Positions 1 through 64,000 of a DNA stretch of 64,000 bases are shown piece by piece. This stretch comes from an uncultured Lachnospiraceae bacterium (GTDB lineage: Bacteria > Bacillota > Clostridia > Lachnospirales > Lachnospiraceae), in the NCBI GenBank assembly GCA_902776305.1, contig CACYPS010000003.1:124001-188000 (forward strand), written 5' to 3'. Under the pieces are notes generated by a model. The model was not told where the DNA came from and did not search any database. It saw only the letters and a program-made list of their open reading frames with translations. Position numbers and translations under genes: made by a program. Position 1 is the first letter of the stretch. The number at the start of each line of letters is the position of its first letter.

Positions 1-206
1 TTCCTCTTCGCGTATTCAAGCTGGTCCTCAACAGAAAGAACGGGAGATGCAAAATCTCCCGAACCGCCTTCTGAACAGAATGTACAGCCCCCGTATCCCA
101 GCCTGCCGTCCCGGTTCGGGCAGCTGCATCCGCTGGACAGGGAAAGTCTGTAGACCTTCGTCCCGTATCTTCTTTTCATTTCATCAGAAATTGTGCGAAT
201 CACCAT
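1..206 (-). CDS. Radical SAM protein, YhcC/TIGR01212-like (partial, runs off left edge)
   Basis: The frame is open from an ATG at 206 to the window edge, giving 68 codons. The N-terminus reads RRYGTKVYRLSLSSGCSCPN, then a glycine-rich stretch ending GGCTFCSEGG. C29, C41 and C44 form the long C-x11-C-x2-C spacing expected for the [4Fe-4S]/SAM cluster of this family; a CxxxCxxC protein would look different. The start lies 26 bases after the stop of the CNNM gene at 233, so it is probably the third gene of that minus-strand operon. The family is known as uncharacterised radical SAM proteins. The catalytic barrel is outside the window, so a specific function cannot be assigned. Confidence 0.8.
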   Translation of the reverse strand, partial: MVIRTISDEMKRRYGTKVYRLSLSSGCSCPNRDGRLGYGGCTFCSEGGSGDFASPVLSVEDQLEYAKR

Positions 207-232
207 AACATTTTCCGAAGATTTTTCTGACT

Positions 233-1495
233 TCAGCTCTTTTCCGTTCTGTCTACTTTGACCAGCACCCGCTCAACGCGTCTCTCTCCCATCTCTAGAA
301 CAGTCACCGTAAGACCGTCGTGCGTGAAGGTTTCACCTTCCTCCGGGAATCTTCCGAAGTTCTCGATCGTCCACCCTCCGACAGTCTTGCTCTCGCAGGA
401 GAACTCCTCTTCACGGATCCCGATGAACTCAAGGAAATCGGAGATCGCCATATCTCCGTCTATTTCATAGAGCCCATCGTTCCTCTTATGTATCTCATCT
501 TCCACGGTATCCGTTTCATCCCAGATTTCACCGACAACCTCTTCGAGTACATCTTCCATGGAAATAATACCCAGCGTACCACCGTATTCATCCACGACGA
601 TGCCAAGATGCTGTCTTGCTTCCCGAAATGCCGCCAGAACTTCGGGCAGTTTCATGGTCTTATAGATATAGCACGGCTCCATGAGCAGGGAACGTATATC
701 GATGTCTACGCCTTCCGTGAGAGCTTTCAGATATTTGTTCAAGTGCAGCACGCCGATAATATGATCTATATTCCCCTCATAGACCGGTATTCTCGTAAAA
801 TGCGACCGGCTGATGATGTCAAGGATCTCTTCCTGTGTGTCTTCAATATCGATTGCTGTCACATCCACCCTTGCGGTCATAGCCTGCCTTGCAGACGTAT
901 CGTGGAACTCAATGGCGGCCTGTACGAGCTCGCTCTCCTCCTCGTCGATGACGCTCTCATCTTCCGCTGTCTCAATAATGGAGGTGAGTTCCTCTTTCTT
1001 CTCTTCAGGATCTTCCTCTATCTCACCCTTCATAGGCAGAGTGATCAGATACACCAGCCCCACCACGATGAGAACGAGCGGCCTCAGAATAATCATCAGG
1101 AAACGTATCGGATATGCGTACTTCTTGGCATAAATATTCGCGCCTTTTTTGGATGTGATCTTCGGAATCGTTTCACCGAATATGATGACGGAAATCGTGA
1201 TCAGGACAGTGGCGATCCATGCATACTTATCTGTACCCGCTATGAGGATGACCGCTACCGAACCCAGCGACGAGCAGGCGATGTTGACCAGATTATTGCC
1301 GATCAGGATCGCCCCGAGCGCATCATCAAAGTGCTCGGCTATATAGAGAGCTACGCCGGCTTTCTTTGAGCCTTCCTCCTTCTCATTTTCAAGCCTCATA
1401 GTATTGCATGAGGAATAGGACATTTCCGAACCGGAAAAGAATCCGGACAGGTAAATACACAAAATGATGCCGGCTATGACAAGATATGTAATCAT
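233..1495 (-). CDS. CNNM/HlyC-CorC family membrane protein with paired CBS domains
   Basis: Predicted 420-residue membrane protein. It has four hydrophobic segments in the first ~150 residues, the first carrying the DUF21/CNNM signature SGFFSGSEMSYSS. A paired CBS region follows at about 195-325, with TARVDVTAIDIEDTQEEIL and FTRIPVYEGNIDHIIGVLH. A CorC/HlyC C-terminal domain (about 335-415, GGWTIENFGRFPEEGETF) ends the protein. Family members are linked to Mg2+ or Co2+ efflux; the older 'hemolysin' label is not informative. The ATG overlaps the stop of the upstream paralogue by four bases (ATGA) and has a GGAGGTGACG ribosome site, so the two are translationally coupled. They may form a heterodimer, which is inference. 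Confidence 0.88.
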   Translation of the reverse strand: MITYLVIAGIILCIYLSGFFSGSEMSYSSCNTMRLENEKEEGSKKAGVALYIAEHFDDALGAILIGNNLVNIACSSLGSVAVILIAGTDKYAWIATVLITISVIIFGETIPKITSKKGANIYAKKYAYPIRFLMIILRPLVLIVVGLVYLITLPMKGEIEEDPEEKKEELTSIIETAEDESVIDEEESELVQAAIEFHDTSARQAMTARVDVTAIDIEDTQEEILDIISRSHFTRIPVYEGNIDHIIGVLHLNKYLKALTEGVDIDIRSLLMEPCYIYKTMKLPEVLAAFREARQHLGIVVDEYGGTLGIISMEDVLEEVVGEIWDETDTVEDEIHKRNDGLYEIDGDMAISDFLEFIGIREEEFSCESKTVGGWTIENFGRFPEEGETFTHDGLTVTVLEMGERRVERVLVKVDRTEKS

Positions 1496-3015
1496 GTCTC
1501 GTCACCTCCCCTCCTTCGATGGGTCTTCTCCGTCGATTCGGATTCCCCGTCTTCGTCCGATGAATTGTCCTGAGAAAGTCTTTCCCGGATATGCTCGGCG
1601 AATTTTCCCGCATGCGTAATTCCGGTAAACGCATCCGTCTGACCATCCTTTTCCTCATGTGCGCTTTCATCCGGAGCGGGGGTAAGCATGACCTTGCGTA
1701 TGCGATTGTGATCCATTCTCGCAACATATACGCGGAGACCATGGTACTCAAAATGTTCTCTTGCTCTCGGGATCATTGAAAAATGCTCATACACCCACTC
1801 ACCGAGCCGCTTATTCGTCAGGCTCTCGTCATTTTCCGGATCTTTAAAGCCGATGGTGTCAAATGCATCCGCCACCGTCTCCTCCGCATCCACAAGATAG
1901 CTTCCGTTCTTCAGATAGACGTAAGGATTCTCCACCTCATCTTCCTCGTCCCAGATCTCGCCTACCAGCGACTCCACGATATCTTCCACCGTGACGATGC
2001 CGGCAGTACCGCCGAAGTGATCGGACACAATCGCAATATTCTGTTTTTGCGCGGACATCTGCGGCAGGATCTCGTCGACCTTGGCGCTCTCCGTGACATA
2101 GAACGGTTCGTCAAGAAGCTTTAATATGTTGACTTCCGAAACACCGTTATGCCCGTTTTTATGGCCGTCGCCGCTGCCGTTCTGCGAATACTCATCAGCA
2201 TTCTTTGAGGCAGACTCTCTGGCGTATGCAGAGGCTCCTATATAAGCACGCAGATATCTTCTTATTCTGAGGATACCGATAATATTATCAATGTTTCCCT
2301 CATAGACCGGGAGCCGGCTGTGATTTGTGCTCCGAACGGTCTCCAGAATCTTTTCGGGATCATCGTTGATATCGATTCCCATGACATCAACACGCGGCGT
2401 CAGGATACTCTCCACCGTCACATCATTAAATTCCAGCGCGGAGGAGATCAGTTCCCCGTGCTCTTCATCAAGACTGCCGGATTCGGTCATGTCGTCAATA
2501 ATGTCATGAATTTCATCCTCCGTAACAGATATTTCAGGATCGCCTTTTGTCATCTTACTGGCAAAGTTTCCGATGGCAGCCAGAATAGCCGTTCCCGGAG
2601 TCAGGATCTTAATGAACACACTAAGCGGCCCTATGCACCATAGAGCCAGTTTATTACTATATTTTTTCGCTATACTCTTTGGAAGCATTTCGCCAAAAAA
2701 GAAGACTACAAGCGACGTCAGGATCGTACTGACCGTAACGGCGGAAAGTCCCCACCGTCTGGTCACTGCGACGGTGACGAGAGATGCAGTCGCGAGATGC
2801 GCGATATTTGTCAAAATCAGAATCGCACTGATCGTGCGGTCAAAATGGTCCAGAGCATCGAGGACCTTCACGGCTTTTTTATTGCCGTGCTCGGCAAGTG
2901 TTTTCATCTTCACTTTCGATGCCGATGCGAGTGCCGTCTCACAGACAGCAATATAATCCGCGAACAGGATGAGGAGCGCGGATATGAGCCAGGGTGTAAG
3001 CCCCCCTTCGTCCAT
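1492..3015 (-). CDS. CNNM/HlyC-CorC family membrane protein, larger paralogue
   Basis: 507 residues with the same order as its downstream neighbour: four hydrophobic segments, the DUF21 signature in degenerate form (FADYIAVCETALASASKVK), a CBS pair (TPRVDVMGIDINDD, HSRLPVYEGNIDNIIGILR) and a CorC/HlyC C-terminal domain. It differs in two ways. A hydrophilic Asn/Gly/His-rich insert of about 35 residues (around 265-300) lies between the CBS motifs, and an acidic Ser/Glu-rich tail follows the CorC domain. The start ATG at 3015 is preceded by AAGGAGGAATTGACAATTC. It is the first gene of the pair and probably of a three-gene operon. The insert could alter ligand gating or be a disordered linker; the sequence does not decide. 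Confidence 0.88.
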   Translation of the reverse strand: MDEGGLTPWLISALLILFADYIAVCETALASASKVKMKTLAEHGNKKAVKVLDALDHFDRTISAILILTNIAHLATASLVTVAVTRRWGLSAVTVSTILTSLVVFFFGEMLPKSIAKKYSNKLALWCIGPLSVFIKILTPGTAILAAIGNFASKMTKGDPEISVTEDEIHDIIDDMTESGSLDEEHGELISSALEFNDVTVESILTPRVDVMGIDINDDPEKILETVRSTNHSRLPVYEGNIDNIIGILRIRRYLRAYIGASAYARESASKNADEYSQNGSGDGHKNGHNGVSEVNILKLLDEPFYVTESAKVDEILPQMSAQKQNIAIVSDHFGGTAGIVTVEDIVESLVGEIWDEEDEVENPYVYLKNGSYLVDAEETVADAFDTIGFKDPENDESLTNKRLGEWVYEHFSMIPRAREHFEYHGLRVYVARMDHNRIRKVMLTPAPDESAHEEKDGQTDAFTGITHAGKFAEHIRERLSQDNSSDEDGESESTEKTHRRRGGDET

Positions 3016-3157
3016 GAATTGTCAATTCCTCCTTATCATTGTACAAAATAAAGTTTAGGGGAATGGTACCGAAAAGTCAAGGTGCTGTTGACCTCCGGCG
3101 GGAACTGCTGCTTCCGCAACAGGTACCGCAAAAAATGCAGTGCCGGGAAAGCACTTC

Positions 3158-3730
3158 CTACACTCCGGCAAAACGGAATATCACACCAAGCACCGCTGAA
3201 ATCCCGAGAAAAACCACCGGATGCCATTTCAGCTTTTTCATAGCGAAAAACAGGGCAACTGCGAGAATGATCTGCGGAACATTGAAGAATCCCGCAATGT
3301 CGTGTTCTTCCGTCAGGGCTGTTATATTGATCAAAGCTACTCTCACCACGTTGATGCCCGCGGCCGAAATCATCGCAATCGATGCGGGACGGAGTCCGTA
3401 AAACGCCTTGTCCACATATGTGTTGGTCCGGAATTTCTCAAGAAAACGTGATATCAGCAAAATGATAATGACACTGGGACAGGCGAGCCCTATCGTGGCA
3501 AATATCCCTCCGAAGAGACCTCCGGTCATATATCCCGCATACGTAGACATATTGATTCCGATAGCACCCGGCGTGCATTCCGAGATGGCAATCATATCTG
3601 CGATATCAGCGTGGGTGAACCAGTGCGTATTATTGGACATTTCATAGAGGAACGGCAGGGTGGCCAGACCTCCTCCGACGGAAAAGAGACCCGTCTTGAA
3701 AAAGTTCCAGAAAAGCTGAAGATAAATCAT
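3158..3730 (-). CDS. Chromate transporter family protein, short CHR subunit (second of pair)
   Basis: 190 residues, almost entirely hydrophobic, with the CHR-domain opening FWNFFKTGLFSVGGGLATLP and the internal block SECTPGAIGINMSTYAGY. Full-length ChrA proteins carry two CHR domains in one chain. Here each domain is its own gene, the 'short-chain' form in which two subunits of opposite topology pair. Its ATG overlaps the stop of the upstream CHR gene by four bases (ATGA), after a GGGGGT ribosome site, which supports co-synthesis of a heterodimer. Family proteins export chromate by chromate/sulfate exchange. In an anaerobe the physiological anion may be different, so substrate is uncertain. 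Confidence 0.85.
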   Translation of the reverse strand: MIYLQLFWNFFKTGLFSVGGGLATLPFLYEMSNNTHWFTHADIADMIAISECTPGAIGINMSTYAGYMTGGLFGGIFATIGLACPSVIIILLISRFLEKFRTNTYVDKAFYGLRPASIAMISAAGINVVRVALINITALTEEHDIAGFFNVPQIILAVALFFAMKKLKWHPVVFLGISAVLGVIFRFAGV

Positions 3731-4281
3731 GATTTTTTACCCCCTTTTCCGAAAAAAATGCCGAACACGCCTGCCGCGATGACCATAGCAAATGCCGGGA
3801 TAGAGACGGGGAGCAGAGATGAGAAGACCATAAGTAAGAAAATGATCAGATAAAGCAGCAATGTCGTCACATCCACTACCGACTTCTTCCAAAGCTTCAG
3901 TACAGCCTGCAATATGAGCACACACACGCAGACCCGGATACCTGCAAAAGCATTTTTCACGACCGGAAGATCTGCGAAATTGGTCAGGAACATGGCGATG
4001 ATCAGTATGATTACGATCGGACAGGTGAGGAAACCGAGCGTTGCAATGATACCGCCGGCGACTCCTTTCCTTTTGTTGCCTATGAATGTGGCTACATTAA
4101 GGGCAATGAGTCCGGGAGTACACTGCCCGATGGCGAAGTAATCCATCAGCTCGTCAACAGTGACCCAGCCGCGCGTATCCGCGAGATCGCGCTCGAGAAG
4201 AGGCAGCATAGCGTAACCGCCGCCAAAGTTAACGAGACCGATGCGCAAAAAAGCAAGGTATAAGTCTATCAGTTCTTTCAT
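3727..4281 (-). CDS. Chromate transporter family protein, short CHR subunit (first of pair)
   Basis: About 184 residues with a single CHR domain: FLRIGLVNFGGGYAMLPLL near the N-terminus and GQCTPGLIALNVATFIGNK in the middle, plus about five hydrophobic segments. I start it at the ATG at 4281, giving MKELIDLYLAF as in relatives. A second ATG at 4290 lies only two bases from the AGGA element, and the frame can also be opened at a TTG at 4311, so the exact start is uncertain. It is followed with a four-base overlap by the second CHR gene. The intact conserved motifs argue that this is a genuine two-gene transporter and not a broken full-length chrA. Confidence 0.83.
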   Translation of the reverse strand: MKELIDLYLAFLRIGLVNFGGGYAMLPLLERDLADTRGWVTVDELMDYFAIGQCTPGLIALNVATFIGNKRKGVAGGIIATLGFLTCPIVIILIIAMFLTNFADLPVVKNAFAGIRVCVCVLILQAVLKLWKKSVVDVTTLLLYLIIFLLMVFSSLLPVSIPAFAMVIAAGVFGIFFGKGGKKS

Positions 4282-4356
4282 TTTGTGCATATTCCTTTCC
4301 GCTGCAGACAAGTCAGACCGGACCTGCTGTTCATTCTTCAGTATGAGACATACCTG

Positions 4357-4362
4357 ATTATA
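4357..4362 (-). promoter_or_regulatory. Extended -10 element for the chromate transporter pair
   Basis: On the minus strand the sequence is TGTTATAAT, a TGn-extended perfect -10 hexamer about 70 bases upstream of the first CHR gene. No good -35 is visible, which is usual for extended -10 promoters. It overlaps the terminator of the XRE gene. Confidence 0.5.
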
Positions 4363-4365
4363 ACA

Positions 4366-4414
4366 TAAAAAAATACTGCAATCCGAAAGACTTGTCCCTC
4401 GGACGCAGTATTTT
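4366..4414 (-). terminator. Intrinsic terminator of the XRE gene
   Basis: Read on the minus strand, AAAATACTGC and GCAGTATTTT form the arms, with an inner TCCGA/TCGGA pairing, followed by a T-rich tract. It begins eight bases after the stop of the XRE gene. Confidence 0.75.
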
Positions 4415-4421
4415 AAGCTCT

Positions 4422-5462
4422 TCAGATCTCCTCGCCTGCCCAGGCAAGCAGCTCCTCGCCCTTTTCTGTCATCTTCAGATAGTAGCGATACTTCTCGCGG
4501 AAGCTCTCCGGTTTCCTGCTGTACAGATCCGGATGCTCATTGTATGCATCTACATCTTTCCTGTTCTGTTCCTTCTTCTGTACGTAATCCTCGTCATCAA
4601 ATTCTCTCTTCTCAATTACCATCGTGCCGAGTGCGTCACTGCGTCCGAATGTAGCTCCGTCCCGTGACGGCACACCGAGATATGCCCTGACCTCATCCGG
4701 GACATCTTTGTCGTAACCGGCAGAAGTCCTGATCAGGCCATACGCGACGCTCTTCTCCTCATCACAGAGCAGATATACCTCGCCGTCGTTCTCGCGAAGC
4801 GTGCGAAGGACCTCGAGCGTCTGGTCAATATTGAAGTGTCTGCGCTTCCTGTCGTAATCGGAGAGATCCTCGGAAGCATAATTCAACCTGTTAATGTAAT
4901 CGCAGATGTCTGTCTTCGGAAGTGTCCTGATATCGAACAGCTTTCTCGGATTTCTGACGATGGCATCCTTGACCTCTTTGATCTCGAGGCCTTTCAGGAC
5001 CTCCCTGAGTTTGTCGACCATGGCAAGAACCTCGAACGCACCGGTCTTTCCTACATAATCGTACGGAAGGCGCTCAATTCTGAAGAGATCAAAATCATTA
5101 TTCTCGATTGAATTATATCTCCTGCCGTAGGAATAGATGTAAAGCAGACCGAAGAGTTCCTGAAGTTCCTTTGTGAAATGCTTCTCCGCGATCTTCTCCA
5201 TGAAGGAATCCGGGAAAAGAAAATCCGGGAAATTGGATTCCACTGTCTTCTCTCCTTCATCCTCAAGCATGCTGACCGCCAGCTCATCGCAGCCTGTTTC
5301 ATATACTTCCGCGATTTTTCTCACATTGGACATGCTGGGCTTGTTGACGCCGCTCTCCCAATTCTGCAGAGAAGTCACGGATACGCCGATTTGTTCCGCT
5401 GCGGCTTCCTGGGTGAGTCCGACATTGTTCCTGAGACTCTTCAACTTTTCTGTAAACTTCAT
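4422..5462 (-). CDS. XRE-family transcriptional regulator with a large uncharacterised C-terminal domain
   Basis: 346 residues. Residues 1-60 are a classic Cro/C1 helix-turn-helix (LRNNVGLTQEAAAEQIGVS followed by VTSLQNWESGVNKPSMSNV). The remaining ~285 residues match nothing I recognise: a charged, mostly helical region with LYIYSYGRRYNSIEN and a C-terminal wHTH-like end (KYRYYLKMTEKGEELLAWAG). The start has a GGAGGTAGAAG ribosome site. The gene is monocistronic, with its own terminator, and its neighbours are not obviously related to it. XRE proteins with long C-terminal domains usually sense a ligand or partner, but none can be named here. It is probably a DNA-binding cytoplasmic regulator. 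Confidence 0.85.
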   Translation of the reverse strand: MKFTEKLKSLRNNVGLTQEAAAEQIGVSVTSLQNWESGVNKPSMSNVRKIAEVYETGCDELAVSMLEDEGEKTVESNFPDFLFPDSFMEKIAEKHFTKELQELFGLLYIYSYGRRYNSIENNDFDLFRIERLPYDYVGKTGAFEVLAMVDKLREVLKGLEIKEVKDAIVRNPRKLFDIRTLPKTDICDYINRLNYASEDLSDYDRKRRHFNIDQTLEVLRTLRENDGEVYLLCDEEKSVAYGLIRTSAGYDKDVPDEVRAYLGVPSRDGATFGRSDALGTMVIEKREFDDEDYVQKKEQNRKDVDAYNEHPDLYSRKPESFREKYRYYLKMTEKGEELLAWAGEEI

Positions 5463-5987
5463 CTTCTACCTCCGTGAAGTCCGTTTTCGTACCGTCCATC
5501 TGTTTTCTGACCACTTGCATCGTCAATGGGAATTTCCGCAGGGCGAACATTAGGGGATTTTCAGAACCCTTGCGGATTTTCTCATATCAGGTCCCGCCTC
5601 ATACCAAAAGAATACTGATGCGGGCTTCTCGTTACAACCAAGACGCAAGCAATTTTTTAGCAATTTTTCTTCATTTTTACCAAGTTGTTCTTTGTAACAG
5701 CACCAAGTTTACCTTTGTTTTTTGTCCATTTTGTGTCCAAAATAGAATGAAATAATAAAAATCTGTCAATTTCAGTTTGAAAATGAAATAAAAGTTTGAG
5801 TAAAATGACTAAATCGTCCGGTATCTAAAAAAATACAAGAGTTTCCCACATTATTTGTTATAATAGTTCTGCAAAAAAATAGTTACCTTTGAAATGCCCG
5901 GTTTCATACTGCAAGGATGCAGAAAGGAATCGGGAATTTGTTGTGCCAATTGTATCACCAGTGCTTCAGCGCGGAAACGGAGAGTGT
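5463..5987. other. Intergenic region between XRE and purF-like genes
   Basis: 525 bases without a credible gene and AT-rich in the middle. It holds the divergent promoter region: a TGTTATAAT extended -10 for the plus-strand gene (hexamer at 5859-5864) and a 120-base transcribed leader. The leader can fold with CCCG (5897-5900) against CGGG (5931-5934) and an inner CTGC/GCAG (5909-5912/5919-5922). I do not recognise a known riboswitch in it. Confidence 0.55.
5859..5864 (+). promoter_or_regulatory. Extended -10 promoter for the purF-like gene
   Basis: TGTTATAAT, a TGn-extended consensus -10, 123 bases upstream of the chosen start codon. No convincing -35 hexamer is visible at 16-18 bases upstream. 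Confidence 0.55.
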
Positions 5988-7403
5988 ATGGGAGGTTTTT
6001 TTGCTTCAGCTTTAAAAGATGATTGTGTCTTTGACCTTTTCTTCGGAACAGATTACCATTCACACCTTGGAACCAGAAGAGCCGGCATGGTCGTATTCGG
6101 AAAGGAAGGCTTCAACAGAGCCATCCATAATATCGAAAACAGCCCGTTCCGAACCAAATTCGAGAGAGATGTCAATGAGATGAACGGCTACATGGGCATC
6201 GGCTGTATTTCAGACTATGAGCCTCAGCCGCTTGTCGTTCGCTCACATCACGGAACGTATGCCATAACGACAGTAGGTCGAATCAATAACATCGACAAAC
6301 TTGCAGAAAAAATCCTCAAATTGCAGGGGACACAGTTTCAGGAGATGCGGGGAGGCATCATCAACGCAACTGAGCTCGTGGCTACCCTGATCAATCAGAA
6401 AGATAATTTTGTAGACGGGATCAGATTCGCCCAGGAAACCATCGACGGTTCCATGACGATCCTGCTCCTGACTCCGAAAGGTATATACTGTGCAAGGGAC
6501 CGTCTCGGAAGGACCCCTCTTGTGATCGGTAAGAAGGAGGAAGGATTCTGTGCAAGCTTTGAGGCTTTTGCCTACCTGAATCTCGGTTACAGCGACTTTA
6601 AGGAACTCGGACCGGGCGAAATCTGCGTTATGACGCCGGACGGTGTGACCACCCTTGTCTCACCCGGAAAGAAGATGCGCATCTGCACATTCCTCTGGGT
6701 CTACTACGGATACCCGGCATCAAGCTACGAAGGTGTCTCTGTCGAAGGAATGCGTGTCCGCTGCGGCAGTTACCTTGCAAAGCGGGACAAAATGACCAGA
6801 GACGAGATCGACGCTGTTGCAGGTGTTCCGGACTCAGGAACTGCCCATGCGGTAGGTTACGCCAATGAATCCGGCGTCCCATTCTCTCGCCCGTTCATCA
6901 AGTACACACCTACATGGCCCAGATCCTTCATGCCGACTATTCAGACAAAGCGTGATCTGATCGCTAAAATGAAGCTGATCCCTGTCCACGAACTGATCGA
7001 GAATCAGAGACTTCTGTTGATTGACGACTCGATCGTCCGCGGTACACAGCTGAGAGAGACGACGGAATTCCTCTATCGAAGCGGTGCTAAAGAAGTTCAT
7101 GTTCGTCCGGCCTGCCCGCCGATTCTCTTTGGGTGTAAGTATATTAGTTTCTCACGAGCTACTTCGGAGATGGAGCTGATTGCGAGAAGAGTTATCTGCC
7201 GGGAAGAGGGCGGCGATGTGGAACGCACGGTTCTGGATGATTATTCCAATCCGGACACGGATCGCTACAGAAGAATGCTTGAAGGAATCTGCAAAGAGAT
7301 GGGATTCACATCCCTTCGCTATAATCGTCTTGATGACATGCTCAAATCGGTAAGTATTCCGGTCGATAAGCTGTGCACATATTGCTGGAACGGTATAGAA
7401 TAA
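5988..7403 (+). CDS. purF: Amidophosphoribosyltransferase-like protein lacking the N-terminal catalytic cysteine
   Basis: About 471 residues with the PurF order: an Ntn/glutamine amidotransferase-type N-terminal half and a type I phosphoribosyltransferase C-terminal half. The PRPP loop LLLIDDSIVRGTQLRE is intact, as is GVPDSGTAHAVGYANESGVP. Candidate [4Fe-4S] ligands of Bacillus-type PurF are present (FGCKYISF, KLCTYCWNG). The start at 5988 is chosen for its ribosome site (GGAG five bases upstream) and the family-like MGGFF opening. PurF normally begins, after processing, with the nucleophile Cys (CGVFG or CGIVG). Here Met aligns with that Cys and the next residue is Gly, and the glutamine-binding HNGN-type motif reads HHGTYA. 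It may therefore use ammonia, or be a paralogue with another role. A Cys codon lies immediately before the chosen ATG (5985-5987), so a longer, processed form cannot be fully excluded. Confidence 0.8.
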   Translation: MGGFFASALKDDCVFDLFFGTDYHSHLGTRRAGMVVFGKEGFNRAIHNIENSPFRTKFERDVNEMNGYMGIGCISDYEPQPLVVRSHHGTYAITTVGRINNIDKLAEKILKLQGTQFQEMRGGIINATELVATLINQKDNFVDGIRFAQETIDGSMTILLLTPKGIYCARDRLGRTPLVIGKKEEGFCASFEAFAYLNLGYSDFKELGPGEICVMTPDGVTTLVSPGKKMRICTFLWVYYGYPASSYEGVSVEGMRVRCGSYLAKRDKMTRDEIDAVAGVPDSGTAHAVGYANESGVPFSRPFIKYTPTWPRSFMPTIQTKRDLIAKMKLIPVHELIENQRLLLIDDSIVRGTQLRETTEFLYRSGAKEVHVRPACPPILFGCKYISFSRATSEMELIARRVICREEGGDVERTVLDDYSNPDTDRYRRMLEGICKEMGFTSLRYNRLDDMLKSVSIPVDKLCTYCWNGIE

Positions 7404-7450
7404 CAAAGTCCGCAAGCGGACATAAACCCCCACCCCCTCAAGCATGAGGC

Positions 7451-7493
7451 TTTTGTCGTATAGGAAGTTCGAGGAATTTCTTATACGACAAAA
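7451..7493. repeat. Palindromic element TTTTGTCGTATA...TATACGACAAAA
   Basis: A near-perfect inverted repeat: TTTTGTCGTATA and TATACGACAAAA enclose a GGAAGTTC/GAGGAATTTC centre. It lies between convergent genes, directly before a second hairpin. It lacks a following T-run on either strand, so it looks more like a mobile or REP-type palindrome than a simple terminator. Confidence 0.55.
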
Positions 7494-7556
7494 AAGGATC
7501 GTCTCACAGCTCTCCTGCCACATATGCAGGCGCTGCCCGACGATCCTTATTTTTTT
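7494..7556 (+). terminator. Intrinsic terminator of the purF-like gene
   Basis: AAGGATCGTC (7494-7503) pairs with GACGATCCTT (7539-7548), with an inner CCTGC/GCAGG hairpin, and is followed by a T-run at 7551-7556. It overlaps the stop codon of the convergent glycosyltransferase gene. Confidence 0.75.
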
Positions 7557-8632
7557 GAAACAAATATGAACTTGTCCTGTATCTTGTACGCAACAAAAAA
7601 CAGGAACAAATCAATTACGATCTTAATCGGCACTGCCGCCCCGTCTATCAGCATTTCCAGGAAATGGACACTCATCGCCGATATGGCACACTGAATAGCG
7701 GTCAGAGCAAAAAACTGGCTGAATGACTTGCGTTTACTCTCATTCGTCTTGAATACCAGTTTGCGGCTCAGGTTGTAATTGAGCGTCGCCGATATAATTC
7801 TCGCGATAACGGTACCGACAATAATCGGATATCTGACGCCTGTCAGAACATATTTCGTAAGATACCAGAAGAGGAAAATGTCGACCACTGCTGCGATGAT
7901 GGAAGTGCCGCCGAAAATAATCAGTTTTCTCCACAGGACCACATTAATCAAAAAAGTATGCTCGACTTTCCTGAAATGTGTCTCTGCCTCCGGATTCTGC
8001 GGCGGTATCCTGACAGGTACCTCCTCGATACCGTCTTTTATGAACCCGATCAGCAGTGCACAGTCATAAGCATACGTCTTCTCGGGAAACGTAAGGCATT
8101 TCTGTACACATGCATCGGGAATCCCCCGCAGACCGCACAGAACATCCCGCACCTTCGCTCCGAAGATCCATCTGAAGATCATAGTCATAAGATTGTTCGC
8201 TCTGATGCTCTCCCCTGTGATGTGAGGGCTTTCAAAATCTCTGACACCCTTTACGATGTTGCTTCTGCCTTCCAGCTTCTGTCTGTGAAGTATCTCCGCA
8301 ATTCGGTCAATATCCTCCACCAGATCCACGCCGTCCGAATTGACTGTTATGACGCCGTCAGCATGTCCGGAATACTTTCCTGTGTAATAGAAAAGGCCGC
8401 TCTTTATTGCAACTCCCTTTCCTCTGTTTTTGTCATGGTGCAGGACACGACATCCTCCGTCCTCAAGCGTATCAAAAATATACTGCTTGTCATCACGGCT
8501 TCCATCATCTACTACGATGATGTCTTCATATCCTGCTTCCATCAAATCCGCTACGTACATTATTAAATTATCGGGGGGATCATATGCCGGAATAAGGATT
8601 ACGCTTTCCTTTTTCATTCCGTCAATCACCAT
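7547..8632 (-). CDS. Family 2 glycosyltransferase fused to a GtrA-like membrane domain
   Basis: 361 residues. About 1-230 are a GT2 fold of the polyprenyl-phosphate sugar transferase type (ILIPAYDPPDNLIMYVADLM, DIIVVDDGSRDD, DKNRGKGVAIKSG). About 235-361 have four hydrophobic segments of the GtrA type (GGTSIIAAVVDIFLFWYLTK, YNLSRKLVFK). GtrA proteins are thought to move lipid-linked sugars across the membrane, so the chain may both make and flip a lipid-linked sugar. The usual metal-binding DxD reads NSDG, with Asn at the first Asp. The start at 8632 overlaps the ATPase gene by seven bases; an in-frame ATG at 8617 is the alternative. It is the third gene of an operon with STAS and anti-sigma-like proteins, an unexpected pairing. 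Confidence 0.85.
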   Translation of the reverse strand: MVIDGMKKESVILIPAYDPPDNLIMYVADLMEAGYEDIIVVDDGSRDDKQYIFDTLEDGGCRVLHHDKNRGKGVAIKSGLFYYTGKYSGHADGVITVNSDGVDLVEDIDRIAEILHRQKLEGRSNIVKGVRDFESPHITGESIRANNLMTMIFRWIFGAKVRDVLCGLRGIPDACVQKCLTFPEKTYAYDCALLIGFIKDGIEEVPVRIPPQNPEAETHFRKVEHTFLINVVLWRKLIIFGGTSIIAAVVDIFLFWYLTKYVLTGVRYPIIVGTVIARIISATLNYNLSRKLVFKTNESKRKSFSQFFALTAIQCAISAMSVHFLEMLIDGAAVPIKIVIDLFLFFVAYKIQDKFIFVSKK

Positions 8633-9036
8633 TTCTTTCTCAACTGAAGAATGTTTTTCTGATCTTCCCTCTTATACGTAACGTCGTCCATCAGTTTTCG
8701 CACAAGGAATATACCCAGACCGCCCGCGACCCGGTCTTCTGCCGGCAGAGACGTATCCGGCTGCCCTATACTGAGCGGATCAAAGGCGACTCCGGTATCT
8801 TCAAATGTAATAATCGCTTCCGGCACAGCAAGGTCCACATCAACAGAGATGACCGCTTCTCCAGGGGCATCCTTCGGATAGGCATAGTATGAGATATTGC
8901 TGTATATTTCATCCGCTGCCGTATCGATCTGCATCATTGCTTTCATCGGACAATCTGCCATTTCCAGCTGTTCTTCGATGAACTGCGTGACAACAGGAAG
9001 ATTTCCCAGAATGGCAGTTACAGTGATTTGTGCCAT
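8626..9036 (-). CDS. Anti-sigma-factor-like ATP-binding protein (RsbW/SpoIIAB type, HATPase fold)
   Basis: 136 residues from the ATG at 9036, chosen because AAGGAT stands eight bases upstream; the frame is open further but without a better site. The GHKL features are an N-box-like AADEIYSNISYYAYP, a G1-like ITFEDTGVAFDPL and a G2-like GGLGIFLVRKLMDDVTY. RsbW-type proteins bind and phosphorylate a STAS antagonist and sequester a sigma factor or another regulator. The STAS gene lies directly upstream, so the two are very probably a switch pair. No dedicated sigma factor is adjacent, so the output is unknown and may involve the glycosyltransferase downstream. Confidence 0.85.
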   Translation of the reverse strand: MAQITVTAILGNLPVVTQFIEEQLEMADCPMKAMMQIDTAADEIYSNISYYAYPKDAPGEAVISVDVDLAVPEAIITFEDTGVAFDPLSIGQPDTSLPAEDRVAGGLGIFLVRKLMDDVTYKREDQKNILQLRKKW

Positions 9037-9086
9037 ATGAAAATCCTTTCTCATAAACAAAAAGTATTTTCTGTTCCTACTCGTGC

Positions 9087-9383
9087 TTACTCTATAGTCA
9101 GAATACTGTCGAACCCGGTAACTTCAAAGATCTCCATGATCATCGGTTTTACATTCTTTACTACCATAGTCCCCTGCTTGTTCATGATTTTCTGCGCGGC
9201 GAGAAGTACTCTAAGGCCTGCAGATGATATGTATTCAAGCTGTCCGAGATCAAACACAAGCTCGTCTACCCCTTTGATTTCAGCATGAAGAACATCATCA
9301 AGCTTCGGTGATGTGATTGTATCCAGTCTTCCTGTAAGAGCAATTGTAAGCTTGCCTCCGTCTCTCTGAAGATTAATATCCAT
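9087..9383 (-). CDS. STAS-domain anti-sigma factor antagonist (SpoIIAA/RsbV-like)
   Basis: 98 residues, a complete STAS domain. The phosphorylatable serine region reads LGQLEYISSAGLRVLLAA, matching the D/E-x-SSAG-hR signature of RsbV and SpoIIAA, and an earlier LTGRLDTITSPKL forms the first strands. It is the first gene of a minus-strand operon with its own sigma-A promoter (-35 TTGAAA, -10 TATAAT) and a GGAGGG ribosome site. It should be the phosphorylation target of the neighbouring ATPase. The target regulator that the pair controls is not visible in this window. Confidence 0.9.
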   Translation of the reverse strand: MDINLQRDGGKLTIALTGRLDTITSPKLDDVLHAEIKGVDELVFDLGQLEYISSAGLRVLLAAQKIMNKQGTMVVKNVKPMIMEIFEVTGFDSILTIE

Positions 9384-9437
9384 ATACCCTCCCTGGCAGA
9401 ATAGCTGCCCAATGTATTTTTATTTAGTATACCATTA

Positions 9438-9465
9438 ATTATAAACGCCGTGTAACAATTTTCAA
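9438..9465 (-). promoter_or_regulatory. Sigma-A-type promoter of the STAS operon
   Basis: Minus strand: TTGAAA (9460-9465), a 16-base spacer, then TATAAT (9438-9443), 55 bases upstream of the STAS start codon. Confidence 0.7.
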
Positions 9466-9479
9466 GTTGTTATGACAAT

Positions 9480-10013
9480 TCACATCGGAATCAGGTACCT
9501 GATGTTCCTCTGGACAAATGTCAATACTACAAATGTGATGACCGTATCGATCGGAAGCATGACCGCATTGGATATGATCCTTCCCGGAAGAATCGCTGCC
9601 AGTCCGTATCCGTAAAGCATCACAAGCCAGACCGTGTTCAGCATAAGATTCACGACAACTTTTACCAGGAGCTGGGCCATGAATACACGCAGTATTGTGA
9701 CTTTCTGTCTGTAAAGTATAATGCCGTAAATGACAGCTCCGACGATCGCACTGATGGTAAAGCCCGGGAAGAAAGGTCCCGTGGGATTCATGATGTACTT
9801 GACTACGTCCATGACTCCGCCGAAGATTCCTCCTACTACAGGCCCGTACAGAAAATCAATGATTACATTCGGCAGGAACGAGAATCCCACTCTTATATAA
9901 TCTCCGATCCTGATAGTGGCAACATATCCGAGTACAATTGCGAGTGCGCCCATGATACCGCACACGGCGATGGCCTGAACCTTCCGGAGCTCATTTGCTG
10001 ATTCCCTGAACAT
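9480..10013 (-). CDS. folT: ECF transporter S component, folate-specific (FolT family)
   Basis: 177 residues with about six hydrophobic segments. FolT-type motifs include the N-terminal Ala-rich helix contacting EcfT (AIAVCGIMGALAIVLGYV), IRVGFSFLPNVIIDFLYGP, GGIFGGVMDVVKYIMNPTG and FFPGFTISAIVGAVIYG. S components capture vitamin outside the cell and associate with the shared EcfA/EcfA'/EcfT energising module, which is not encoded in this window. The folate assignment is strongly supported by the tetrahydrofolate riboswitch in its leader. The ribosome site is AAAGGAGGT, eight bases before the ATG, and is the element apparently masked by the switch. Confidence 0.92.
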   Translation of the reverse strand: MFRESANELRKVQAIAVCGIMGALAIVLGYVATIRIGDYIRVGFSFLPNVIIDFLYGPVVGGIFGGVMDVVKYIMNPTGPFFPGFTISAIVGAVIYGIILYRQKVTILRVFMAQLLVKVVVNLMLNTVWLVMLYGYGLAAILPGRIISNAVMLPIDTVITFVVLTFVQRNIRYLIPM

Positions 10014-10021
10014 GATACAAA

Positions 10022-10060
10022 ACCTCCTTTCGCAGTTATCCTCTAACTACATAAGGAGGT
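10022..10060 (-). promoter_or_regulatory. Shine-Dalgarno/anti-Shine-Dalgarno expression platform of folT
   Basis: On the minus strand ACCTCCTT (10053-10060) is exactly complementary to the ribosome site AAGGAGGT (10022-10029). The anti-SD strand runs into TTATGTAG (10048-10055), which can instead pair with CTACATAA (10071-10078) directly after riboswitch stem P1. Two mutually exclusive folds are thus encoded, implying translational control. Confidence 0.65.
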
Positions 10061-10077
10061 ATTATCCGAATTATGTA

Positions 10078-10175
10078 GCAGTGGGATGCGAACCCGGCAC
10101 CGCAAGCTACTGCTTTTCGTCCGCATGTCAACTCCCCGTACATGCAGCACTTAACGCGCCAGATTCTACTCTGCC
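10078..10175 (-). ncRNA. Tetrahydrofolate (THF) riboswitch
   Basis: The minus strand matches the THF (folT) aptamer in order: GGCAGAGTAGA at the 5' end, GCGCGTTAAGTGC, a GGGGAGTTG core, ACGAAAAGC, GCGGTGCCGGGTTCGCATCC, and a closing CTGC that pairs with GCAG of the 5' end (P1). It lies in the leader of a folate ECF transporter gene, the classic location of this class. Downstream elements suggest it controls translation initiation. Confidence 0.9.
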
Positions 10176-10237
10176 TTACAGTATTTACGAACGCTTTCCG
10201 CTTCGCGCAGCAAGCATTCATATTTATTTTCAGCGCT

Positions 10238-10266
10238 ACTATAACACAGTTTAAGAGATATGTAAA
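10238..10266 (-). promoter_or_regulatory. Promoter of the folT transcript
   Basis: Minus strand: TTTACA (10261-10266), a 17-base spacer, TATAGT (10238-10243), about 60 bases upstream of the riboswitch. Confidence 0.65.
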
Positions 10267-10294
10267 GAATAGTCACCTCTCCAGATCCCGGGCT

Positions 10295-11200
10295 TTATGC
10301 CGGATATCTCACAAGATGTCCGTACAGAGCACCGATCAGATTGGAATCATTAAAATACATGCACGTCATGACTTCCGGTTCCTTCAGATTATCCGGCATA
10401 ACGGCCATGATTTTTCCGATCTCCTCACGAAGCGTCTCAAGAAGAATCGGCTGCTCGCTGATTCCCCCGCCGATCAGGAATCGATCCGGATTCAGAACCG
10501 CATGCAGGTTCCAGATTCTGGTGGCGAGACCCGCGCAGTAGACATGCAGAGCGGAAACAGCTTCCTGATCTCCGCTGTTAATGAGCTCAAAAGCTTTGAA
10601 ACCGTCCAGTTCCTCGTAAGGAATACTCTTTTTTTCCGCTATCATGCCGATAAGTCCGCGTGCACCGCCGTCGCTGCCCCAGATATAACTGAAATCTCTG
10701 TTCTCACCATCCCTGCGGAGAATGTAACTGAATTCTCCCGCAAAGAAATCCTTGCCGCGAACGACTTTGCGGTCAATGATCACCGCGCCGCCAATTGCAG
10801 TTCCGATAACAATGACGACTCCGTCCCGGGCGTCACTCAGATTTCCTCTCCACAGCTCTGCCAGTGCCGCTGCCTTCGCATCATTCTCGATAGTGACCGG
10901 TACGCCGCATTTTTCCGAAAAATACGCAGCGATATTCATATCATTGACACAGAAAATTGCACCGCCGCTGTAGGCGTACCCTGTTTCCACATCGAGAATT
11001 CCCGCCATGCTGATTGCGATGCCGGCAAGAGAGCCGTACTTTTCCTCGCATGCATGGAACTGTGTCTCAATCGAGTCGAGAAATCTCTGTCGGTCATCCG
11101 CAATGCTCGGAAACTTTCCTTTCTCGATAAATTCGCCCTCTGCATTCATGACTGCATATTTTACGAAAGTTCCGCCAACGTCCACTACAAAGTAATTCAT
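10295..11200 (-). CDS. ROK-family sugar kinase-like protein
   Basis: 301 residues with the ROK/ASKHA features: an N-terminal phosphate-1 loop VDVGGTFVKYAVMNAEG, IENDAKAAALAELWRGNL carrying the catalytic-type Asp, the phosphate-2 GTAIGGAVIIDRKVVRG, and the adenosine-binding GGGISEQPIL. The CxCGxxGC zinc motif of ROK glucokinases and repressors is absent, and there is no DNA-binding N-terminus. This makes it more like BglK-type (beta-glucoside) kinases than Glk or NagC. The substrate is not determined. The start has GGAGACCGGAG upstream. It is monocistronic, ending just before the folT promoter. Confidence 0.85.
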   Translation of the reverse strand: MNYFVVDVGGTFVKYAVMNAEGEFIEKGKFPSIADDRQRFLDSIETQFHACEEKYGSLAGIAISMAGILDVETGYAYSGGAIFCVNDMNIAAYFSEKCGVPVTIENDAKAAALAELWRGNLSDARDGVVIVIGTAIGGAVIIDRKVVRGKDFFAGEFSYILRRDGENRDFSYIWGSDGGARGLIGMIAEKKSIPYEELDGFKAFELINSGDQEAVSALHVYCAGLATRIWNLHAVLNPDRFLIGGGISEQPILLETLREEIGKIMAVMPDNLKEPEVMTCMYFNDSNLIGALYGHLVRYPA

Positions 11201-11386
11201 TTTCTCCGGTCTCCTTCCTTACGTGACGACATAGGATATTTTCTGACCTCACACGATTCCGCCGATATCCGAGACAGTTCATGCCGTCAGGATCAGTTCT
11301 GTATCTACATTATACCTTCTCTTCGGGAAAAAGGCATCAAAAACAGCGAACGGATGACAATCTGCGAACACCTTGCCCTGTGTACA

Positions 11387-12055
11387 TCACCCCTCTACAG
11401 TAACCGGCTCAGGATGACTGATCATATACTGCATCTCAATCTGCTTCAGGAATATTTCCATATACCCTTTCAGAATCACAAGATCATGGACCGGATACCT
11501 GTCCTCATAATGGACATAATCGTCTCCGAGAATTCTGATGAGATCCGGTGTGTTGATCAAATCCTTCTGCAGAAGATACTCCGCTATGACCTGATACAGA
11601 TTTTTTACAGCTACTTCTTCGGCCGGTTTCCCGAGTTCATCGATCGCATAGTCCTTGATCAGTGTTTCCAGTGCCGCGCAGAACCCGATGGCAGCGAGCT
11701 CGATATCTCCGATCTTCTCGGAGTTCAAAGCCTGGTTATACATGCGTATAAAACGCGGAGACACTTTTTCAAGCGTCTCATTTTTGTAGTCAAGCTTGCG
11801 GTCCGGATATATGCACACCATCTCGGCGTCACTATTCCCGGACTCTCTCAGATTGGCATAGAAAAATGTTTTATGGCAACCCGTACATTTCGCGGCAGAC
11901 AGCAGAAGGTTCGAACTGCCGGAATAGGCAAATATCTCCCTCGCTGTAGCTACGGCGTCCGTACCTACTCCGCAGTGCGGGCAGGTGGCCGGTTTGAGAT
12001 AATATCCGGTGTAGCCGCTCTGAAATTCATTGGCATTCTTTCTCAGAAAATTCAT
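11387..12055 (-). CDS. DUF4145-like protein with N-terminal zinc ribbon
   Basis: About 222 residues from the ATG at 12055, chosen because GGAGG stands eight bases upstream; the frame can be opened further at a TTG (12079) that has no site. The N-terminal quarter carries two Cys pairs, CPHCGVG and CTGCHKT, which look like a zinc ribbon. The C-terminal half is helical and resembles DUF4145/HEPN-type domains (AAIGFCAALETLIKDYAIDE). Proteins of this type occur near restriction, toxin and RNA-processing systems, but nothing here shows such a partner. Function unknown. Confidence 0.7.
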   Translation of the reverse strand: MNFLRKNANEFQSGYTGYYLKPATCPHCGVGTDAVATAREIFAYSGSSNLLLSAAKCTGCHKTFFYANLRESGNSDAEMVCIYPDRKLDYKNETLEKVSPRFIRMYNQALNSEKIGDIELAAIGFCAALETLIKDYAIDELGKPAEEVAVKNLYQVIAEYLLQKDLINTPDLIRILGDDYVHYEDRYPVHDLVILKGYMEIFLKQIEMQYMISHPEPVTVEG

Positions 12056-12272
12056 TACATATCCTCCATCTTCCTTCAAGTCTACCCGTATCCGTATCCA
12101 TGACAGGCTTCCGCCTCGAATACACCTTAAAGGCCGTCTTTATTTTTAAATATTTTCCGACACCCGTCAATCGAGTTCAAAAAGGATTCAGGAAAGTTTC
12201 ACATTTCAGACGCAGCTTAAAAGACGGAAAGCATTGTCCCGGGAAACATTTCCGGCTCGAGTTTAAATTGGA

Positions 12273-12301
12273 ATGACAAAGTCCGAAAATTGATGTACAA
12301 T
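12273..12301 (+). promoter_or_regulatory. Promoter of the MscS-family gene
   Basis: ATGACA (12273-12278), 17-base spacer, TACAAT (12296-12301), 29 bases before the start codon. Confidence 0.6.
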
Positions 12302-12330
12302 ACAGCCACACATAAAAAGAGGTATATAAC

Positions 12331-13200
12331 ATGTATTTAACAGATTCATTGACAAATGACGTTACGGCCGAGGTCATGGAGGAAGTCGCGGAGAAGATTT
12401 CTTTCTCTCAGTTCAGTCTTCCCGCTCTGAGGGATTTCGGTATAAAATTTCTGATCGCACTCGTCGTTTATTACATCGGGCACAGGCTTATCATTTTCAC
12501 ACGAAAATTATTCGTCAAAGCGGCGAGCAAGACCAACGCGGATGTATCGGTGACGCATTTCTTCGGTTCCGTCATGTATGTGATCCTGCACGTATTACTG
12601 ATTTTTATCATCGCGGGTCAGATGGGATTCGACACCAGTACTTTCATCGCGATCCTCGCAAGTTCAACGATCACCATCGGTCTTGCGCTGCGCGACAGTC
12701 TTGCGCATTTTGCGGGAGGTATCCTGATCCTTTTCACTCATCCTTTCAAGGTCGGAGACTACATCATCTGCTCGGCAGGCGAAGGTACCGTCAAAGCAAT
12801 AGGTATCGTGTATACGACGATCGTCACGCTGGATAACTGCTCGATTACCATTCCGAACGGCACTCTTGCGTCGGATAACGTGAAGAACTGCACCGCCTTT
12901 CCTTTCCGCAGAGTCGACCTCTTTGTCAGTATCGGTTACGACGAGGATATAAAAAATGCCAAGGAAGTGCTCTATACCGTCTACCATGACAATCCTAACA
13001 TCTCTAAAGAGCATGACATAAACATATTCGTATCCGAGCTCGGTGACAGCACCATTGTCCTCGGCGGTCAGGGATATGTTGAAAACAGGAACTATCTGAA
13101 AACAAGATGGGAGCTCACGGAAGGCATCAAACATGCTTTTGACGAAGCTGAAATCACGATTCCGTTCTCACAGCTCGATCTCCATGTCAAACCGGAGTAA
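12331..13200 (+). CDS. Small-conductance mechanosensitive channel, MscS family
   Basis: 289 residues. Three hydrophobic segments lie within the first ~130 residues. They end in the Gly/Ala-rich pore helix (ASSTITIGLALRDSLAHFAGGI), followed by the MscS middle beta domain (FKVGDYIICSAGEGTVKAIG, ITIPNGTLASDNVKNC) and a C-terminal alpha/beta domain. The size and order match the MscS core of E. coli (286 residues). It acts as a tension-gated emergency valve in the cytoplasmic membrane during osmotic downshock. The ribosome site is AGAGG, eight bases before the ATG, and the gene has its own promoter. It is followed by a long double hairpin that probably ends the transcript. Confidence 0.93.
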   Translation: MYLTDSLTNDVTAEVMEEVAEKISFSQFSLPALRDFGIKFLIALVVYYIGHRLIIFTRKLFVKAASKTNADVSVTHFFGSVMYVILHVLLIFIIAGQMGFDTSTFIAILASSTITIGLALRDSLAHFAGGILILFTHPFKVGDYIICSAGEGTVKAIGIVYTTIVTLDNCSITIPNGTLASDNVKNCTAFPFRRVDLFVSIGYDEDIKNAKEVLYTVYHDNPNISKEHDINIFVSELGDSTIVLGGQGYVENRNYLKTRWELTEGIKHAFDEAEITIPFSQLDLHVKPE

Positions 13201-13206
13201 GCGAAA

Positions 13207-13293
13207 GGGCTGTCGCATAAGTGTCAGCAGAATATATCGCAGACATTTTCACATAGAGTCTGCAATATGTTGCTTTACTTAATGCGACAGCCC
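13207..13293. repeat. Double-hairpin element with GGGCTGTCGCA/TGCGACAGCCC ends (copy 1)
   Basis: GGGCTGTCGCAT (13207-13218) pairs with ATGCGACAGCCC (13282-13293); an inner GCAGAC/GTCTGC hairpin fills the loop. It sits between convergent genes seven bases after the mscS stop and probably acts as a bidirectional terminator. A second element with the same outer ends lies at 59423-59510. Confidence 0.65.
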
Positions 13294-13383
13294 ATTTATT
13301 CTTCGCGAGGTGCAAGTTATGTGTCGATAATACGCGCGCAAAGTGATACTCATTTTCATCGTTAGTTCAATCTTCATCTATGT

Positions 13384-14763
13384 TCATCCGTACATCGCAG
13401 CGAGCAGCGCGTACACGTCCCTGTTCGCGTTCCACATCGATGAAAATGCGCTTATATCCAGAGGACAAGTCCCCTGCCCTGTCTCCAGCGTTACCGAAGG
13501 AATTCCCTCTTCCCACATGAAATAATCGGAACATCCGCCTGCAAGGTGCCAATTATATTTCTCTGAGACTGCCGTAGGATATCCTGTGACATTGTTGAGA
13601 TTAATGGCCAGATTCCTGTCCGCGGCCAGAAGATTCTCATCCTCCACGCCGTAATTCCAGTAAATCAGATCTCCCGCGGAGTGATAAGAAATCACTGCCA
13701 CCGTCGGATTGGCATGCACCAGATTGATGATGGCCTGAGTCTCTACTTCTGACGCCGGCGCGACTCCCTTATGGCAGTCCGTCGACGGGACGGGCACACC
13801 GTCCGTATAGCCATCCCAGCCAACCGGAAAATTCTTATTGAGATCGACGCCGTTGGCATTGGCCTTGAATGTCTTCAGGTAATCCTCAATAGGTGCCGCC
13901 GTTCGCCCGAGTTGTGTATCAGATTCCCAGCAATACTGGATAATACCTTTTGCGGAAGCGGTCCTCATCGAATCTATTCCCAGCTCGGAAACAGACACCC
14001 CGTCCGGGTTGGCCATCGGAATAACATGCAGGCAGAAATTTGCAAAAAGATCCGGATAGGATCTGTCACCGTAGGTCTCCCCGGCTGCATAATTCTTAAG
14101 ATAATACTCGATCTGCTTCATAGCCAGAAGACAGTTTATATACTCTCTGGAATGGACCGTATATTGGATCACGACATGATTCGGCGCCGCCGGATTCCCC
14201 AGAGTGACCGCATAAATCTGCCTCAGATCCTTCGTGACCCCGAGCGTCTCGTATGTGAAAATGCCCGGATAACGCTGATCAAGGAAATACAGGTCCTTGA
14301 CCATCTGTTCGTATGTATATACAGATGTCGCTGTACTTACAATATCCGAATCCTCACCCGGCATCTCACCCAGATACTGCTTCATATCATGTGTGCTGAT
14401 GTCATTGACATCTTCGGGCTTTGAAGGTACCGGCGTAGTCGTCGGTTTCTTTTTCCCTGACTTTTTGGGTTTCTGCGTCGGCTTCTTCGTCGGCTTCTTC
14501 GTTATATTTGCCTTCTCTGCCTCATCCGAGGTCTTTACATCGGATATATCGCCTGAAATATGTGCCGCGCTGCTGTCCGCTTCATCCGAGACCTTCACAT
14601 CCGCTATCCCAAAGCCGGTCAGCCCCGACATGTCGGACAACACCGGAGGAATAAAACTTCCTGTCTTCACATAGAACATGACGCTGAAATATGCTATGGC
14701 AACGGCAATCAGCCCGGCAAGTACTGTAAAAAAAACGATTGCTCCGGTATGTTTCTTCTTCAA
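13384..14763 (-). CDS. Membrane-anchored M14-family zinc carboxypeptidase
   Basis: 459 residues. One N-terminal hydrophobic segment (about 10-30, AIVFFTVLAGLIAVAIAYFS) anchors it. A low-complexity Thr/Lys/Pro linker follows (about 85-115, repeats of KKPTQKP type, wall-spanning in appearance). The peptidase domain occupies about 140-459. Zinc ligands are visible as TVHSREYINC (His and Glu) and SYHSAGDLIYW (His), with NPDGV, DLNKNFPVGW and the catalytic Glu in VTLETGQG. Family members cleave C-terminal residues or gamma-D-glutamyl links in cell-wall peptides. The start is TTG at 14763, supported by a very strong GGGGGGAAAACC site and by starting just before the anchor. It is the last gene of a four-gene minus operon. 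Confidence 0.9.
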   Translation of the reverse strand: MKKKHTGAIVFFTVLAGLIAVAIAYFSVMFYVKTGSFIPPVLSDMSGLTGFGIADVKVSDEADSSAAHISGDISDVKTSDEAEKANITKKPTKKPTQKPKKSGKKKPTTTPVPSKPEDVNDISTHDMKQYLGEMPGEDSDIVSTATSVYTYEQMVKDLYFLDQRYPGIFTYETLGVTKDLRQIYAVTLGNPAAPNHVVIQYTVHSREYINCLLAMKQIEYYLKNYAAGETYGDRSYPDLFANFCLHVIPMANPDGVSVSELGIDSMRTASAKGIIQYCWESDTQLGRTAAPIEDYLKTFKANANGVDLNKNFPVGWDGYTDGVPVPSTDCHKGVAPASEVETQAIINLVHANPTVAVISYHSAGDLIYWNYGVEDENLLAADRNLAINLNNVTGYPTAVSEKYNWHLAGGCSDYFMWEEGIPSVTLETGQGTCPLDISAFSSMWNANRDVYALLAAMYG

Positions 14764-14774
14764 GGTTTTCCCCC

Positions 14775-15614
14775 CTATACTCCAGGTGCGTTTCCATGGC
14801 GCCGACGAGAAGCTGACACCGTATACATCCGGCGAAGCTTCTCCCGCTCTGTATGTCCCAGGCCGTATTCTTCCTCAAAATACGTGTCAATATCTCCATA
14901 TTTGTCTGCAATCGCGTCATAAATAGCGTCCACCGTCTCGGAAAAAACTCCCTGGGACAGGGTGGACACATCACGCATATTCCGGCTGATGCGATTCAGT
15001 ATTCGATGTTTTTCATACTCAGCCTTCAGCAGGTCCCGCCTGTATCTGTTCGTCAGCATATAGTCTTCCCGGGCGGTCTTCTCATCTACGCCGAGAGCCA
15101 GCAGGATGAGTATCGCTGCGACCCCGGTCCGATCCTTACCTGCCGAACAGTGAAAAGCCATAGGAACACGGTGTTCCAAAAGCAGTTCGAACATTTTGCG
15201 GAATGCGCCGTTGTCGAACAGTGTCTGCACGTAAAAACCTCGTACCAGACTTCCCACTTTATCGCGGCCCTTCTGTTTCAATACCATCTTTAAAAGAGCC
15301 GCGGGCGAATAGTCCACTTCCGTGTCGTCATCGATCCTGACAGCACTGATCGGATAATACTCTTCGCTCACCCCGATCGGATCCGGCAGCTTTGCTCTCT
15401 CACTGCCGCTCCTGAAGTCCATCAGAGATACGATCCCGAGCTGTGCAAATGTCTCCAGCTCTCCCGCATCCATCTCTCCAGGTGCCGCGCACCTTATAAG
15501 AAGCCTTTTTCTTACCTTTCTGCCGTCCTTTGTGATATATCCTCCGAGGTCTCTCACATTCATCTCATTTCGAAAGCCCGGTACGGCATGGGGCAGTTTT
15601 CGTTCTCCTGTCAT
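14775..15614 (-). CDS. Tyrosine-protein phosphatase (Y_phosphatase3 / DSP-like)
   Basis: 279 residues. The phosphatase P-loop reads HCSAGKDRTGV, matching the HCxxGxxR signature with the extra Lys typical of bacterial lipid/tyrosine phosphatases (MptpB-like). NVRDLGGYITKDGRKVRKRL near the N-terminus and LMDFRSGSERAKLPDP before the loop also fit. It is cytoplasmic, with no signal peptide. The gap to the M14 gene downstream is 11 bases and to the methyltransferase upstream 13 bases, so it is co-transcribed. The substrate is unknown; phosphotyrosine or phosphoinositide activity is possible from family knowledge. Confidence 0.9.
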   Translation of the reverse strand: MTGERKLPHAVPGFRNEMNVRDLGGYITKDGRKVRKRLLIRCAAPGEMDAGELETFAQLGIVSLMDFRSGSERAKLPDPIGVSEEYYPISAVRIDDDTEVDYSPAALLKMVLKQKGRDKVGSLVRGFYVQTLFDNGAFRKMFELLLEHRVPMAFHCSAGKDRTGVAAILILLALGVDEKTAREDYMLTNRYRRDLLKAEYEKHRILNRISRNMRDVSTLSQGVFSETVDAIYDAIADKYGDIDTYFEEEYGLGHTEREKLRRMYTVSASRRRHGNAPGV

Positions 15615-15627
15615 ATATCCCTCTCCG

Positions 15628-16233
15628 TTATTTTTTCATACACTCTACATATATCTCCGGGAAGGAAGCTCTGATGACTTTTCCGCGCCTGATTCTCCAT
15701 CCGTTATCGTGCAGAAAATCTACGAACGTATCCCGCGTCCATGCATGCTCTGTCTTAAAGCCGGTAAACCCTCCCATGGCACCTGCCAGGAGATTTTGTC
15801 CCGCGTTCATTTTTGCATGAATGAATGTAGGTGCGATCATGAGTCCTTCCGGCTTCAACACTCTTCTGATTTCCCCGAGCGCCTTCTCCGGTTCAGGCAG
15901 GATATGAAGGGCATTGGAAATAATGACAAGATCAAAGCTCTCATCGCTGAACGGAAGATTCATGGCGTCTCCCGTTACGAACTCCAGCTTTTCGGAATAC
16001 CGGCCTTTTTTCGCCTGCTCGATCATCTTCGCAGAATAGTCGAGAGCATACATGTATTCCGTCACATCCGCGACTTCCTTTGCTATCAGTCCCGTTCCGG
16101 TACACACTTCCAATACCTTTTTTCCGTCAGCCTTCTCTTTGATCAGTGAACAGATTTCTCTGTACGCAGCTTCATCCTTCTTCATGAACCTGTCATAAAC
16201 AGGCGCGAATCTATCCCAAAACTGTTTCTCCAT
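15628..16233 (-). CDS. Class I SAM-dependent methyltransferase
   Basis: 201 residues with a full class I fold: motif I VLEVCTGTGLIAKEVAD, acidic strand-2 end MYALDYSAKMIEQAK, motif II region LEFVTGDAMNLPFSDESFD and motif III ALGEIRRVLKPEGLMI. This pattern is of the UbiE/COQ5 type that methylates small molecules or lipids. The operon with an AI-2E-type membrane protein, a phosphatase and a cell-surface peptidase gives no clear substrate. The start has GGGGT nine bases upstream. Confidence 0.88.
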   Translation of the reverse strand: MEKQFWDRFAPVYDRFMKKDEAAYREICSLIKEKADGKKVLEVCTGTGLIAKEVADVTEYMYALDYSAKMIEQAKKGRYSEKLEFVTGDAMNLPFSDESFDLVIISNALHILPEPEKALGEIRRVLKPEGLMIAPTFIHAKMNAGQNLLAGAMGGFTGFKTEHAWTRDTFVDFLHDNGWRIRRGKVIRASFPEIYVECMKK

Positions 16234-16265
16234 ATAGTACCCCGTTTATCTGAAATGCAATTGAA

Positions 16266-17546
16266 TCAGTCAGCTTGTTTTTTCTTCTTCAGAAGATCGC
16301 TGAACAGGTTCTTTTTGTTTTCTTTTTTCTCCTTATCCTCTTCGGAGTCCGTTTGAAACTCCCTGATATAGTCCTCCATCATATCTTCTCTGCCATGCTT
16401 TTTGAGGCCGAAATGTATAATACGTTTCGCGAGATCATATATGACGCCGAATAGCGGAACGCCGACGATCATTCCTATAACGCCCCAGTAACTGCCGAAA
16501 AACAGAATAGCGAACAGAATCCAAAAACTCGAAACGCCGATCTTGTCTCCGAGGATCTTGGGACCGATGACGTTCCCGTCGATCTGTTGAAGGATGATGA
16601 TGAATACAATGAAGATAACGCATTTGTAAGGATTCTCTGTCAGGATCAGGATCGCTGACGGTACCGCACCGAGGTAGGGTCCGAAGAACGGAATAATGTT
16701 CGTGATTCCGACTATGACGCTGACCAGCAGTGCATATGGCATATTCAGAAGCGCGCACACGACGAAACAGATGACCCCGATAATCGCGGAGTCCACCAGT
16801 TTTCCGCTTATGAATCCGCCGAAAAGGCTGTTCGTCAGTTTCAGTTCATTATAGATCCAATCCGCAGGCTTCTCTGAAACCAGTCCATACAACATAATTC
16901 TTGCCTGTGCCCCGAACTTTTCCCAGCTGGCGAGCATATATATCGCAACGACACAGCCGATAATGACGTTCTTGAGGACACCCAGCATACCGCCGAAACC
17001 GCCTGCCACCTGGGATACTATGTTCTCGAGATTCGGAAGAAGAAATTTCTGAATCGACTCGTAAATATGGTCGTACGCATTCTCTATCGTTTCGGTGAAA
17101 CTTGATACCAGTTCATTTCCGAGGCCTTCACCGATCAAAGCACGAAGCCAGTACTCGAACTCCCGCAGACTTCTCGGAACCTTTACAACGAGTACTTTGA
17201 TACTTGTAATCAATCCCGGAATAATAGCACAGAACATAAGTGTAATAACGACAAGCACTATGACAAATGTGATTGCGATCGACACTCCTCTGCAGCCTTC
17301 GACTTTCTTATGGAACAGTTTTTCAAGTATAGCCTTCACGGCCCTTTCGACCGCATCCACCATCGGCTTAAGAAGGTATGCTATAACGAATCCATAGATA
17401 AACGGCTTCAGGACATCGATTAATCTTCCCAATGCCTGTCCCACCCCGTCAGCACGTATCATCAGCGTCACAAAGAATAACAGTATAATGATCGTTACGA
17501 CCAGAAGCTCCAGGTATCTTCTGTTCTCCTCCATGAATCTCTTCAT
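16266..17546 (-). CDS. AI-2E family transporter (YdiK/PerM-like)
   Basis: 426 residues from the ATG at 17546, chosen because GGAGG lies eight bases upstream; a GTG nine bases earlier overlaps that site. It has about seven or eight hydrophobic segments in the PerM pattern: two near the N-terminus, a central soluble stretch, then VGITNIIPFFGPYLGAVPSA and ILQQIDGNVIGPKILGDKIG, the family's signature blocks. The C-terminal tail is Lys/Glu-rich. Family members are associated with autoinducer-2 or small-molecule export and sodium/proton exchange; substrate unknown. It is the first gene of a four-gene operon, with a TATAAT -10 about 40 bases upstream. Confidence 0.88.
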   Translation of the reverse strand: MKRFMEENRRYLELLVVTIIILLFFVTLMIRADGVGQALGRLIDVLKPFIYGFVIAYLLKPMVDAVERAVKAILEKLFHKKVEGCRGVSIAITFVIVLVVITLMFCAIIPGLITSIKVLVVKVPRSLREFEYWLRALIGEGLGNELVSSFTETIENAYDHIYESIQKFLLPNLENIVSQVAGGFGGMLGVLKNVIIGCVVAIYMLASWEKFGAQARIMLYGLVSEKPADWIYNELKLTNSLFGGFISGKLVDSAIIGVICFVVCALLNMPYALLVSVIVGITNIIPFFGPYLGAVPSAILILTENPYKCVIFIVFIIILQQIDGNVIGPKILGDKIGVSSFWILFAILFFGSYWGVIGMIVGVPLFGVIYDLAKRIIHFGLKKHGREDMMEDYIREFQTDSEEDKEKKENKKNLFSDLLKKKKQAD

Positions 17547-17676
17547 CGAATCCACCTCCAGTGAGATAAACTTTCAAAAGGATATTATAAAGCAAAGAAG
17601 TCCGGAAAGGAAGCTGTAAAATTGATTGTATCAGTGCCGTTGCCGCGCGAAATGATCTGTCTGGAGGAAAAATCGT

Positions 17677-17705
17677 TTGTAATCTTCCACACATTGGATT
17701 ATAAT
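17677..17705 (+). promoter_or_regulatory. Promoter of the sigma-factor gene
   Basis: TTGTAA (17677-17682), 17-base spacer, TATAAT (17700-17705), 43 bases before the start codon at 17748. Confidence 0.65.
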
Positions 17706-17737
17706 TGAGAAACTGCACATTCTCGAAAGGATTAAAC

Positions 17738-17767
17738 ATGTATCAATATGGCAGCAGCTACACATAA
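17738..17767 (+). other. Nine-codon upstream ORF overlapping the sigma-factor start
   Basis: ATG at 17738 stands seven bases after AAAGGA, the ideal ribosome-site distance. It opens a nine-codon frame (MYQYGSSYT) that ends inside the sigma-factor gene. The sigma ATG at 17748 is 17 bases from the same site, and the sigma frame is closed by a stop at 17733-17735, so it cannot start further upstream. The short frame may therefore be translated and couple or dampen sigma synthesis. Confidence 0.4.
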
Positions 17768-19217
17768 AGCCAAACCTAATGAACAGAAAATAACCCCATT
17801 ACTTAAAAAGAAGCTGGACAATCTTATTGCTCTCGCTGCACACCACGATGATCTGGTTGACCGCAGGGATATCAATAATGAATTTTCCGGATTGACATTG
17901 CAGGATGAGCATCTGAAGATCATCTGTACTTACTTAGAAGAACACGGAATCACGGTCGTCCCCGACCGCACAAAGGCCGCTCTTTATACTGCCGCCAAAA
18001 CGGAGTCGTTTCCGTCCGAAACGCATACATCTTCCGAAAACGTTGATACTCTCTCAGATGATCGGGAAGATATTCCTGACTCTATCTCAGATGACGATAC
18101 TTCCTTCGACAGGGATGACAGCGTTACGGATTCCTACAGCCATGAGGACGACTCGGATGACTATACAAAATCAGACGAATATAAAGCCACGGAGGAAGCC
18201 TATAATGTAACGGCAGACACAAGCGCTGTGACCGACTCGCTGCGCATGTATCTGAGAGAAATCGGAAATATTCCGCTTCTCACCGCCGAACAGGAAACAG
18301 ATATCGGTAGGCAGATGGAAAACGGTAAGATTGCCGCCGGCATTCTGACGGAGGGAAGCCTCAAAGACTACTCTGACTCCGATGATATACACACTTCCGT
18401 ACCGGAAGATCTCGGTGAGTATGCCGCTGAGGAAGACAAACTCGCAGTTCTGAGCGGAAAGACCCGCTCGCAGCTGCGTTCCGTCGAGAAGCAGGGGCAG
18501 GCCGCAAGGACCCGCCTCGAGGAATCGAACCTCAGACTGGTCGTTTCCATTGCAAAAAAATATGTCGGTTTCGGTATTCCTCTCTCAGATCTGATTCAGG
18601 AAGGAAATATCGGCCTTATGAAGGCTGTCGACAAGTTCGAATACCGGAAAGGCTACAAATTCTCGACCTATGCTTCATGGTGGATCAGACAGGCGATCAC
18701 GAGATACCTTGCAGATACCGGCAGGACGATTCGCATTCCGGTCCATATGCATGAAAAATTCAACAAGCTGAACCGACTTTCCAAGCAGTTCCTTCAGGAG
18801 CACGGCCGTGAGGCGACACCTCAGGAACTGGCTGAATTGATGAATATTTCCGCAGACGAAGTCAAGGAACTTCAGAAGCTTGCTCAGGATACGATATCTC
18901 TGGATTCGCCGGTCGGAGACGAGGATGACAGTCATCTCGGTGACTTCATCGCGGACAGCAATATGGCAGAGCCGTTCGAGGCGACGGCTGATACAATGCT
19001 TCGCGAACAGTTGGAGGAAGTCCTCAGCACATTGACAGAACGTGAGCAGGAGATCCTGAGACTTAGAGTCGGATTCGACAACGGGCGTCCCATGACGCTC
19101 GAGGAAGTAGGCGAGCTCTACGGGCTCACACGAGAGCGCATTCGTCAGATCGAGTCGAAGGCGCTGAGAAAACTGAAACACCCGAAAAAAAGCAGACTGC
19201 TGGCAGATTATATATGA
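17748..19217 (+). CDS. RNA polymerase sigma-70 factor, RpoD/SigA-like (possibly a group 2 paralogue)
   Basis: 489 residues. A sigma 1.1-like N-terminus (about 15-70) is followed by an unusual acidic Ser/Asp-rich linker (about 85-155). Region 1.2 ([21 protein letters not shown]) comes next, then region 2 with the core-binding and melting helices ([33 protein letters not shown]), region 3 and region 4.2 ([20 protein letters not shown]). It recognises -10/-35 promoters as part of RNA polymerase. Vegetative RpoD usually sits beside dnaG and reads RTLEEVGKEF in region 4.2. Here dnaG is absent and several region 2.4/4.2 positions differ ([20 protein letters not shown]), so it may be a second, specialised primary-like sigma. 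Confidence 0.88.
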
Positions 19218-19233
19218 TCTGCCGGCTTTTTTT
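19199..19233 (+). terminator. Intrinsic terminator of the sigma-factor gene
   Basis: GCTGGCAGAT (19199-19208) pairs with ATCTGCCGGC (19217-19226), then a seven-T run. The stem includes the last codons and the stop. Confidence 0.85.
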
Positions 19234-19467
19234 CTTCATCGTGAGTTCAATCCCGCAATGAAGAATAAGAGACAAATGAGTGCAGAAATTTCAGATTATA
19301 TCGGGTTCTGAAGCCATATTTGTAGTATAATAGGAGTAAGGCTGACCAAAGAGTGTCAGTAAAGCGTAACTACTCGGCACGTCATCAAACACCCCGCTGT
19401 TTGGGACGGAGTAAGTACAAAAAGTACTGCGCGATGAAACAAATGCTCTCAAAAAAGGAGGTATAAA

Positions 19468-19776
19468 ATGGATAATAGAATCACAGAAGGACTCAAGACG
19501 TTACTTCTCGCCGGTGTCGGCGCAGCAGCTCTCACGGTCGACAAGTCGCAGGAAATCCTGAAAGACCTCGTTGACCGCGGCGAACTTACAGTGGAACAGG
19601 GCAAAGCGCTTAATCAGGAGCTGAAACATAAGATACAGGCTGTAAAAGAGCAGGAGCAGCCGCAGGTCGCGGATGAGCCCAAAAAAGATTTCGCAGACCT
19701 CGTAGCCGGTCTCTCTCCGGATGATCTTGCAGCACTGAAAGAGCAGATTCTTAAAGTGGAGACAAAAGACGAATGA
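19468..19776 (+). CDS. Phasin-superfamily protein
   Basis: 102 residues, helical and amphipathic. An N-terminal hydrophobic stretch (GLKTLLLAGVGAAALTVDKS) is followed by a charged coiled-coil-like region (ILKDLVDRGELTVEQGKALN). This is the phasin/PhaP-like pattern often annotated upstream of ABC1 kinases in clostridia. There is a perfect AAAAGGAGG ribosome site. Its stop overlaps the ABC1 kinase start by four bases (ATGA), indicating coupling. No polyhydroxyalkanoate genes are seen, so binding to lipid or membrane surfaces, perhaps presenting the kinase, is a more likely inference than granule coating. Confidence 0.8.
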   Translation: MDNRITEGLKTLLLAGVGAAALTVDKSQEILKDLVDRGELTVEQGKALNQELKHKIQAVKEQEQPQVADEPKKDFADLVAGLSPDDLAALKEQILKVETKDE

Positions 19777-21485
19777 AAAAAACTCCCCCGTATTCTCAGG
19801 ACATACCTGACGGAGAAAAGAAAAGCGGGGCAGAAGGCGGCCAATACAGTAAATCCGTTGACAGCATTTCTGAAACAAAGCCTACACAGTCTCAGATCAA
19901 GGCGGAAAATGACGCGCGTTTCAGGGAAATACGGCAGGTTTTAGCCAGGAATAAGATTTCCCGAGGTATCTCACCGGAAAAGCTTCGCATCATCCTGGAG
20001 GAACTCGGACCCACGTATATTAAGCTCGGTCAGATCATGTCGCTCCACTCGGATATTCTTCCGAGAGCATACTGCGAGGAACTGATGAAGCTGAGCTCGG
20101 AAGTGACGCCCATGCCGTTTGAGGATGTCGAGGATGTCATAAACGGTTCATACAGGCATCCGTGGCAGGAAGTATTTGCATCCATCGAAAGAACACCGTT
20201 GGGTTCCGCCTCCATAGCGCAGGTCCACAAAGCCGTTCTCCACACAGGTGAGGAAGTCGTTGTAAAGGTCGAGCGCAAGGGAATCTACGACAAGATGGCT
20301 CGTGATATCCGTCTTCTGCACAAAGCAGTCAGGATGCTTCCTCCGGTCGGCAATCTGCGCGATATCGTCGATCTCAACATGGTCCTCGACGAACTCTGGA
20401 TGGTCTCTCAGGAAGAGATGGATTTCCTCAAGGAAGCTGCGAACATCGAAGAGTTCTCTGCCAACAACGCCGAATTCCGCTATATTTATGTTCCGAAGCT
20501 CTACCGGGAGTATACGACTGCCCGGGTCCTTGTCATGGAATATGTGGACGGTATAGCGATCAACGACAAGGATGCGCTTCTGGCTGAAGAGTATGACCTT
20601 GATGAAATAGGCACAAAATTCGTAAACAACTATATTCATCAGATCATGGATGACGGCTTCTTCCATGCGGATCCTCACCCCGGGAATGTCAAAATTCGGG
20701 ACGGAAAAATCGTCTGGCTCGATATGGGCATGATGGGAAGGCTGACTGAGCGGGAAAGAAAGATTATGATCCGTGGTGTTGAAGGTCTCGGAATGAAAGA
20801 CGTCACCATGGTTACCGATGCTGTTCTGGACCTCGGAAAGTTCTGGGGAAAACCTGACCGCGACAAGCTCTACCGCGATCTGAGAGACTTTATCGAAGAA
20901 TTCGGTTCTGTTTCCATGGGGCAGGTCGATATAGCGGAGACACTGCAGGCTATGATGGAAGTCATGAAAGCTAACAAAATCGGTATGCCGCACGGCATGA
21001 CCATGCTCGCACGAGGTATGTCCCACGTGGAAGGAGTCCTCGCCGATATCAGCCCTGACATCAACATGCTTCAGATTGCCGCGACTTCAGTCGCTGACGA
21101 AGCCCTCTCCGAGATGGACTGGAAACAGGAAATTTCGCGCACTGCAAGGCATGTGTACCGGTCAGCCAAGAAAAGTATCGATATTCCGATGCTCGCTGCG
21201 GATATCATGCAGGAATATCTTGAAGGACAGGCAAGAGTGAATCTGAAGCTGGAGGTATCCAATGAGTTTGCACAGATCATCTTCGCTTCTATCAGAAACC
21301 TGGTCATAGGTATGTGTATTCTCGCACTCCTCATCGCATCGAGTATCCTGTGCCTCACGGATATGAAGCCCCAGTTCATGGGTATCCCTTTTCTTGGTGT
21401 ACTGGGATACTTCATCGCATTCTGTTCGACTATGTACTTCTTCGCGAGATTTGTCTGGCGTAAATTTTTCAAAAAAAAGAAATGA
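19773..21485 (+). CDS. ABC1 atypical kinase (AarF/UbiB family)
   Basis: 570 residues. UbiB-type signatures are present: the KxGQ motif (YIKLGQIMSLHSDILPRAY), the Ala-rich nucleotide loop (PLGSASIAQVHKAVLHTGEE), the catalytic region (DDGFFHADPHPGNVKI) and DFG-like WLDMGMMGRL. Two C-terminal hydrophobic helices (LVIGMCILALLIASSILCL, GIPFLGVLGYFIAFCSTMYF) anchor it to the membrane. The family supports ubiquinone synthesis in proteobacteria and mitochondria. Clostridial members occur in organisms lacking ubiquinone, where the role is unknown, probably lipid or isoprenoid handling. It is translationally coupled to the phasin-like gene and followed directly by a strong terminator. Confidence 0.92.
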   Translation: MKKTPPYSQDIPDGEKKSGAEGGQYSKSVDSISETKPTQSQIKAENDARFREIRQVLARNKISRGISPEKLRIILEELGPTYIKLGQIMSLHSDILPRAYCEELMKLSSEVTPMPFEDVEDVINGSYRHPWQEVFASIERTPLGSASIAQVHKAVLHTGEEVVVKVERKGIYDKMARDIRLLHKAVRMLPPVGNLRDIVDLNMVLDELWMVSQEEMDFLKEAANIEEFSANNAEFRYIYVPKLYREYTTARVLVMEYVDGIAINDKDALLAEEYDLDEIGTKFVNNYIHQIMDDGFFHADPHPGNVKIRDGKIVWLDMGMMGRLTERERKIMIRGVEGLGMKDVTMVTDAVLDLGKFWGKPDRDKLYRDLRDFIEEFGSVSMGQVDIAETLQAMMEVMKANKIGMPHGMTMLARGMSHVEGVLADISPDINMLQIAATSVADEALSEMDWKQEISRTARHVYRSAKKSIDIPMLAADIMQEYLEGQARVNLKLEVSNEFAQIIFASIRNLVIGMCILALLIASSILCLTDMKPQFMGIPFLGVLGYFIAFCSTMYFFARFVWRKFFKKKK

Positions 21486-21512
21486 GATTCGGAGATCCCG
21501 AATCTCATTTTT
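21482..21512 (+). terminator. Intrinsic terminator of the phasin-ABC1 kinase operon
   Basis: ATGAGATTCGG (21482-21492) and CCGAATCTCAT (21498-21508) form a perfect 11-base-pair stem followed by TTTT. The stem begins on the stop codon. Confidence 0.88.
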
Positions 21513-21543
21513 GCTATACCCGTTTTCTTAAGTCTGTTCGCGT

Positions 21544-23154
21544 TTACAACAGCAGCGTCGCTTCCGCAATGCTTGTCAAATGATTTGCTATACGATTCAG
21601 AGAGTTGAGGATCTCGACATAAGCGACGCCCTGATCAAATGCGCACTCCCCGTTATTCATACGTTTCATGTGGTTATCATTCGCCTCGGAGCACATCCTC
21701 TTAATAGCATGCTCCTCTTTGCGTGCTTTATCGGCAAACGCCTCATCAATCTCGCCATCTCTGAGCTTGGTCATTACTCTGTCGAGCATGTAAACATCTT
21801 CTTCATAGATGACCTTGAACTCTTCGCACGCCTTATCGCTGAACATCCACTTATTTTCAATACACTTTTCATTCTGATCAAGAATCTTGCATGCATGGTC
21901 TCCTATCTGTTCTATATCATTCATCCCCTGGAACATGACAGCGAGATGATTTGATTCCTCTTCGGGCATCTCAATCATGTTAGCCTTAGAAATATAATCA
22001 ACAATCTCGCCGGTAAGGAAATCGATCGTCTCCTCGTTATCACGGATCTGACGTGCACGTTCGACAGTGTGACTGAGGATACCTTCACTGGCATCAATAA
22101 TATTCTGTCTGACCATTCCGACCACACGCTCAACTTCCTTCGATACCTGCAGGACCATAACGGACGGTGCTGCAACGATCGTCTTATCTATGTACTCGAG
22201 ACGAAGCGAGCTTTCATGAGCCTGCTTCGGAAGGATTCTGTAAGTCATCTTAACAACTGCATTCGTCAGCGGAAGAAGGACGATACCGGTAACCAGCTTA
22301 AACATAATGTGGAAGAAGGATACCTGGAAAGACGCACTCGCCACACGGGATGCTATCACGTCCGTGAGAGGCGACAGCATTACGAGCGGGATGAAAATCA
22401 GAGCTCCGACCGCATTAAATACGAAATAGATAATTGCCGCACGTTTCGCATTATTCTTTGCGTTTAATGCTGACAGGATGACCGGTGAGGATGATCCCAC
22501 GTTGATACCGCATATAATGAAAGCAGCGAAGTACAAAGGCATAAGTCCCTGCATTGCGAGAGCCTGCAGGATACCGACTGCAGCGGACGAGCTCTGGATG
22601 ACCATACACAGCACAACGCCGATCAAAAATCCGAGGACCGGATTTTTTGCGTTCAGAATAAAGTTCTGGAACATGACCGAATCCTTGAGCGGTGCCATCG
22701 AGCTGCTCATCGTATGAAGCCCCTGAAACAGAAGACCGAAACCGAGGATGACCTGCCCGACATGCTTATGCTTCTTTTTCTTTGCATAAAGCATGAGAGC
22801 CGCACCTACTGCGATGCACACCGGAGCAATGCCGGATACATCGAGTGCAATCAGGATACTTGTGATTGTTGTACCGATGTTGGCACCGAAGATTACTCCG
22901 GTCGCCTGCGCAAGATCCATAATTCCGGCATTAATGAATCCCATGGCCATTACAGTTGTTGCCGAAGAAGACTGAATGCACACCGTTACGAGCATACCGA
23001 CAAGGAAGCCCATGACGGGAACGCGGGTCAACTTCTCGAGAAGATCTTTCATCTTCGAACCAGCTGCGAGCTGAAGACCTTCACCCATGTAATGCATGCC
23101 AAATAGGAAGGCGCCGAGGCCTCCGAATAATGACAGGACATTGGATATATCCAT
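21544..23154 (-). CDS. Na/Pi cotransporter family protein with C-terminal PhoU-like domain
   Basis: 536 residues from the ATG at 23154, selected for the AGGGGG ribosome site seven bases upstream. Two inverted Na_Pi_cotrans repeats carry the signature QSSS motifs: VTVCIQSSSATTVMAMGFIN (about 60-80) and MVIQSSSAAVGILQALAMQG (about 190-210). A PhoU-like helical bundle follows at about 330-536 (MNDIEQIGDHACKILDQNE). The protein couples sodium entry to phosphate uptake; in bacteria the PhoU part probably regulates it. It is monocistronic and convergent with the ABC1 kinase operon. Confidence 0.92.
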   Translation of the reverse strand: MDISNVLSLFGGLGAFLFGMHYMGEGLQLAAGSKMKDLLEKLTRVPVMGFLVGMLVTVCIQSSSATTVMAMGFINAGIMDLAQATGVIFGANIGTTITSILIALDVSGIAPVCIAVGAALMLYAKKKKHKHVGQVILGFGLLFQGLHTMSSSMAPLKDSVMFQNFILNAKNPVLGFLIGVVLCMVIQSSSAAVGILQALAMQGLMPLYFAAFIICGINVGSSSPVILSALNAKNNAKRAAIIYFVFNAVGALIFIPLVMLSPLTDVIASRVASASFQVSFFHIMFKLVTGIVLLPLTNAVVKMTYRILPKQAHESSLRLEYIDKTIVAAPSVMVLQVSKEVERVVGMVRQNIIDASEGILSHTVERARQIRDNEETIDFLTGEIVDYISKANMIEMPEEESNHLAVMFQGMNDIEQIGDHACKILDQNEKCIENKWMFSDKACEEFKVIYEEDVYMLDRVMTKLRDGEIDEAFADKARKEEHAIKRMCSEANDNHMKRMNNGECAFDQGVAYVEILNSLNRIANHLTSIAEATLLL

Positions 23155-23305
23155 AGTGTTTTCCCCCTGATAAAATTCATAGACAGCTTCTGACGGCGGC
23201 AAGACACCGCACAATACTTAAGCAGTCCTATCTTTTATAATACCGCTGCAACTGCTTTTTAGCTATCATTAGAGCGAAAAGTCAATGTAAATTCTATGTA
23301 AAGTG

Positions 23306-23857
23306 TTACCGCATGAACAGTGTCTCCTGCAAAGAGCACCACTTATCCGCCAGACACACAATTGCTGCTTCTCTCGACTTCGGAATAGCGTTCAGTGTAA
23401 GCGGCCACATATGTGTCCGTATGATTTCCTGTTCCTTCTCATCGATATCGAATATTTCCACGGCATTTTGTCTGGCCTGTTCAGGATGCGTAAAGCCGTG
23501 CAGCCTGTGCGACCCACCGTCATCATCATGCCAGTCATAGAGGTAAAAATCATGCAGAAGGGCTCCGACTGCCAGCTTCTCCTCATCGGCTCCTATCCGA
23601 AACTTACGGTTCAACTTCAGGCTCATCTCGGCAACGCGCTCACAGTGATCGTAGGTAGTGATACTCCCGTGCTGTGTAAAGGCCCGCATCTCGCGGACTT
23701 TCGGATGATTGATATAGTCGGATAGTAACTTCTCCACTTCCGCTTTTTTTCTGTCCCTCAGTTCCTTTTTCATCCCTTTGAGTTCTTTTTTCATTTTTTT
23801 CAGTTCTTTTTTCTTCAGTCTTATTTCTTTTTCCTTGTCAGAGATTGTTTCCGTCAT
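23306..23857 (-). CDS. HD-domain protein with N-terminal Lys/Glu coiled coil
   Basis: 183 residues. Residues about 8-45 are an uninterrupted Lys/Glu heptad-like stretch (KKELKKMKKELKGMKKELRD) predicted to coil. The HD phosphohydrolase core follows: a metal His in YDHCERVAEM, the HD pair in GALLHDFYLYDWHDDDGG, HGFTHPEQARQN, and a late Asp in CLADKWCSLQ. HD proteins hydrolyse phosphate esters of nucleotides or related molecules; this short YfbR/'HD family' form has no other catalytic domain. An AGGAG ribosome site precedes the ATG. It lies 20 bases after the 2',3'-phosphodiesterase gene, suggesting a two-gene nucleotide/RNA-related operon. Confidence 0.85.
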   Translation of the reverse strand: MTETISDKEKEIRLKKKELKKMKKELKGMKKELRDRKKAEVEKLLSDYINHPKVREMRAFTQHGSITTYDHCERVAEMSLKLNRKFRIGADEEKLAVGALLHDFYLYDWHDDDGGSHRLHGFTHPEQARQNAVEIFDIDEKEQEIIRTHMWPLTLNAIPKSREAAIVCLADKWCSLQETLFMR

Positions 23858-23877
23858 ATTTTACTCCTGTCCGTGTG

Positions 23878-24378
23878 TCAGCCACCGATATGAAATATCT
23901 CCGTATAGACCATTTTTCCGTTTTTTGCCTCTGATTTCATGAGAGAAATCTTCCTGACCATCATCTCCTTCTTCGGAACGATGACTCCCTGCGGGTGCAC
24001 ATTGGATGCCTTTCTCACCAGAGTGATGTGAGGCTCAAACTTTTTCCGATCATATTTGATGCCGGCCTGATCAAGCGAGTCACGCAGTGCTTTAACATAC
24101 GCTTTCAATTTCTGTCCTCCCTTGGCGCCGACCCACAAAATATCCCCAAAATTGCCCATATCTGTCAGAGTTAACATGAAAGGGGTGAACGGCACGGACT
24201 CCATCGCCTTCTTCACGCCGTCAGCGTTCTGCGTCTCGCCTATAAAAGCAAGTGTCAGATGAAGGTTATCTGCGGGGCTGTAGTTTCCACCCACATTTTT
24301 CTTTTTCAAATCGTGCATTGTGGATATGAGGCCCTTCCGGATATCATCGGAAAATCGTATTGCTATAAACAGTCTCAT
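23878..24378 (-). CDS. thpR: RNA 2',3'-cyclic phosphodiesterase (ThpR/LigT family)
   Basis: 166 residues. Two HxTx motifs define the 2H phosphoesterase active site: NLHLTLAFIGETQ (about 41-53) and EPHITLVRKASN (about 127-138). Family enzymes open 2',3'-cyclic phosphates on RNA ends and were first described as 2'-5' RNA ligases. The start is AGGAGCAGAAAATG. It is the first gene of a pair with the HD-domain protein. Confidence 0.9.
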   Translation of the reverse strand: MRLFIAIRFSDDIRKGLISTMHDLKKKNVGGNYSPADNLHLTLAFIGETQNADGVKKAMESVPFTPFMLTLTDMGNFGDILWVGAKGGQKLKAYVKALRDSLDQAGIKYDRKKFEPHITLVRKASNVHPQGVIVPKKEMMVRKISLMKSEAKNGKMVYTEIFHIGG

Positions 24379-24569
24379 TTTCTGCTCCTGATTAATTTTT
24401 TCTATTATTTTTTTAATCTGTTTTTAATGTTTCTTTCAGGATGCGTTCATGTAGCGGCGCTATTCTTTAGATGCATCAAGCAAAGAGAAAGCATCCGAAA
24501 GCCGCAGCAAGGTTTATACTGCGATACAAGAAGCCTTCTAAATATACCACAGAATTAAGGAGAATAGAA

Positions 24570-25253
24570 ATGAACAGATTCGAATTGATTGAAAAATTAA
24601 GAGAACGCGCCGACATCAATTACGAGGAAGCCGATCAACTGTTAAGCGATACGCAGGACGACCTGATCGCTGCACTCATCATCCTTGAAAAGCAGGGAAG
24701 ACTGAAAGGTATGCAGCAGGGCAGAACAGACAGAATGCCGGGCGCCGACGATGTCAGAACGGAAGCCGGAACAAAAAAGAGCCGGAGAAGTGTGATCGGA
24801 CATGCAGTCCGTACATTCGGAAATTTCATTGCGCATACTACTTTCCACATGGCACACGGTGAGAACGAGATCCTGGTGCTTCCGACATTTGTCTTTGCAC
24901 TGCTTATGCTCTTCTTCTGGCAGACTATCGCACCGCTTATGCTGATTTCCCTGTTCTTTAAAGTGCATTACTTCTTTGACGGAACAGCTTCCACCAAAGC
25001 CGCAAATGACTTCATTGATCAGGCGGAAGAGCTTGCGACCGATTTTGATTTCATGCCGGCCCGCACAAAGAACAATGCCGGTACAGATTCCGCGCAGGCT
25101 GCGACATCTGAGCCTTATCAGGCAGCAGACGGTGAAGCCGACACTTATCAGGGACAGGAAGGCGAGGCCGCCGAGGCACAGACTGCACCGGTCTACGAAA
25201 CATATCCGCCCTATGATCCGGAAATCGAGAATGTTTCCGATCAGGAGTTTTGA
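24570..25253 (+). CDS. UBA/TS-N-like domain membrane protein with DUF4342-like region (paralogue A)
   Basis: 227 residues from the ATG at 24570, chosen for the AAGGAG ribosome site; the longer open frame upstream lacks one. Residues about 5-45 resemble a UBA/TS-N three-helix domain (ADINYEEADQLLSDTQDDLI then AALIILEKQG). A DUF4342-like segment with two hydrophobic helices follows (FVFALLMLFFWQTIAPLMLI), then an acidic Ala/Glu/Tyr-rich tail of about 70 residues. It is a clear paralogue of the next gene, which is joined to a two-component system. Bacterial UBA-like domains of this type are poorly understood; membrane sensing or scaffold function is inference. Confidence 0.72.
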   Translation: MNRFELIEKLRERADINYEEADQLLSDTQDDLIAALIILEKQGRLKGMQQGRTDRMPGADDVRTEAGTKKSRRSVIGHAVRTFGNFIAHTTFHMAHGENEILVLPTFVFALLMLFFWQTIAPLMLISLFFKVHYFFDGTASTKAANDFIDQAEELATDFDFMPARTKNNAGTDSAQAATSEPYQAADGEADTYQGQEGEAAEAQTAPVYETYPPYDPEIENVSDQEF

Positions 25254-25328
25254 TCCCCGTCGCAAAAAATGCACGGTTTAGAATAAATAAAGCAGTAAAG
25301 TGAAGTTCGTCTCAGAACCGGACACTAA

Positions 25329-25371
25329 TCTGCGTCAGAGAATCAGGAACACCCGACGTTCTTGATTCTCT
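25329..25371. repeat. Composite dispersed repeat, short form (TCTGCGTCAGA plus hairpin)
   Basis: TCTGCGTCAGAG leads into a hairpin AGAGAATCAGGAAC / GTTCTTGATTCTCT. The same order (TCTGCGTCAGA, AATCA, GAAC...GTTCTTG) occurs at 55635-55671. Confidence 0.6.
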
Positions 25372-25415
25372 GGCTCTCCGGCACAAATTGTTCGTACGCA
25401 GCACAACATATATTG

Positions 25416-25466
25416 TATAATAAACTAAAACTTCCGGCAGAGTGCTTTATAGCGCCTCGTCGAAAT
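25416..25466 (+). promoter_or_regulatory. Promoter and conserved leader motif, copy A
   Basis: TATAAT (25416-25421), CTAAAACTTCC (25425-25435), 17 bases, then CGCCTCGTCGAAAT (25453-25466). The same blocks in the same order precede the subtilase gene. The CTA...TAG and GCA...TGC pairings in between can form a hairpin in this copy. Confidence 0.5.
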
Positions 25467-25570
25467 ATTTCTTCGCAGGGACACCCTGCTTAAGCAATTA
25501 TTTCGATTCCGGCTTGGCTTGAAAATTTAACAGAAAGTTTTAGTGATAAGCTTAGTGGGAGGACCGTATT

Positions 25571-26119
25571 ATGGATAAGCTGGAAAAAGCCGAAAAAATC
25601 AGGGAATACGCTGGCGTCACTTATGAAGAAGCTTTATCTGCCCTCGAGGCTTCGGGCGAGGATATGTTAGATGCAATGCTCCTCCTCGAGAAACAGGGAA
25701 AAACAACCGGACCCAATCAAAGTTTCTACACGACCACCTATCGGGAGCAGAGCAATTATATTGATGTTCCCGGACAGGTAGAACAGCAGAAACAGGCTGC
25801 ACCTTCCTTCAGGAGGAACGTGGTCGGACTGTTCCGGACAATCATTCGATTTATCCGGTACACATCTTTCATAATATCCCATAAAGAAAAATGCCTGCTC
25901 CGGGTTCCCTCATGGGTCATGGTGCTGGTATTCCTTATCGCATGGAAGGCCGTTCTTCCCGTAGCCGCGGTCGCACTCCTTTTCGGTATCCGCTATTCTT
26001 TTGAAGGCAGCGAGAACACGGAATCTGCCAACAGCTTTCTGCAGGGAGCCGCAGACCTTGCGGAGGAAATAAAGTCAAAAGTTAACGGAAATAATAAAAA
26101 GAAAGGTGACAACACATGA
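25571..26119 (+). CDS. UBA/TS-N-like domain membrane protein with DUF4342 (paralogue B)
   Basis: 182 residues. The N-terminal UBA-like block (VTYEEALSALEASGEDMLDA then MLLLEKQGKT) parallels paralogue A, followed by a DUF4342 region (RNVVGLFRTIIRFIRYTSFI) and two hydrophobic helices (SWVMVLVFLIAWKAVLPVAA). It lacks the acidic tail of paralogue A. Its stop overlaps the response-regulator start by four bases (ATGA), so it is made together with the two-component system and may be an accessory membrane component of that signalling unit. It has a GGGAGG ribosome site and a long leader. Confidence 0.75.
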   Translation: MDKLEKAEKIREYAGVTYEEALSALEASGEDMLDAMLLLEKQGKTTGPNQSFYTTTYREQSNYIDVPGQVEQQKQAAPSFRRNVVGLFRTIIRFIRYTSFIISHKEKCLLRVPSWVMVLVFLIAWKAVLPVAAVALLFGIRYSFEGSENTESANSFLQGAADLAEEIKSKVNGNNKKKGDNT

Positions 26120-26826
26120 GTGCCAGAATTCTTATCGTGGAAGACGAAGAAAAGCTCGCCCGTTTTATTGAGCTTGAACTGGTCCACGAAGGTTACGAAG
26201 TCAAAAAATCCGGAAACGGAAGGGAAGCACTGGATATCGCGCAGGATGAGGATTTCGATCTGATTCTGCTCGATATCATGCTGCCGGGCCTGAACGGGCT
26301 TGAAGTCCTTCGCCGTCTGCAGAAGGTGAAACAGGTTCCCGTTATCCTTCTGACGGCGAGGGATGCTGTAAATGACAAGGTTGCAGGTCTCGATGCAGGT
26401 GCGGTCGACTATATCACCAAGCCGTTTGCAATCGAGGAACTGCTCGCCCGGATCCGCGTAGCCTTAAAAATCCATGCTCCGAAAAAAGAGCCTTCCAAGG
26501 AAGCCGACGTGCACGAAGAGGGGACGATCACATGGGGCAGCCTCGTTATGAACATTCCCTCCCACACCGTCAGATATAACGGGCATGAAATATTCCTTAC
26601 AAACAGAGAATTTCTGATGCTCAGGACACTCCTTGAGAACCAGAATATTGTTCTGAGCAGGGACACGCTGCTCAACAGGGTTTGCGGATATGATTTCATC
26701 GGTGAGACCAACATCGTTGACGTCTATATCCGCTATCTGCGTTCGAAAATAGATAACGTATTTCAAGTTAAAATGATTCATACCGTCAGAGGTGTCGGCT
26801 ATGTCATCAAATCAGACCATACCTGA
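26116..26826 (+). CDS. OmpR/PhoB-type response regulator
   Basis: 236 residues. The receiver domain (1-120) has the acidic pocket (VEDEEK), phospho-acceptor D53 in LILLDIMLPGLNG, Thr80 in VILLTARD and Lys102 in YITKPFA. The C-terminal winged helix (about 135-235) shows LTNREFLMLRTLLENQNIVL and VDVYIRYLRSKID. It is a DNA-binding activator or repressor controlled by the sensor kinase directly downstream, with which it overlaps by 26 bases. Confidence 0.94.
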   Translation: MSARILIVEDEEKLARFIELELVHEGYEVKKSGNGREALDIAQDEDFDLILLDIMLPGLNGLEVLRRLQKVKQVPVILLTARDAVNDKVAGLDAGAVDYITKPFAIEELLARIRVALKIHAPKKEPSKEADVHEEGTITWGSLVMNIPSHTVRYNGHEIFLTNREFLMLRTLLENQNIVLSRDTLLNRVCGYDFIGETNIVDVYIRYLRSKIDNVFQVKMIHTVRGVGYVIKSDHT

Positions 26827-28111
26827 GAAAAGGCGTACTTCCGATCAGACCACAAAAATGACTTCCATCACGAGAAGACTGCATTGGTACCTTATTTCCA
26901 AAGTGTTCCTCCGTAATATCCTTACCGACCTGTTATTTTTTGTACTGGCCTGTATCGGATGGTGTGCAATAACCGAATACTACAAAATCGGATTCCTGTC
27001 CGTCAGCTTAATGCGGAGTATCACCTTACTGCCTGAAACCTTATCGCCGGTCTACCGGGTCGTAAGCCCTGAAGGCGCATTGCTTCTCAGTGTACAGGCA
27101 GGAATACCCTTCCTGATCATTATTTCCGTCACGACGGGACTTTTTGTGCTGCAGCTTTTCGGGCAGATCTTCAGCTACTTTGCGGAAGACAGAAGAATCC
27201 GGCGGCTCCTCTCCCCCATCAATGAGATAGCTCTCAAAGCAGATGAACTGAGCCGCCTGTCCTTCTCCGAGGATAAATATCAGGAAATCGAAAAAGCGCT
27301 GGAAAACATCCGGCCGGATCAGGTCACGGACAATAAGCCTCTGTCTTTCCACGATTCGGATCTCACAGGTGTGGAAGCAGCCATGAATAATCTTCTTCTC
27401 AGAATGCGCGACAGCTACCGACAGCAGGCACAATTCGTGAACGATGCATCCCATGAGCTGCGTACTCCGATTGCGGTCATACAGGGTTATGCCAATCTTC
27501 TCGACCGCTGGGGCAAATCAGATCAGCAGACTCTCGAAGAAGGCATCAGTGCCATTAAGAATGAAGCAGATCACATGAATCATCTGGTCGAACAGCTGCT
27601 CTTTCTGGCCAGAGGCGACAGCGGAAAAACTACTCTCAATCTCACCGAAGCGGACGCATGCGACCTGATCCGGGAAGTCTATGAGGAATCCTTTATGATC
27701 GATGAAGCGCATCGCTACCGTCTGAATGTTCCGGATCGGCGGATTCCGATTACTGCCGATACAGGCCTTCTCAAGCAGGCTGTGCGGATTCTTACAGACA
27801 ATGCCGCAAAGTACACGCCGGAGGGGGAGGATATCATACTCTCTGCAGGTTTGACAGGTGCAGGGGCGCCGTATCTTCAGGTACAGGATACAGGTGTCGG
27901 CATAGCGGAATCAGAGATTCCTCTCATCTTCGATCGTTTCTATCGTTCGGATGAAGTCCGCTCCAGCGCAGGCACCGGCCTTGGCCTTTCCATTGCCAAA
28001 TGGATCGTCGATAAGCATGACGGACATTTTGAGGTCCTCACCAGACCGACTCTGGGGACCAGGATCCGTATCGTGTTAGATACCGCAAGGCCGGAGGGAA
28101 CCGCTGCGTGA
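26801..28111 (+). CDS. Membrane sensor histidine kinase
   Basis: 436 residues from the ATG at 26801, six bases after AGAGG; a GTG nine bases upstream is possible. Two transmembrane helices (about 30-55 and 100-125) flank a short extracytoplasmic loop of about 45 residues. A HAMP-like linker follows, then HisKA with phospho-acceptor H218 (ASHELRTPIAVIQGYAN). The ATP-binding boxes come next: N-box (ILTDNAAKYTPEG), G1 (VQDTGVGIAESE), F-box (IFDRFYRSDE) and G2 (GTGLGLSIAKWIV). The overlap with the regulator gene ensures matched synthesis. The signal is unknown; the coupled UBA/DUF4342 protein is a candidate partner. Confidence 0.93.
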   Translation: MSSNQTIPEKRRTSDQTTKMTSITRRLHWYLISKVFLRNILTDLLFFVLACIGWCAITEYYKIGFLSVSLMRSITLLPETLSPVYRVVSPEGALLLSVQAGIPFLIIISVTTGLFVLQLFGQIFSYFAEDRRIRRLLSPINEIALKADELSRLSFSEDKYQEIEKALENIRPDQVTDNKPLSFHDSDLTGVEAAMNNLLLRMRDSYRQQAQFVNDASHELRTPIAVIQGYANLLDRWGKSDQQTLEEGISAIKNEADHMNHLVEQLLFLARGDSGKTTLNLTEADACDLIREVYEESFMIDEAHRYRLNVPDRRIPITADTGLLKQAVRILTDNAAKYTPEGEDIILSAGLTGAGAPYLQVQDTGVGIAESEIPLIFDRFYRSDEVRSSAGTGLGLSIAKWIVDKHDGHFEVLTRPTLGTRIRIVLDTARPEGTAA

Positions 28112-28113
28112 TA

Positions 28114-28184
28114 CGGAGCATTATGCTCGAGCAGCAGAACCGCTGCGTGTCCGGAGCATTATGCTCGAGCAGCAGAACCGCTGC
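28114..28184. repeat. 38-bp tandem repeat after the histidine kinase gene
   Basis: Two copies of a 33-base block starting CGGAGCATTATGCTCG (28114-28146 and 28152-28184), period 38, differing only in the short joint. Each holds the palindrome GAGCATTATGCTC. The joint motif AACCGCTGCGTG also ends the kinase gene, so the repeat seems to have grown from the coding 3' end. Confidence 0.75.
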
Positions 28185-28246
28185 ACAAACGATACCGGTT
28201 CTTTTAAACCGAGAGAAGCTGTGCTATCAGCAGCGTCGACTACTTT

Positions 28247-29155
28247 TCAATCCGTATAGACAGAGTTTGCGCCGTACTCTGCCTGTTCCTCGGTAAATCC
28301 GTCATACATGAGCTGATCCACCAGCTCTTCTTTTGAGAACGCCATATACTTCATATAGCTCTCCGCACTGCGGGCGGCCTGTTCGTTCCAGTCCGCACCG
28401 CATGCGTCGACAGCCGCGACTGACTCTTCCTCGGAGTATCCCTGGTATTTCAGCATATCCACAAGTCCGCTGTATGAATAGGGTGTATATTTCAGAAAAG
28501 AGATCGCTGCGTCCTTGGCCTGCTCTCCCGTATCGATCTCCGAGTTAGCAACTCCGTATTCGGCTTGTTCGAGGGTAAAACCTTCGTAAACAAGCTGGTC
28601 CACAAGCCCGTCTTTGGAAAATGCGGAGTACTCCAGATAAGACTTCGCCTTATACGCAGCCTGCTCATTCCAGTCCGCCTCACAGTGTTCGACGGCGTAC
28701 GCCGCATCCTCCTCGGAAAATCCGTTATAAACCAGCTGCTTAATCAGGCCTTTGGCGGAGAATGCATCGTAGCTGAGATACTCTTTCGCCTTACGGAGTG
28801 CATTTGCCTGTCCGTCTGTGAGGGTCTCCTGAGAGGCAGCCTGCGCATTTTCCTTCTCATTTTTTTCCGCGTCTTCCCCGGCATCCCTCTTTCCGGCAGC
28901 CCCTTCCGTTATTTCAGACTCCCCTGAAGATTGAGCATCCTTTTTTTCGACGCTGTCTCCCGGATTTTTTGCCCCTGAACCTTTTTCGGTGTCCTGAGCA
29001 GACGCTTTTCCTGCCTCTGTGCGTGTGGCGACGGATGCATCCGCCGGAGTCTTAGCGCTATCGGTATTTCCTGCACAGGCGCAGAGGATGAGGGCGGCAC
29101 AAGATGCAGTGAGTGCCAGCCTGATGAAACCATATGCTTTTTTTCCATTGAACAT
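28247..29155 (-). CDS. Ltp-family lipoprotein with four tandem Ltp repeats
   Basis: 302 residues from the ATG at 29155 (AAAGGAGG upstream). A lipoprotein signal peptide ends in the lipobox LCAC (ALILCACAGN), so the mature protein is lipid-anchored. A low-complexity Ala/Glu/Lys/Ser linker spans about 30-115. Four repeats of about 45 residues fill the C-terminus, each of the form A-x2-YL-x-Y-x-AFS-x2-GLI/VxQLxYxGF-x3-EA (for example AKEYLSYDAFSAKGLIKQLV). This is the host cell surface-exposed lipoprotein (Ltp) domain. Phage TP-J34 Ltp blocks DNA injection of superinfecting phage, so a phage-exclusion role is possible, but chromosomal members are untested. Confidence 0.88.
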   Translation of the reverse strand: MFNGKKAYGFIRLALTASCAALILCACAGNTDSAKTPADASVATRTEAGKASAQDTEKGSGAKNPGDSVEKKDAQSSGESEITEGAAGKRDAGEDAEKNEKENAQAASQETLTDGQANALRKAKEYLSYDAFSAKGLIKQLVYNGFSEEDAAYAVEHCEADWNEQAAYKAKSYLEYSAFSKDGLVDQLVYEGFTLEQAEYGVANSEIDTGEQAKDAAISFLKYTPYSYSGLVDMLKYQGYSEEESVAAVDACGADWNEQAARSAESYMKYMAFSKEELVDQLMYDGFTEEQAEYGANSVYTD

Positions 29156-29595
29156 AAAAACCTCCTTTTGTTGTAGTGTGCTGTCTGTTGTGGAAGTAAT
29201 ACGCCGCGAAGTTTGATATTCAGCCCGCGGTCTGCAGATCAAGGTGCATCTCACGCTAAGGCAAATTTATACACGCCGCCTGCGGATCAAGGTGCATCTT
29301 CCACTGAAATGTTTTGAAAAAAGGGGAAAAATGTGCGAACGCACGATAAGAATTCTTATGTATGGATTGTAGCAACCAAGCCATCGGATTTTCAACCGGA
29401 AATTTCCACGAAAAGCAAGTGCTTTTTTTATGCATATTATTGAATCATCATTAAGATTTCATTTTATATTTGTTCAAAAGGTTTAATAAATAAAGATTTT
29501 TAGATTATCCTGTGCTACAATAGATGACAGGTGGGCAGCGTGGTTCGAAGTATACACGCTTCCTCAAACTCAATATTAGAAAAGGAGATAACACT
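29156..29595. other. Divergent intergenic region with promoters and a direct repeat
   Basis: 440 bases without a credible gene. A minus-strand promoter TTGAAA (29390-29395), 18-base spacer, TACAAT (29366-29371) serves the lipoprotein. Its leader contains a 20-base direct repeat with one mismatch, CTGCRGATCAAGGTGCATCT (29232-29251, 29280-29299). A TGCTACAAT extended -10 (hexamer 29516-29521) serves the DUF937 gene. AAAGCAAGTGCTTTTTTT near 29413-29430 is a small hairpin with a T-run. Confidence 0.6.
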
Positions 29596-30156
29596 ATGAA
29601 CTTATTATCACTTCTTCTCACTTCTATGCTGGCACCGTCATCCGTGAATTCACTCGAACAGAAAACCAACGTTTCGAGTGCTCTGATCAGAAAGCTTCTT
29701 CCGCTGGCCATTCCGCTCCTCATCAAGGCTATGACCACGAATGCATCCAACCAGAGCGGAGCTCTTTCCCTGCTCGGCGCGCTCTCACAGCATAAGTCCA
29801 CCAATACAATGGACGACCAGATCAAGACAGCGGATACACAGGATGGAAAGAAAATCGTCGGCCACATTCTCGGAAACGATTACGATAATGCAATAGGACA
29901 GCTCTCACGTCAGACCGGAATGGAGACCAGTCAGGTCGCTTCCGTTCTTGCAGCACTCGCTCCCGCACTTCTCTCCGGTGTTTCCGCAGCCAACACACAG
30001 GCCGCAAAGCCGGCACAGACAAGCGGTCTCGACCTCGGCAGCCTTCTCGGCATGTTCGGCGGCGTTGCTCCGCAGCAGGCTCAGACACAGGAATCTTCAG
30101 CGAAGGATATGAACGGAATGGCTCTTCTCAGTCTTCTGTCTGCGCTCAGCAAATAA
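29596..30156 (+). CDS. DUF937-family protein
   Basis: 186 residues from the ATG at 29596 (AAAGGAG upstream). It has the DUF937/YidB pattern: repeated amphipathic Leu/Ala-rich helices (VSSALIRKLLPLAIPLLIKA, NQSGALSLLGALSQH), a central GKKIVGHILGNDYDNAI and a second helical set (VASVLAALAPALLSGVSAAN), ending in a Gln/Ala-rich linker and a short LLSLLSALSK helix. No signal peptide or catalytic motif is seen. The family has no assigned function; a helical, possibly self-assembling protein is all that can be said. Confidence 0.82.
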   Translation: MNLLSLLLTSMLAPSSVNSLEQKTNVSSALIRKLLPLAIPLLIKAMTTNASNQSGALSLLGALSQHKSTNTMDDQIKTADTQDGKKIVGHILGNDYDNAIGQLSRQTGMETSQVASVLAALAPALLSGVSAANTQAAKPAQTSGLDLGSLLGMFGGVAPQQAQTQESSAKDMNGMALLSLLSALSK

Positions 30157-30464
30157 TTGCTCACGATTCACGTCGCATGAACGGGCGATTGTTCAAGTCC
30201 CGCCCGCAAATCATGCGCGAAGTCGGTCAGTATCACTGACAAAAGCATCAGAGATGAAAAAACCTCCATGACAGGCTCATGCTGCATGGAGGTTTATTTA
30301 TGTCTTTTTTTGGATGCGAAGAACTGCTCGCCGTTATTTCAGTAAGACCGAAGTGAAACGAAGATCTGCTCGCCGTTATTTCAGTGAGACCGAAGTGAAA
30401 CGAAGAACTGCTCGCCGCTTTTTCAGTGAGACCGAAATGAAACGAAGAACCGCACGCCGCTAAT
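30157..30464. other. Intergenic region with terminator and tandem repeats
   Basis: 308 bases between convergent genes, containing a terminator (30261-30299) and most of a 42-bp tandem repeat array (30318-30470). No gene is seen. Confidence 0.7.
30261..30299 (+). terminator. Intrinsic terminator downstream of the DUF937 gene
   Basis: AACCTCCATG (30261-30270) pairs with CATGGAGGTT (30285-30294), followed by a T-rich stretch. The stem is symmetrical, with A-rich sequence upstream, so it could also act on the other strand. Confidence 0.75.
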
Positions 30465-30470
30465 TCAGTG
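30318..30470. repeat. 42-bp tandem repeat array overlapping a gene end
   Basis: Units begin GAAGAACTGCTCGCCG at 30318, 30360, 30402 and 30444 (the last partial), with about 90% identity. Every unit contains TTCAGTRAGACCGAARTG. The partial fourth unit covers the stop codon of the membrane-protein gene at 30465, so the array looks like an outward amplification of that gene's 3' end. Confidence 0.85.
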
Positions 30471-31397
30471 ACGCGGCGGCCTCCCCATAGGAGGAGCAGG
30501 TATATTCACATTCAGGATGACCTGTATCAGCCACACGAAAAACAGGAGAACAATGATGGGAATAAGGCAGGATGTGACGATCATGACTGCCAGTGCTTCC
30601 ATCATGTTGTTTAGCATGTTCTTAAACTCGTCAATTTTGACTTCTACGCCATTTACGGTACTGTCAAAAGCATCCTGAACAGTATTGGTCACAGTCTCGG
30701 AAGCATCTGAGAAGATATGCCACCATGGCCTGTCTTCTGCCTGGCTCTCGTCACTTCCCGATTCCTGTTGGCCTGTGCCGGTCGTTCCTTCTGCAGCAGC
30801 CGCTTCCCCTGAAACTGAAGACTCATCCGTGGCGCCGACCGCTTCCTCTATACTGTCCGTCACCGATTCGGTCGCCTGCATCGCCTGGTTCATTGTGATT
30901 TCAATAGACTCACTGTATGTTCTCTCGATCATGCCCGATACACCAACGCTCGCAGGAATGACCAGAACAATCGCCAACCCGAACAAAATCAGTTTTTTCG
31001 CTATCTGATCGAGACCCCTCCGGGGCATCAGTGCATGAAGGGACTGGACCACACAGCCCATGGGAACAAGTATATAAAACGTCGCGTAACCGGTGATTGT
31101 CAGCAGATACTTCTCCAGATATATCGCACAGATCACGATAATAAAATAGGAACTCACATCAGCCAGCTTATCGGCAATCGGAGTCATAACATCACCCGGT
31201 ATCAGCGTGATAGCGGCAGACGCTCCCGTGGAAACAGCAGCGAGCTGCATGACAGTCGCCTTTTTCTCATCCAGAGACGCGATTGTTCCCGCATGGAAAG
31301 CGACCGATGATGCAAATCTCGCGATGACCAGGATTGAAAGCAGCGCAACGATGAGCGGCGCAACGACCAGTATCACTTTTTTGGTCTTATCATCCAT
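30465..31397 (-). CDS. Membrane protein of unknown function
   Basis: 310 residues. It has about five hydrophobic segments: 8-28, about 95-115, about 140-165 (LILFGLAIVLVIPASVGVSG) and a long C-terminal one (LAVMIVTSCLIPIIVLLFFV, then WLIQVILNV). A polar, acidic Ser/Glu/Gly-rich central region (about 190-225) and an amphipathic Thr/Asn/Val stretch lie between. The tail is IPAPPMGRPPRH. I do not recognise a family. Its start (GAAGGAGG) is 15 bases from the stop of the ArAE-like gene, so the two form an operon. Confidence 0.75.
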   Translation of the reverse strand: MDDKTKKVILVVAPLIVALLSILVIARFASSVAFHAGTIASLDEKKATVMQLAAVSTGASAAITLIPGDVMTPIADKLADVSSYFIIVICAIYLEKYLLTITGYATFYILVPMGCVVQSLHALMPRRGLDQIAKKLILFGLAIVLVIPASVGVSGMIERTYSESIEITMNQAMQATESVTDSIEEAVGATDESSVSGEAAAAEGTTGTGQQESGSDESQAEDRPWWHIFSDASETVTNTVQDAFDSTVNGVEVKIDEFKNMLNNMMEALAVMIVTSCLIPIIVLLFFVWLIQVILNVNIPAPPMGRPPRH

Positions 31398-31412
31398 ATG
31401 AGTAACCTCCTT

Positions 31413-32465
31413 CTATTTTCGTTTCAGATAATCCCATTTCGACTTTTTCTCGTTTCCGGATACACGTATATGACCGGCTGCTCCGGAATCGATGAACCTC
31501 TTCTTGGTATTCAGGAAATCCTGAAGATCCATGAGAACGTGGAACAGGACCGCCCTGCTCTCGAACTCCTCACGCGTAGCCGGCAGCTTCTCCTTCCTCA
31601 TCCGTTCGAAGACCTTGTTCAGGTTCTCGATCTGCTGGTCCGGCACATTCATTTCCGTAACAAAGGCACGAAGGTAATGTATATATTCAATGATTATCTT
31701 GCACTGTTTAGGTATGTACCTGATTTTGGTGAGCTCCTCATGGAGATTGATCAGGATCATGCACTGAGACCTTCTCATTTGGAAGTATTTTACATAGTAT
31801 CTGGCATCGTTTTCAAAGCTGTTTCCCTCATATTCCGAAGCCCGCATGATACATTTTTCAAGATAGTTCATAAGATCATCAAGCAGGGGCCATACATCGT
31901 TGTCATCCCCCTGCGTATGCAGATACTCTGCCATCTCATCCAGCACGTCCTGCATCTTCTTCTGAACTTCCTCTATATCTTTTACAAGTTCATCTTTAAC
32001 TCGGTCAGTATTACGGAAAAAGTTGAAAATGATGGCGAATGTCATACCCGTGAGTACGATATAAAACTCATTTATAATAATGTCTGTCGTGAAATTCTCG
32101 ACACTCAGAAAATGACAACCCGCGACGACGTTGGCAGACAGGGCAGCCCCCCATCCGTACATCTCACTGAACACCACCGTCACGAAAATGTATATACCGA
32201 ATGCGACCCACTGACTGCTTATATGATGAAAGGTGATCCACGCAGCCACAAATGTGACGCCAAAGCTCAAAAAACGTGCCACGGAAAGCTTCAGTGTATC
32301 CTTTTTAGTGGTCAGCATGGAGAACAGACAGATGACTCCCGCCTGAGTCGAAAACTGCAGCTTCATCAGATCCGCGGCATAAATTGATAGGCTGCTGGCG
32401 AGGGCGAGGCGGGCAGCATAGATTACCCAATGTTTCCAGCCGTTCTTAATTTTGGTCAGCATCAT
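31413..32465 (-). CDS. Aromatic acid exporter (ArAE/FUSC-like) family protein
   Basis: 350 residues. The N-terminal half (about 15-150) has the six-helix pattern of DUF939/ArAE proteins (AARLALASSLSIYAADLMKL, FSTQAGVICLFSMLTTKKDT). The C-terminal half is soluble and helical, with an amphipathic Asp/Glu/Met-rich region (VEEVQKKM-like) and YHYLRAFV-like segments, typical of clostridial members. Related proteins export hydroxylated aromatic acids; the substrate here is unknown. It is co-transcribed with the unknown membrane protein downstream. Confidence 0.8.
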   Translation of the reverse strand: MMLTKIKNGWKHWVIYAARLALASSLSIYAADLMKLQFSTQAGVICLFSMLTTKKDTLKLSVARFLSFGVTFVAAWITFHHISSQWVAFGIYIFVTVVFSEMYGWGAALSANVVAGCHFLSVENFTTDIIINEFYIVLTGMTFAIIFNFFRNTDRVKDELVKDIEEVQKKMQDVLDEMAEYLHTQGDDNDVWPLLDDLMNYLEKCIMRASEYEGNSFENDARYYVKYFQMRRSQCMILINLHEELTKIRYIPKQCKIIIEYIHYLRAFVTEMNVPDQQIENLNKVFERMRKEKLPATREEFESRAVLFHVLMDLQDFLNTKKRFIDSGAAGHIRVSGNEKKSKWDYLKRK

Positions 32466-32668
32466 ATTCCTTCACTTTCTGTTCAAACATCTCTATATTA
32501 ATAATACCAGACATTTGACTCTCATACAGCAAAAATCGATGTAAAATTAGTCTGCGTGACAAACTCGCCACAGCCAAAATCCCCGGCTTGTAACCTCACC
32601 GGTTTTGCTATATTATGATGAGGTATCATCGGCAATCGTACAGGGGCTCTCCCTGCATGGAGGTTCAC

Positions 32669-33607
32669 ATGAACAGAAACAATGAAACATTAAAAATAAC
32701 CACCGGAGCCATGATCATCGCCATCTTTGCGATGCTTCTGCTCCTGAATCGACAGACCGGCGCCTTCTTTGAGGAGATGTTCATCTACATTCTGCCGATT
32801 CCAATGGTCGTTTATGCAACAAAATACAGCTGGAAATACGGTCTCATGGTCTTCGCCGGCATGACACTGTTCTCCTTTATATTCGGTTCCGTCACGACTG
32901 TGTTCTACGCCATCACAGGAGCCCTGCTCGGTCTTATACTCGGAACCTGTTTCTATTACAAGGTGGACATGACCACGACTATGCTTTTGTCCATGGGGCT
33001 CGCTGCTCTGTTCAACGTGCTCAGCACCATCACGCTGGCAAGTGTCTTCGGATATGACCTGAAACGCGAGATAGACGAGATGCAGAACATGATGAATCAG
33101 GTCTTTACCCAGGCAAAGGTCGAGACCACTGCCGCCACCTCTCAAATGCTCGAAGCGGGCTTTCTCAGGCAGATGATGATCATATCCATGGTCCTTATGG
33201 GGCTCGTTCAGGGCTTCATCATATACCAGCTCAGCGTAATGATCCTGAAAAAACTCCGCTTCACGATCGGGGCACCGACATCCTTCTCATCAATCTATCC
33301 CCCGAAGTGGACAGGTTTCGCCGCGATAGCTGCTTACTCCTACGGTGCAACTTCCTTTTTTCAGGCAGCGGAGAATTCCGTGAGGCAGGACATCGGCCAG
33401 ACGCTCTGGGTAGTCGGATATGTATGGCTGCTGTGTTTCGGTCTGATTGCAGTGAATCTCGCCCTCAAGAAGTACATCGTTTCCAACAAGCTGATTGCCG
33501 CAGTCCTGACTTTTATGAGTATCTTCATTCTGCCTCAGCTTGTCATGATACTGGGAATGCTGTACATATCATTCGGATTTCACGATAAACTCCTGCAGCC
33601 GAGATAA
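32669..33607 (+). CDS. YybS-family (DUF2232) membrane protein
   Basis: 312 residues from the ATG at 32669, selected for GGAGG six bases upstream. It has about eight hydrophobic segments and S-component-like first helices (ITTGAMIIAIFAMLLLLNRQ, YILPIPMVVYATKYSWKYGL, FAGMTLFSFIFGSVTTVFYA). DUF2232 proteins resemble ECF substrate-binding subunits and in Bacillus (YybS) lie near replication genes. Here it stands alone, between a divergent ArAE gene and a TetR gene. Possible vitamin or small-molecule uptake is inference only. Confidence 0.82.
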   Translation: MNRNNETLKITTGAMIIAIFAMLLLLNRQTGAFFEEMFIYILPIPMVVYATKYSWKYGLMVFAGMTLFSFIFGSVTTVFYAITGALLGLILGTCFYYKVDMTTTMLLSMGLAALFNVLSTITLASVFGYDLKREIDEMQNMMNQVFTQAKVETTAATSQMLEAGFLRQMMIISMVLMGLVQGFIIYQLSVMILKKLRFTIGAPTSFSSIYPPKWTGFAAIAAYSYGATSFFQAAENSVRQDIGQTLWVVGYVWLLCFGLIAVNLALKKYIVSNKLIAAVLTFMSIFILPQLVMILGMLYISFGFHDKLLQPR

Positions 33608-33626
33608 TGAAACTTGTTTCACTGTT

Positions 33627-33665
33627 AAATGTCACCCATTTTTTTGTTAAAATGTGACATTTTTA
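33627..33665 (+). terminator. Intrinsic terminator of the YybS-like gene
   Basis: AAATGTCAC (33627-33635) pairs with GTGACATTT (33654-33662), followed by a T-run; the loop is T-rich. Confidence 0.8.
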
Positions 33666-33685
33666 CCTATGCCGGCCTTATATAC

Positions 33686-33714
33686 TTGCCTTTTTTATAA
33701 AACTTGACTATAAT
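33686..33714 (+). promoter_or_regulatory. Promoter of the TetR-family gene
   Basis: TTGCCT (33686-33691), 17-base spacer, TATAAT (33709-33714), about 80 bases before the start codon. Confidence 0.65.
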
Positions 33715-33792
33715 TAATCCAACACCAAAATATTGCTATAAATATTCAAGCCAAAAACGTATTAAGCTCATATTAAAGGCAGGCTATATTCC

Positions 33793-34332
33793 ATGGTTAT
33801 ACGTAAATCTTCCAAAGAACTTCTCATTGACTCTGTTCTGGAACTTCTTTCAGAATATCCGTTAGAAAAGATAACCGTTTCAAAAATTGCAGAAAATTGC
33901 TCCCTGTCCAAGAGGACATTTTATTACCATTTTTCTGACAAATATGATCTTGCAAATAAAGCTTACTATTATCAGATGTGCCGGTATTGCGAGGAGAACA
34001 AAGGCACTCTGACCCTGCATGGATTTTTGCTCCATCTGGCAGGCTTCATTCATGAGCATCACACATATTTTACTCATCTGGCACAGTATAAAGGCCAGAA
34101 CAATATTGCAGATTTTAATATTATTCACATGCGTGAAATGTTCATTCAGATCATTGAAGATTCTTTCGAGGACGAAGTTTCAACCGATCTCTTCAATGTC
34201 ATCACCTTCTATATTGTCGGGATGACGCATTACGTTTCCGATGTCATTGCTGTCAACTCAGGCATGACTCCGGAGGAAATCGTCACGCTATTTGAAAAAT
34301 GTATTCCCGAGTCACTGCAGAAGTATCTTTAA
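33793..34332 (+). CDS. TetR/AcrR-family transcriptional regulator
   Basis: 179 residues. The N-terminal helix-turn-helix is clear (ELLSEYPLEKITVSKIAENC then SLSKRTFYYHFSDKYDLAN). The C-terminal ligand domain is of the short DhaS-like TetR_C type (FNVITFYIVGMTHYVSDVIA). It is AT-richer than its neighbours. It overlaps the convergent CinA-C gene by 21 bases at the 3' end. No ribosome site stronger than AAAGGCAG is visible. The effector and targets are unknown. Confidence 0.9.
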   Translation: MVIRKSSKELLIDSVLELLSEYPLEKITVSKIAENCSLSKRTFYYHFSDKYDLANKAYYYQMCRYCEENKGTLTLHGFLLHLAGFIHEHHTYFTHLAQYKGQNNIADFNIIHMREMFIQIIEDSFEDEVSTDLFNVITFYIVGMTHYVSDVIAVNSGMTPEEIVTLFEKCIPESLQKYL

Positions 34333-34830
34333 AAGCTCCTCAGCAACTCTCTCAGCTATCATAAGCTTGCATATACGCCTGTTCTTTCCGAAAATGTCAT
34401 TGAGGAAAAACAGGCGTATTTCTTCCTTATAGTCGATAGCAAAAAAGACCTCTCCCGGAACACTGTCCGCATTGGACGGGTCGACTCTTCCCAGGCTTCC
34501 GGTCACGCCCACCGCAATGTCCGTGTTAAAAAAATTCCTGACTGTCAAAGCCATTGCGCCCGCAGTCTCTTTTGAATAAACACCGTACGTATCGATTATT
34601 TTTGCAGGCACCCCGCAGATTTCTTTGGCTTCGTTGCTGTATGTCACCAGACTGCCCTTCATGACAGCGGAAGCTCCCTCCGTATTCGTGATCAGGGAGG
34701 CTATGCACCCCGATGTACAGCTCTCCATCGTCGAAATCTTCAGACCTTTCTCAATCAGTGTCCGCGTCAGTTTCTCGTAAACAGCATAACATCTTTCTTC
34801 GATTGTCTCTTCATTATTCAACATATTCAT
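34312..34830 (-). CDS. CinA C-terminal domain protein (PncC-like NMN amidohydrolase family)
   Basis: 172 residues corresponding only to the C-terminal domain of CinA, as in E. coli PncC (YgaD). The catalytic region reads STMESCTSGCIASLITNTEG (family form AESCTGG). KGSLVTYSNEAKEICGVPAK, TAGAMALTVRNFFNTDIAVG and VTGSLGRVDPSN follow the family. The enzyme deamidates nicotinamide mononucleotide in NAD salvage; activity here is predicted. Its start overlaps the preceding MBL-fold gene by 17 bases and its 3' end overlaps the convergent TetR gene by 21 bases, an unusually tight arrangement. Confidence 0.85.
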   Translation of the reverse strand: MNMLNNEETIEERCYAVYEKLTRTLIEKGLKISTMESCTSGCIASLITNTEGASAVMKGSLVTYSNEAKEICGVPAKIIDTYGVYSKETAGAMALTVRNFFNTDIAVGVTGSLGRVDPSNADSVPGEVFFAIDYKEEIRLFFLNDIFGKNRRICKLMIAERVAEELLKILLQ

Positions 34831-35623
34831 GAAATCCTCTTATGACGGTGCCCGCACTCACATAGTGCAGTCTGTCTCCCATAATTTCCTTCAGGTATGT
34901 GTATTGCGGAATACCTGTGCAATGACAGGTATAGTATATTGTATTGTAGGACATAAGCTGCTCCGCAACCATCCGCAGTTTCTTTTTCCCTTCTCTGTCC
35001 AGACTGACTTTCATAAAGTGGAAGCCTCCCACCAGGACATCCGGCTTCGTCCACTCAACAATATTGAGAATTCCCCTGTGGGAACACCCGCTGAACAGAA
35101 CCTTTTTGCCGCCCTCGGTTATTTCCAGATACTGTTCATGACGAAAATCCTCCGGGATAAGGGCATTCTCTTTCATGACGGTCAGACCGAACGGCTCGAT
35201 CGGCGTAATCAGTCTCTGACTTTGGCAGTTCATGATGCGGATCTGCGGCGCAAGCAGCAATTCAGAATCCACAGGGATAAGTCTGCTGCTTCCGCATAGT
35301 TCCTCATCAAGACCTATGTATTTATTTTTTGCATTATAGTGTTTTTCAAATGCCGCTCTGCTCACATATACATTTGCATGCGTATTAACCTGCAGAAATC
35401 TGCGCAGCCCTCCGCCGTGGTCGTAATGTCCGTGCGAGAGCACGCCGAATTGAACCGACGTCAGATCTGCACCGAGAGCAGATGCATTTTCACAGAACAG
35501 CTCCGATTGTCCGAAGTCAAAGAGGATGGTATGACCTCCGGATTGTATAAAAAGACTCAGACCGTGCTCCTGTCCGACATCCGGTCTGCAGGAAGTATTT
35601 TCCACCAGCGATGTGATTACCAT
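34814..35623 (-). CDS. Metallo-beta-lactamase-fold hydrolase
   Basis: 269 residues. The metal motif HxHxDH is seen as LSHGHYDHGGGLRRF, with GCSHRGILNIVEW and VGGFHFMKVS supplying later His ligands. IQSGGHTILFDFGQSELFCE near the N-terminus matches the group annotated as MptA-like or '7,8-dihydropterin-6-yl-methyl...' MBL proteins. The reaction is not certain. The start ATG at 35623 follows AAGGAT. It is translationally coupled to the CinA-C gene, suggesting a shared nucleotide- or pterin-related role. Confidence 0.85.
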   Translation of the reverse strand: MVITSLVENTSCRPDVGQEHGLSLFIQSGGHTILFDFGQSELFCENASALGADLTSVQFGVLSHGHYDHGGGLRRFLQVNTHANVYVSRAAFEKHYNAKNKYIGLDEELCGSSRLIPVDSELLLAPQIRIMNCQSQRLITPIEPFGLTVMKENALIPEDFRHEQYLEITEGGKKVLFSGCSHRGILNIVEWTKPDVLVGGFHFMKVSLDREGKKKLRMVAEQLMSYNTIYYTCHCTGIPQYTYLKEIMGDRLHYVSAGTVIRGFHEYVE

Positions 35624-35646
35624 AATATCCTTCCTAATCGTTGAAA

Positions 35647-35666
35647 CTCTGACGCAGTATTCTCGT
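35647..35666. repeat. Fragment of the dispersed 45-mer (inverted)
   Basis: CTCTGACGCAGTATTCTCGT matches, with one mismatch, the reverse complement of the repeat present at 42979 and 55601. It lies just upstream of the MBL-fold gene. Confidence 0.55.
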
Positions 35667-35763
35667 CACGCAAGCCCGGGAGAATGTACTCACGATGAAG
35701 CCGGATTTTACTTTGCGCGCGTATCATAGACTCAAGTCACGAGTAAAGCACAATGAAGAATAA

Positions 35764-35798
35764 ATGGGGCTCCCACATTACAAATGCAGGAACCCCAT
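35764..35798 (-). terminator. Intrinsic terminator of pgi
   Basis: On the minus strand ATGGGGTTCCTGCAT pairs with ATGTGGGAGCCCCAT, followed by TTTATTCTT; it starts about 40 bases after the pgi stop. Confidence 0.75.
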
Positions 35799-35839
35799 GA
35801 GTTCTCATATCACTTCAGGACTCAAGCTGCGAATGAATT

Positions 35840-37420
35840 TCAGAAAATGCTGAGCAATTCACTGTAAGCTGTAAGAGCGCCGTCTGTATCCTTTGCAAGA
35901 ACCTTCTTTGCAAGAAGCTTTCCGAGCTGTACGCCTTCCTGATCGAAGCTGTTGATATTCCATACGAAGCCCTGGAACATGATCTTATTCTCGAAGTGTG
36001 CAAGAAGTGCGCCGAGTGTCTCCGGAATCAGCTTGTCGGCAACGATGATGCTGGACGGTCTTCCGCCTGCGAAGTACTTGTTCGGATTCTCATCGTCTTT
36101 GCCGAGTGCGAAAGCGACGATCTGAGCTGCAACGTTAGCAGAGAGTTTCTGCTGGCTTGTTGTGCCCTGGATATCCAGGTCGTTGTCCATCTGGTTGTTC
36201 TTGAAGCCGATGAACTGCATCGGAACGACCTGTGTGCCCTGATGAAGCAGCTGATAGAAGGAGTGCTGTCCGTTTGTGCCGGGCTCGCCGTAGATGATCG
36301 GGCCTGTCTGATAGTTGACCGGTTCGCCGAAGCGGTTAACGCTCTTGCCGTTGGATTCCATGTCAAGCTGCTGCAGATGTGCCGGGAAACGGCTCAGAGC
36401 CTGTGAATACGGAAGAACAGCAGTCATCTGGTAGCCGAGGAAATTGCGCTCATAAACACCGATCAGGGCATCCAGCAGAGCTGCATTCTCTCTTACGTTC
36501 GGGTTCTTAGCCTTTTCATCTTCTGCTGCTGCGCCGTTCATGATGCGGGCGAATACTTCCGGACCGAATGCCATTGAAAGAACTGCGCCGCCTACTGCCG
36601 ATGAGGAGGAGAATCTTCCGCCGATATAGTCATCCATATAGAAGGAATCAAGATACTCCGGATTTCCGGCGAGCGGTGATGTAGCGCTTGTGACTGCCGC
36701 CATATGTTTGGATACTTCACATCCTGCTGCCTTGATAGCGTTCTTTACAAAGGACTCATTGGTCAGAGTTTCAAGTGTTGTTCCGGATTTGGACACAACG
36801 ATAAAGATAGATCTGGAGATGTCAACCGTAGCAAGAACTGCGGAAGCGTCATCCGGGTCTACATTACTGATGAATCTTGCTTCCATCTTAAGGGTATTGT
36901 TTGCGCGAGCCCAATTCTCAAGCGCCAGATATAGAGCGCGCGGACCAAGATCTGAACCGCCGATACCGATCTGTACAACAGTCGTATATTTCTCACCCTT
37001 CTCATTCAGGATTTCACCGTTGTGAACTTTGTTTGCGAACTCAGCGATACGATTCTGCTGAGATACATAGAATTCTCTCTTATTCTCGCCATCTTTGATG
37101 ACATCGTTGCCGAGCTGTCCGCGGCAAAGCTGATGGAGAACGAGACGGCCCTCACCTGTATTGATAACAGCACCGTTATACAGTTCAGCATATTTCTCTG
37201 TCAGAGCTGCCTCATCAGCGAGTGCCTGAAGCGTATCCAGGACCTTGTCGTCTACCTGCTTTGCAGCATAGCTGTAAACCATCCCGTTCGACATCGGGAT
37301 CTTATACTCAGCAACGCGCTTTGCACCGTTCTCACCGGCCATGGCTGTCTTGACATCAACTGTGTCGAGACCTTTCAGTGCTTCGTAAGATGCGAGTAAA
37401 TCGAAATTTTTCCAGACCAT
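35840..37420 (-). CDS. pgi: Glucose-6-phosphate isomerase
   Basis: 526 residues, the long bacterial PGI form. The signatures are intact: TTVVQIGIGGSDLGPRALYL, the phosphate loop VVSKSGTTLETLTNESFV, the GGRFSSSSAVGG region, and NGKSVNRFGEPVNY, GEPGTNGQHSFYQLLHQGTQ and QGTTSQQKLSANVAA from the C-terminal half, with the catalytic Glu in GEPGTNGQHS. It interconverts glucose-6-phosphate and fructose-6-phosphate in the cytoplasm. The gene is monocistronic with its own promoter, a strong CAGGAGG ribosome site, a 16-base palindrome in the leader and a terminator. Base composition is near that of the hyd genes, consistent with high expression. Confidence 0.96.
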   Translation of the reverse strand: MVWKNFDLLASYEALKGLDTVDVKTAMAGENGAKRVAEYKIPMSNGMVYSYAAKQVDDKVLDTLQALADEAALTEKYAELYNGAVINTGEGRLVLHQLCRGQLGNDVIKDGENKREFYVSQQNRIAEFANKVHNGEILNEKGEKYTTVVQIGIGGSDLGPRALYLALENWARANNTLKMEARFISNVDPDDASAVLATVDISRSIFIVVSKSGTTLETLTNESFVKNAIKAAGCEVSKHMAAVTSATSPLAGNPEYLDSFYMDDYIGGRFSSSSAVGGAVLSMAFGPEVFARIMNGAAAEDEKAKNPNVRENAALLDALIGVYERNFLGYQMTAVLPYSQALSRFPAHLQQLDMESNGKSVNRFGEPVNYQTGPIIYGEPGTNGQHSFYQLLHQGTQVVPMQFIGFKNNQMDNDLDIQGTTSQQKLSANVAAQIVAFALGKDDENPNKYFAGGRPSSIIVADKLIPETLGALLAHFENKIMFQGFVWNINSFDQEGVQLGKLLAKKVLAKDTDGALTAYSELLSIF

Positions 37421-37478
37421 TTAATCGTTTCCTCCTGTAGTTTTATAGAACGCCGCCGATAGCGGGGCGCGATTATTC

Positions 37479-37494
37479 CTGCCTTTAAAGGCAG
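37479..37494. promoter_or_regulatory. 16-bp perfect palindrome in the pgi leader (possible operator)
   Basis: CTGCCTTTAAAGGCAG, a perfect inverted repeat between the pgi -10 (37528-37533) and start codon. It has no loop, so a DNA-binding protein site is more likely than an RNA hairpin. Confidence 0.45.
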
Positions 37495-37527
37495 AACCGT
37501 TCACACAGGGCCTAACCCTCTTATCTT

Positions 37528-37555
37528 AGTATACTAAAATTGACAAAGATTTCAA
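37528..37555 (-). promoter_or_regulatory. Promoter of pgi
   Basis: Minus strand: TTGAAA (37550-37555), 16-base spacer, TATACT (37528-37533). Confidence 0.65.
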
Positions 37556-37612
37556 TCCTGAACTCATTTTTATGATGCAAAATATCTAGTATTTGTGTTC
37601 CCTTGTGCGCAT

Positions 37613-37650
37613 AAGAAAAAGAGGCTGCCGCCATACAGCAACAGCCTCTT
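37613..37650 (-). terminator. Intrinsic terminator of the hydCBA operon
   Basis: On the minus strand AAGAGGCTG pairs with CAGCCTCTT, then TTTTTCTT. It lies about 40 bases after the hydA stop. Confidence 0.85.
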
Positions 37651-37691
37651 ACTCAGATCTGAGTCAGTTTTGTGAGATGATAGTTTCTCAA

Positions 37692-39449
37692 TTAAAGACC
37701 GAATTTCTGCTTCGGTGTATATGTCGTATGAAGCAGCTTCTCAGCAAGCTCGCTGCCCGGCTCTCCGAAGTACTCGGTGTACATATCCTTCATCTGAGCG
37801 TTGTCCATGGAAACTCTCTTCGGCATCATTCTGTCTTCCTCATAGAGGGTCTCCATACGCCATACCTTGTACTCATCGCCGATGCGGGCTTTCTTACGTC
37901 CGGAGATAATGGACTGTCCGCCGCCGTTGATACAGCCGCCCGGGCATCCCATAACTTCGATGAAAGTATACTTGGATGTGCCTGCCCTTACTTCATCAAG
38001 AAGCGGCTTTGCACATGTCATGGAAGATGTAATTGCGATCCAGATCTTCTTGCCGTTCAGGTCAATCTCAGCTTCCTTCACGCCTGCCATACCACGGCAC
38101 TCCATGAAGTCAACATTCTCAAGCGGCTTGCCGTCAAGAATCTGCTTCACTGTACGGAGCGCAGCTTCCATAACACCGCCCGTTGTGCCGAAGATAACGC
38201 CGGCACCGGTATACTCGCCGCAGAAGTCCTGATCGAACTTCTCATCTTCAAAGATGTTGATATTATCCATACCATACATCTTGATCAGGCGGGCTGCTTC
38301 TCTCGTCGTAAGAACAGCATCAACATCCGGATACTCGCCGGTCTTGCATTCCGGACGAAGGATCTCTGTCTTCTTCGCGATACACGGCATGATAGATACT
38401 ACAAAGATCTTGGACGGATCAACATTGTTCTTCTCTGCCCAGTAAGTCTTAAGTGTAGCACCGAACATCATATGCGGAGACTTTGCACTGGAGAGATGCG
38501 GAAGCAGATCCGGATACTCATACTCGATATACTTGATCCATCCCGGTGAGCAGGATGTGAACATCGGCAGTTTTCCGCCCTTCTCAATTCTCTTAAGAAG
38601 CTCTGTGCCCTCTTCCATGATGGTCATATCAGCGCCGTAGTTCGTGTCGTATACGCGGTCGAATCCGCAGCGTTTCAGAGCAGCGACCATCTTTCCGGTC
38701 ACGAGCGTACCGATACGCATACCGAATTCCTCGCCGAGAGATGCGCGAACAGCCGGAGCTGTCTGGCAGATAACGACCTTATCCGGGTCATTGATTGCTT
38801 CAACTACTTCATGGATGCTCTCCTTCTCTGTCAGAGCACCGACCGGACATGCCGTGACGCACTGGCCGCACTGCATGCAGTTGACTTCTGTGAACTTCGC
38901 ATCAAAGATCGGGCCGACTTTGGTCTTGAAACCACGATTCATAAGACCGAGAACGCCGATGCCCTGAACCTTCTTACATGTCTGGACGCAACGCTCGCAG
39001 AGCACGCACTTGGATGTATCGCGAACGATACCCGGGCTTGCATCTTCGAAAGTCGGCTCTGTATACTCGCCCTCGAATCTGTTCTCACGGATTCCGAGTT
39101 CCTGGCAGAGCTTCTGAAGCTCGCAGTTCAGATTGCGCTTGCAGGACAGGCAGTTCTTATTGTGGTTGGACATGATCAGCTCGACCGTTGTCTTGCGGGC
39201 ACGGATTGCACGCTCGGAGTTGGTCCATACTACCATACCTTCGGATACCGGAGTTGTACATGCGGAAAGAAGAGCTCTTGCGCCTTTTACTTCCACGAGA
39301 CATACACGGCAGGCGCCGCTCTTTACGACATCTTTAAGATAGCAGAGGGTCGGGATCCGGATATTTGCTCTTCTGGCAGCGTCCAGGATCGTTTCGCCGG
39401 CCTCAGCTACGATCTTCTGATTATTTATAATAACATTCACTTCACCCAT
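37692..39449 (-). CDS. hydA: [FeFe] hydrogenase catalytic subunit HydA (NADH-dependent complex)
   Basis: 585 residues. In order: a [2Fe-2S] ferredoxin domain (about 1-80, LKDVVKSGACRVCLVEVKGA), a His-Cys cluster (NHNKNCLSCKRNLNC), and two [4Fe-4S] clusters (CVLCERCVQTCKK and CMQCGQCVTACPVG). The H-cluster domain carries TSCSPGWIKY, MPCIAKKTE and EVMGCPGGCINGGG, followed by the small-subunit-like tail. It makes or consumes H2. It is the third gene after hydC and hydB, 14 bases from hydB. Complexes of this type bifurcate electrons between NADH and reduced ferredoxin; that this one does so is inferred from subunit composition. Confidence 0.95.
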   Translation of the reverse strand: MGEVNVIINNQKIVAEAGETILDAARRANIRIPTLCYLKDVVKSGACRVCLVEVKGARALLSACTTPVSEGMVVWTNSERAIRARKTTVELIMSNHNKNCLSCKRNLNCELQKLCQELGIRENRFEGEYTEPTFEDASPGIVRDTSKCVLCERCVQTCKKVQGIGVLGLMNRGFKTKVGPIFDAKFTEVNCMQCGQCVTACPVGALTEKESIHEVVEAINDPDKVVICQTAPAVRASLGEEFGMRIGTLVTGKMVAALKRCGFDRVYDTNYGADMTIMEEGTELLKRIEKGGKLPMFTSCSPGWIKYIEYEYPDLLPHLSSAKSPHMMFGATLKTYWAEKNNVDPSKIFVVSIMPCIAKKTEILRPECKTGEYPDVDAVLTTREAARLIKMYGMDNINIFEDEKFDQDFCGEYTGAGVIFGTTGGVMEAALRTVKQILDGKPLENVDFMECRGMAGVKEAEIDLNGKKIWIAITSSMTCAKPLLDEVRAGTSKYTFIEVMGCPGGCINGGGQSIISGRKKARIGDEYKVWRMETLYEEDRMMPKRVSMDNAQMKDMYTEYFGEPGSELAEKLLHTTYTPKQKFGL

Positions 39450-39463
39450 TTGACATCCTCCTG

Positions 39464-41365
39464 TTAATGCCGCTCAACAGCACCAAACTTGCAATTTGTA
39501 ATACACAGACCGCATTTGATGCACTTCTCGGCATCGATCTTGTAGACTTCTTTGCCGGGCTTGCCAGTGATGGCATCTGCCGGACAGTTGCGGGCGCAGA
39601 GTGAACAGCACTTACATTTATCCGGATTGATGACGTATGTCAGAAGCTTCTTGCATACGTGTGCCGGGCAGCGCTTCTCAAGAATATGCGCTTCATACTC
39701 ATCTCTGAAATACCGCAGCGTGGAGAGAATCGGATTCGGAGCCGTCTGTCCGAGACCGCAGAGAGCGCCGTCCCTGACTTCGTTGCAGAGCTCTTCCATC
39801 TCGTCCAGCATCTCCATGGTGCCGTTTCCTTCTGTGATCTTGGTCAGCATCTCAAGGAGACGCTTTGTGCCGATACGGCACGGTGTACACTTACCGCAGG
39901 ACTCATCGCAGATGAACTCCATGTAGAACTTCGCAACGTCGACCATACAGTTGTCCTCGTCAAGGACGATCATACCGCCGGAACCCATCATGGAACCTGC
40001 TGCAACAAGGTTCTCATAAGTGATCGGTGTGTCAAGCTCTTTCTCAGTCAGACATCCGCCGGACGGACCGCCTGTCTGAACAGCTTTGAATTTCTTGCCT
40101 TCCGGACATCCGCCGCCGATATCATAGATGATTTCACGGAGCGTTGTGCCCATCGGAATCTCGACAAGACCTGTGTTGTTGATCTTACCTCCAAGTGCGA
40201 ATACCTTCGTACCTGTGGATTTGCCCATACCCATTGCAGCATACCATTCTGGACCGTTCAGGACGATCTGGGTGATATTTGCAATCGTCTCAACGTTGTT
40301 GATAGAAGTCGGCTTCTGCCATACGCCTGATACAGCCGGGAATGGCGGCTTCGGTGACGGCATACCGCGCTTGCCCATGATGGAAGCGATAAGAGCTGTC
40401 TCTTCGCCGCAGACAAATGCGCCTGCTCCGAGACGGATCTCAATATCAAAGTTGAAGCCTGTTCCGAAGATGTTCTCGCCCAGCAGGCCGAGTTCTTTGG
40501 CTTCACGGATAGCAATGCGGAGTCTGTTTACAGCGATCGGATACTCTGCACGGATATAGACATAACCCTGATGAGCGCCGACTGCGTAAGCCATGATAGC
40601 CATACCTTCCAGGATCGCATGCGGATCGCCTTCCAGAATGGAACGATCCATGAATGCGCCCGGGTCGCCTTCGTCAGCATTGCAGATGACATATTTCTCA
40701 TCGCCCGGCTGATCCTTCTCGAACTGCCATTTCAGACCTGTCGGGAAACCGGCGCCGCCGCGTCCGCGGAGGCCGGAAGCCTTGACGATATCGATAACTT
40801 CCTGCGGTGTCTTCTCTGTAAGTACACGGTAAAGAGCCTCATAGCCGTCAATTCCGATGTACTCATAAATGTTCTCCGGATTGATGCGTCCGCAGTTCCG
40901 AAGAGCGATTCTCTGCTGTTTCTCATAGAAACCGATCTTGTCGATATCGTAGACCTTTTCTCCGGTCTTTCTGTCCGTATCGAACATCTGGAGTTCTTTG
41001 ATTACATGACCGCCGATGACATGATCGTTGACGATTCTTTCAGCGTCATCCGGCTTAACATGTGTATAGTACACTCTGTCCGGGTAAACTGCTACGATCG
41101 GTCCCTTCTGGCAGAAACCGAAACATCCGGTCTTTACGACCTTGACTTCTTCTGCCAGTCCTGCTTCCTCGAGCTTTTCATTCAGCTTCTTGATAAGGAT
41201 TGCGGAATCACCCGCTGTACATCCGGTACCGGCGCAGACAAGAATATTCTTGTGCTGTTCGCCTTCTTCCAATGAAAACTTATCTTCCAGTCTGAGCTGC
41301 AGATAACGTCTCTCAGCTTCTCTGACTGCAAGAAGTGCCTTTAATGTCGTAATCTTTTCTTTCAT
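39464..41365 (-). CDS. hydB: NADH-binding NuoF-like hydrogenase subunit HydB
   Basis: 633 residues. An N-terminal thioredoxin-like [2Fe-2S] domain (CAGTGCTAGD, CFGFCQKGP) leads into the NuoF/51-kDa core: the NADH glycine loop SGLRGRGGAGFPTGLKW, FMN site elements (GAGAFVCGEETALIASIMGK) and the N3-type cluster ESCGKCTPCRIGTKR. Two [4Fe-4S] ferredoxin motifs close the chain (CKCCSLCARNCPADA and CIKCGLCITNCKFGA). It oxidises NADH and passes electrons to HydA. Its start overlaps hydC by four bases (ATGA). The length is typical of HydB/HndC proteins. Confidence 0.95.
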   Translation of the reverse strand: MKEKITTLKALLAVREAERRYLQLRLEDKFSLEEGEQHKNILVCAGTGCTAGDSAILIKKLNEKLEEAGLAEEVKVVKTGCFGFCQKGPIVAVYPDRVYYTHVKPDDAERIVNDHVIGGHVIKELQMFDTDRKTGEKVYDIDKIGFYEKQQRIALRNCGRINPENIYEYIGIDGYEALYRVLTEKTPQEVIDIVKASGLRGRGGAGFPTGLKWQFEKDQPGDEKYVICNADEGDPGAFMDRSILEGDPHAILEGMAIMAYAVGAHQGYVYIRAEYPIAVNRLRIAIREAKELGLLGENIFGTGFNFDIEIRLGAGAFVCGEETALIASIMGKRGMPSPKPPFPAVSGVWQKPTSINNVETIANITQIVLNGPEWYAAMGMGKSTGTKVFALGGKINNTGLVEIPMGTTLREIIYDIGGGCPEGKKFKAVQTGGPSGGCLTEKELDTPITYENLVAAGSMMGSGGMIVLDEDNCMVDVAKFYMEFICDESCGKCTPCRIGTKRLLEMLTKITEGNGTMEMLDEMEELCNEVRDGALCGLGQTAPNPILSTLRYFRDEYEAHILEKRCPAHVCKKLLTYVINPDKCKCCSLCARNCPADAITGKPGKEVYKIDAEKCIKCGLCITNCKFGAVERH

Positions 41366-41865
41366 GCCTTCGCCCCCGCTTTCTTTTCCTCACGAACGAT
41401 CCTGCGGATCTCATTCGTGAATTCGCTGTCGACCAGGGCATTGCCGTAATATTTTCCGTCAATAATGCAGACCGGCGCAAGTCCGCATGCTCCGAGGCAT
41501 CTTGTGGCATCAAGTGAGAAAAGACCATCTGGGGATGTCTTATTGACAGCAGCGCCCGTCAGCTTCTCGACCCGGTCAATCAGTTTCTGCGCACCTTTTA
41601 CATAGCACGCGGTTCCAAGACAGACATTAATGACATGTTTGCCCTTTGGCTCGGTCGTGAATTGTGCATAGAACATTACTACACCGTAGACCTCTGCCGG
41701 AGAGCTGCCTGTTGCCTCTGCAATCTTTTCCATGGCCTCAAAAGGAACATAACCGAGTTCGTTCTGAACCTCATGAAGCATTTCGATGCAGGGACCTGCC
41801 TGATCCTTGTGCTTCGCTACGATTTCATCGATTTTGCGAAGCGCATCACAATTAAGTTTCTCCAT
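41362..41865 (-). CDS. hydC: NuoE-like [2Fe-2S] hydrogenase subunit HydC
   Basis: 167 residues from the ATG at 41865, chosen for AAAGGGG upstream; an upstream extension of the frame runs through the promoter. The thioredoxin-like NuoE/24-kDa fold shows its four cluster ligands as CLGTACYVKG and CLGACGLAPVC, after an N-terminal helical part (CIEMLHEVQNELGYVPFEAM). It is the first gene of hydCBA and forms the electron-transfer subunit next to HydB. Confidence 0.94.
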   Translation of the reverse strand: MEKLNCDALRKIDEIVAKHKDQAGPCIEMLHEVQNELGYVPFEAMEKIAEATGSSPAEVYGVVMFYAQFTTEPKGKHVINVCLGTACYVKGAQKLIDRVEKLTGAAVNKTSPDGLFSLDATRCLGACGLAPVCIIDGKYYGNALVDSEFTNEIRRIVREEKKAGAKA

Positions 41866-41932
41866 ATAAAGCCCCTTTCTTTGCAATAACGTTTTGTGTG
41901 TATTGCATTTCGCTATTTCAGCTATTCTACTA

Positions 41933-41961
41933 ATTATACCTTGTGACAACGCTATTAACAA
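41933..41961 (-). promoter_or_regulatory. Promoter of the hydCBA operon
   Basis: Minus strand: TTGTTA (41956-41961), 17-base spacer, TATAAT (41933-41938), about 70 bases upstream of hydC. A loose inverted repeat TTGTTAA...TCACAA overlaps the -35 and spacer and faintly recalls Rex sites, but spacing and halves do not fit the consensus. Confidence 0.65.
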
Positions 41962-42120
41962 TGTCCTGACGTCTTATTTTCAAATTTTTTTATATTTTGC
42001 ACAAAACTATAGGAAAACATTGCAATTTGCGTACACTAACCGCCTTTAGGTGAATACAACGACATATTGTCAGATAATCTATATATTTAAGCTTAATTTT
42101 TATCTTATTTTACAGGCATT

Positions 42121-42747
42121 TTAAGGCATACCCGGCTCATCTGCCAGCAACCATTCGATTTTATGCCGGAATAAGTCATAGGCCACATCATTCTTACCGC
42201 TGTTGATAACGATATCCGCTTTGGCGCGCGTCGGCTCAACGTACAGATAATGCATGGGTTTTACCGTGGTGAGATACTGATCAATGATGCCCCTGAGGTC
42301 GCGTCCTCTCTCCTCAACATCACGAAGTACCCTTCGGAGGATTCGCTCGTCCGCATCCGCCTCCACATATACTTTGATATCAAGCAGATTTCTGACCCGC
42401 TCATCCTGAAGGACCATAATCCCCTCAACAACAATAATCTTCCTCGGCTGGATCTCAATGAATTTATCGGACCTGTTATGAACCGTATAGTCGTAGACCG
42501 GACATTTCACAGCCTTTCCGTTTTTCAGATCTGTAAGATGTTCTACAAGCAAATCTGTCTCAAGAGCATCCGGATGGTCATAATTGGTCTTTACCCTCTG
42601 CTCGAACGGAATGTTGTCCTGACACTTATAATAGTTATCATGATATACAACTGAAATCTGATCTCCGAAATAGTTCTTCAGCCTATTCGTAAAAGTTGAT
42701 TTGCCCGACCCGGTGCCGCCAGCAACGCCTATTATCACTGTATTCAT
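42121..42747 (-). CDS. udk: Uridine kinase
   Basis: 208 residues from the ATG at 42747 (GAGGT eight bases upstream). P-loop VAGGTGSGKSTFTNRL, the substrate-binding VVYHDNYYKCQ and NYDHPDALETDLLVEHL, the lid region (CPVYDYTVHNRSDKFIEIQP) and RRVLRDVEERGRDLRGI follow the Udk/PRK family closely. It phosphorylates uridine and cytidine in pyrimidine salvage. It is monocistronic, 255 bases downstream of rsmJ on the same strand. Confidence 0.93.
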   Translation of the reverse strand: MNTVIIGVAGGTGSGKSTFTNRLKNYFGDQISVVYHDNYYKCQDNIPFEQRVKTNYDHPDALETDLLVEHLTDLKNGKAVKCPVYDYTVHNRSDKFIEIQPRKIIVVEGIMVLQDERVRNLLDIKVYVEADADERILRRVLRDVEERGRDLRGIIDQYLTTVKPMHYLYVEPTRAKADIVINSGKNDVAYDLFRHKIEWLLADEPGMP

Positions 42748-42978
42748 GTTCTTTACCTCGTATGTCTCTCCAAGTCTCACGGTACTCACCCGAACCATCC
42801 ATATCAGAAGAATTGCTGCAAAAGCTGTCTTCTGTGCTTTTTCTGTTTGTCCGGACAGCAGCGCTTCTATTACTCATTGTACCCGAAAATGGAGCTTCGT
42901 GGTATTATATTATAACTAAAACTCTTCCCGCTTGTCTCTTCTGTAAGGCAGGCCGGAATCGAAATCGTTGTATCATTT

Positions 42979-43023
42979 TGCGCATTCATCTCACGACTTA
43001 AGTCACGAGAATTCTGCGTCAGA
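42979..43023. repeat. Dispersed 45-mer, copy 1 (overlaps the end of rsmJ)
   Basis: A 45-base sequence starting TGCGCATTCATCTCACGACT and ending ATTCTGCGTCAGA, identical to 55601-55645. On the minus strand its right part encodes the last residues of rsmJ (DAEFS) plus the stop. It contains CTCACGACTTAAGTCACGAG, an imperfect palindrome. Confidence 0.85.
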
Positions 43024-43869
43024 GATTAAATAGCAATCATACCGCACATTTCTGCACTCGATCGCATAACCCGGCCTTCGCCCGGCAAGAGGCTTGCCTT
43101 TGATCGGTCTCTTTACCACGATTCTCTGAGGGCCTGCCTCAAAAGCCGCCTTCAAGAGCTCCTCCTCCGCCGCGCAGGGAGTCTCGAGCTGCTGGAAAAG
43201 CTGAAGCTTCTTCGTGCTTATTCCCGACTTCTGTTTCGCCGGGAACATCGGATCCAGATAAATGAGATCGGGGCGTTTCTCAAGGGATGCAAGGATGTCT
43301 ATTCCGTTTCCCGTGATAAGCTCCATACGGTTCGCAATTTCTCTGATCCGGTTTTCTATCTGTTCCGTTTCAAAGGAATCCGAATATCTCACGGCGGGTT
43401 TTCTCTTTTCAACGCTGACCCCTGTCAAATCATCCGCTCCCCCGCCTCGGCTTATAGACGGTCCGTCCTGTGCTCTCTCAAGTGCATCGGCAAGCAGAGC
43501 CGCTATTACAGGGTTATACTCACACATAATCACATGAAATCCGGCTGCTGCCAGAATAAAAGAATCCTCGCCGAGTCCGGCCGTCGCATCAACGGCTATC
43601 GGATCATCCGGCATTCCTTTCCATCTGGCGGCACGTAAAAGTTTTTCATGTTGAAGATGCCCTCCGAGGACACGGCGGTGCATTTGTCCGAAATCACCCC
43701 TCAGCTCCATCTTTCCCTGAACCAGCGAGAGACCGTTCGGGTCAAAGCGAAGATACCTGTCTTCTCCGGCGACCTCCTCTATATCTGTTACGAGATCCGC
43801 CTGAATGCGTTCCGCTATGGCGGACGCCCTTTCATGCAGGAACTGTTCGCGACCTGCCAGAATTTTCAT
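43003..43869 (-). CDS. rsmJ: 16S rRNA (guanine-N2) methyltransferase RsmJ-like
   Basis: About 288 residues from the ATG at 43869 (AGAGG nine bases upstream; ATG at 43878 and TTG at 43902 are alternatives). Motifs: VDATAGLGEDSFILAAAGFH (SAM loop), ERNP-like CEYNPVIAALLADALERA, ITGNGIDILA, and the catalytic DLIYLDPMFPAKQKSG, then VVKRPIKGKPLAG and VRYDCYLI, all as in RsmJ, which modifies G1516 of 16S rRNA. A polar insert with a GGGADD run (about 145-165) is not typical of E. coli RsmJ. The last codons and stop lie inside a dispersed 45-base repeat, so the C-terminal residues appear to be repeat-derived. Confidence 0.88.
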   Translation of the reverse strand: MKILAGREQFLHERASAIAERIQADLVTDIEEVAGEDRYLRFDPNGLSLVQGKMELRGDFGQMHRRVLGGHLQHEKLLRAARWKGMPDDPIAVDATAGLGEDSFILAAAGFHVIMCEYNPVIAALLADALERAQDGPSISRGGGADDLTGVSVEKRKPAVRYSDSFETEQIENRIREIANRMELITGNGIDILASLEKRPDLIYLDPMFPAKQKSGISTKKLQLFQQLETPCAAEEELLKAAFEAGPQRIVVKRPIKGKPLAGRRPGYAIECRNVRYDCYLISDAEFS

Positions 43870-43928
43870 AAGTTCCATACCTCTCTTCCACTCCGCCAAC
43901 AAATCTTAACTCGGGATTTAAATAAAAT

Positions 43929-43961
43929 CGGCCGAGAAAATGAAACTCTTTTTCTCAGCCG
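43929..43961 (-). terminator. Intrinsic terminator of the sodium symporter gene
   Basis: On the minus strand CGGCTGAGAAAA pairs with TTTTCTCGGCCG, followed by ATTTTATTT. Confidence 0.8.
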
Positions 43962-44011
43962 TTGTCTGTTTCATATGGGAAGTTTGAACTACTTTTAGCA
44001 TTTTTCAGAAA

Positions 44012-45382
44012 TCAAACCGTCACCAATCCGAGCACCTGCGCTATCGAAGTCAGAAGGATTATAAGCAGACAGATGATACAGAAATACCGCAGCGTCACGG
44101 TGTAAACCTTCTCCCTCTTGAACGCGGCCCCGTTCTTCGTGACTTCCTTCGTGATCCGGTCGATACCGATCACCTTAAGGCACAGCACGCAGATGGAAAT
44201 CGCGCTGATCGGCATCATGACAGAGTTCGTCAGGAAATCAAAGAAATCCAGGAACTGCATGCCCAGCAGTTTAACGAAGCCGAGCGGTCCGTAGCCCAGG
44301 CAGGAAAGTGTTCCGATACCTATCATAATAGCGCCCATGATGACGGTTCCGACATGCCTGCTGATATGGAATTCGTCTTCAAATGTAGACACCGCACTCT
44401 CAAGCAGCGCTATGGAACTTGTCAGCGCCGCAAAAAGCACGAGAAGGAAAAACATAATTCCGAAAGGCGTTGCAAATCCCATATTCGCAAATACCTTAGG
44501 CAGGGTAATGAACATAAGAGACGGACCTGCCTGCAGAACATCGGGATCCCCGCCGGAAAACGCGAAGACCGCCGGGATGATCATAAGGCCTGCCATGATA
44601 GCGATAGCCGTATCAAAAATCTCGACATTGATCGTTGCCTCCTCTATGGCTACGTCATCTTTCATATAAGAACCGAAAGTGACCAGAATACCCATGGCGA
44701 TGGAAAGCGAGTAGAACATCTGCAACATAGCGGACGCGATCGTCATGAATGAGAAGTTTGCCGGATTCGGAACCAGGAAATAAATCACGCCGTCGATGGC
44801 TCCCGGTCTCGAGATGGAGTACGCAGCTATAATAATAGACAGCACGACCAGGATCGGCATCATGATGCTGGAAACACGCTCAATACCGTTCCTTACACCC
44901 GCATAAATGATGAACAGATTAATGAAGGCAAAAATCAGGAAACAGATTTCTACCTGTGTTCCGTTCGTGATGAATGAAGAAAAATATCCTTCGTCTGTGA
45001 CTGCCAGCGCATTTCCTCTGCAGTATTCGAACAGGTACTTAACAATCCATCCTCCGATCGTCGAGTAATACGGGACGATCAGCATCGGAATGATGGCATT
45101 GATCCATCCGCCGAGCTTGAACGGCAGACTGTCGCCGAAGTGGGCAAATGCTCCTACCGGACTCTTCCATGTCATTCGTCCGAGTGCCGTCTCAGAGATA
45201 ATCATCGTGTAGCCGAATGTCAATGCCAAAATGATGTATACGAGAAGGAATATTCCCCCACCGTACTTTGCCGCGAGGTACGGAAATCTCCAGATGTTTC
45301 CGAGTCCGACGGACGCGCCTGCAGCGGAAAGTACGAAACCGAGCTTTCCGGAAAAAGTGCTTCTCTTTTTCTTGTTGTGCAT
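44012..45382 (-). CDS. Sodium-dependent transporter, neurotransmitter:sodium symporter (NSS) family
   Basis: 456 residues, about 11-12 transmembrane helices. TM1 carries the sodium and substrate site (LSAAGASVGLGNIWRFPYLA, AKYGGGIFLLVYI). TM6 is represented by ASAMLQMFYSLSIAMGILVT and TM8 by LLVLFAALTSSIALLESAVS. Bacterial members such as LeuT and MhsT import amino acids with sodium. The substrate is not predictable. It is monocistronic, with its own terminator and a short leader. Confidence 0.92.
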   Translation of the reverse strand: MHNKKKRSTFSGKLGFVLSAAGASVGLGNIWRFPYLAAKYGGGIFLLVYIILALTFGYTMIISETALGRMTWKSPVGAFAHFGDSLPFKLGGWINAIIPMLIVPYYSTIGGWIVKYLFEYCRGNALAVTDEGYFSSFITNGTQVEICFLIFAFINLFIIYAGVRNGIERVSSIMMPILVVLSIIIAAYSISRPGAIDGVIYFLVPNPANFSFMTIASAMLQMFYSLSIAMGILVTFGSYMKDDVAIEEATINVEIFDTAIAIMAGLMIIPAVFAFSGGDPDVLQAGPSLMFITLPKVFANMGFATPFGIMFFLLVLFAALTSSIALLESAVSTFEDEFHISRHVGTVIMGAIMIGIGTLSCLGYGPLGFVKLLGMQFLDFFDFLTNSVMMPISAISICVLCLKVIGIDRITKEVTKNGAAFKREKVYTVTLRYFCIICLLIILLTSIAQVLGLVTV

Positions 45383-45441
45383 AGTTGTGTTCCCCTTTTT
45401 CAGTCAGTGATGCGACGACAATTATACACTAACTTAATAAA

Positions 45442-45478
45442 AAGAGGGGAAGGATTTTTGTATAACCCTTCCCCTCTT
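45442..45478 (-). terminator. Intrinsic terminator of the dehydrogenase-amylase fusion gene
   Basis: On the minus strand AAGAGGGGAAGG pairs perfectly with CCTTCCCCTCTT (12 bp), followed by TTTATTAAG. It lies about 110 bases after the stop, beyond a repeat element. Confidence 0.85.
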
Positions 45479-45506
45479 GCATATTTTGTTGAAATCGTGC
45501 AAAGTC

Positions 45507-45579
45507 GGATCGCAGACGTGCGCAGTGGAAGGCGCCTTGGCGCCGCGCATGTCGCAGCAAGAACGCCGAGGCGTTCTTG
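45507..45579. repeat. Dispersed palindromic repeat (type II), copy 1
   Basis: Begins GGATCGCAG, contains a GGCGCC-rich palindromic centre and ends with the perfect inverted repeat CAAGAACGCC-GA-GGCGTTCTTG (45558-45579). It begins ten bases after the stop of the fusion gene. The same element occurs inverted at 55650-55721. Confidence 0.8.
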
Positions 45580-45588
45580 AAACCGGCA

Positions 45589-47907
45589 TCACATTACGAC
45601 CGCGCCCTCCGGCGTCAGATCATGCTCCTCATCCAGCCATACACTGACCGAGCCGCTGTCGACAGAGAAATCTCCATATCCCTGTCTGTTGATGCGTACC
45701 TTTCTGTCAACATGACCGAGAGCATCGTAGAAAGTCTTGCCAGCGTGTTCTTTGCCGACATACATTCTGCGGCGGTGTCTTCCCTTGGTCGAGATAAGGA
45801 CCGCCATACCGTACTTTTCACGGGTCCATCCGATGCAGTACTGATGGTCGAAATAGTCATGCTGCTTTCCGTATGCGTAAAGTCGTCTGATCATCAGCAT
45901 CATCTCGAGATCCGTCCCGACAGGCGGAACGTTATTGTGCGGAATACCGTACAGGTCGCCGTAGAATACACACGGATAACCGTCAGCTCTCAAAAGAATC
46001 AGAGCGTACGCGAGCGGCCTGAACCATGGTTTGATCGGAGACGCCAATGACTGTCCCGGCTGTGTATCATGGTTGTCGACAAATGTCACCGAGTGAATCG
46101 GATTCCTCTGTGTGAGCGTGTTGTCAAATATAGTCCTCAGATCATATCTGTCACGATTGTAGGAAGCGTCGCAGAAATGGAAATGCAACGGAACATCGAA
46201 AAGACTCATCTGATAGTCTGTCTTATCCAGATAATTCGTCAGCTTATTGACGTCTCCGCTCCAGTATTCACCTACCGCGAAAATGTTCCTTCCGCTCTCC
46301 TCCCGCATATATTTGAGCCATTCCCGGTAAAAACCGGCGTCGATATGCTTTACGGCATCGAGACGCACGCCGTCGAGTCCGGTCATTCTCTCATACCAGG
46401 CGCCCCATTTGTTCAGCTCCTCTGCGACCTCCGGCACCTTCTGGTCAATATCCGCACCCATCAGATAGTCGAAGTTTCCGTATTCATTATCGACATCCGA
46501 ACTCCATTCGTGATCTTTCAGCTTGTAAATCGGACCGCCCGACTCGTTCCGGACACCGGAGAAGTAACGATGATCCCATTTGAAATCTGAATACTGATTG
46601 TCACGTCCTTCAAAGTCATAAATAGTCTCCGCTTCTGTCGTGACATATTCGGAATCCAACTCATAGTTCCTGTTGTCCGGGCTCACGCGCACAGCCTCGA
46701 CCTCTTCTGTGCGGTCCGCTCCGAGTTTATGATTCAGAACGATATCCGGATATACATGAAGTCCGGCCTGGTGGCATGCATGGATCGCCGCGTGGTATTC
46801 ATCTTTCGTACCGTATTTTGTCCGGACCGTTCCTTTCTGGTCGAACTCGCCGAGATCATATACATCGTAGACACCGTAGCCTACGTCATTTATGCCATTC
46901 ATGGCCTTATATGCCGGCGGCATCCAGATGGATGTGAACCCCATGGCTTCCAGTGCGGCTGCATTTTCTGCCAGCTGATTCCAGAGCGTTCCGTCGGACG
47001 GCAGATACCACTCGAAATACTGCAGCATCGTTCCGTTCCGCGTAAAGGAATTGTAGTATGCCATCAGGATATCCGTTCCCGCATGGCCGTAACCTTCACG
47101 GTTCATCTGATCGTAGATATCCGTGACGGTATTCAGAACATTCAGGTTCAGATTCCTGTTCTCGGCATCTTCCTTCGCTGTCTGGAAGTCTGTAAGCATA
47201 TGACGTACGGTCAGCGTCTTATCGGAAGACGAATCGATCGTGTCTTCCATCGACAGCAGGGTGCCTGTACTGCTCTCCAGCTCCTGCTCCAGCATGCGGA
47301 TCAACGTCTTCCTGTCGAGGTTGACCTTTCCGCTGTATGCGAGGGATTCGGCCAGACCGCTCACAATACCTGCGGCAGCGATCTGCATCGCCATCTTCAT
47401 CTGCTGGCTGGCCGCGTTCTCTCCGATATAGGTGATCTTATTTCCCAGATTCTCAAGGATAGGGATCACGTCCTTGCAGACACTCCGTTCGCCGCCGATC
47501 AGGATCGTCAGAGAGCCGTTTTCAGCATCTGCCAGACTTCCGGTGATCGGTGCATCGACTGTGCTGATATTTCGTTCTGCAGCTCCTTCCGCTATGCGGA
47601 CAGCGAGTTCCGGACTCTTGGTGGTCATATCGATGATAACACTGTTTTCCGGAGCGGTCTCGCAGATTCCTCCTTCATCGAAATAGAGTTCTTCCACATC
47701 ACGTGGATATGTTACTTTTGAAAATATATATTCAGCGTCTTTAAGGCATTCCTCCACAGTATCAGCCCAGATTGCTCCCTCGGCGATCGGCCCCTCGGCG
47801 CTATATTTCTTTTTATCATAAACAGTTACCTGATAACCGGCATGCAGCAGTCGGATTGCCATTGCGGATCCGAGAGCGTCCATACCTGTAAACGCCAGTT
47901 TTTTCAT
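45589..47907 (-). CDS. Fusion: beta-hydroxyacid dehydrogenase-like domain plus GH13 alpha-amylase
   Basis: 772 residues in one uninterrupted frame. Residues 1-285 form a full 3-hydroxyisobutyrate/6-phosphogluconate-dehydrogenase-like module: Rossmann start, VDAPITGSLADAENG, IGENAASQQMKMAMQ with K171 at the catalytic-lysine position, and a helical C-terminal domain. Its GxGxxG reads GMDALG, so NAD(P) binding may be impaired. Residues 291-772 are a cytoplasmic-type GH13_5 alpha-amylase (NGTMLQYFEWYLPSDG) with the triad intact: D517 in GVRLDAVKHI, E547 in AVGEYWSGD and D614 in FVDNHDTQ. Each half matches the usual length of a free-standing protein. No signal peptide is present, so it acts on intracellular glycan. 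A strong promoter and paired TGTATACA palindromes lie upstream. Confidence 0.92.
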   Translation of the reverse strand: MKKLAFTGMDALGSAMAIRLLHAGYQVTVYDKKKYSAEGPIAEGAIWADTVEECLKDAEYIFSKVTYPRDVEELYFDEGGICETAPENSVIIDMTTKSPELAVRIAEGAAERNISTVDAPITGSLADAENGSLTILIGGERSVCKDVIPILENLGNKITYIGENAASQQMKMAMQIAAAGIVSGLAESLAYSGKVNLDRKTLIRMLEQELESSTGTLLSMEDTIDSSSDKTLTVRHMLTDFQTAKEDAENRNLNLNVLNTVTDIYDQMNREGYGHAGTDILMAYYNSFTRNGTMLQYFEWYLPSDGTLWNQLAENAAALEAMGFTSIWMPPAYKAMNGINDVGYGVYDVYDLGEFDQKGTVRTKYGTKDEYHAAIHACHQAGLHVYPDIVLNHKLGADRTEEVEAVRVSPDNRNYELDSEYVTTEAETIYDFEGRDNQYSDFKWDHRYFSGVRNESGGPIYKLKDHEWSSDVDNEYGNFDYLMGADIDQKVPEVAEELNKWGAWYERMTGLDGVRLDAVKHIDAGFYREWLKYMREESGRNIFAVGEYWSGDVNKLTNYLDKTDYQMSLFDVPLHFHFCDASYNRDRYDLRTIFDNTLTQRNPIHSVTFVDNHDTQPGQSLASPIKPWFRPLAYALILLRADGYPCVFYGDLYGIPHNNVPPVGTDLEMMLMIRRLYAYGKQHDYFDHQYCIGWTREKYGMAVLISTKGRHRRRMYVGKEHAGKTFYDALGHVDRKVRINRQGYGDFSVDSGSVSVWLDEEHDLTPEGAVVM

Positions 47908-48057
47908 CCGTAATAAACCTCCTTATTACAAGTTCTCTTCTGATCTTCTGTCTAGTTCATATGCGCTTCCCTCCAACGCGCCATGCGCAAAACGAAGGCC
48001 ATATCATCTAATATGCTGACGAACCGTGTCCGATCAGAATGAGGAGTGCTGGTCATT

Positions 48058-48066
48058 ATTATAACA
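48058..48066 (-). promoter_or_regulatory. Proximal extended -10 for the fusion gene
   Basis: Minus strand TGTTATAAT, about 150 bases upstream of the fusion start; no matching -35. Confidence 0.4.
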
Positions 48067-48077
48067 TAAAAACAATG

Positions 48078-48122
48078 TGTATACATTTTATTCACGTTAT
48101 ATCTGCTGAAAATTGTATACAA
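48078..48122. promoter_or_regulatory. Paired TGTATACA palindromes (candidate operators)
   Basis: TGTATACA at 48078-48085 and TTGTATACAA at 48113-48122, 36 bases apart, both downstream of the distal promoter and flanking the proximal promoter region. Paired palindromes of this form suit a dimeric repressor of the GntR or similar class; no regulator gene is adjacent. Confidence 0.5.
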
Positions 48123-48140
48123 TCTGTTTTCAAGTCACGT

Positions 48141-48169
48141 ATTTTAGTCCTACCGGGACGACTTGTCAA
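48141..48169 (-). promoter_or_regulatory. Distal consensus promoter of the fusion gene
   Basis: Minus strand: perfect TTGACA (48164-48169), 17-base spacer, TAAAAT (48141-48146), giving a leader of about 225 bases. Confidence 0.7.
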
Positions 48170-48267
48170 CTGTTTTTGCATACAAAAGCAGGTTATAAAG
48201 AGTCACACGGGAGCTTTCCACCTGCTTTAGAAGACGTTCCCGTTTCCTTTGAAGCGGCTTCCGCTGC

Positions 48268-49542
48268 TCATGGCATCAGTCCTCCCCCTGTCGCCCAGAC
48301 AATGTGTGTTGCATCAGACATGAGATCCGAGAGTCCGTTTTCTTCAAGATACTTTACAAATAAACTGTCGGTGCGTTCAATCTCCGAAAGTCCCCCGAAA
48401 CCGGCACACGCCGACGGCTCAAGACGTATTCCCTCCGTCTCGCTGATCTTGCTTTGATACTCAAGCATTCTCTCGTCAGATACCGTGAAGACGCCTGACA
48501 CGAGGCTTTCCATCATATTGCACACAAAACCCGAAGGTCTTCCGACCGCAAGGCCGTCGGCCACTGTATGCCCTGTAAGCCCTATATCCTGAACACTTAT
48601 TTTTTCATGCTGACCGCTTGCCATCCCGACCAGCATGCACGGTGCTTCGACAGGTTCTGCAAAAAAGCAGTGGACATTCGATCCGAACAGTTGCTTAAAT
48701 CCATAAGTGATACCTCCCGGAGCTCCGCCAACTCCGCAAGGCAAATAGAGGAACAGCGGATGTCTTGCATCCACGGGAATACTCCTCTTTACCAACTGTA
48801 CAGAGACGCGCATTGCAGCCGTAGCGTATCCGAAGAAAAGATCTTCCGAGTTCTCATCATCTATGAAAAAGCTGTTCGGATCAGCTTCCGACTCCTTCCG
48901 TCCGTTGGCAACAGCCTGGCTGTAATCCCCGGCATACTCCCTGACAATGACGCCTTCGCTCCTGAGCAGATCCTTCTTCCATTGTTTTGCATCACTTGAC
49001 ATATGAACTATAGCACGAAATCCGAGCCGCGCAGCAGTTCTTCCGATACTGATTCCGAGATTCCCGGTCGAACCTACCTGAATCGTATACTGACTATAGA
49101 ATTCACGGAATTCATCCGAATCTATTTTTGAGTAGTTCTCGGTAGGCCAGAGCATTCCCGCTCTCTGTGCCAGCGTCTCCGCAATCTTGAGGACTTCATG
49201 AATACCGCCTCTCGCTTTTACGGAACCTGCGATGGGCAGATGTGCATCGTCTTTCAAGAAGACCTGGCCGCCAATATTCGCTCCCTTTCCGTTCAGCCAT
49301 TCCCGCATCCCGGGAATGGGAATGAGATCGGATTCAATAATCCCTTTTCTTGCCTCCGTCTCCGGGAATGCACTTGCAAAATAAGGCATAAAACGCATGA
49401 AACGACTCTGTGCCGCTTTCATATGCACGAACTTGTATCCGTTCCGCTCAAATCGCGGAGCCACATGCTCACGGCCGGGATTCAGCCAGAGGGTCTCTTT
49501 TCTCTCCTCGAGGTCTTTAATAATACCGTCAGCGATACTCAT
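48268..49542 (-). CDS. dsdA: D-serine ammonia-lyase (D-serine dehydratase)
   Basis: 424 residues, PLP-dependent fold type II. The PLP lysine lies in HLPIAGSVKARGGIHEVL, the phosphate-binding glycine-rich loop in YLPCGVGGAPGGITYGF, and STGNLGISIG (VGSTGNLGISIGRTAARL) supplies the substrate loop. IESDLIPIPGMREWLNGKG matches the DsdA N-terminus. It converts D-serine to pyruvate and ammonia, for detoxification or catabolism. The start has GGGAGGAGAG upstream. A D-serine regulator (DsdC) is not present nearby. Confidence 0.92.
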   Translation of the reverse strand: MSIADGIIKDLEERKETLWLNPGREHVAPRFERNGYKFVHMKAAQSRFMRFMPYFASAFPETEARKGIIESDLIPIPGMREWLNGKGANIGGQVFLKDDAHLPIAGSVKARGGIHEVLKIAETLAQRAGMLWPTENYSKIDSDEFREFYSQYTIQVGSTGNLGISIGRTAARLGFRAIVHMSSDAKQWKKDLLRSEGVIVREYAGDYSQAVANGRKESEADPNSFFIDDENSEDLFFGYATAAMRVSVQLVKRSIPVDARHPLFLYLPCGVGGAPGGITYGFKQLFGSNVHCFFAEPVEAPCMLVGMASGQHEKISVQDIGLTGHTVADGLAVGRPSGFVCNMMESLVSGVFTVSDERMLEYQSKISETEGIRLEPSACAGFGGLSEIERTDSLFVKYLEENGLSDLMSDATHIVWATGGGLMP

Positions 49543-49957
49543 GTGTTCTCTCCTCCCATACAGTCAGGCGACTTTTGATTCGACTAAATTTTCTGCTGTT
49601 CATCTCGGAAGACTAATTCGTCTTGAATGATCAACACCCACCGCTTCATATGATAAGTTTACCAGAAGTCGATTACAGATTGTTCCGTGCTTACGCGCTC
49701 CCACAATCCTGTAATCATTATATTCCCATTCTATGGACTTAAACAGACTTAATTGAGAAAACCGGGAGTATTGCGCGATGAAGAATACATCTTTTGATTC
49801 TCGTTTCCGTGATTCAGACCTGCTCTTTTCATGGATATTCCGACAGAAAATTTACAAAAAAATTATGTCCTAGAGTATAATAATAAGTAGCTAAAACTTC
49901 CCCTACCACAGGGCTTAGTTCGCCTCATCGAAATTATGCTACGCAAGGAGGAACAAC
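49543..49957. other. Divergent intergenic region between dsdA and the subtilase
   Basis: 415 bases without a credible gene. Near dsdA is an imperfect 16-base palindrome AAGACTAATTCGTCTT (49609-49624). A minus-strand TATAAT lies around 49727-49732. The subtilase promoter and a conserved leader motif occupy 49876-49934. Confidence 0.5.
49876..49934 (+). promoter_or_regulatory. Promoter and conserved leader motif, copy B
   Basis: TATAAT (49876-49881), CTAAAACTTCC (49891-49901), 19 bases, then CGCCTCATCGAAAT (49921-49934), with the ribosome site AAGGAGG 14 bases later. A hairpin CTAA...CCC/GGG...TTAG can form between the two blocks. Confidence 0.5.
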
Positions 49958-52900
49958 ATGAGACACAAGTCACTCATCAATAAGCTGACCGCCGCCTTCA
50001 TGACAGTCTGCCTGACAATCGGAAGCGCAGGAACGCTGCCTGTCACGGTTTATGGCGAGGGAGAAGGAACCGACACTACTGATATCATATCAACCGATTC
50101 ACCGGATTTTGACATCGACGAAAAGGTGGCTGACCTTCTCGCACAAGGTGACTACGAAGAAGGGCGCGCCATTGTCCTCTATGACACGGAGAGTCCTGTC
50201 TCCGATGAGGAGCTTGTCGGTGCCGGAGATCTCATCGCCGGTGCCGAGCAGATCGCGGAAGTCAGTGCGGAAAGCTATGTGAACGCGACAGGAGAAACTC
50301 TTCCGATTCCCGACGGAGAGCTTGTCGGCGCATCATCCGATTCCGCAGACGATGACCGTATTGCAATCCTTGTGGTTGAAGATCAGAGCCGTTCAACGGA
50401 AGAACTTCTGCGTGAACTCTTATCTGACCCGCGAGTTCTGAGTGCGGAACCTGACTATATATTCAGTGTCAATTCCGTCGATCAAGATGGTCCCTCTGAC
50501 GAGCTTCTCGAGAATACCGCTGTTATACCTGATACAGAAAGCAGCACAGGCTCCGAGGCGGAACCGTTCGTTCAAAATCCATCTGTGAGCATCCCGGAAG
50601 ATGAATACGCACTTCAGGACAGTGACACAGATTATGATATGGATGATGAAACTGTCACATCAGACACTGCAGATCTGTCTGTTTCCGGCAGAGATGTTGC
50701 AAATATCGATGGATCGGGCAGTGCTGATCAAAGTGCCGATGCCCTCGTCTCAGACGATGCAGAAGAAGAAGTCATTGTCGGCGCATCCGGAGACCTGACG
50801 CCATATCAGTGGGGAATGTCCGACGGAAAAAATCGTTATGCGGGAGCAATGCTTGAGGACACAGAAGTCTACAGTGTGAATTCTCCTAACTGGAATACCG
50901 TCGGTGCCACCAACGCCGAGGGCGTCATCGCCGTCATAGACACCGGTATCGACCATACTCATCCTGACTTAAAAGACAATATGTATGTCATCCCGGATTC
51001 CGTGCAGGAGAAGCTCGATTGCGGAGAATATGGCGTCAGCACCCTGATAGGCGTTCGTGACAAGACAGACACAATGGATGTGGACGGACACGGGACACAC
51101 TGTGCCGGCATAATAGCCGCTTCCTGGAATAATAAAGGTGTAAGCGGTGTCACCTCAGGCGCCAAGCTCATAGCTGTCCGGGCACTCGATGATAAAGGTT
51201 CCACAACATACTCCGCTATACTTTTTGCACAGGCATTTGTTCAAAATGCAAAAGAAAACGGAATTGATATAAGGGCTACGAGCAATTCTTACAGTGTCGA
51301 TGCACCCAACTATGCTTTGCGCGTCATGATCGAAGAACTCGGAAAACTCGGTATTATCTGCGTATTTGCAAGCGGAAATGAGTCATCTTATATAAATCTG
51401 CTTGAACAAAGCACAAATCATATATGGGATCTCCCGAACGTGGTTATTGTCGATGCATCTGCCGAAAACGGAGATAAGGCATCATTTTCGAACTTCAGCC
51501 AGAATCAGACGCATATATTTGCTCCCGGCGTAAATATCCTCTCCACAGTACCGACAGCAGGTTCAGACGAAGCGCCGATAGATTATTTTGCTGAGCTGGA
51601 TGATGCCCCGCTATATACGGATCCCTCCTGGAAGAATCTTGGCTCAGACATGATAGCCGGTGTATCGTTAGACTGGCTGGAATATCCCTACTTTGACTAC
51701 TTTCAGGTCACGCAGATTACAGATATATCTTCCTGCGGTCAGACGCCTGCGCTCCGATTCAAGCTGCTGAAAGATGTACCTGCCGGCAAGGAAATGACTT
51801 ACTGTTTTCTTATCCCCGTGGGAAAAGATGCACCTGTTGCCTATGTCTCTGCGGATATTCTCACGCCTGACAGCAACACAACAACCACGCTTCGAGTCCG
51901 CACACGAACTGACGGCGATACAATGAATGACGTATCAAGCAGCGTAAGAGAAGACCATTATGATTGGGTGCACCGGTCGGTAATAGACCTGGATAAAAAC
52001 GGCAGAACTATAGATATGGTCGATGATGTCTATCTTCCTGTTTATATCGATCTGAGCAAAAACGATAATTCCTCACTGAAGGCCGGAGAATATGTTTACA
52101 TTGATAATATTTGTGTCGGTTCCTCGTCCTATAGGAACGATCAGACAGCCTTCGGAATCATGAGCGGAACATCCATGGCGACGCCGTTTGCAGCCGGTAT
52201 GGCTATGGTTCTCTATAAAGGCAAAGAGGTAAACCGCCAAAATGCCAGCCTTCTCGCAGCAGGTCTGCAGGGACTGGTGCGTACAAAAGATTCTCTGGCA
52301 GGTTACTGCACTTCCGGCGGCGTTCTCGACTACTCGGTAGACTCTAATGCGATGCTGCCTGTCATAAATTCGGCGACTCTGAACAGCACCGACCGCACTA
52401 TCACATTGGCCGGATATTTCTTCGGGAACAGAGGAACACTATCCTCCGTAAATCTGGCAGGAACAGATCTTGAAATCGTCAGCTGGAGCAACAACGAGGT
52501 AGTGGTAAAATGCCCCGACCGGATGGCTTCCGGTCTTCAGAAAATAGTATTGACCGATGCGGGCGGTCTGACTACTCGCAGCGCATTCAGCCTCACAGTT
52601 CCGGAAGATTCTGAAATCGAAGACACGGCTACAGAGCTTTATGAAACAACACTGCCGGATATTCCTGCCGATGTGATCGGTGTGGATGAATCAATTTGCA
52701 ATGTATGCGGTCTCAATGATACGATATACATCACAGCAGGCAAAACATATGGAAGCGGACTCTATGCAGAAAAATTAGTCAGTTATTCGATCAAGGATAA
52801 GAAATGGAAAGTCGTTGCTACTATTCCCGAAGAAGGTCTCACGGACTGTTCTATGGCTGCATATCAGGGAACTATCTTCCTGAACGGTACAGATGTTGAC

Positions 52901-54490
52901 GGTATAGCCTACCTGTATTACTACTCACCTTCGAAGAAAGACTGGTACTTGCTCGAAAAATCCGGCGTTGCCGATGCAACGATTGTCAGTTTTAAGAATA
53001 GTCTCCTTTCCATAGGCGGTTCCTCCTTAAAAACTGCCAGCGAAATACGTCTGATAGATGTATCCACAGGAAAAGCTAACGTACTTGCAGATCTCGGATA
53101 CAAGATCGCACGTGCCCAAACCGCAGTTTGCGGTGATACGCTTTGCCTCTACGAAGGTTATGTATATAATGAAGAAACCAATAAGTGGAAACAAGATCAG
53201 TATGGGATGGCTTGCTACACAATAAGCGACAAGGGTATCAGCAGAGATGCGGGGAAAGAAATAGAAATCAATTCCCTGCTTATGAAGGGTTCTGAAGCTC
53301 TCCTGAGTACAATATGCGCTTCTGACGAGGACATATATCTTGTCGGTCTGCAGCTGAGTCAGGATGCATCAGGTTCTGTAATCGATCCTTCCGGCTATCA
53401 GGTTGCAGACGGAGATACATGGGTGTATTCGGATCAGATGAAAAATCTGGGCAAACGCCTGTCCCACACAATCGTGACACATCCGAAGGCTGTCGTTTAC
53501 AAAGGCATACTCTACGGTTTCGGTCTTAACACGCAGGACGGTAATCCCACGACATATGTAGCTCGCGCCACCGTAGTTGATGAAACCCCCGATACCCCGA
53601 TTCAGGATACAATTAAGGTAAAAATCCCGAAGGCAAAAAAGGGACTTATATACAACGGAAAGTCCCAGACAGGCGTTCCGGCAAGTGCTGAAGGTTACTA
53701 TAATATCAAGAATAACAGGAAGACTGACCCCGGAACATACAAAGCCCGGGCAGAACTCATTGATCAGGATTATCTTGTCTGGGAGGACGGAACATCAGCC
53801 GCGAAGACCATAACATGGTCAATCGCCCCAATCTCAGTCACAGGCGTGAAACTTGATAAAACAAATCTCACCGTTTACGCAGGCACCACCGGGCAGCTCA
53901 AAGCAACGGTCATCCCTTCCGAAGCAAACAATAAGGCCGTAACATGGAAGAGCGCAGATACGACAATAGCGAAGGTCGATCAGAGTGGCAAGGTTACAGG
54001 CGTAAAGGCAGGCACAGTCAAGGTCACGGTAACAACGAAAGACGGTTCGAAGAAAGCCACATGCACGGTTAAGGTCATCGCAGGTATACCTGTCTACCGA
54101 CTTTATAACGTTAAAGGAAACGGAGATCATCTGTTCACGACAAGTGCCTATGAAAAGAACACTCTGACACTCCGTGGCTGGAAATATGAGGGCATTGCAT
54201 GGTATGCGCCGAAGACTTCATCCACCGCAGTCTATCGATTCTATAATTCAAACAACGGAACTCATATGTACACCAAGACTGCTGCAGAACGTACAGCCAT
54301 GACAGGAGCCGGCTGGAAGCAGGAAGGAATTGCTTTCTATTCCTGCACGGACAGCAGCAAGGTCCCGGTTTACAGATTATACAATCCAAACAACGCTCAG
54401 CACTTCTTTACGAAAGCTGTTTCGGAGAAAAACACTCTTGTGAAAGCCGGCTGGAAGTATGAGGGAATTGGATTCTATGCATTGCCTTGA
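49958..54490 (+). CDS. Large secreted S8 subtilisin-like protease with C-terminal Kelch-like, Big2 and DUF5648-like domains
   Basis: 1510 residues. A signal peptide (about 1-31) is followed by a prodomain-like acidic region (to about 260) that repeats a (D/E)-E/G-LVGA motif. The S8 domain has the full triad: D328 (AVIDTGIDHTHPDL), H378 (DGHGTHCAG) and S739 (MSGTSMATP), with the oxyanion Asn N474 (FASGNES). About 190 residues (roughly 532-728) are inserted between APGVNILST and the catalytic Ser block; they look like a beta-sandwich. Then come an IPT/TIG-like domain (about 800-890), a Kelch-like beta-propeller region (about 895-1210), an MBG-like segment, a Big2 domain (about 1290-1376) and three DUF5648-like repeats (GWKYEGIAWY type) to the end. 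No LPxTG or transmembrane anchor is present, so it is probably secreted or wall-bound through the repeats. Confidence 0.93.
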   Translation: MRHKSLINKLTAAFMTVCLTIGSAGTLPVTVYGEGEGTDTTDIISTDSPDFDIDEKVADLLAQGDYEEGRAIVLYDTESPVSDEELVGAGDLIAGAEQIAEVSAESYVNATGETLPIPDGELVGASSDSADDDRIAILVVEDQSRSTEELLRELLSDPRVLSAEPDYIFSVNSVDQDGPSDELLENTAVIPDTESSTGSEAEPFVQNPSVSIPEDEYALQDSDTDYDMDDETVTSDTADLSVSGRDVANIDGSGSADQSADALVSDDAEEEVIVGASGDLTPYQWGMSDGKNRYAGAMLEDTEVYSVNSPNWNTVGATNAEGVIAVIDTGIDHTHPDLKDNMYVIPDSVQEKLDCGEYGVSTLIGVRDKTDTMDVDGHGTHCAGIIAASWNNKGVSGVTSGAKLIAVRALDDKGSTTYSAILFAQAFVQNAKENGIDIRATSNSYSVDAPNYALRVMIEELGKLGIICVFASGNESSYINLLEQSTNHIWDLPNVVIVDASAENGDKASFSNFSQNQTHIFAPGVNILSTVPTAGSDEAPIDYFAELDDAPLYTDPSWKNLGSDMIAGVSLDWLEYPYFDYFQVTQITDISSCGQTPALRFKLLKDVPAGKEMTYCFLIPVGKDAPVAYVSADILTPDSNTTTTLRVRTRTDGDTMNDVSSSVREDHYDWVHRSVIDLDKNGRTIDMVDDVYLPVYIDLSKNDNSSLKAGEYVYIDNICVGSSSYRNDQTAFGIMSGTSMATPFAAGMAMVLYKGKEVNRQNASLLAAGLQGLVRTKDSLAGYCTSGGVLDYSVDSNAMLPVINSATLNSTDRTITLAGYFFGNRGTLSSVNLAGTDLEIVSWSNNEVVVKCPDRMASGLQKIVLTDAGGLTTRSAFSLTVPEDSEIEDTATELYETTLPDIPADVIGVDESICNVCGLNDTIYITAGKTYGSGLYAEKLVSYSIKDKKWKVVATIPEEGLTDCSMAAYQGTIFLNGTDVDGIAYLYYYSPSKKDWYLLEKSGVADATIVSFKNSLLSIGGSSLKTASEIRLIDVSTGKANVLADLGYKIARAQTAVCGDTLCLYEGYVYNEETNKWKQDQYGMACYTISDKGISRDAGKEIEINSLLMKGSEALLSTICASDEDIYLVGLQLSQDASGSVIDPSGYQVADGDTWVYSDQMKNLGKRLSHTIVTHPKAVVYKGILYGFGLNTQDGNPTTYVARATVVDETPDTPIQDTIKVKIPKAKKGLIYNGKSQTGVPASAEGYYNIKNNRKTDPGTYKARAELIDQDYLVWEDGTSAAKTITWSIAPISVTGVKLDKTNLTVYAGTTGQLKATVIPSEANNKAVTWKSADTTIAKVDQSGKVTGVKAGTVKVTVTTKDGSKKATCTVKVIAGIPVYRLYNVKGNGDHLFTTSAYEKNTLTLRGWKYEGIAWYAPKTSSTAVYRFYNSNNGTHMYTKTAAERTAMTGAGWKQEGIAFYSCTDSSKVPVYRLYNPNNAQHFFTKAVSEKNTLVKAGWKYEGIGFYALP

Positions 54491-54505
54491 GATTCAAGGC
54501 AATGC
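54479..54505 (+). repeat. Perfect 12-bp inverted repeat spanning the subtilase stop codon
   Basis: GCATTGCCTTGA (54479-54490) and TCAAGGCAATGC (54494-54505), three-base loop. There is no T-run after it, so it may block 3' exonucleases or work with a factor, not as a standard terminator. Confidence 0.65.
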
Positions 54506-54650
54506 AACGGAAGAATGTTTATATAATCTTTCTTCTGTCTCATCAGATGATGCCTGTTACTTCGAAAAACAGATTATACAAGTATTCAGAGGATAAATGA
54601 GGAAAGGCGTTTTATACAGTAAGGTTCATCCTTAAGAAAGCAGGTTCACT

Positions 54651-55592
54651 ATGCAGGAATATAATGTTTCAGTCATCGTTGCTGTCTATAACGGTGAAAA
54701 GTATCTGGAAAACCAGTTATCATCATTACTTGACCAGACCATAAAAATCAGTCAGGTCATCATTACGGATGACGGATCTACTGATCAGAGTATGGAAATA
54801 ATAGAAAAATTCATTATCGACCATGAATTATCAGATACATGGACATTAAAAAAGACTGAGACCAACCTGGGTCCGGCTGCCAATTTTATCAACATGTGTA
54901 AAGAAACAACGGGTGACTATATCTTCTTCTGTGATCAGGATGATATATGGATGCCGGACAAAATTGAGAAAATGTGTGGTATCATAAATGATGATCCTGC
55001 TGTAAATCTTTTATATGCAGACGTCATAGATACAGGCGATCCTGAAAGCTGCCCTTCCTTCGACTCAAATCTGTACGACGGTAGTGTTGAACGCATTGAA
55101 TTTTCTCCTGAAAACTATTTCTTTAAGGGACTCGGCTGTGCCACTTGTATCACAAGAGCATTCATGAGAAAAGTCATTCGATATTGGACTGCCGGTTGGG
55201 AACATGATATGTTCTTCTGGGCCTGCGCGATTCTGACAGACAGCGGATACAGGTATAACCGTCCTGTAATCTGGCGGAGGATTCATAGTGATAATGTCTC
55301 CATGCATGAAGTCAAGACTCTGGAAAAGAGGACTGCGCAAGTTGAAAAATCCCTGAAGAGACCGAAGCGCATGAAGAGGATGCTTAGAGACTTCGACATC
55401 AACGATCCGGATAAGGCTGCATTTCTGGCACAATACTATAAAGTGCTGGCCAAGAGAGACCGAGCTCTTAAGCACAGAGATCCGTTTTTAGCTTTGGATG
55501 TTCTGATTACAGGAAGGCAATATTTCCTGCATAAAGCGAAAGGCGCAATCCTCGATCTCGTTCTGATTCTTTTTAAGAAATACTCCATGTAG
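54651..55592 (+). CDS. Family 2 glycosyltransferase
   Basis: 313 residues with a GT-A fold: N-terminal VSVIVAVYNGEKYLENQLSS, nucleotide-sugar binding ITDDGSTDQSMEII, and the DxD metal motif in YIFFCDQDDIWMPDKIEKM. The DQDD pattern and C-terminal RRIHSDNVS are typical of rhamnosyl- or galactofuranosyl-type transferases in exopolysaccharide loci. It has no transmembrane segment. It starts the polysaccharide region of this window, 160 bases after the protease, and is followed at eight bases by a dispersed repeat. Confidence 0.9.
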   Translation: MQEYNVSVIVAVYNGEKYLENQLSSLLDQTIKISQVIITDDGSTDQSMEIIEKFIIDHELSDTWTLKKTETNLGPAANFINMCKETTGDYIFFCDQDDIWMPDKIEKMCGIINDDPAVNLLYADVIDTGDPESCPSFDSNLYDGSVERIEFSPENYFFKGLGCATCITRAFMRKVIRYWTAGWEHDMFFWACAILTDSGYRYNRPVIWRRIHSDNVSMHEVKTLEKRTAQVEKSLKRPKRMKRMLRDFDINDPDKAAFLAQYYKVLAKRDRALKHRDPFLALDVLITGRQYFLHKAKGAILDLVLILFKKYSM

Positions 55593-55600
55593 TTTCATTC

Positions 55601-55645
55601 TGCGCATTCATCTCACGACTTAAGTCACGAGAATTCTGCGTCAGA
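55601..55645. repeat. Dispersed 45-mer, copy 2
   Basis: Identical over 45 bases to 42979-43023. It begins eight bases after the stop of the GT2 gene and is non-coding in this position; directly joined to a type II palindromic repeat. Confidence 0.85.
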
Positions 55646-55649
55646 AAAT

Positions 55650-55721
55650 CAAGAACGCCTCGGCGTTCTTGCCGCGCCGCGCATGGTGCGAAGCACCTTC
55701 CTTAATGCGCGGCTGCGATCC
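55650..55721. repeat. Dispersed palindromic repeat (type II), copy 2, inverted
   Basis: CAAGAACGCC-TC-GGCGTTCTTG (55650-55671), then a GC-rich palindromic centre, ending CTGCGATCC (55713-55721). It is the reverse complement of the element at 45507-45579 with a few substitutions. Confidence 0.8.
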
Positions 55722-55772
55722 GCCGTGCCTAAGCATGCGTAACAGCAGCTGAGGCTTCTGATATTTCAAGAA

Positions 55773-55795
55773 AAGCCTCGCCGTTCTTGCTCCGA
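55773..55795. repeat. Degenerate copy of the type II palindrome
   Basis: CAAGAAAAGCCTCGCCGTTCTTG is a decayed version of the palindromic end at 55650. GC-rich sequence similar to the element centre follows, up to the end of the DUF2974 gene. Confidence 0.5.
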
Positions 55796-55851
55796 CGTGC
55801 GCGGTGCGTAAGTGCCTCCCGGCAGCTTGCCTGCTTCTGATACATATAATC

Positions 55852-57024
55852 TCAGCCTTCCGTCGGCTCGCCTGCTTCTGAGATTTTTTTCTCTGATTCT
55901 TCATCAAGCCCGACTGACTTCACTCCACGATTCGTCTTTTTCCTGTCATTTATCAGCACATGCTTGCCCGCTGACAGAAGCTGCCCCAGCACCTCCAGAA
56001 TGGTGCCGACCTGATCCGGAGCCAGTTTGGTTGCTGCTTTGGCAATGGCATTGTAATATGTCCATTTATTCGAATTAATCTGCGCAAAGGTCTCCGCGCC
56101 GGTAGCTTCAAGGGTATCAAAAACAATATCGACAAACTTCCTCTTTTTATCTATGTCAAGTCTTCTTAGCCATTCGTCAAGCATTTGATCAAGAAGAATA
56201 CTCGTTGAAGACTGTTTTTCTGCCTGAAGGAAACCGACTTTATCTACAAGCCAGCTATATGGATTATGTTGTCCTGCTCCTCCTTTTCCGTCACTCTGAA
56301 CAATCTGCTTATCCTGCTTGTTGAACAGAAGAACACCGATCAGGGAGCCTTCCGGTATAATAAGATCGACCTTGTTCAGAATACTCTTATAGCTTTCGTT
56401 CTCAACAACCATCTCGTTGAACCCCGGGCCATCATTGGAGTACACTTTAAGAATTCGGCACTTGTTCTCATCTGCACAAAACGCGGCGGCGAACATTGCC
56501 AGATTACCGCCTTTGGAATGACCTCCGACTCGAATCATAGAATCTGTCTTCTCCGCTTCCATATCCAGATAATCTGCAGCGCAGAGCTGTGCCGGTGTAG
56601 ACTCCATAAATGAGAAATTCAAGTCTTCTCTCCATCCGACCAATGAATTATCAGTTCCTCTGTAGGCCACGTAAATCGTACCGTCTCCCAGCTCAAACGT
56701 CATAGCGGCAAACTGGAACTGATTTCCCTGGCTTTGCAGATCAACATAGTCCTTGACAATAAGATTGCCAAAACGTACTGTTCCGGCGCATTTCTCCAGA
56801 AGAGGCGTCGGATTATTTATCAGATAACTCTGATTTTTTCCCATTTCCGCATATCTGCGATATACCTCGGACAAGAGCATGCAATCCTGTTCACCGAATC
56901 GAAGAATCGACCGCAGGTCTATGTAAGCCAGCTCGGATAAAATAAGATTGTCGACATCATTGAAAGGTCTCTCCCGAAAGTTGAGATCTCCTCTCCACTC
57001 CACATAGTCTAATATATTGCTCAT
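55852..57024 (-). CDS. DUF2974 (Mbeg1-like) alpha/beta-hydrolase protein
   Basis: 390 residues from the ATG at 57024 (AAAGGAGAT upstream). The N-terminal block NILDYVEWRGDLNFRERPFN and NDVDNLILSELAYIDL are the DUF2974 hallmark. The lipase-like core follows: ATVYVAYRGTDNSLVGWRED-type strand (IYVAYRGTDNSLVGW), nucleophile elbow GGHSKGGNLAMFAA and FNEMVV. The C-terminal 150 residues are helical. The role in bacteria is unknown; a serine hydrolase is suggested by GHSKG. It stands between two glycosyltransferase genes but on the opposite strand. Confidence 0.85.
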   Translation of the reverse strand: MSNILDYVEWRGDLNFRERPFNDVDNLILSELAYIDLRSILRFGEQDCMLLSEVYRRYAEMGKNQSYLINNPTPLLEKCAGTVRFGNLIVKDYVDLQSQGNQFQFAAMTFELGDGTIYVAYRGTDNSLVGWREDLNFSFMESTPAQLCAADYLDMEAEKTDSMIRVGGHSKGGNLAMFAAAFCADENKCRILKVYSNDGPGFNEMVVENESYKSILNKVDLIIPEGSLIGVLLFNKQDKQIVQSDGKGGAGQHNPYSWLVDKVGFLQAEKQSSTSILLDQMLDEWLRRLDIDKKRKFVDIVFDTLEATGAETFAQINSNKWTYYNAIAKAATKLAPDQVGTILEVLGQLLSAGKHVLINDRKKTNRGVKSVGLDEESEKKISEAGEPTEG

Positions 57025-57207
57025 AAAGTATATCTCCTTTCGAATTGCTCCGCAAAAGCAAAAATCAGGGCGAAGATTAAGATATATGAATAATACTTTC
57101 AATCCTGTCTTCTTTTATAATACTACGCATCCAGAATCAGGGAAATCTCTTATTTCTTTATCTTAAAATAATTTATCTCAGCGGACGCTGACCTTACCTG
57201 TGAAAAA

Positions 57208-57236
57208 TTGATTTCTAAATTCATATCTGATAAAAT
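57208..57236 (+). promoter_or_regulatory. Promoter of the GT4 gene
   Basis: TTGATT (57208-57213), 17-base spacer, TAAAAT (57231-57236), about 38 bases before the start codon. Confidence 0.7.
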
Positions 57237-57273
57237 ATAGCAAACTATATGTAAAACAAAATGAGGTTCAAAA

Positions 57274-58530
57274 ATGCGCATATTATATGATTGTTTTTCA
57301 TGTTCCCCATATTACGGAAGTGATGAAGGTCTCGGATGGATGTGGCCTTATAAAATGAGTAAATACCATGAAGTATGGGTCCTGATCCGGAAAGACAGAA
57401 AAGAAGGCATTGACAGGTATTGTAAAGAGAACAATATCCGCGGTATTCACTTTGTATATTGTGATCTGCCGGATTCAGTCAACATCTATTATAAGAGGAA
57501 GGCAAAAAACAAGAACGGTACATTTGACTTCCTTCTTTATCAATACCTCTGGCAATATGTCGCCGTGCCTGTTGCAAAGAAGCTGCATAAGAAATACCGT
57601 TTTGACATTGTTCACCACGCAGTCACAAACGATTTTCGTATCATAGGCCGACTTGACAGTCTGGGTATTCCGTTCATATTGGGGCCAATCGGAGGTGCAC
57701 AGGAGACACCGCCGTCCCTCATGTATTATGTGCGAAATCACAAAAAGGTAGAGAAAGTCCGTTCTCTGCTTAACAGAATGCTCACATCCACACCCGGATA
57801 CAGAAGGACCATACGAGCGGCATCCGATGTCTTTGTGTCCAATGATGAAACTATGGAATACATTTTGCCCATAGTCAAAGATGAAGGCAAATGCCGGCTC
57901 CTCACAGAATTAGCGATAGATGACACGGGTGACGTTCCCGAAAGAATCTGTAAAAATAATCAGGATGATACCGTATTTATCTGGGCAGGCCGTGTCGAGT
58001 ACAGAAAAGGACTGGAACTTCTTATGGATGTTTTCCGTACTTTGAAAGACACATTCGGCTGGGAATTGAAGATATGCGGTACCGGAAGTGATTTAGACCA
58101 CATTAAGGAGCTTTCCGCTGCTTACGGAATTGACGACAGAATAGAATTCCTCGGTTTCGTGGATCATTCCGACCTGCAAATCATGTTCGCGGAAGCTGAT
58201 GCTTTCGTTTTCCCGAGTCTGCGTGAGACTACCGGCAGCGTTCTGCTCGAGTCAATGTCCGTAGGACTGCCGGTCATCAGCCTGAATCAGGGCGGTGCAA
58301 GGCAGATGATCCGACGTGATGAAGGATACCTGATTGATTTTAACAGCAAAGAGGAATGCATTGCAGAGTTCTCGCGTGTTCTGAAGGAATGCATCGGAAA
58401 TCATGAAAAATTATATCAGATGGGCCAGCGGGCAAGAACTCGCGCATTGGCAGAATACTCATGGGCATCTAAATGTGAGTACATGAATTCAGTTTATGAA
58501 AAGGCCGTTGCTGAATACAATGCCGACTGA
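57274..58530 (+). CDS. Family 4 glycosyltransferase
   Basis: 418 residues with a GT-B fold: an N-terminal acceptor domain (YGSDEGLGWMWPYKMSKYHE), then the donor domain with FIWAGRVEYRKGLELLMDVF, LKICGTGSDLDHIKEL and the EX7E-containing FPSLRETTGSVLLESMSVGL. The pattern fits retaining transferases of exopolysaccharide or teichoic-type assembly. Sugar and acceptor are not predictable. It is co-directional with and 75 bases upstream of the deacetylase gene, so probably co-transcribed. Confidence 0.92.
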   Translation: MRILYDCFSCSPYYGSDEGLGWMWPYKMSKYHEVWVLIRKDRKEGIDRYCKENNIRGIHFVYCDLPDSVNIYYKRKAKNKNGTFDFLLYQYLWQYVAVPVAKKLHKKYRFDIVHHAVTNDFRIIGRLDSLGIPFILGPIGGAQETPPSLMYYVRNHKKVEKVRSLLNRMLTSTPGYRRTIRAASDVFVSNDETMEYILPIVKDEGKCRLLTELAIDDTGDVPERICKNNQDDTVFIWAGRVEYRKGLELLMDVFRTLKDTFGWELKICGTGSDLDHIKELSAAYGIDDRIEFLGFVDHSDLQIMFAEADAFVFPSLRETTGSVLLESMSVGLPVISLNQGGARQMIRRDEGYLIDFNSKEECIAEFSRVLKECIGNHEKLYQMGQRARTRALAEYSWASKCEYMNSVYEKAVAEYNAD

Positions 58531-58605
58531 AGCCCTGCACATTTTCACATGCCTGTGAAAGCGACAAAAGTTACTAAGCATATCGCAAAGCAAGGAGTAA
58601 ATAAA

Positions 58606-59403
58606 ATGGATAAAGCGATCATCAGCCTCTCGTTCGACGATGGGCGGGAAGATAATTACAGATTATTCAAAAAGTTCACGATTCCGCATAACATTCCGGT
58701 CACGCTGAATGTTGCAACGGCTTATGTAGACGGCAGCATGCCGGCTGAGTCGTGGCCGACTAAAAAGGGGCCTATGACAAAGGAGCAGATAATCGAATTG
58801 TCAGGCTGTTCCTCTATAGAGCTTGCCCTTCACGGTGATGCTCATGACAACACCGAACCGGATGTGAGAGCAGGAAGGGATAAGCTTGCATCGTGGATCG
58901 GTTCACCCGAAGATGGAAAATGGGGCTTTGCAAGCCCGTATTCGAAGCTCCCTGTTGAAGATTTTGTAAGTCCTGATGCTCCGCCTTTCTTCAAAAATGA
59001 TATTTTATATATGAGGACCGGTCTCAAAAAAGAACCGCTTACACAGCTGCAGGAGATCTGCAGAAAGGCATGCAAACTATTGCCGCTCCCAATCTTCTAT
59101 CATACTACGTACGGATACGCTTTCATGCAGGAATGCCCGGATAGAGTAATCTATAGTTTTCCGGTATTCAACGCTCTGAGTTTTGCTTACGTAAAGGGTA
59201 TTATAGACACTGCAATTCGTTATAAGGGAGCGGTCACTCTGATGTTTCACAGTATAGAGCCTGACTCAGCGAGTGTCGACGAATGGTCCTGGGATTCAGA
59301 TAAGTTCCGGAAGCTTTGTGCTTATCTTGTTAAGATGCAGAAGAGAAATAAGCTCGATATCGCTACAACGCGAGATCTTTATAACAAAATAAAGACAGAC
59401 TGA
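58606..59403 (+). CDS. Polysaccharide deacetylase-like (NodB homology/CE4) protein
   Basis: 265 residues from the ATG at 58606 (AAGGAG upstream). The CE4 fold starts with ISLSFDDGREDNYRLF (the catalytic Asp-Asp motif). ELALHGDAHDNTEPDV supplies the His-x-x-x-His-type metal ligands, and VTLMFHSIEPD is the late His motif. There is no signal peptide, so it probably acts on a cytoplasmic, lipid-linked or UDP-sugar intermediate, or the domain is used as a partner. It follows the GT4 gene on the same strand. Family enzymes remove N- or O-acetyl groups. Confidence 0.85.
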   Translation: MDKAIISLSFDDGREDNYRLFKKFTIPHNIPVTLNVATAYVDGSMPAESWPTKKGPMTKEQIIELSGCSSIELALHGDAHDNTEPDVRAGRDKLASWIGSPEDGKWGFASPYSKLPVEDFVSPDAPPFFKNDILYMRTGLKKEPLTQLQEICRKACKLLPLPIFYHTTYGYAFMQECPDRVIYSFPVFNALSFAYVKGIIDTAIRYKGAVTLMFHSIEPDSASVDEWSWDSDKFRKLCAYLVKMQKRNKLDIATTRDLYNKIKTD

Positions 59404-59422
59404 GTTCGTGAAACGAAAAAAA

Positions 59423-59510
59423 GCTGTCGCAGATAAATCAACCTCTATATGAGCAGATGTCTGCAAAAATTCCTGCTCATATAGAGGTTTTGTGCCTTAG
59501 TGCGACAGCC
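59423..59510. repeat. Double-hairpin element with GCTGTCGCA/TGCGACAGC ends (copy 2)
   Basis: Outer GCTGTCGCA (59423-59431) and TGCGACAGC (59501-59509); inner perfect 17-bp stem AACCTCTATATGAGCAG (59440-59456) with CTGCTCATATAGAGGTT (59473-59489). It sits between convergent genes, like the related element at 13207-13293, and probably terminates both. Confidence 0.75.
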
Positions 59511-59525
59511 CTTACATGTTATACA

Positions 59526-60716
59526 TCAAATGTTAAGATTGACAAACAATTCTTTTATTTCATCGCTCTTTTTCTTGTCTTCGGAAATCATTTTCAGGGG
59601 ATTTCCTCTCATTATGCTGAAATACAGATACCGGATTAACTGGTATCCCCATGCAAAAGGTCTCAGGAGCAGATTATTCCTCGCAGCAGGCATACTGTAT
59701 TTACTGCTATAATTCAATCTGTCCAATAATCCTTTGATTCCTTTGGATTCTGACATAAGCTTTACGCCCCTGTTCTCAAATGCACCTTTTTTTCCGAAAT
59801 CTCCCTCACTAATCAGGTATTCCAGAAGTTGTCTGCACGATGAAGAATCAGCATCCCTGCACCATGTCAATTCATTATTGAGCCCAAAACATCTCTGACA
59901 AACTTTTGTCATGACTTTTGCCAGGTCCTTCAAATGCACTTTTTCTGCTTCCGCACAAAAGTGCTCTTCCCAATACTGATCTGACAGATAATGATCCGCG
60001 TACACCATCCAGTCGAGCAAGTGCCTGATTCCTACCCCTTCGCGCATATGCCCCGCAAAATGAATCAGAAGTGTCATCCCGTTTTGAAGGGTCGGCAATA
60101 CAGGAAAACTGTATCTATCTACTTCTACATTCTCGACGTTGTCCAGTCCGTGACTGAAAAAATCAATCAGCGCCTGTGATTCCGGACTGCCATCCATTTT
60201 TGCACCGCCCGGTCTTTTGTGTAACTCAAAAACAACATCATCTTTAGCTAATACAACATGATACTCAGCCTTATCAAGTTCTTCTGTTTTTGAGTAACCG
60301 TTATCCAGAAGCAGTTGATAAACACTTTCATATTCATCCTCTCTGACCAGAAAATCAATATCTCCGCTTTTCCGGAGCTCCGGTACAGGATAAAGCACGG
60401 CATTGGCCATGCCCTTCATGATTGCAAAGTCAAAACCCGCTGAAGAAAGCAGATTGACCAGCTCCTGTTGACAGTACATCAACATATACCAGCTGCTATA
60501 TTGCTCAATGACCGACTGTGACCATTCCCGGTCTAAATCGGTATCAGTAAACGATCCTTTTCTTTTTTTGTAGATCTCATATCCAAGAGGTGCCACCGCC
60601 TGCTGACACATGTCCCTATATATTGCCCACCAGTCCGGTTCAGCCGAAAGATCAGCTTCACCACCGCTCAAGGCCTCCTTTATGATCTCTATTTCATCCC
60701 GTTCTGTCTGATTCAT
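59526..60716 (-). CDS. Nucleotidyltransferase family protein (NTP_transf_5-like)
   Basis: 396 residues. The nucleotidyltransferase core shows FAIMKGMANAVLYPVPELRK with SGDIDFLVREDEYESVYQLL (the GS-x-D-x-D catalytic motif in the form RKSGDIDFLV). A helical C-terminus follows. Members of this 'uncharacterised nucleotidyltransferase' family occur inside capsule and exopolysaccharide loci; the reaction is not known. The ATG follows GGGGGGAA. It is downstream of the flippase on the same strand, about 55 bases away. Confidence 0.8.
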   Translation of the reverse strand: MNQTERDEIEIIKEALSGGEADLSAEPDWWAIYRDMCQQAVAPLGYEIYKKRKGSFTDTDLDREWSQSVIEQYSSWYMLMYCQQELVNLLSSAGFDFAIMKGMANAVLYPVPELRKSGDIDFLVREDEYESVYQLLLDNGYSKTEELDKAEYHVVLAKDDVVFELHKRPGGAKMDGSPESQALIDFFSHGLDNVENVEVDRYSFPVLPTLQNGMTLLIHFAGHMREGVGIRHLLDWMVYADHYLSDQYWEEHFCAEAEKVHLKDLAKVMTKVCQRCFGLNNELTWCRDADSSSCRQLLEYLISEGDFGKKGAFENRGVKLMSESKGIKGLLDRLNYSSKYSMPAARNNLLLRPFAWGYQLIRYLYFSIMRGNPLKMISEDKKKSDEIKELFVNLNI

Positions 60717-60771
60717 AATTCCCCCCGGTACCGCCGGATGCTCACCTGTGTGAAATTGCTATCGAAAAGCT

Positions 60772-62304
60772 TTAGTCTTTATTCCTGTTCTTAAGCCTTC
60801 CCAGATACTCACCTATCAGATACTTTACAAAATCAAACTCCTCGGATTTTGCAAACACCACCAATACAAATACGGCTGCCAGAGCGACACTGATGGCACC
60901 CAGTATCAAAAACTTAAGAATATACCCATATGATATATGCTGACTGATAACATGGACAATGCCACAGTCCGCACAGAATATGGCAAGCATTTTTATCCAC
61001 AGAAGAGCATATGATACGGGGCTGGATTTAAAATACCTGTTAAACAGAAAATATGTCTTAGATGTAATCTCAATCAAGTATGTACAACAAGTACCGATAA
61101 ATATTCCCGGTAATCCGATAATTTTTCCGAGCACTATTGACACAACAAGATTAACAACGGCACTGACACCGGATATATTTCTGCCGATCTCAAAATAACC
61201 GGTCATGTGCATTGCGGAACTTAAGGGTCTGTAAGTAATCGTCGTAAAGAGGAGCAGGCTATAAAGAAATACCATCTCCTCAGAAATCAGAAAGCTCTTA
61301 TCTTTAAGCCAGAGCATGATAAATGACTGTATGCACGCAAAAATACCGACTCCCCCTATTAATGCGAAGAGGAAGAACACAAAAGTCAGTCTTTTCAGAA
61401 CCTGTATCTTCTTATCGTTGTCCGCAGTCACGAACAAATTTCCGAAACTTGCTTCCGTTGAATCCCAGACTTTGTCAGCCAGAGTTGTGAAAACATTGGT
61501 AATCATCGTATAGTTACCGCAGTAACCGACCATTAAGGTTCCAATCAGCTTTGATATCAGTATATTATCGGTACTGTTGACTACCTTTCCTGCTATCTGT
61601 TTAACAAAGATATTCTTTACATTGGTGAAAATCTGTTTTTTCTCCTCAGCAGGCAGCGTCGGGTCGTCCTTGAGATAAGGATATCTCTTGTTCACAGCTC
61701 TGGATGCGATAGCGTTAGTAATGATTGTCAATGAGATATTGCCAATCAGGTAAGGTAAATATGATTTCGTCAGGCGCATTATGACAATAAGCGCAATCGA
61801 GCCGACGGTTCGGCACACCATATTAATGTTGGTGTATACATATTGTTTCTGATCGGCCTGCACAAGAGATATCTTATAGGATAACAGATAAGAAACCGAA
61901 TTCTGAAAGACGAACAGTACATAGACTATTCGCAGATATCCGAGAGGAACATCTACCTTTTCAATCAGCAGGTGGATTATCGGAACGAGAGCTAATCCGA
62001 CTGCCATCGTGACTGCAGCGATAGTCATATACGCTTTCTTATAGAGGTACATGAGCTGGCAGATCTTCTTTTCATCCCCTTCCGCGAGCGGCTTATAGAG
62101 ATTATATACGATTGCAGAACCGACTCCCAATTCTGCCAGTGAAAGGGTAGAGATAACATCCGTAAACAGAGAATTTAAAGAAGCAGGCAAAATCCCCAGT
62201 GAACGTAGCATTTCGGTACGCAACATGAAGGACAGCAGCACTGTTACTCCCTGTGACAAAAATGCAAACAATAAATTCTTTATGCTCTTATCTGTTCTAT
62301 TCAT
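60772..62304 (-). CDS. Polysaccharide flippase (Wzx/MATE-like membrane protein)
   Basis: 510 residues and about 12-14 hydrophobic segments with the polysaccharide-export N-terminus (NLLFAFLSQGVTVLLSFMLR, TEMLRSLGILPASLNSLFTD). YLLSYKISLVQADQKQYVYT and LISKLIGTLMVGYCGNYTMI also match clostridial Wzx proteins. It should flip lipid-linked repeat units across the cytoplasmic membrane. It is co-directional with the sulfotransferase and GT32 genes upstream and the nucleotidyltransferase downstream. Confidence 0.9.
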   Translation of the reverse strand: MNRTDKSIKNLLFAFLSQGVTVLLSFMLRTEMLRSLGILPASLNSLFTDVISTLSLAELGVGSAIVYNLYKPLAEGDEKKICQLMYLYKKAYMTIAAVTMAVGLALVPIIHLLIEKVDVPLGYLRIVYVLFVFQNSVSYLLSYKISLVQADQKQYVYTNINMVCRTVGSIALIVIMRLTKSYLPYLIGNISLTIITNAIASRAVNKRYPYLKDDPTLPAEEKKQIFTNVKNIFVKQIAGKVVNSTDNILISKLIGTLMVGYCGNYTMITNVFTTLADKVWDSTEASFGNLFVTADNDKKIQVLKRLTFVFFLFALIGGVGIFACIQSFIMLWLKDKSFLISEEMVFLYSLLLFTTITYRPLSSAMHMTGYFEIGRNISGVSAVVNLVVSIVLGKIIGLPGIFIGTCCTYLIEITSKTYFLFNRYFKSSPVSYALLWIKMLAIFCADCGIVHVISQHISYGYILKFLILGAISVALAAVFVLVVFAKSEEFDFVKYLIGEYLGRLKNRNKD

Positions 62305-62340
62305 TACCTAACATCCTTCACTTAATTAAGGAATATTGAG

Positions 62341-63390
62341 TCAACCGTTATATAGCAATTCCGGGACTGCGTCCTCAAGATAACGGATCTCTCTCTCATA
62401 TTTTGTTGAACGCTTGTACTGTCTCATGTATTTATTCTTAGTCTTCGGATCAAAATGTTTTCCCATTTCAACATGATCTTCTGACGAAAGTTCGCAGAAT
62501 TCTTCTACCTTTGAAACCGTCCCTTCGTAATCTTCGAAGAGGTCTTCATAATATATACGCAGTACCTGTTTCTCATCGCCTTCCGGTTTTTCAATCTCCC
62601 TCACCCGCTTCATGAATGCTGCAAACTCTTCTATCTTGATCGGTACCGGAGATTCAGCGTCATAGTGATCCAGGCGATGACGCGCCTCCACATAGACATC
62701 GCGGATATCACGGTTCATCACGATCACACGAAGCTCTTTTTCTGATATGTATTTACTCAGTCTGAATAAATTCTGCGGAAGAAGAAAATGATCCAGTAAA
62801 AGTACGCCCTTCGATGTGCCCCGGCACAGATTCAGATAAGCACGGATAAATTTACCCGCTGCCGCATAAAACATCTCCTCTGTTGGAAACGCATATCTTG
62901 TGAGCCCGTCATCGTACTTCTTTTTGTAAGTAATATTTTCAAAAAAGTTCGCACTGTACGGCTCTTTTTTCAGACGGTGCATCGCACTGGAAGCGGTATG
63001 CTTGACCGAGAACTTCATTTCTTCATCGTAATACCATTTTGCCTGAAGTGTAAATTCGGTAAGATCATCTATCAAAGCATCGACAGCTTCCATAAATGAC
63101 GGACCAAATCGTTCTTTATAATTACCGTACCAGCCATAATTGTTTTTATAAAGATTACTCATGGCTTGATAGAAAGCATTGAGTGCTTCATCGGAACGGT
63201 GTATATTGTTCCCCCTGAGCAGCTTGTCTTCCATATCGAAAAGACCATCCGGCATGTAAAGCGGCAAATGCTCACAGGGATTTTTCTCCAGAACACCTGC
63301 TGTAGTAGTACGATATTCTGTCAGAAGATGATATACCGCCGATGAGCCGGTAGCATAATAACCTGTTGGTGTAATTGCTAGATTACTCAC
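62341..63390 (-). CDS. Sulfotransferase-like P-loop protein
   Basis: 349 residues. An N-terminal PAPS 5'-phosphosulfate-binding-like loop (TPTGYYATGSSAVYHLL) resembles the GxxRSGTS/T type but is modified. A 3'-phosphate-type motif (LRVIVMNRDIRDVYVEARHR) and a late YEDLFEDYEGTVSKVEEFC region follow the sulfotransferase order. It probably sulfates, or is derived from an enzyme that sulfates, a sugar of the surface glycan. The start overlaps the GT32 gene by four bases (ATGA). The P-loop deviation lowers certainty. Confidence 0.7.
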   Translation of the reverse strand: MSNLAITPTGYYATGSSAVYHLLTEYRTTTAGVLEKNPCEHLPLYMPDGLFDMEDKLLRGNNIHRSDEALNAFYQAMSNLYKNNYGWYGNYKERFGPSFMEAVDALIDDLTEFTLQAKWYYDEEMKFSVKHTASSAMHRLKKEPYSANFFENITYKKKYDDGLTRYAFPTEEMFYAAAGKFIRAYLNLCRGTSKGVLLLDHFLLPQNLFRLSKYISEKELRVIVMNRDIRDVYVEARHRLDHYDAESPVPIKIEEFAAFMKRVREIEKPEGDEKQVLRIYYEDLFEDYEGTVSKVEEFCELSSEDHVEMGKHFDPKTKNKYMRQYKRSTKYEREIRYLEDAVPELLYNG

Positions 63391-64000
63391 TGTTTTTTCC
63401 CTTTCAACTTTGCGCGAAGCGCATCATAAAAGTCATCGCCGAACACTTTGCGTGTGAAGTCCATCATTGCCCCCTTCAGCTTATCTGCTTTGCTTACTTC
63501 AATCCAGCTGGAAGCCATGTGGTGAACCGTGCATGTCCTTTCGGTCGTCTTAGGATGCCAGTTGTGTACATCCCATGCAGCAAAGTAATCTTTCGGATAA
63601 ACCGCAATTCCTCCGGGAAGCTCCTGATACTCATCACGATCAAGGTCGAGACCCTTTGTCTCGGCGAACTCACTCAGAACATCATTTATGTTCGTAAGAT
63701 CAAGTTCTCCGTTGTCCATCAAAAAATGGCGTGTATGATAGCTCTGCTCAAACTCGGAAATAAAGGGATCATGCTTCTTGCAGGCAATAAATGCCGTTGT
63801 AAGAAGTCTCTCGCTCTCGAATCCGAGAACGACGCTTTTTCCCTCAAGATACTGACTGAAATCCTTTACCGCTTCTATATCCGTGTCAAAATACACGCCG
63901 CCGTGGTCAGCCAGCTCTTTTACTCTGACATAGTCTGCTACGAAGGCATATTTCTTTGCTTCATAAGCCTCTTTCACATAGTCCGGAGCCGTACTGATAT
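63387..64000 (-). CDS. Family 32-type glycosyltransferase (partial, 5' end beyond right edge)
   Basis: The frame is open to the window edge, giving about 204 codons; the true start lies outside. The GT32/'capsular polysaccharide synthesis' signature is clear: YAFVADYVRVKELADHGGVY followed by FDTDIEAVKDFSQYLEGKSV, where DTD is the metal motif. WHPKTTERTCTVHHMASSW near the end matches the common C-terminal motif of these enzymes. It is probably a sugar transferase of the exopolysaccharide locus, coupled by a four-base overlap to the sulfotransferase-like gene. Confidence 0.88.
   Translation of the reverse strand, partial: ISTAPDYVKEAYEAKKYAFVADYVRVKELADHGGVYFDTDIEAVKDFSQYLEGKSVVLGFESERLLTTAFIACKKHDPFISEFEQSYHTRHFLMDNGELDLTNINDVLSEFAETKGLDLDRDEYQELPGGIAVYPKDYFAAWDVHNWHPKTTERTCTVHHMASSWIEVSKADKLKGAMMDFTRKVFGDDFYDALRAKLKGKKQ

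Follow-up and report, generated by a model that had tools for sequence, protein, structure and literature searches.

A beta-hydroxyacid dehydrogenase-like module fused to a cytoplasmic-type GH13 alpha-amylase in one lineage of the Lachnospiraceae

A single gene in an uncultured Lachnospiraceae bacterium encodes a 772 aa protein in which a beta-hydroxyacid dehydrogenase (beta-HAD)-like module, here called the N-module, precedes a GH13 alpha-amylase. The gene lies at 45589..47907 on the minus strand of the window, the 64,000 nt stretch of contig CACYPS010000003.1 that was analysed, and is a single open frame with an ATG start. A first-pass annotation, made without database searches, had given the correct coordinates and length and left the strand unstated. 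Its central claim, that the two modules are fused on one chain, is borne out by the Pfam and NCBIfam domains and by recurrence of the fusion in the genus. The domain architecture is new, its parts already known, and the N-module may now serve the amylase in a role other than catalysis.

The N-module has the two-domain beta-HAD fold, a Rossmann half followed by a helical half, and both corresponding Pfam models score over their cut-offs. The Rossmann half (NAD_binding_2, PF03446; E 2.2e-38) spans residues 3–162 (47422..47901; minus strand, as for all features of this gene below), and the C-terminal helical half (NAD_binding_11, PF14833; E 1.4e-9) spans residues 166–280 (47068..47412). The closest known system is that of the beta-HADs of the 3-hydroxyisobutyrate dehydrogenase/tartronate semialdehyde reductase family (3w6u, 3q3c and 5je8), and the best-scoring solved chains are L-serine and 3-hydroxyisobutyrate dehydrogenase-like proteins. 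The N-module falls below the cut-off of every NCBIfam dehydrogenase model listed, the best score being 146.5 against 340.75 bits. In the predicted model, a structural alignment to beta-HAD-type proteins covers residues 1–291, with low confidence in the helical half; pLDDT is below 50 for residues 164–290 of the full-length monomer prediction, and the helices predicted at 165–192, 199–222, 231–250, 256–270 and 274–289 are of low confidence. The N-module modelled alone, from six rows, came out poorly (mean pLDDT 50.8).

The GH13 module occupies residues 290–760 (45628..47040) and includes the Pfam domains Alpha-amylase (residues 319–657, E 5.3e-24) and Alpha-amy_C_pro (residues 713–757, E 2.3e-6). 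At the junction (residues 281–294; 47026..47067), between the predicted helix 274–289 and a predicted strand at 294–296, there is no long linker, and the final helix of the N-module is predicted to pass almost straight into the first barrel strand, within or next to the part of the model (164–290) where pLDDT is below 50. Among five representative fusions, 13 of the 15 residues from 286 to 300 are invariant.

When the whole protein was used to query 42 genomes of the genus, the fusion was found in one open frame in eight, including its own, and the seven other genomes carry the entire protein at 74–99% identity without a stop. The same domain order recurs within the genus. A stand-alone amylase only, 51–53% identical to the fusion, was found in 14 genomes, and 20 returned no match to the whole protein at E up to 1e-30. 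Fusion and stand-alone amylase were found together in none of the 42, although several genomes are incomplete and these absences are soft, and at E up to 1e-30 no genome gave a second match of the GH13_5 type. Residues 285–291, which the first-pass annotation had placed at 47035–47055 and singled out for checking, do lie there and the frame is open across them. No stop or frameshift was found at the junction in the eight assemblies, and separate assemblies agree on it. Nor did the searches list a close relative encoding two proteins: no stand-alone protein listed shared more than 57% identity with the full-length sequence or with its amylase portion.

As eight of the 42 genus genomes carry it, the fusion is not an assembly artefact. 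While the genus genomes are mostly fragmented draft assemblies, the same junction is found in eight genomes whose synonymous divergence ranges up to saturation and the single gene is framed by promoter-like, Shine-Dalgarno-like and terminator-like sites, and we consider the chance that two genes were joined by an assembly or sequencing error to be negligible.

Five of the 38 loci found in a named collection were fusions, all in Lachnospiraceae assemblies, of which three bear the ileum of goat or sheep in their names; these five repeat genomes already in the genus set and were counted once. Outside the genus, no listed match spanned both modules in overlapping samples drawn from the family (397 genomes), the order (392) and the phylum (398), and none of the N-module matches listed from the same samples lay in an open frame longer than 436 aa; these searches list matches within set E-value limits. 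A viral origin or spread of the fusion was considered and set aside, no relative being confirmed in two scans of viral contigs. Literature searches, confined to open-access sources and one of them weak, did not turn up the combination of a beta-HAD with a GH13 amylase.

The fused proteins form one group with 100/100 support in maximum likelihood trees of both the amylase (43 rows: 11 of 33 stand-alone loci, nine family loci, L015 and 22 genus loci) and the N-module (56 rows). A single fused group in each tree fits one fusion event, and from these trees the fusion appears to have arisen once and then been preserved in one Lachnospiraceae lineage. The branch leading to the fused proteins measures 2.22 changes per column for the N-module and 0.68 for the amylase. 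Relatives of the N-module that stand alone, with identities of up to 38%, were found in other genera of the family, order and phylum, and none above 30% identity was listed among 37 genus genomes. In the N-module tree, from which the frame-broken fragment L097 was left out and in which the distant paralogue L002 was kept, L086 joins the fusions, but this is flagged as a possible false join of long branches and makes L086 at most a tentative nearest stand-alone relative.

Judged from substitution rates, both modules are under purifying selection since the fusion. For the pair L001/L008, the N-module has dS 0.27, dN 0.009 and dN/dS 0.034, and the amylase dS 0.21 and dN 0.002. For L010/L014, dN/dS is 0.237 in the N-module (dS 0.86) and 0.108 in the amylase. 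Many other pairs of fusions are saturated at synonymous sites, and their dN stays low.

The 14 stand-alone amylase genes of the genus (L016–L026 and L065–L067) fall into two clades of seven, with rows from other genera between them and the fused clade apart from both. For these stand-alone amylases the tree suggests repeated gain or replacement. Several family relatives (G1089, G899, G924 and G831) have the same amylase in open frames of 649–903 aa, perhaps reflecting further additions of domains.

The amylase module scores 661.8 bits against NF006969 (PRK09441, cytoplasmic alpha-amylase; cut-off 382), is also over the cut-off of NF006968 (498 versus 389), and is under those of three sister models; we take it to belong to GH13 subfamily 5. 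Its nearest solved relatives are Bacillus/Geobacillus-type amylases, and it is 48–54% identical to its best structural matches. With the PRK09441/NF006969 amylases (solved relatives 4uzu, 1hvx and 2die) it shares the whole module, the catalytic triad and the C-terminal domain. The residues Asp517 (46357..46359), Glu547 (46267..46269) and Asp614 (46066..46068), to which we assign the catalytic roles from knowledge of the GH13 family, are invariant in 26/26 aligned proteins, a set that includes 20 of the named collection's 33 stand-alone amylase loci, and the triad is therefore intact, as first proposed. Most stand-alone PRK09441-type relatives have, by eye, a plausible start site at an NGTM/NxTM segment or just ahead of it, whereas the fusion carries approximately 287 extra residues there. 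It is unlikely that the amylase is also made on its own from a conserved start within the gene; six of the eight fusions have ATG at residues 282 and 294, but the other two have no start codon in residues 271–300.

No obvious signal peptide was seen by eye in the fusion or in many of its stand-alone relatives; the stand-alone amylases L015 and L039 look secreted by the same inspection. Glycogen synthase (glgA) was over cut-off in 7/8 fused genomes, and the glycogen-phosphorylase family was found in 7/8, in G018 and G032 as fragments only. The fused genome with neither is G003, which is 64% complete. As glycogen synthase and the phosphorylase family are present in the fused genomes, we infer that the substrate of the amylase is likely an intracellular alpha-glucan, either glycogen or imported maltodextrin.

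Two sites within the amylase module differ between fused and stand-alone proteins. Residue 453 (window ~46549) is Arg in the six aligned fusions and Asp in all 20 aligned stand-alones. Near residue 697 (window ~45817), the loop TREGDxxHxxSGLAV is replaced by TREKYGxAV in the six fusions; most relatives have the longer loop, and one stand-alone amylase, L035, is also short there. Both are possible sites of contact with the N-module.

The fusion gene looks like its own transcription unit, being surrounded by a Shine-Dalgarno-like AAGGAGG ahead of the ATG (47918..47924, minus strand; read from the sequence), a sigma-70-like promoter TTGACA-17-TAAAAT (48141..48169, minus strand; 11/12 positions) and, downstream, an intrinsic-terminator-like hairpin of 15 pairs with a T-rich tail (45442..45478, minus strand). 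The promoter and terminator are consensus matches only, and the scanned stretch contains nine promoter-like sites versus 3.6 in shuffles and four terminator-like sites versus 2.2.

A D-serine ammonia-lyase gene (over cut-off; window 48268–49542, minus strand) and an SNF-family sodium symporter gene (44012–45382, minus strand) flank the fusion here, and they also do so in G022. They were rejected as operon partners, since neither was seen by the fusion in G025, G011 or G032 (four of the seven other loci were inspected, by eye). A SAM_MT-type methyltransferase gene lies nearby (43003–43902, minus strand) and has a 58% identical counterpart close to the G025 fusion (L119:10541–11305); this recurring neighbour looks like shared chromosomal background. 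At 49958–54490 (plus strand) the window encodes a 1510 aa protein which, by eye, begins with a signal-like segment, contains motifs resembling those of subtilisins and carries VYRLYNxNxxxHxFT...GWKYEGI repeats towards its C-terminus. For the ancestral function of the N-module, no common neighbour was noticed in six stand-alone regions, of which the first residues were inspected by eye.

Four motifs of the 3-hydroxyacid dehydrogenases, described for cofactor, substrate and catalysis in PMC3642240, were compared with the N-module, and each is altered at at least one position in all eight fusions. The comparison set consists of 47 stand-alone N-module relatives, drawn from 48 stand-alone loci, a part of those matched, with L097 and L002 left out. 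Of 46 positions invariant in 47/47 stand-alones, 12 are altered in 8/8 fusions (M12, G66, G165, G167, N174, G209, A211, P230, G231, F232, K235 and K239), 11 in some and 23 in none, where the eight fusions are only five distinct lineages of one clade and such counts are not independent. The 23 kept in all eight include G8, G123, G162, Q168, K171, Q175, H236 and D240.

The nucleotide-binding loop of motif 1 reads GMDALG (residues 8–13; 47869..47886), with Asp for the second glycine. This position, one of the 11 altered in some fusions, is Asp in three fusions, Asn in one and Gly in four, and the glycine was apparently lost twice, as the sister of the Asn-bearing fusion keeps it. The first-pass annotation's description of the loop as degenerate therefore holds for the lineage of this protein but not as a general trait, since 4/8 fusions, two of the five distinct lineages, read GxGDLG. 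Elsewhere, motif 1 (GXXGXGXMGXXXAXNXXXXG) is broken in 8/8, where Leu replaces Met12 and Arg replaces Asn19. The motif 2 region, DAPITGSLADAENG (residues 118–131; 47515..47556), departs from DAPVSGGXXXAXXG at Ser122, which is Thr in three fusions, Ile in four and Met in one; Thr also occurs in 15/47 stand-alones and Ile and Met in none, so that motif 2 is the weakest case, and G123 is kept in 8/8. In the motif 3 region (residues 162–175; 47383..47424), the inner glycines 165 and 167 of GXXGXGXXXKXXXN/Q are lost and Asn174 is replaced in 8/8, while Gln175 and Lys171 are kept throughout, confirming the earlier observation that the lysine is retained. The motif 4 region, RHMLTD (residues 235–240; 47188..47205), corresponds to KHxxKD in the stand-alone relatives, which themselves match KDLGXAXD just partly; Lys239 is Thr in six fusions and Ala in two, and Asp240 is kept in 8/8. 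By these residues the pocket of the N-module is heavily rebuilt, beyond the glycine loop noted in the first-pass annotation, with its catalytic lysine retained.

Conservation is unevenly distributed along the N-module. In the five representative fusions, 26% of residues 1–90 are invariant, compared with 70% of residues 230–290 and 69% of the amylase. The ratio of divergence in residues 230–285 to that in residues 1–165 averages 0.45 in the five fusion representatives (0.18–0.65, 10 pairs) and 1.14 in stand-alone pairs of 50–90% identity (0.38–2.04, 960 pairs), with L097 and L002 again omitted from the stand-alones. Over the whole helical half (166–285) the corresponding ratios are 0.67 (0.29–0.88) and 1.08 (0.42–1.83), and 10.6% of stand-alone pairs lie within the upper bound of the fused range. 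In L010/L014 the two halves of the N-module are nearly equal in dN/dS (0.228 and 0.219). Given the overlapping ranges and this near-equal pair, the figures support, without proving, a bias of conservation towards the C-terminal helical part adjoining the amylase.

The explanation we favour, and to which we give about an even chance, is that the N-module is a pseudoenzyme serving as a scaffold, by which the amylase is locked into an oligomer; both its inactivity and the oligomerisation are what we infer. A single fusion would have put a beta-HAD domain before a cytoplasmic, subfamily-5-like GH13 alpha-amylase, the intact amylase module most likely cuts intracellular alpha-glucan, and the N-module, with many cofactor- and substrate-site residues lost, most likely became a pseudoenzyme. 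Beta-HADs normally associate through their C-terminal helical domain. As the helical half of the N-module is its best conserved part and runs almost directly into the barrel, its probable effect is to stabilise the amylase and lock it into a dimer or larger assembly. Maltogenic amylase is a GH13 enzyme with an N-terminal domain that we take to be unrelated to dehydrogenases. That domain, which is shorter than the N-module (an extra 128 residues), dimerises the enzyme and sets or changes its specificity, according to PMC3777949. An inert beta-HAD domain within a larger chain, acting as a tetrameric scaffold, is described for NPAC/GLYR1 in PMC13144531. Unlike the fusion, NPAC/GLYR1 is a eukaryotic chromatin protein, and its catalytic lysine is replaced, whereas the fusion keeps the lysine and the surrounding motifs are altered instead. 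Retention of the lysine counts against the scaffold reading, as a pure scaffold need not keep it, and so do the other positions among the 23 of 46 that are kept in 8/8, including Q168, Q175, H236 and D240, and the GxGxxG loop in 4/8 fusions.

The same retained residues (K171, Q168, Q175 and G8) and the loops reading GxGDLG would suit an allosteric sensor, in which the remodelled pocket of the N-module would still accommodate a small ligand, such as a dinucleotide, and so adjust the amylase to the redox or carbon state of the cell. This is possible, though clearly less favoured. Purifying selection on the N-module and a junction without a long linker, which suits coupling, are consistent with it, as is NPAC/GLYR1, described in PMC13144531 as inert yet binding NADH or NADPH. 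However, the lineage studied here has Asp for a loop glycine that was apparently lost twice, and within the module conservation is lowest in the Rossmann half. We are rather doubtful of the specific form in which the N-module is a built-in regulator that detects a metabolite or redox cofactor and acts as a switch on the amylase via the helix-to-barrel junction. The first-pass annotation had proposed either a dimerisation or ligand-sensing domain or an enzyme oxidising a product of glycan breakdown. With four motifs altered in 8/8 fusions and the lean of conservation towards the C-terminal part, the former is favoured, and the latter is disfavoured, though K171 is kept. A working oxidoreductase of changed specificity, making the fusion a bifunctional enzyme, is unlikely: while it fits the retained lysine, the modelled structural alignment over residues 1–291 and the selection on the N-module, no shared pathway neighbour was seen at four other fused loci, and the products of amylases are maltodextrins, not hydroxyacids. 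Several of the 12 altered positions also fall in motifs that PMC3642240 links to cofactor, substrate and catalysis. The very long N-module stem and the altered motifs would also suit a passive passenger, slowly decaying and doing no more than replace the amylase N-terminus, but the low N-module dN/dS, the lack of any stop or indel in residues 1–290 of the eight fusions, and residues 230–290 being as invariant as the amylase make it very unlikely.

Two very common families are here joined in an unusual combination, and the fusion provides a clear example, at the level of sequence, of an enzyme domain that has apparently been turned into a non-enzymatic part and then conserved. The fused and stand-alone amylases of this one genus are natural pairs that allow the effect of the added domain to be measured.
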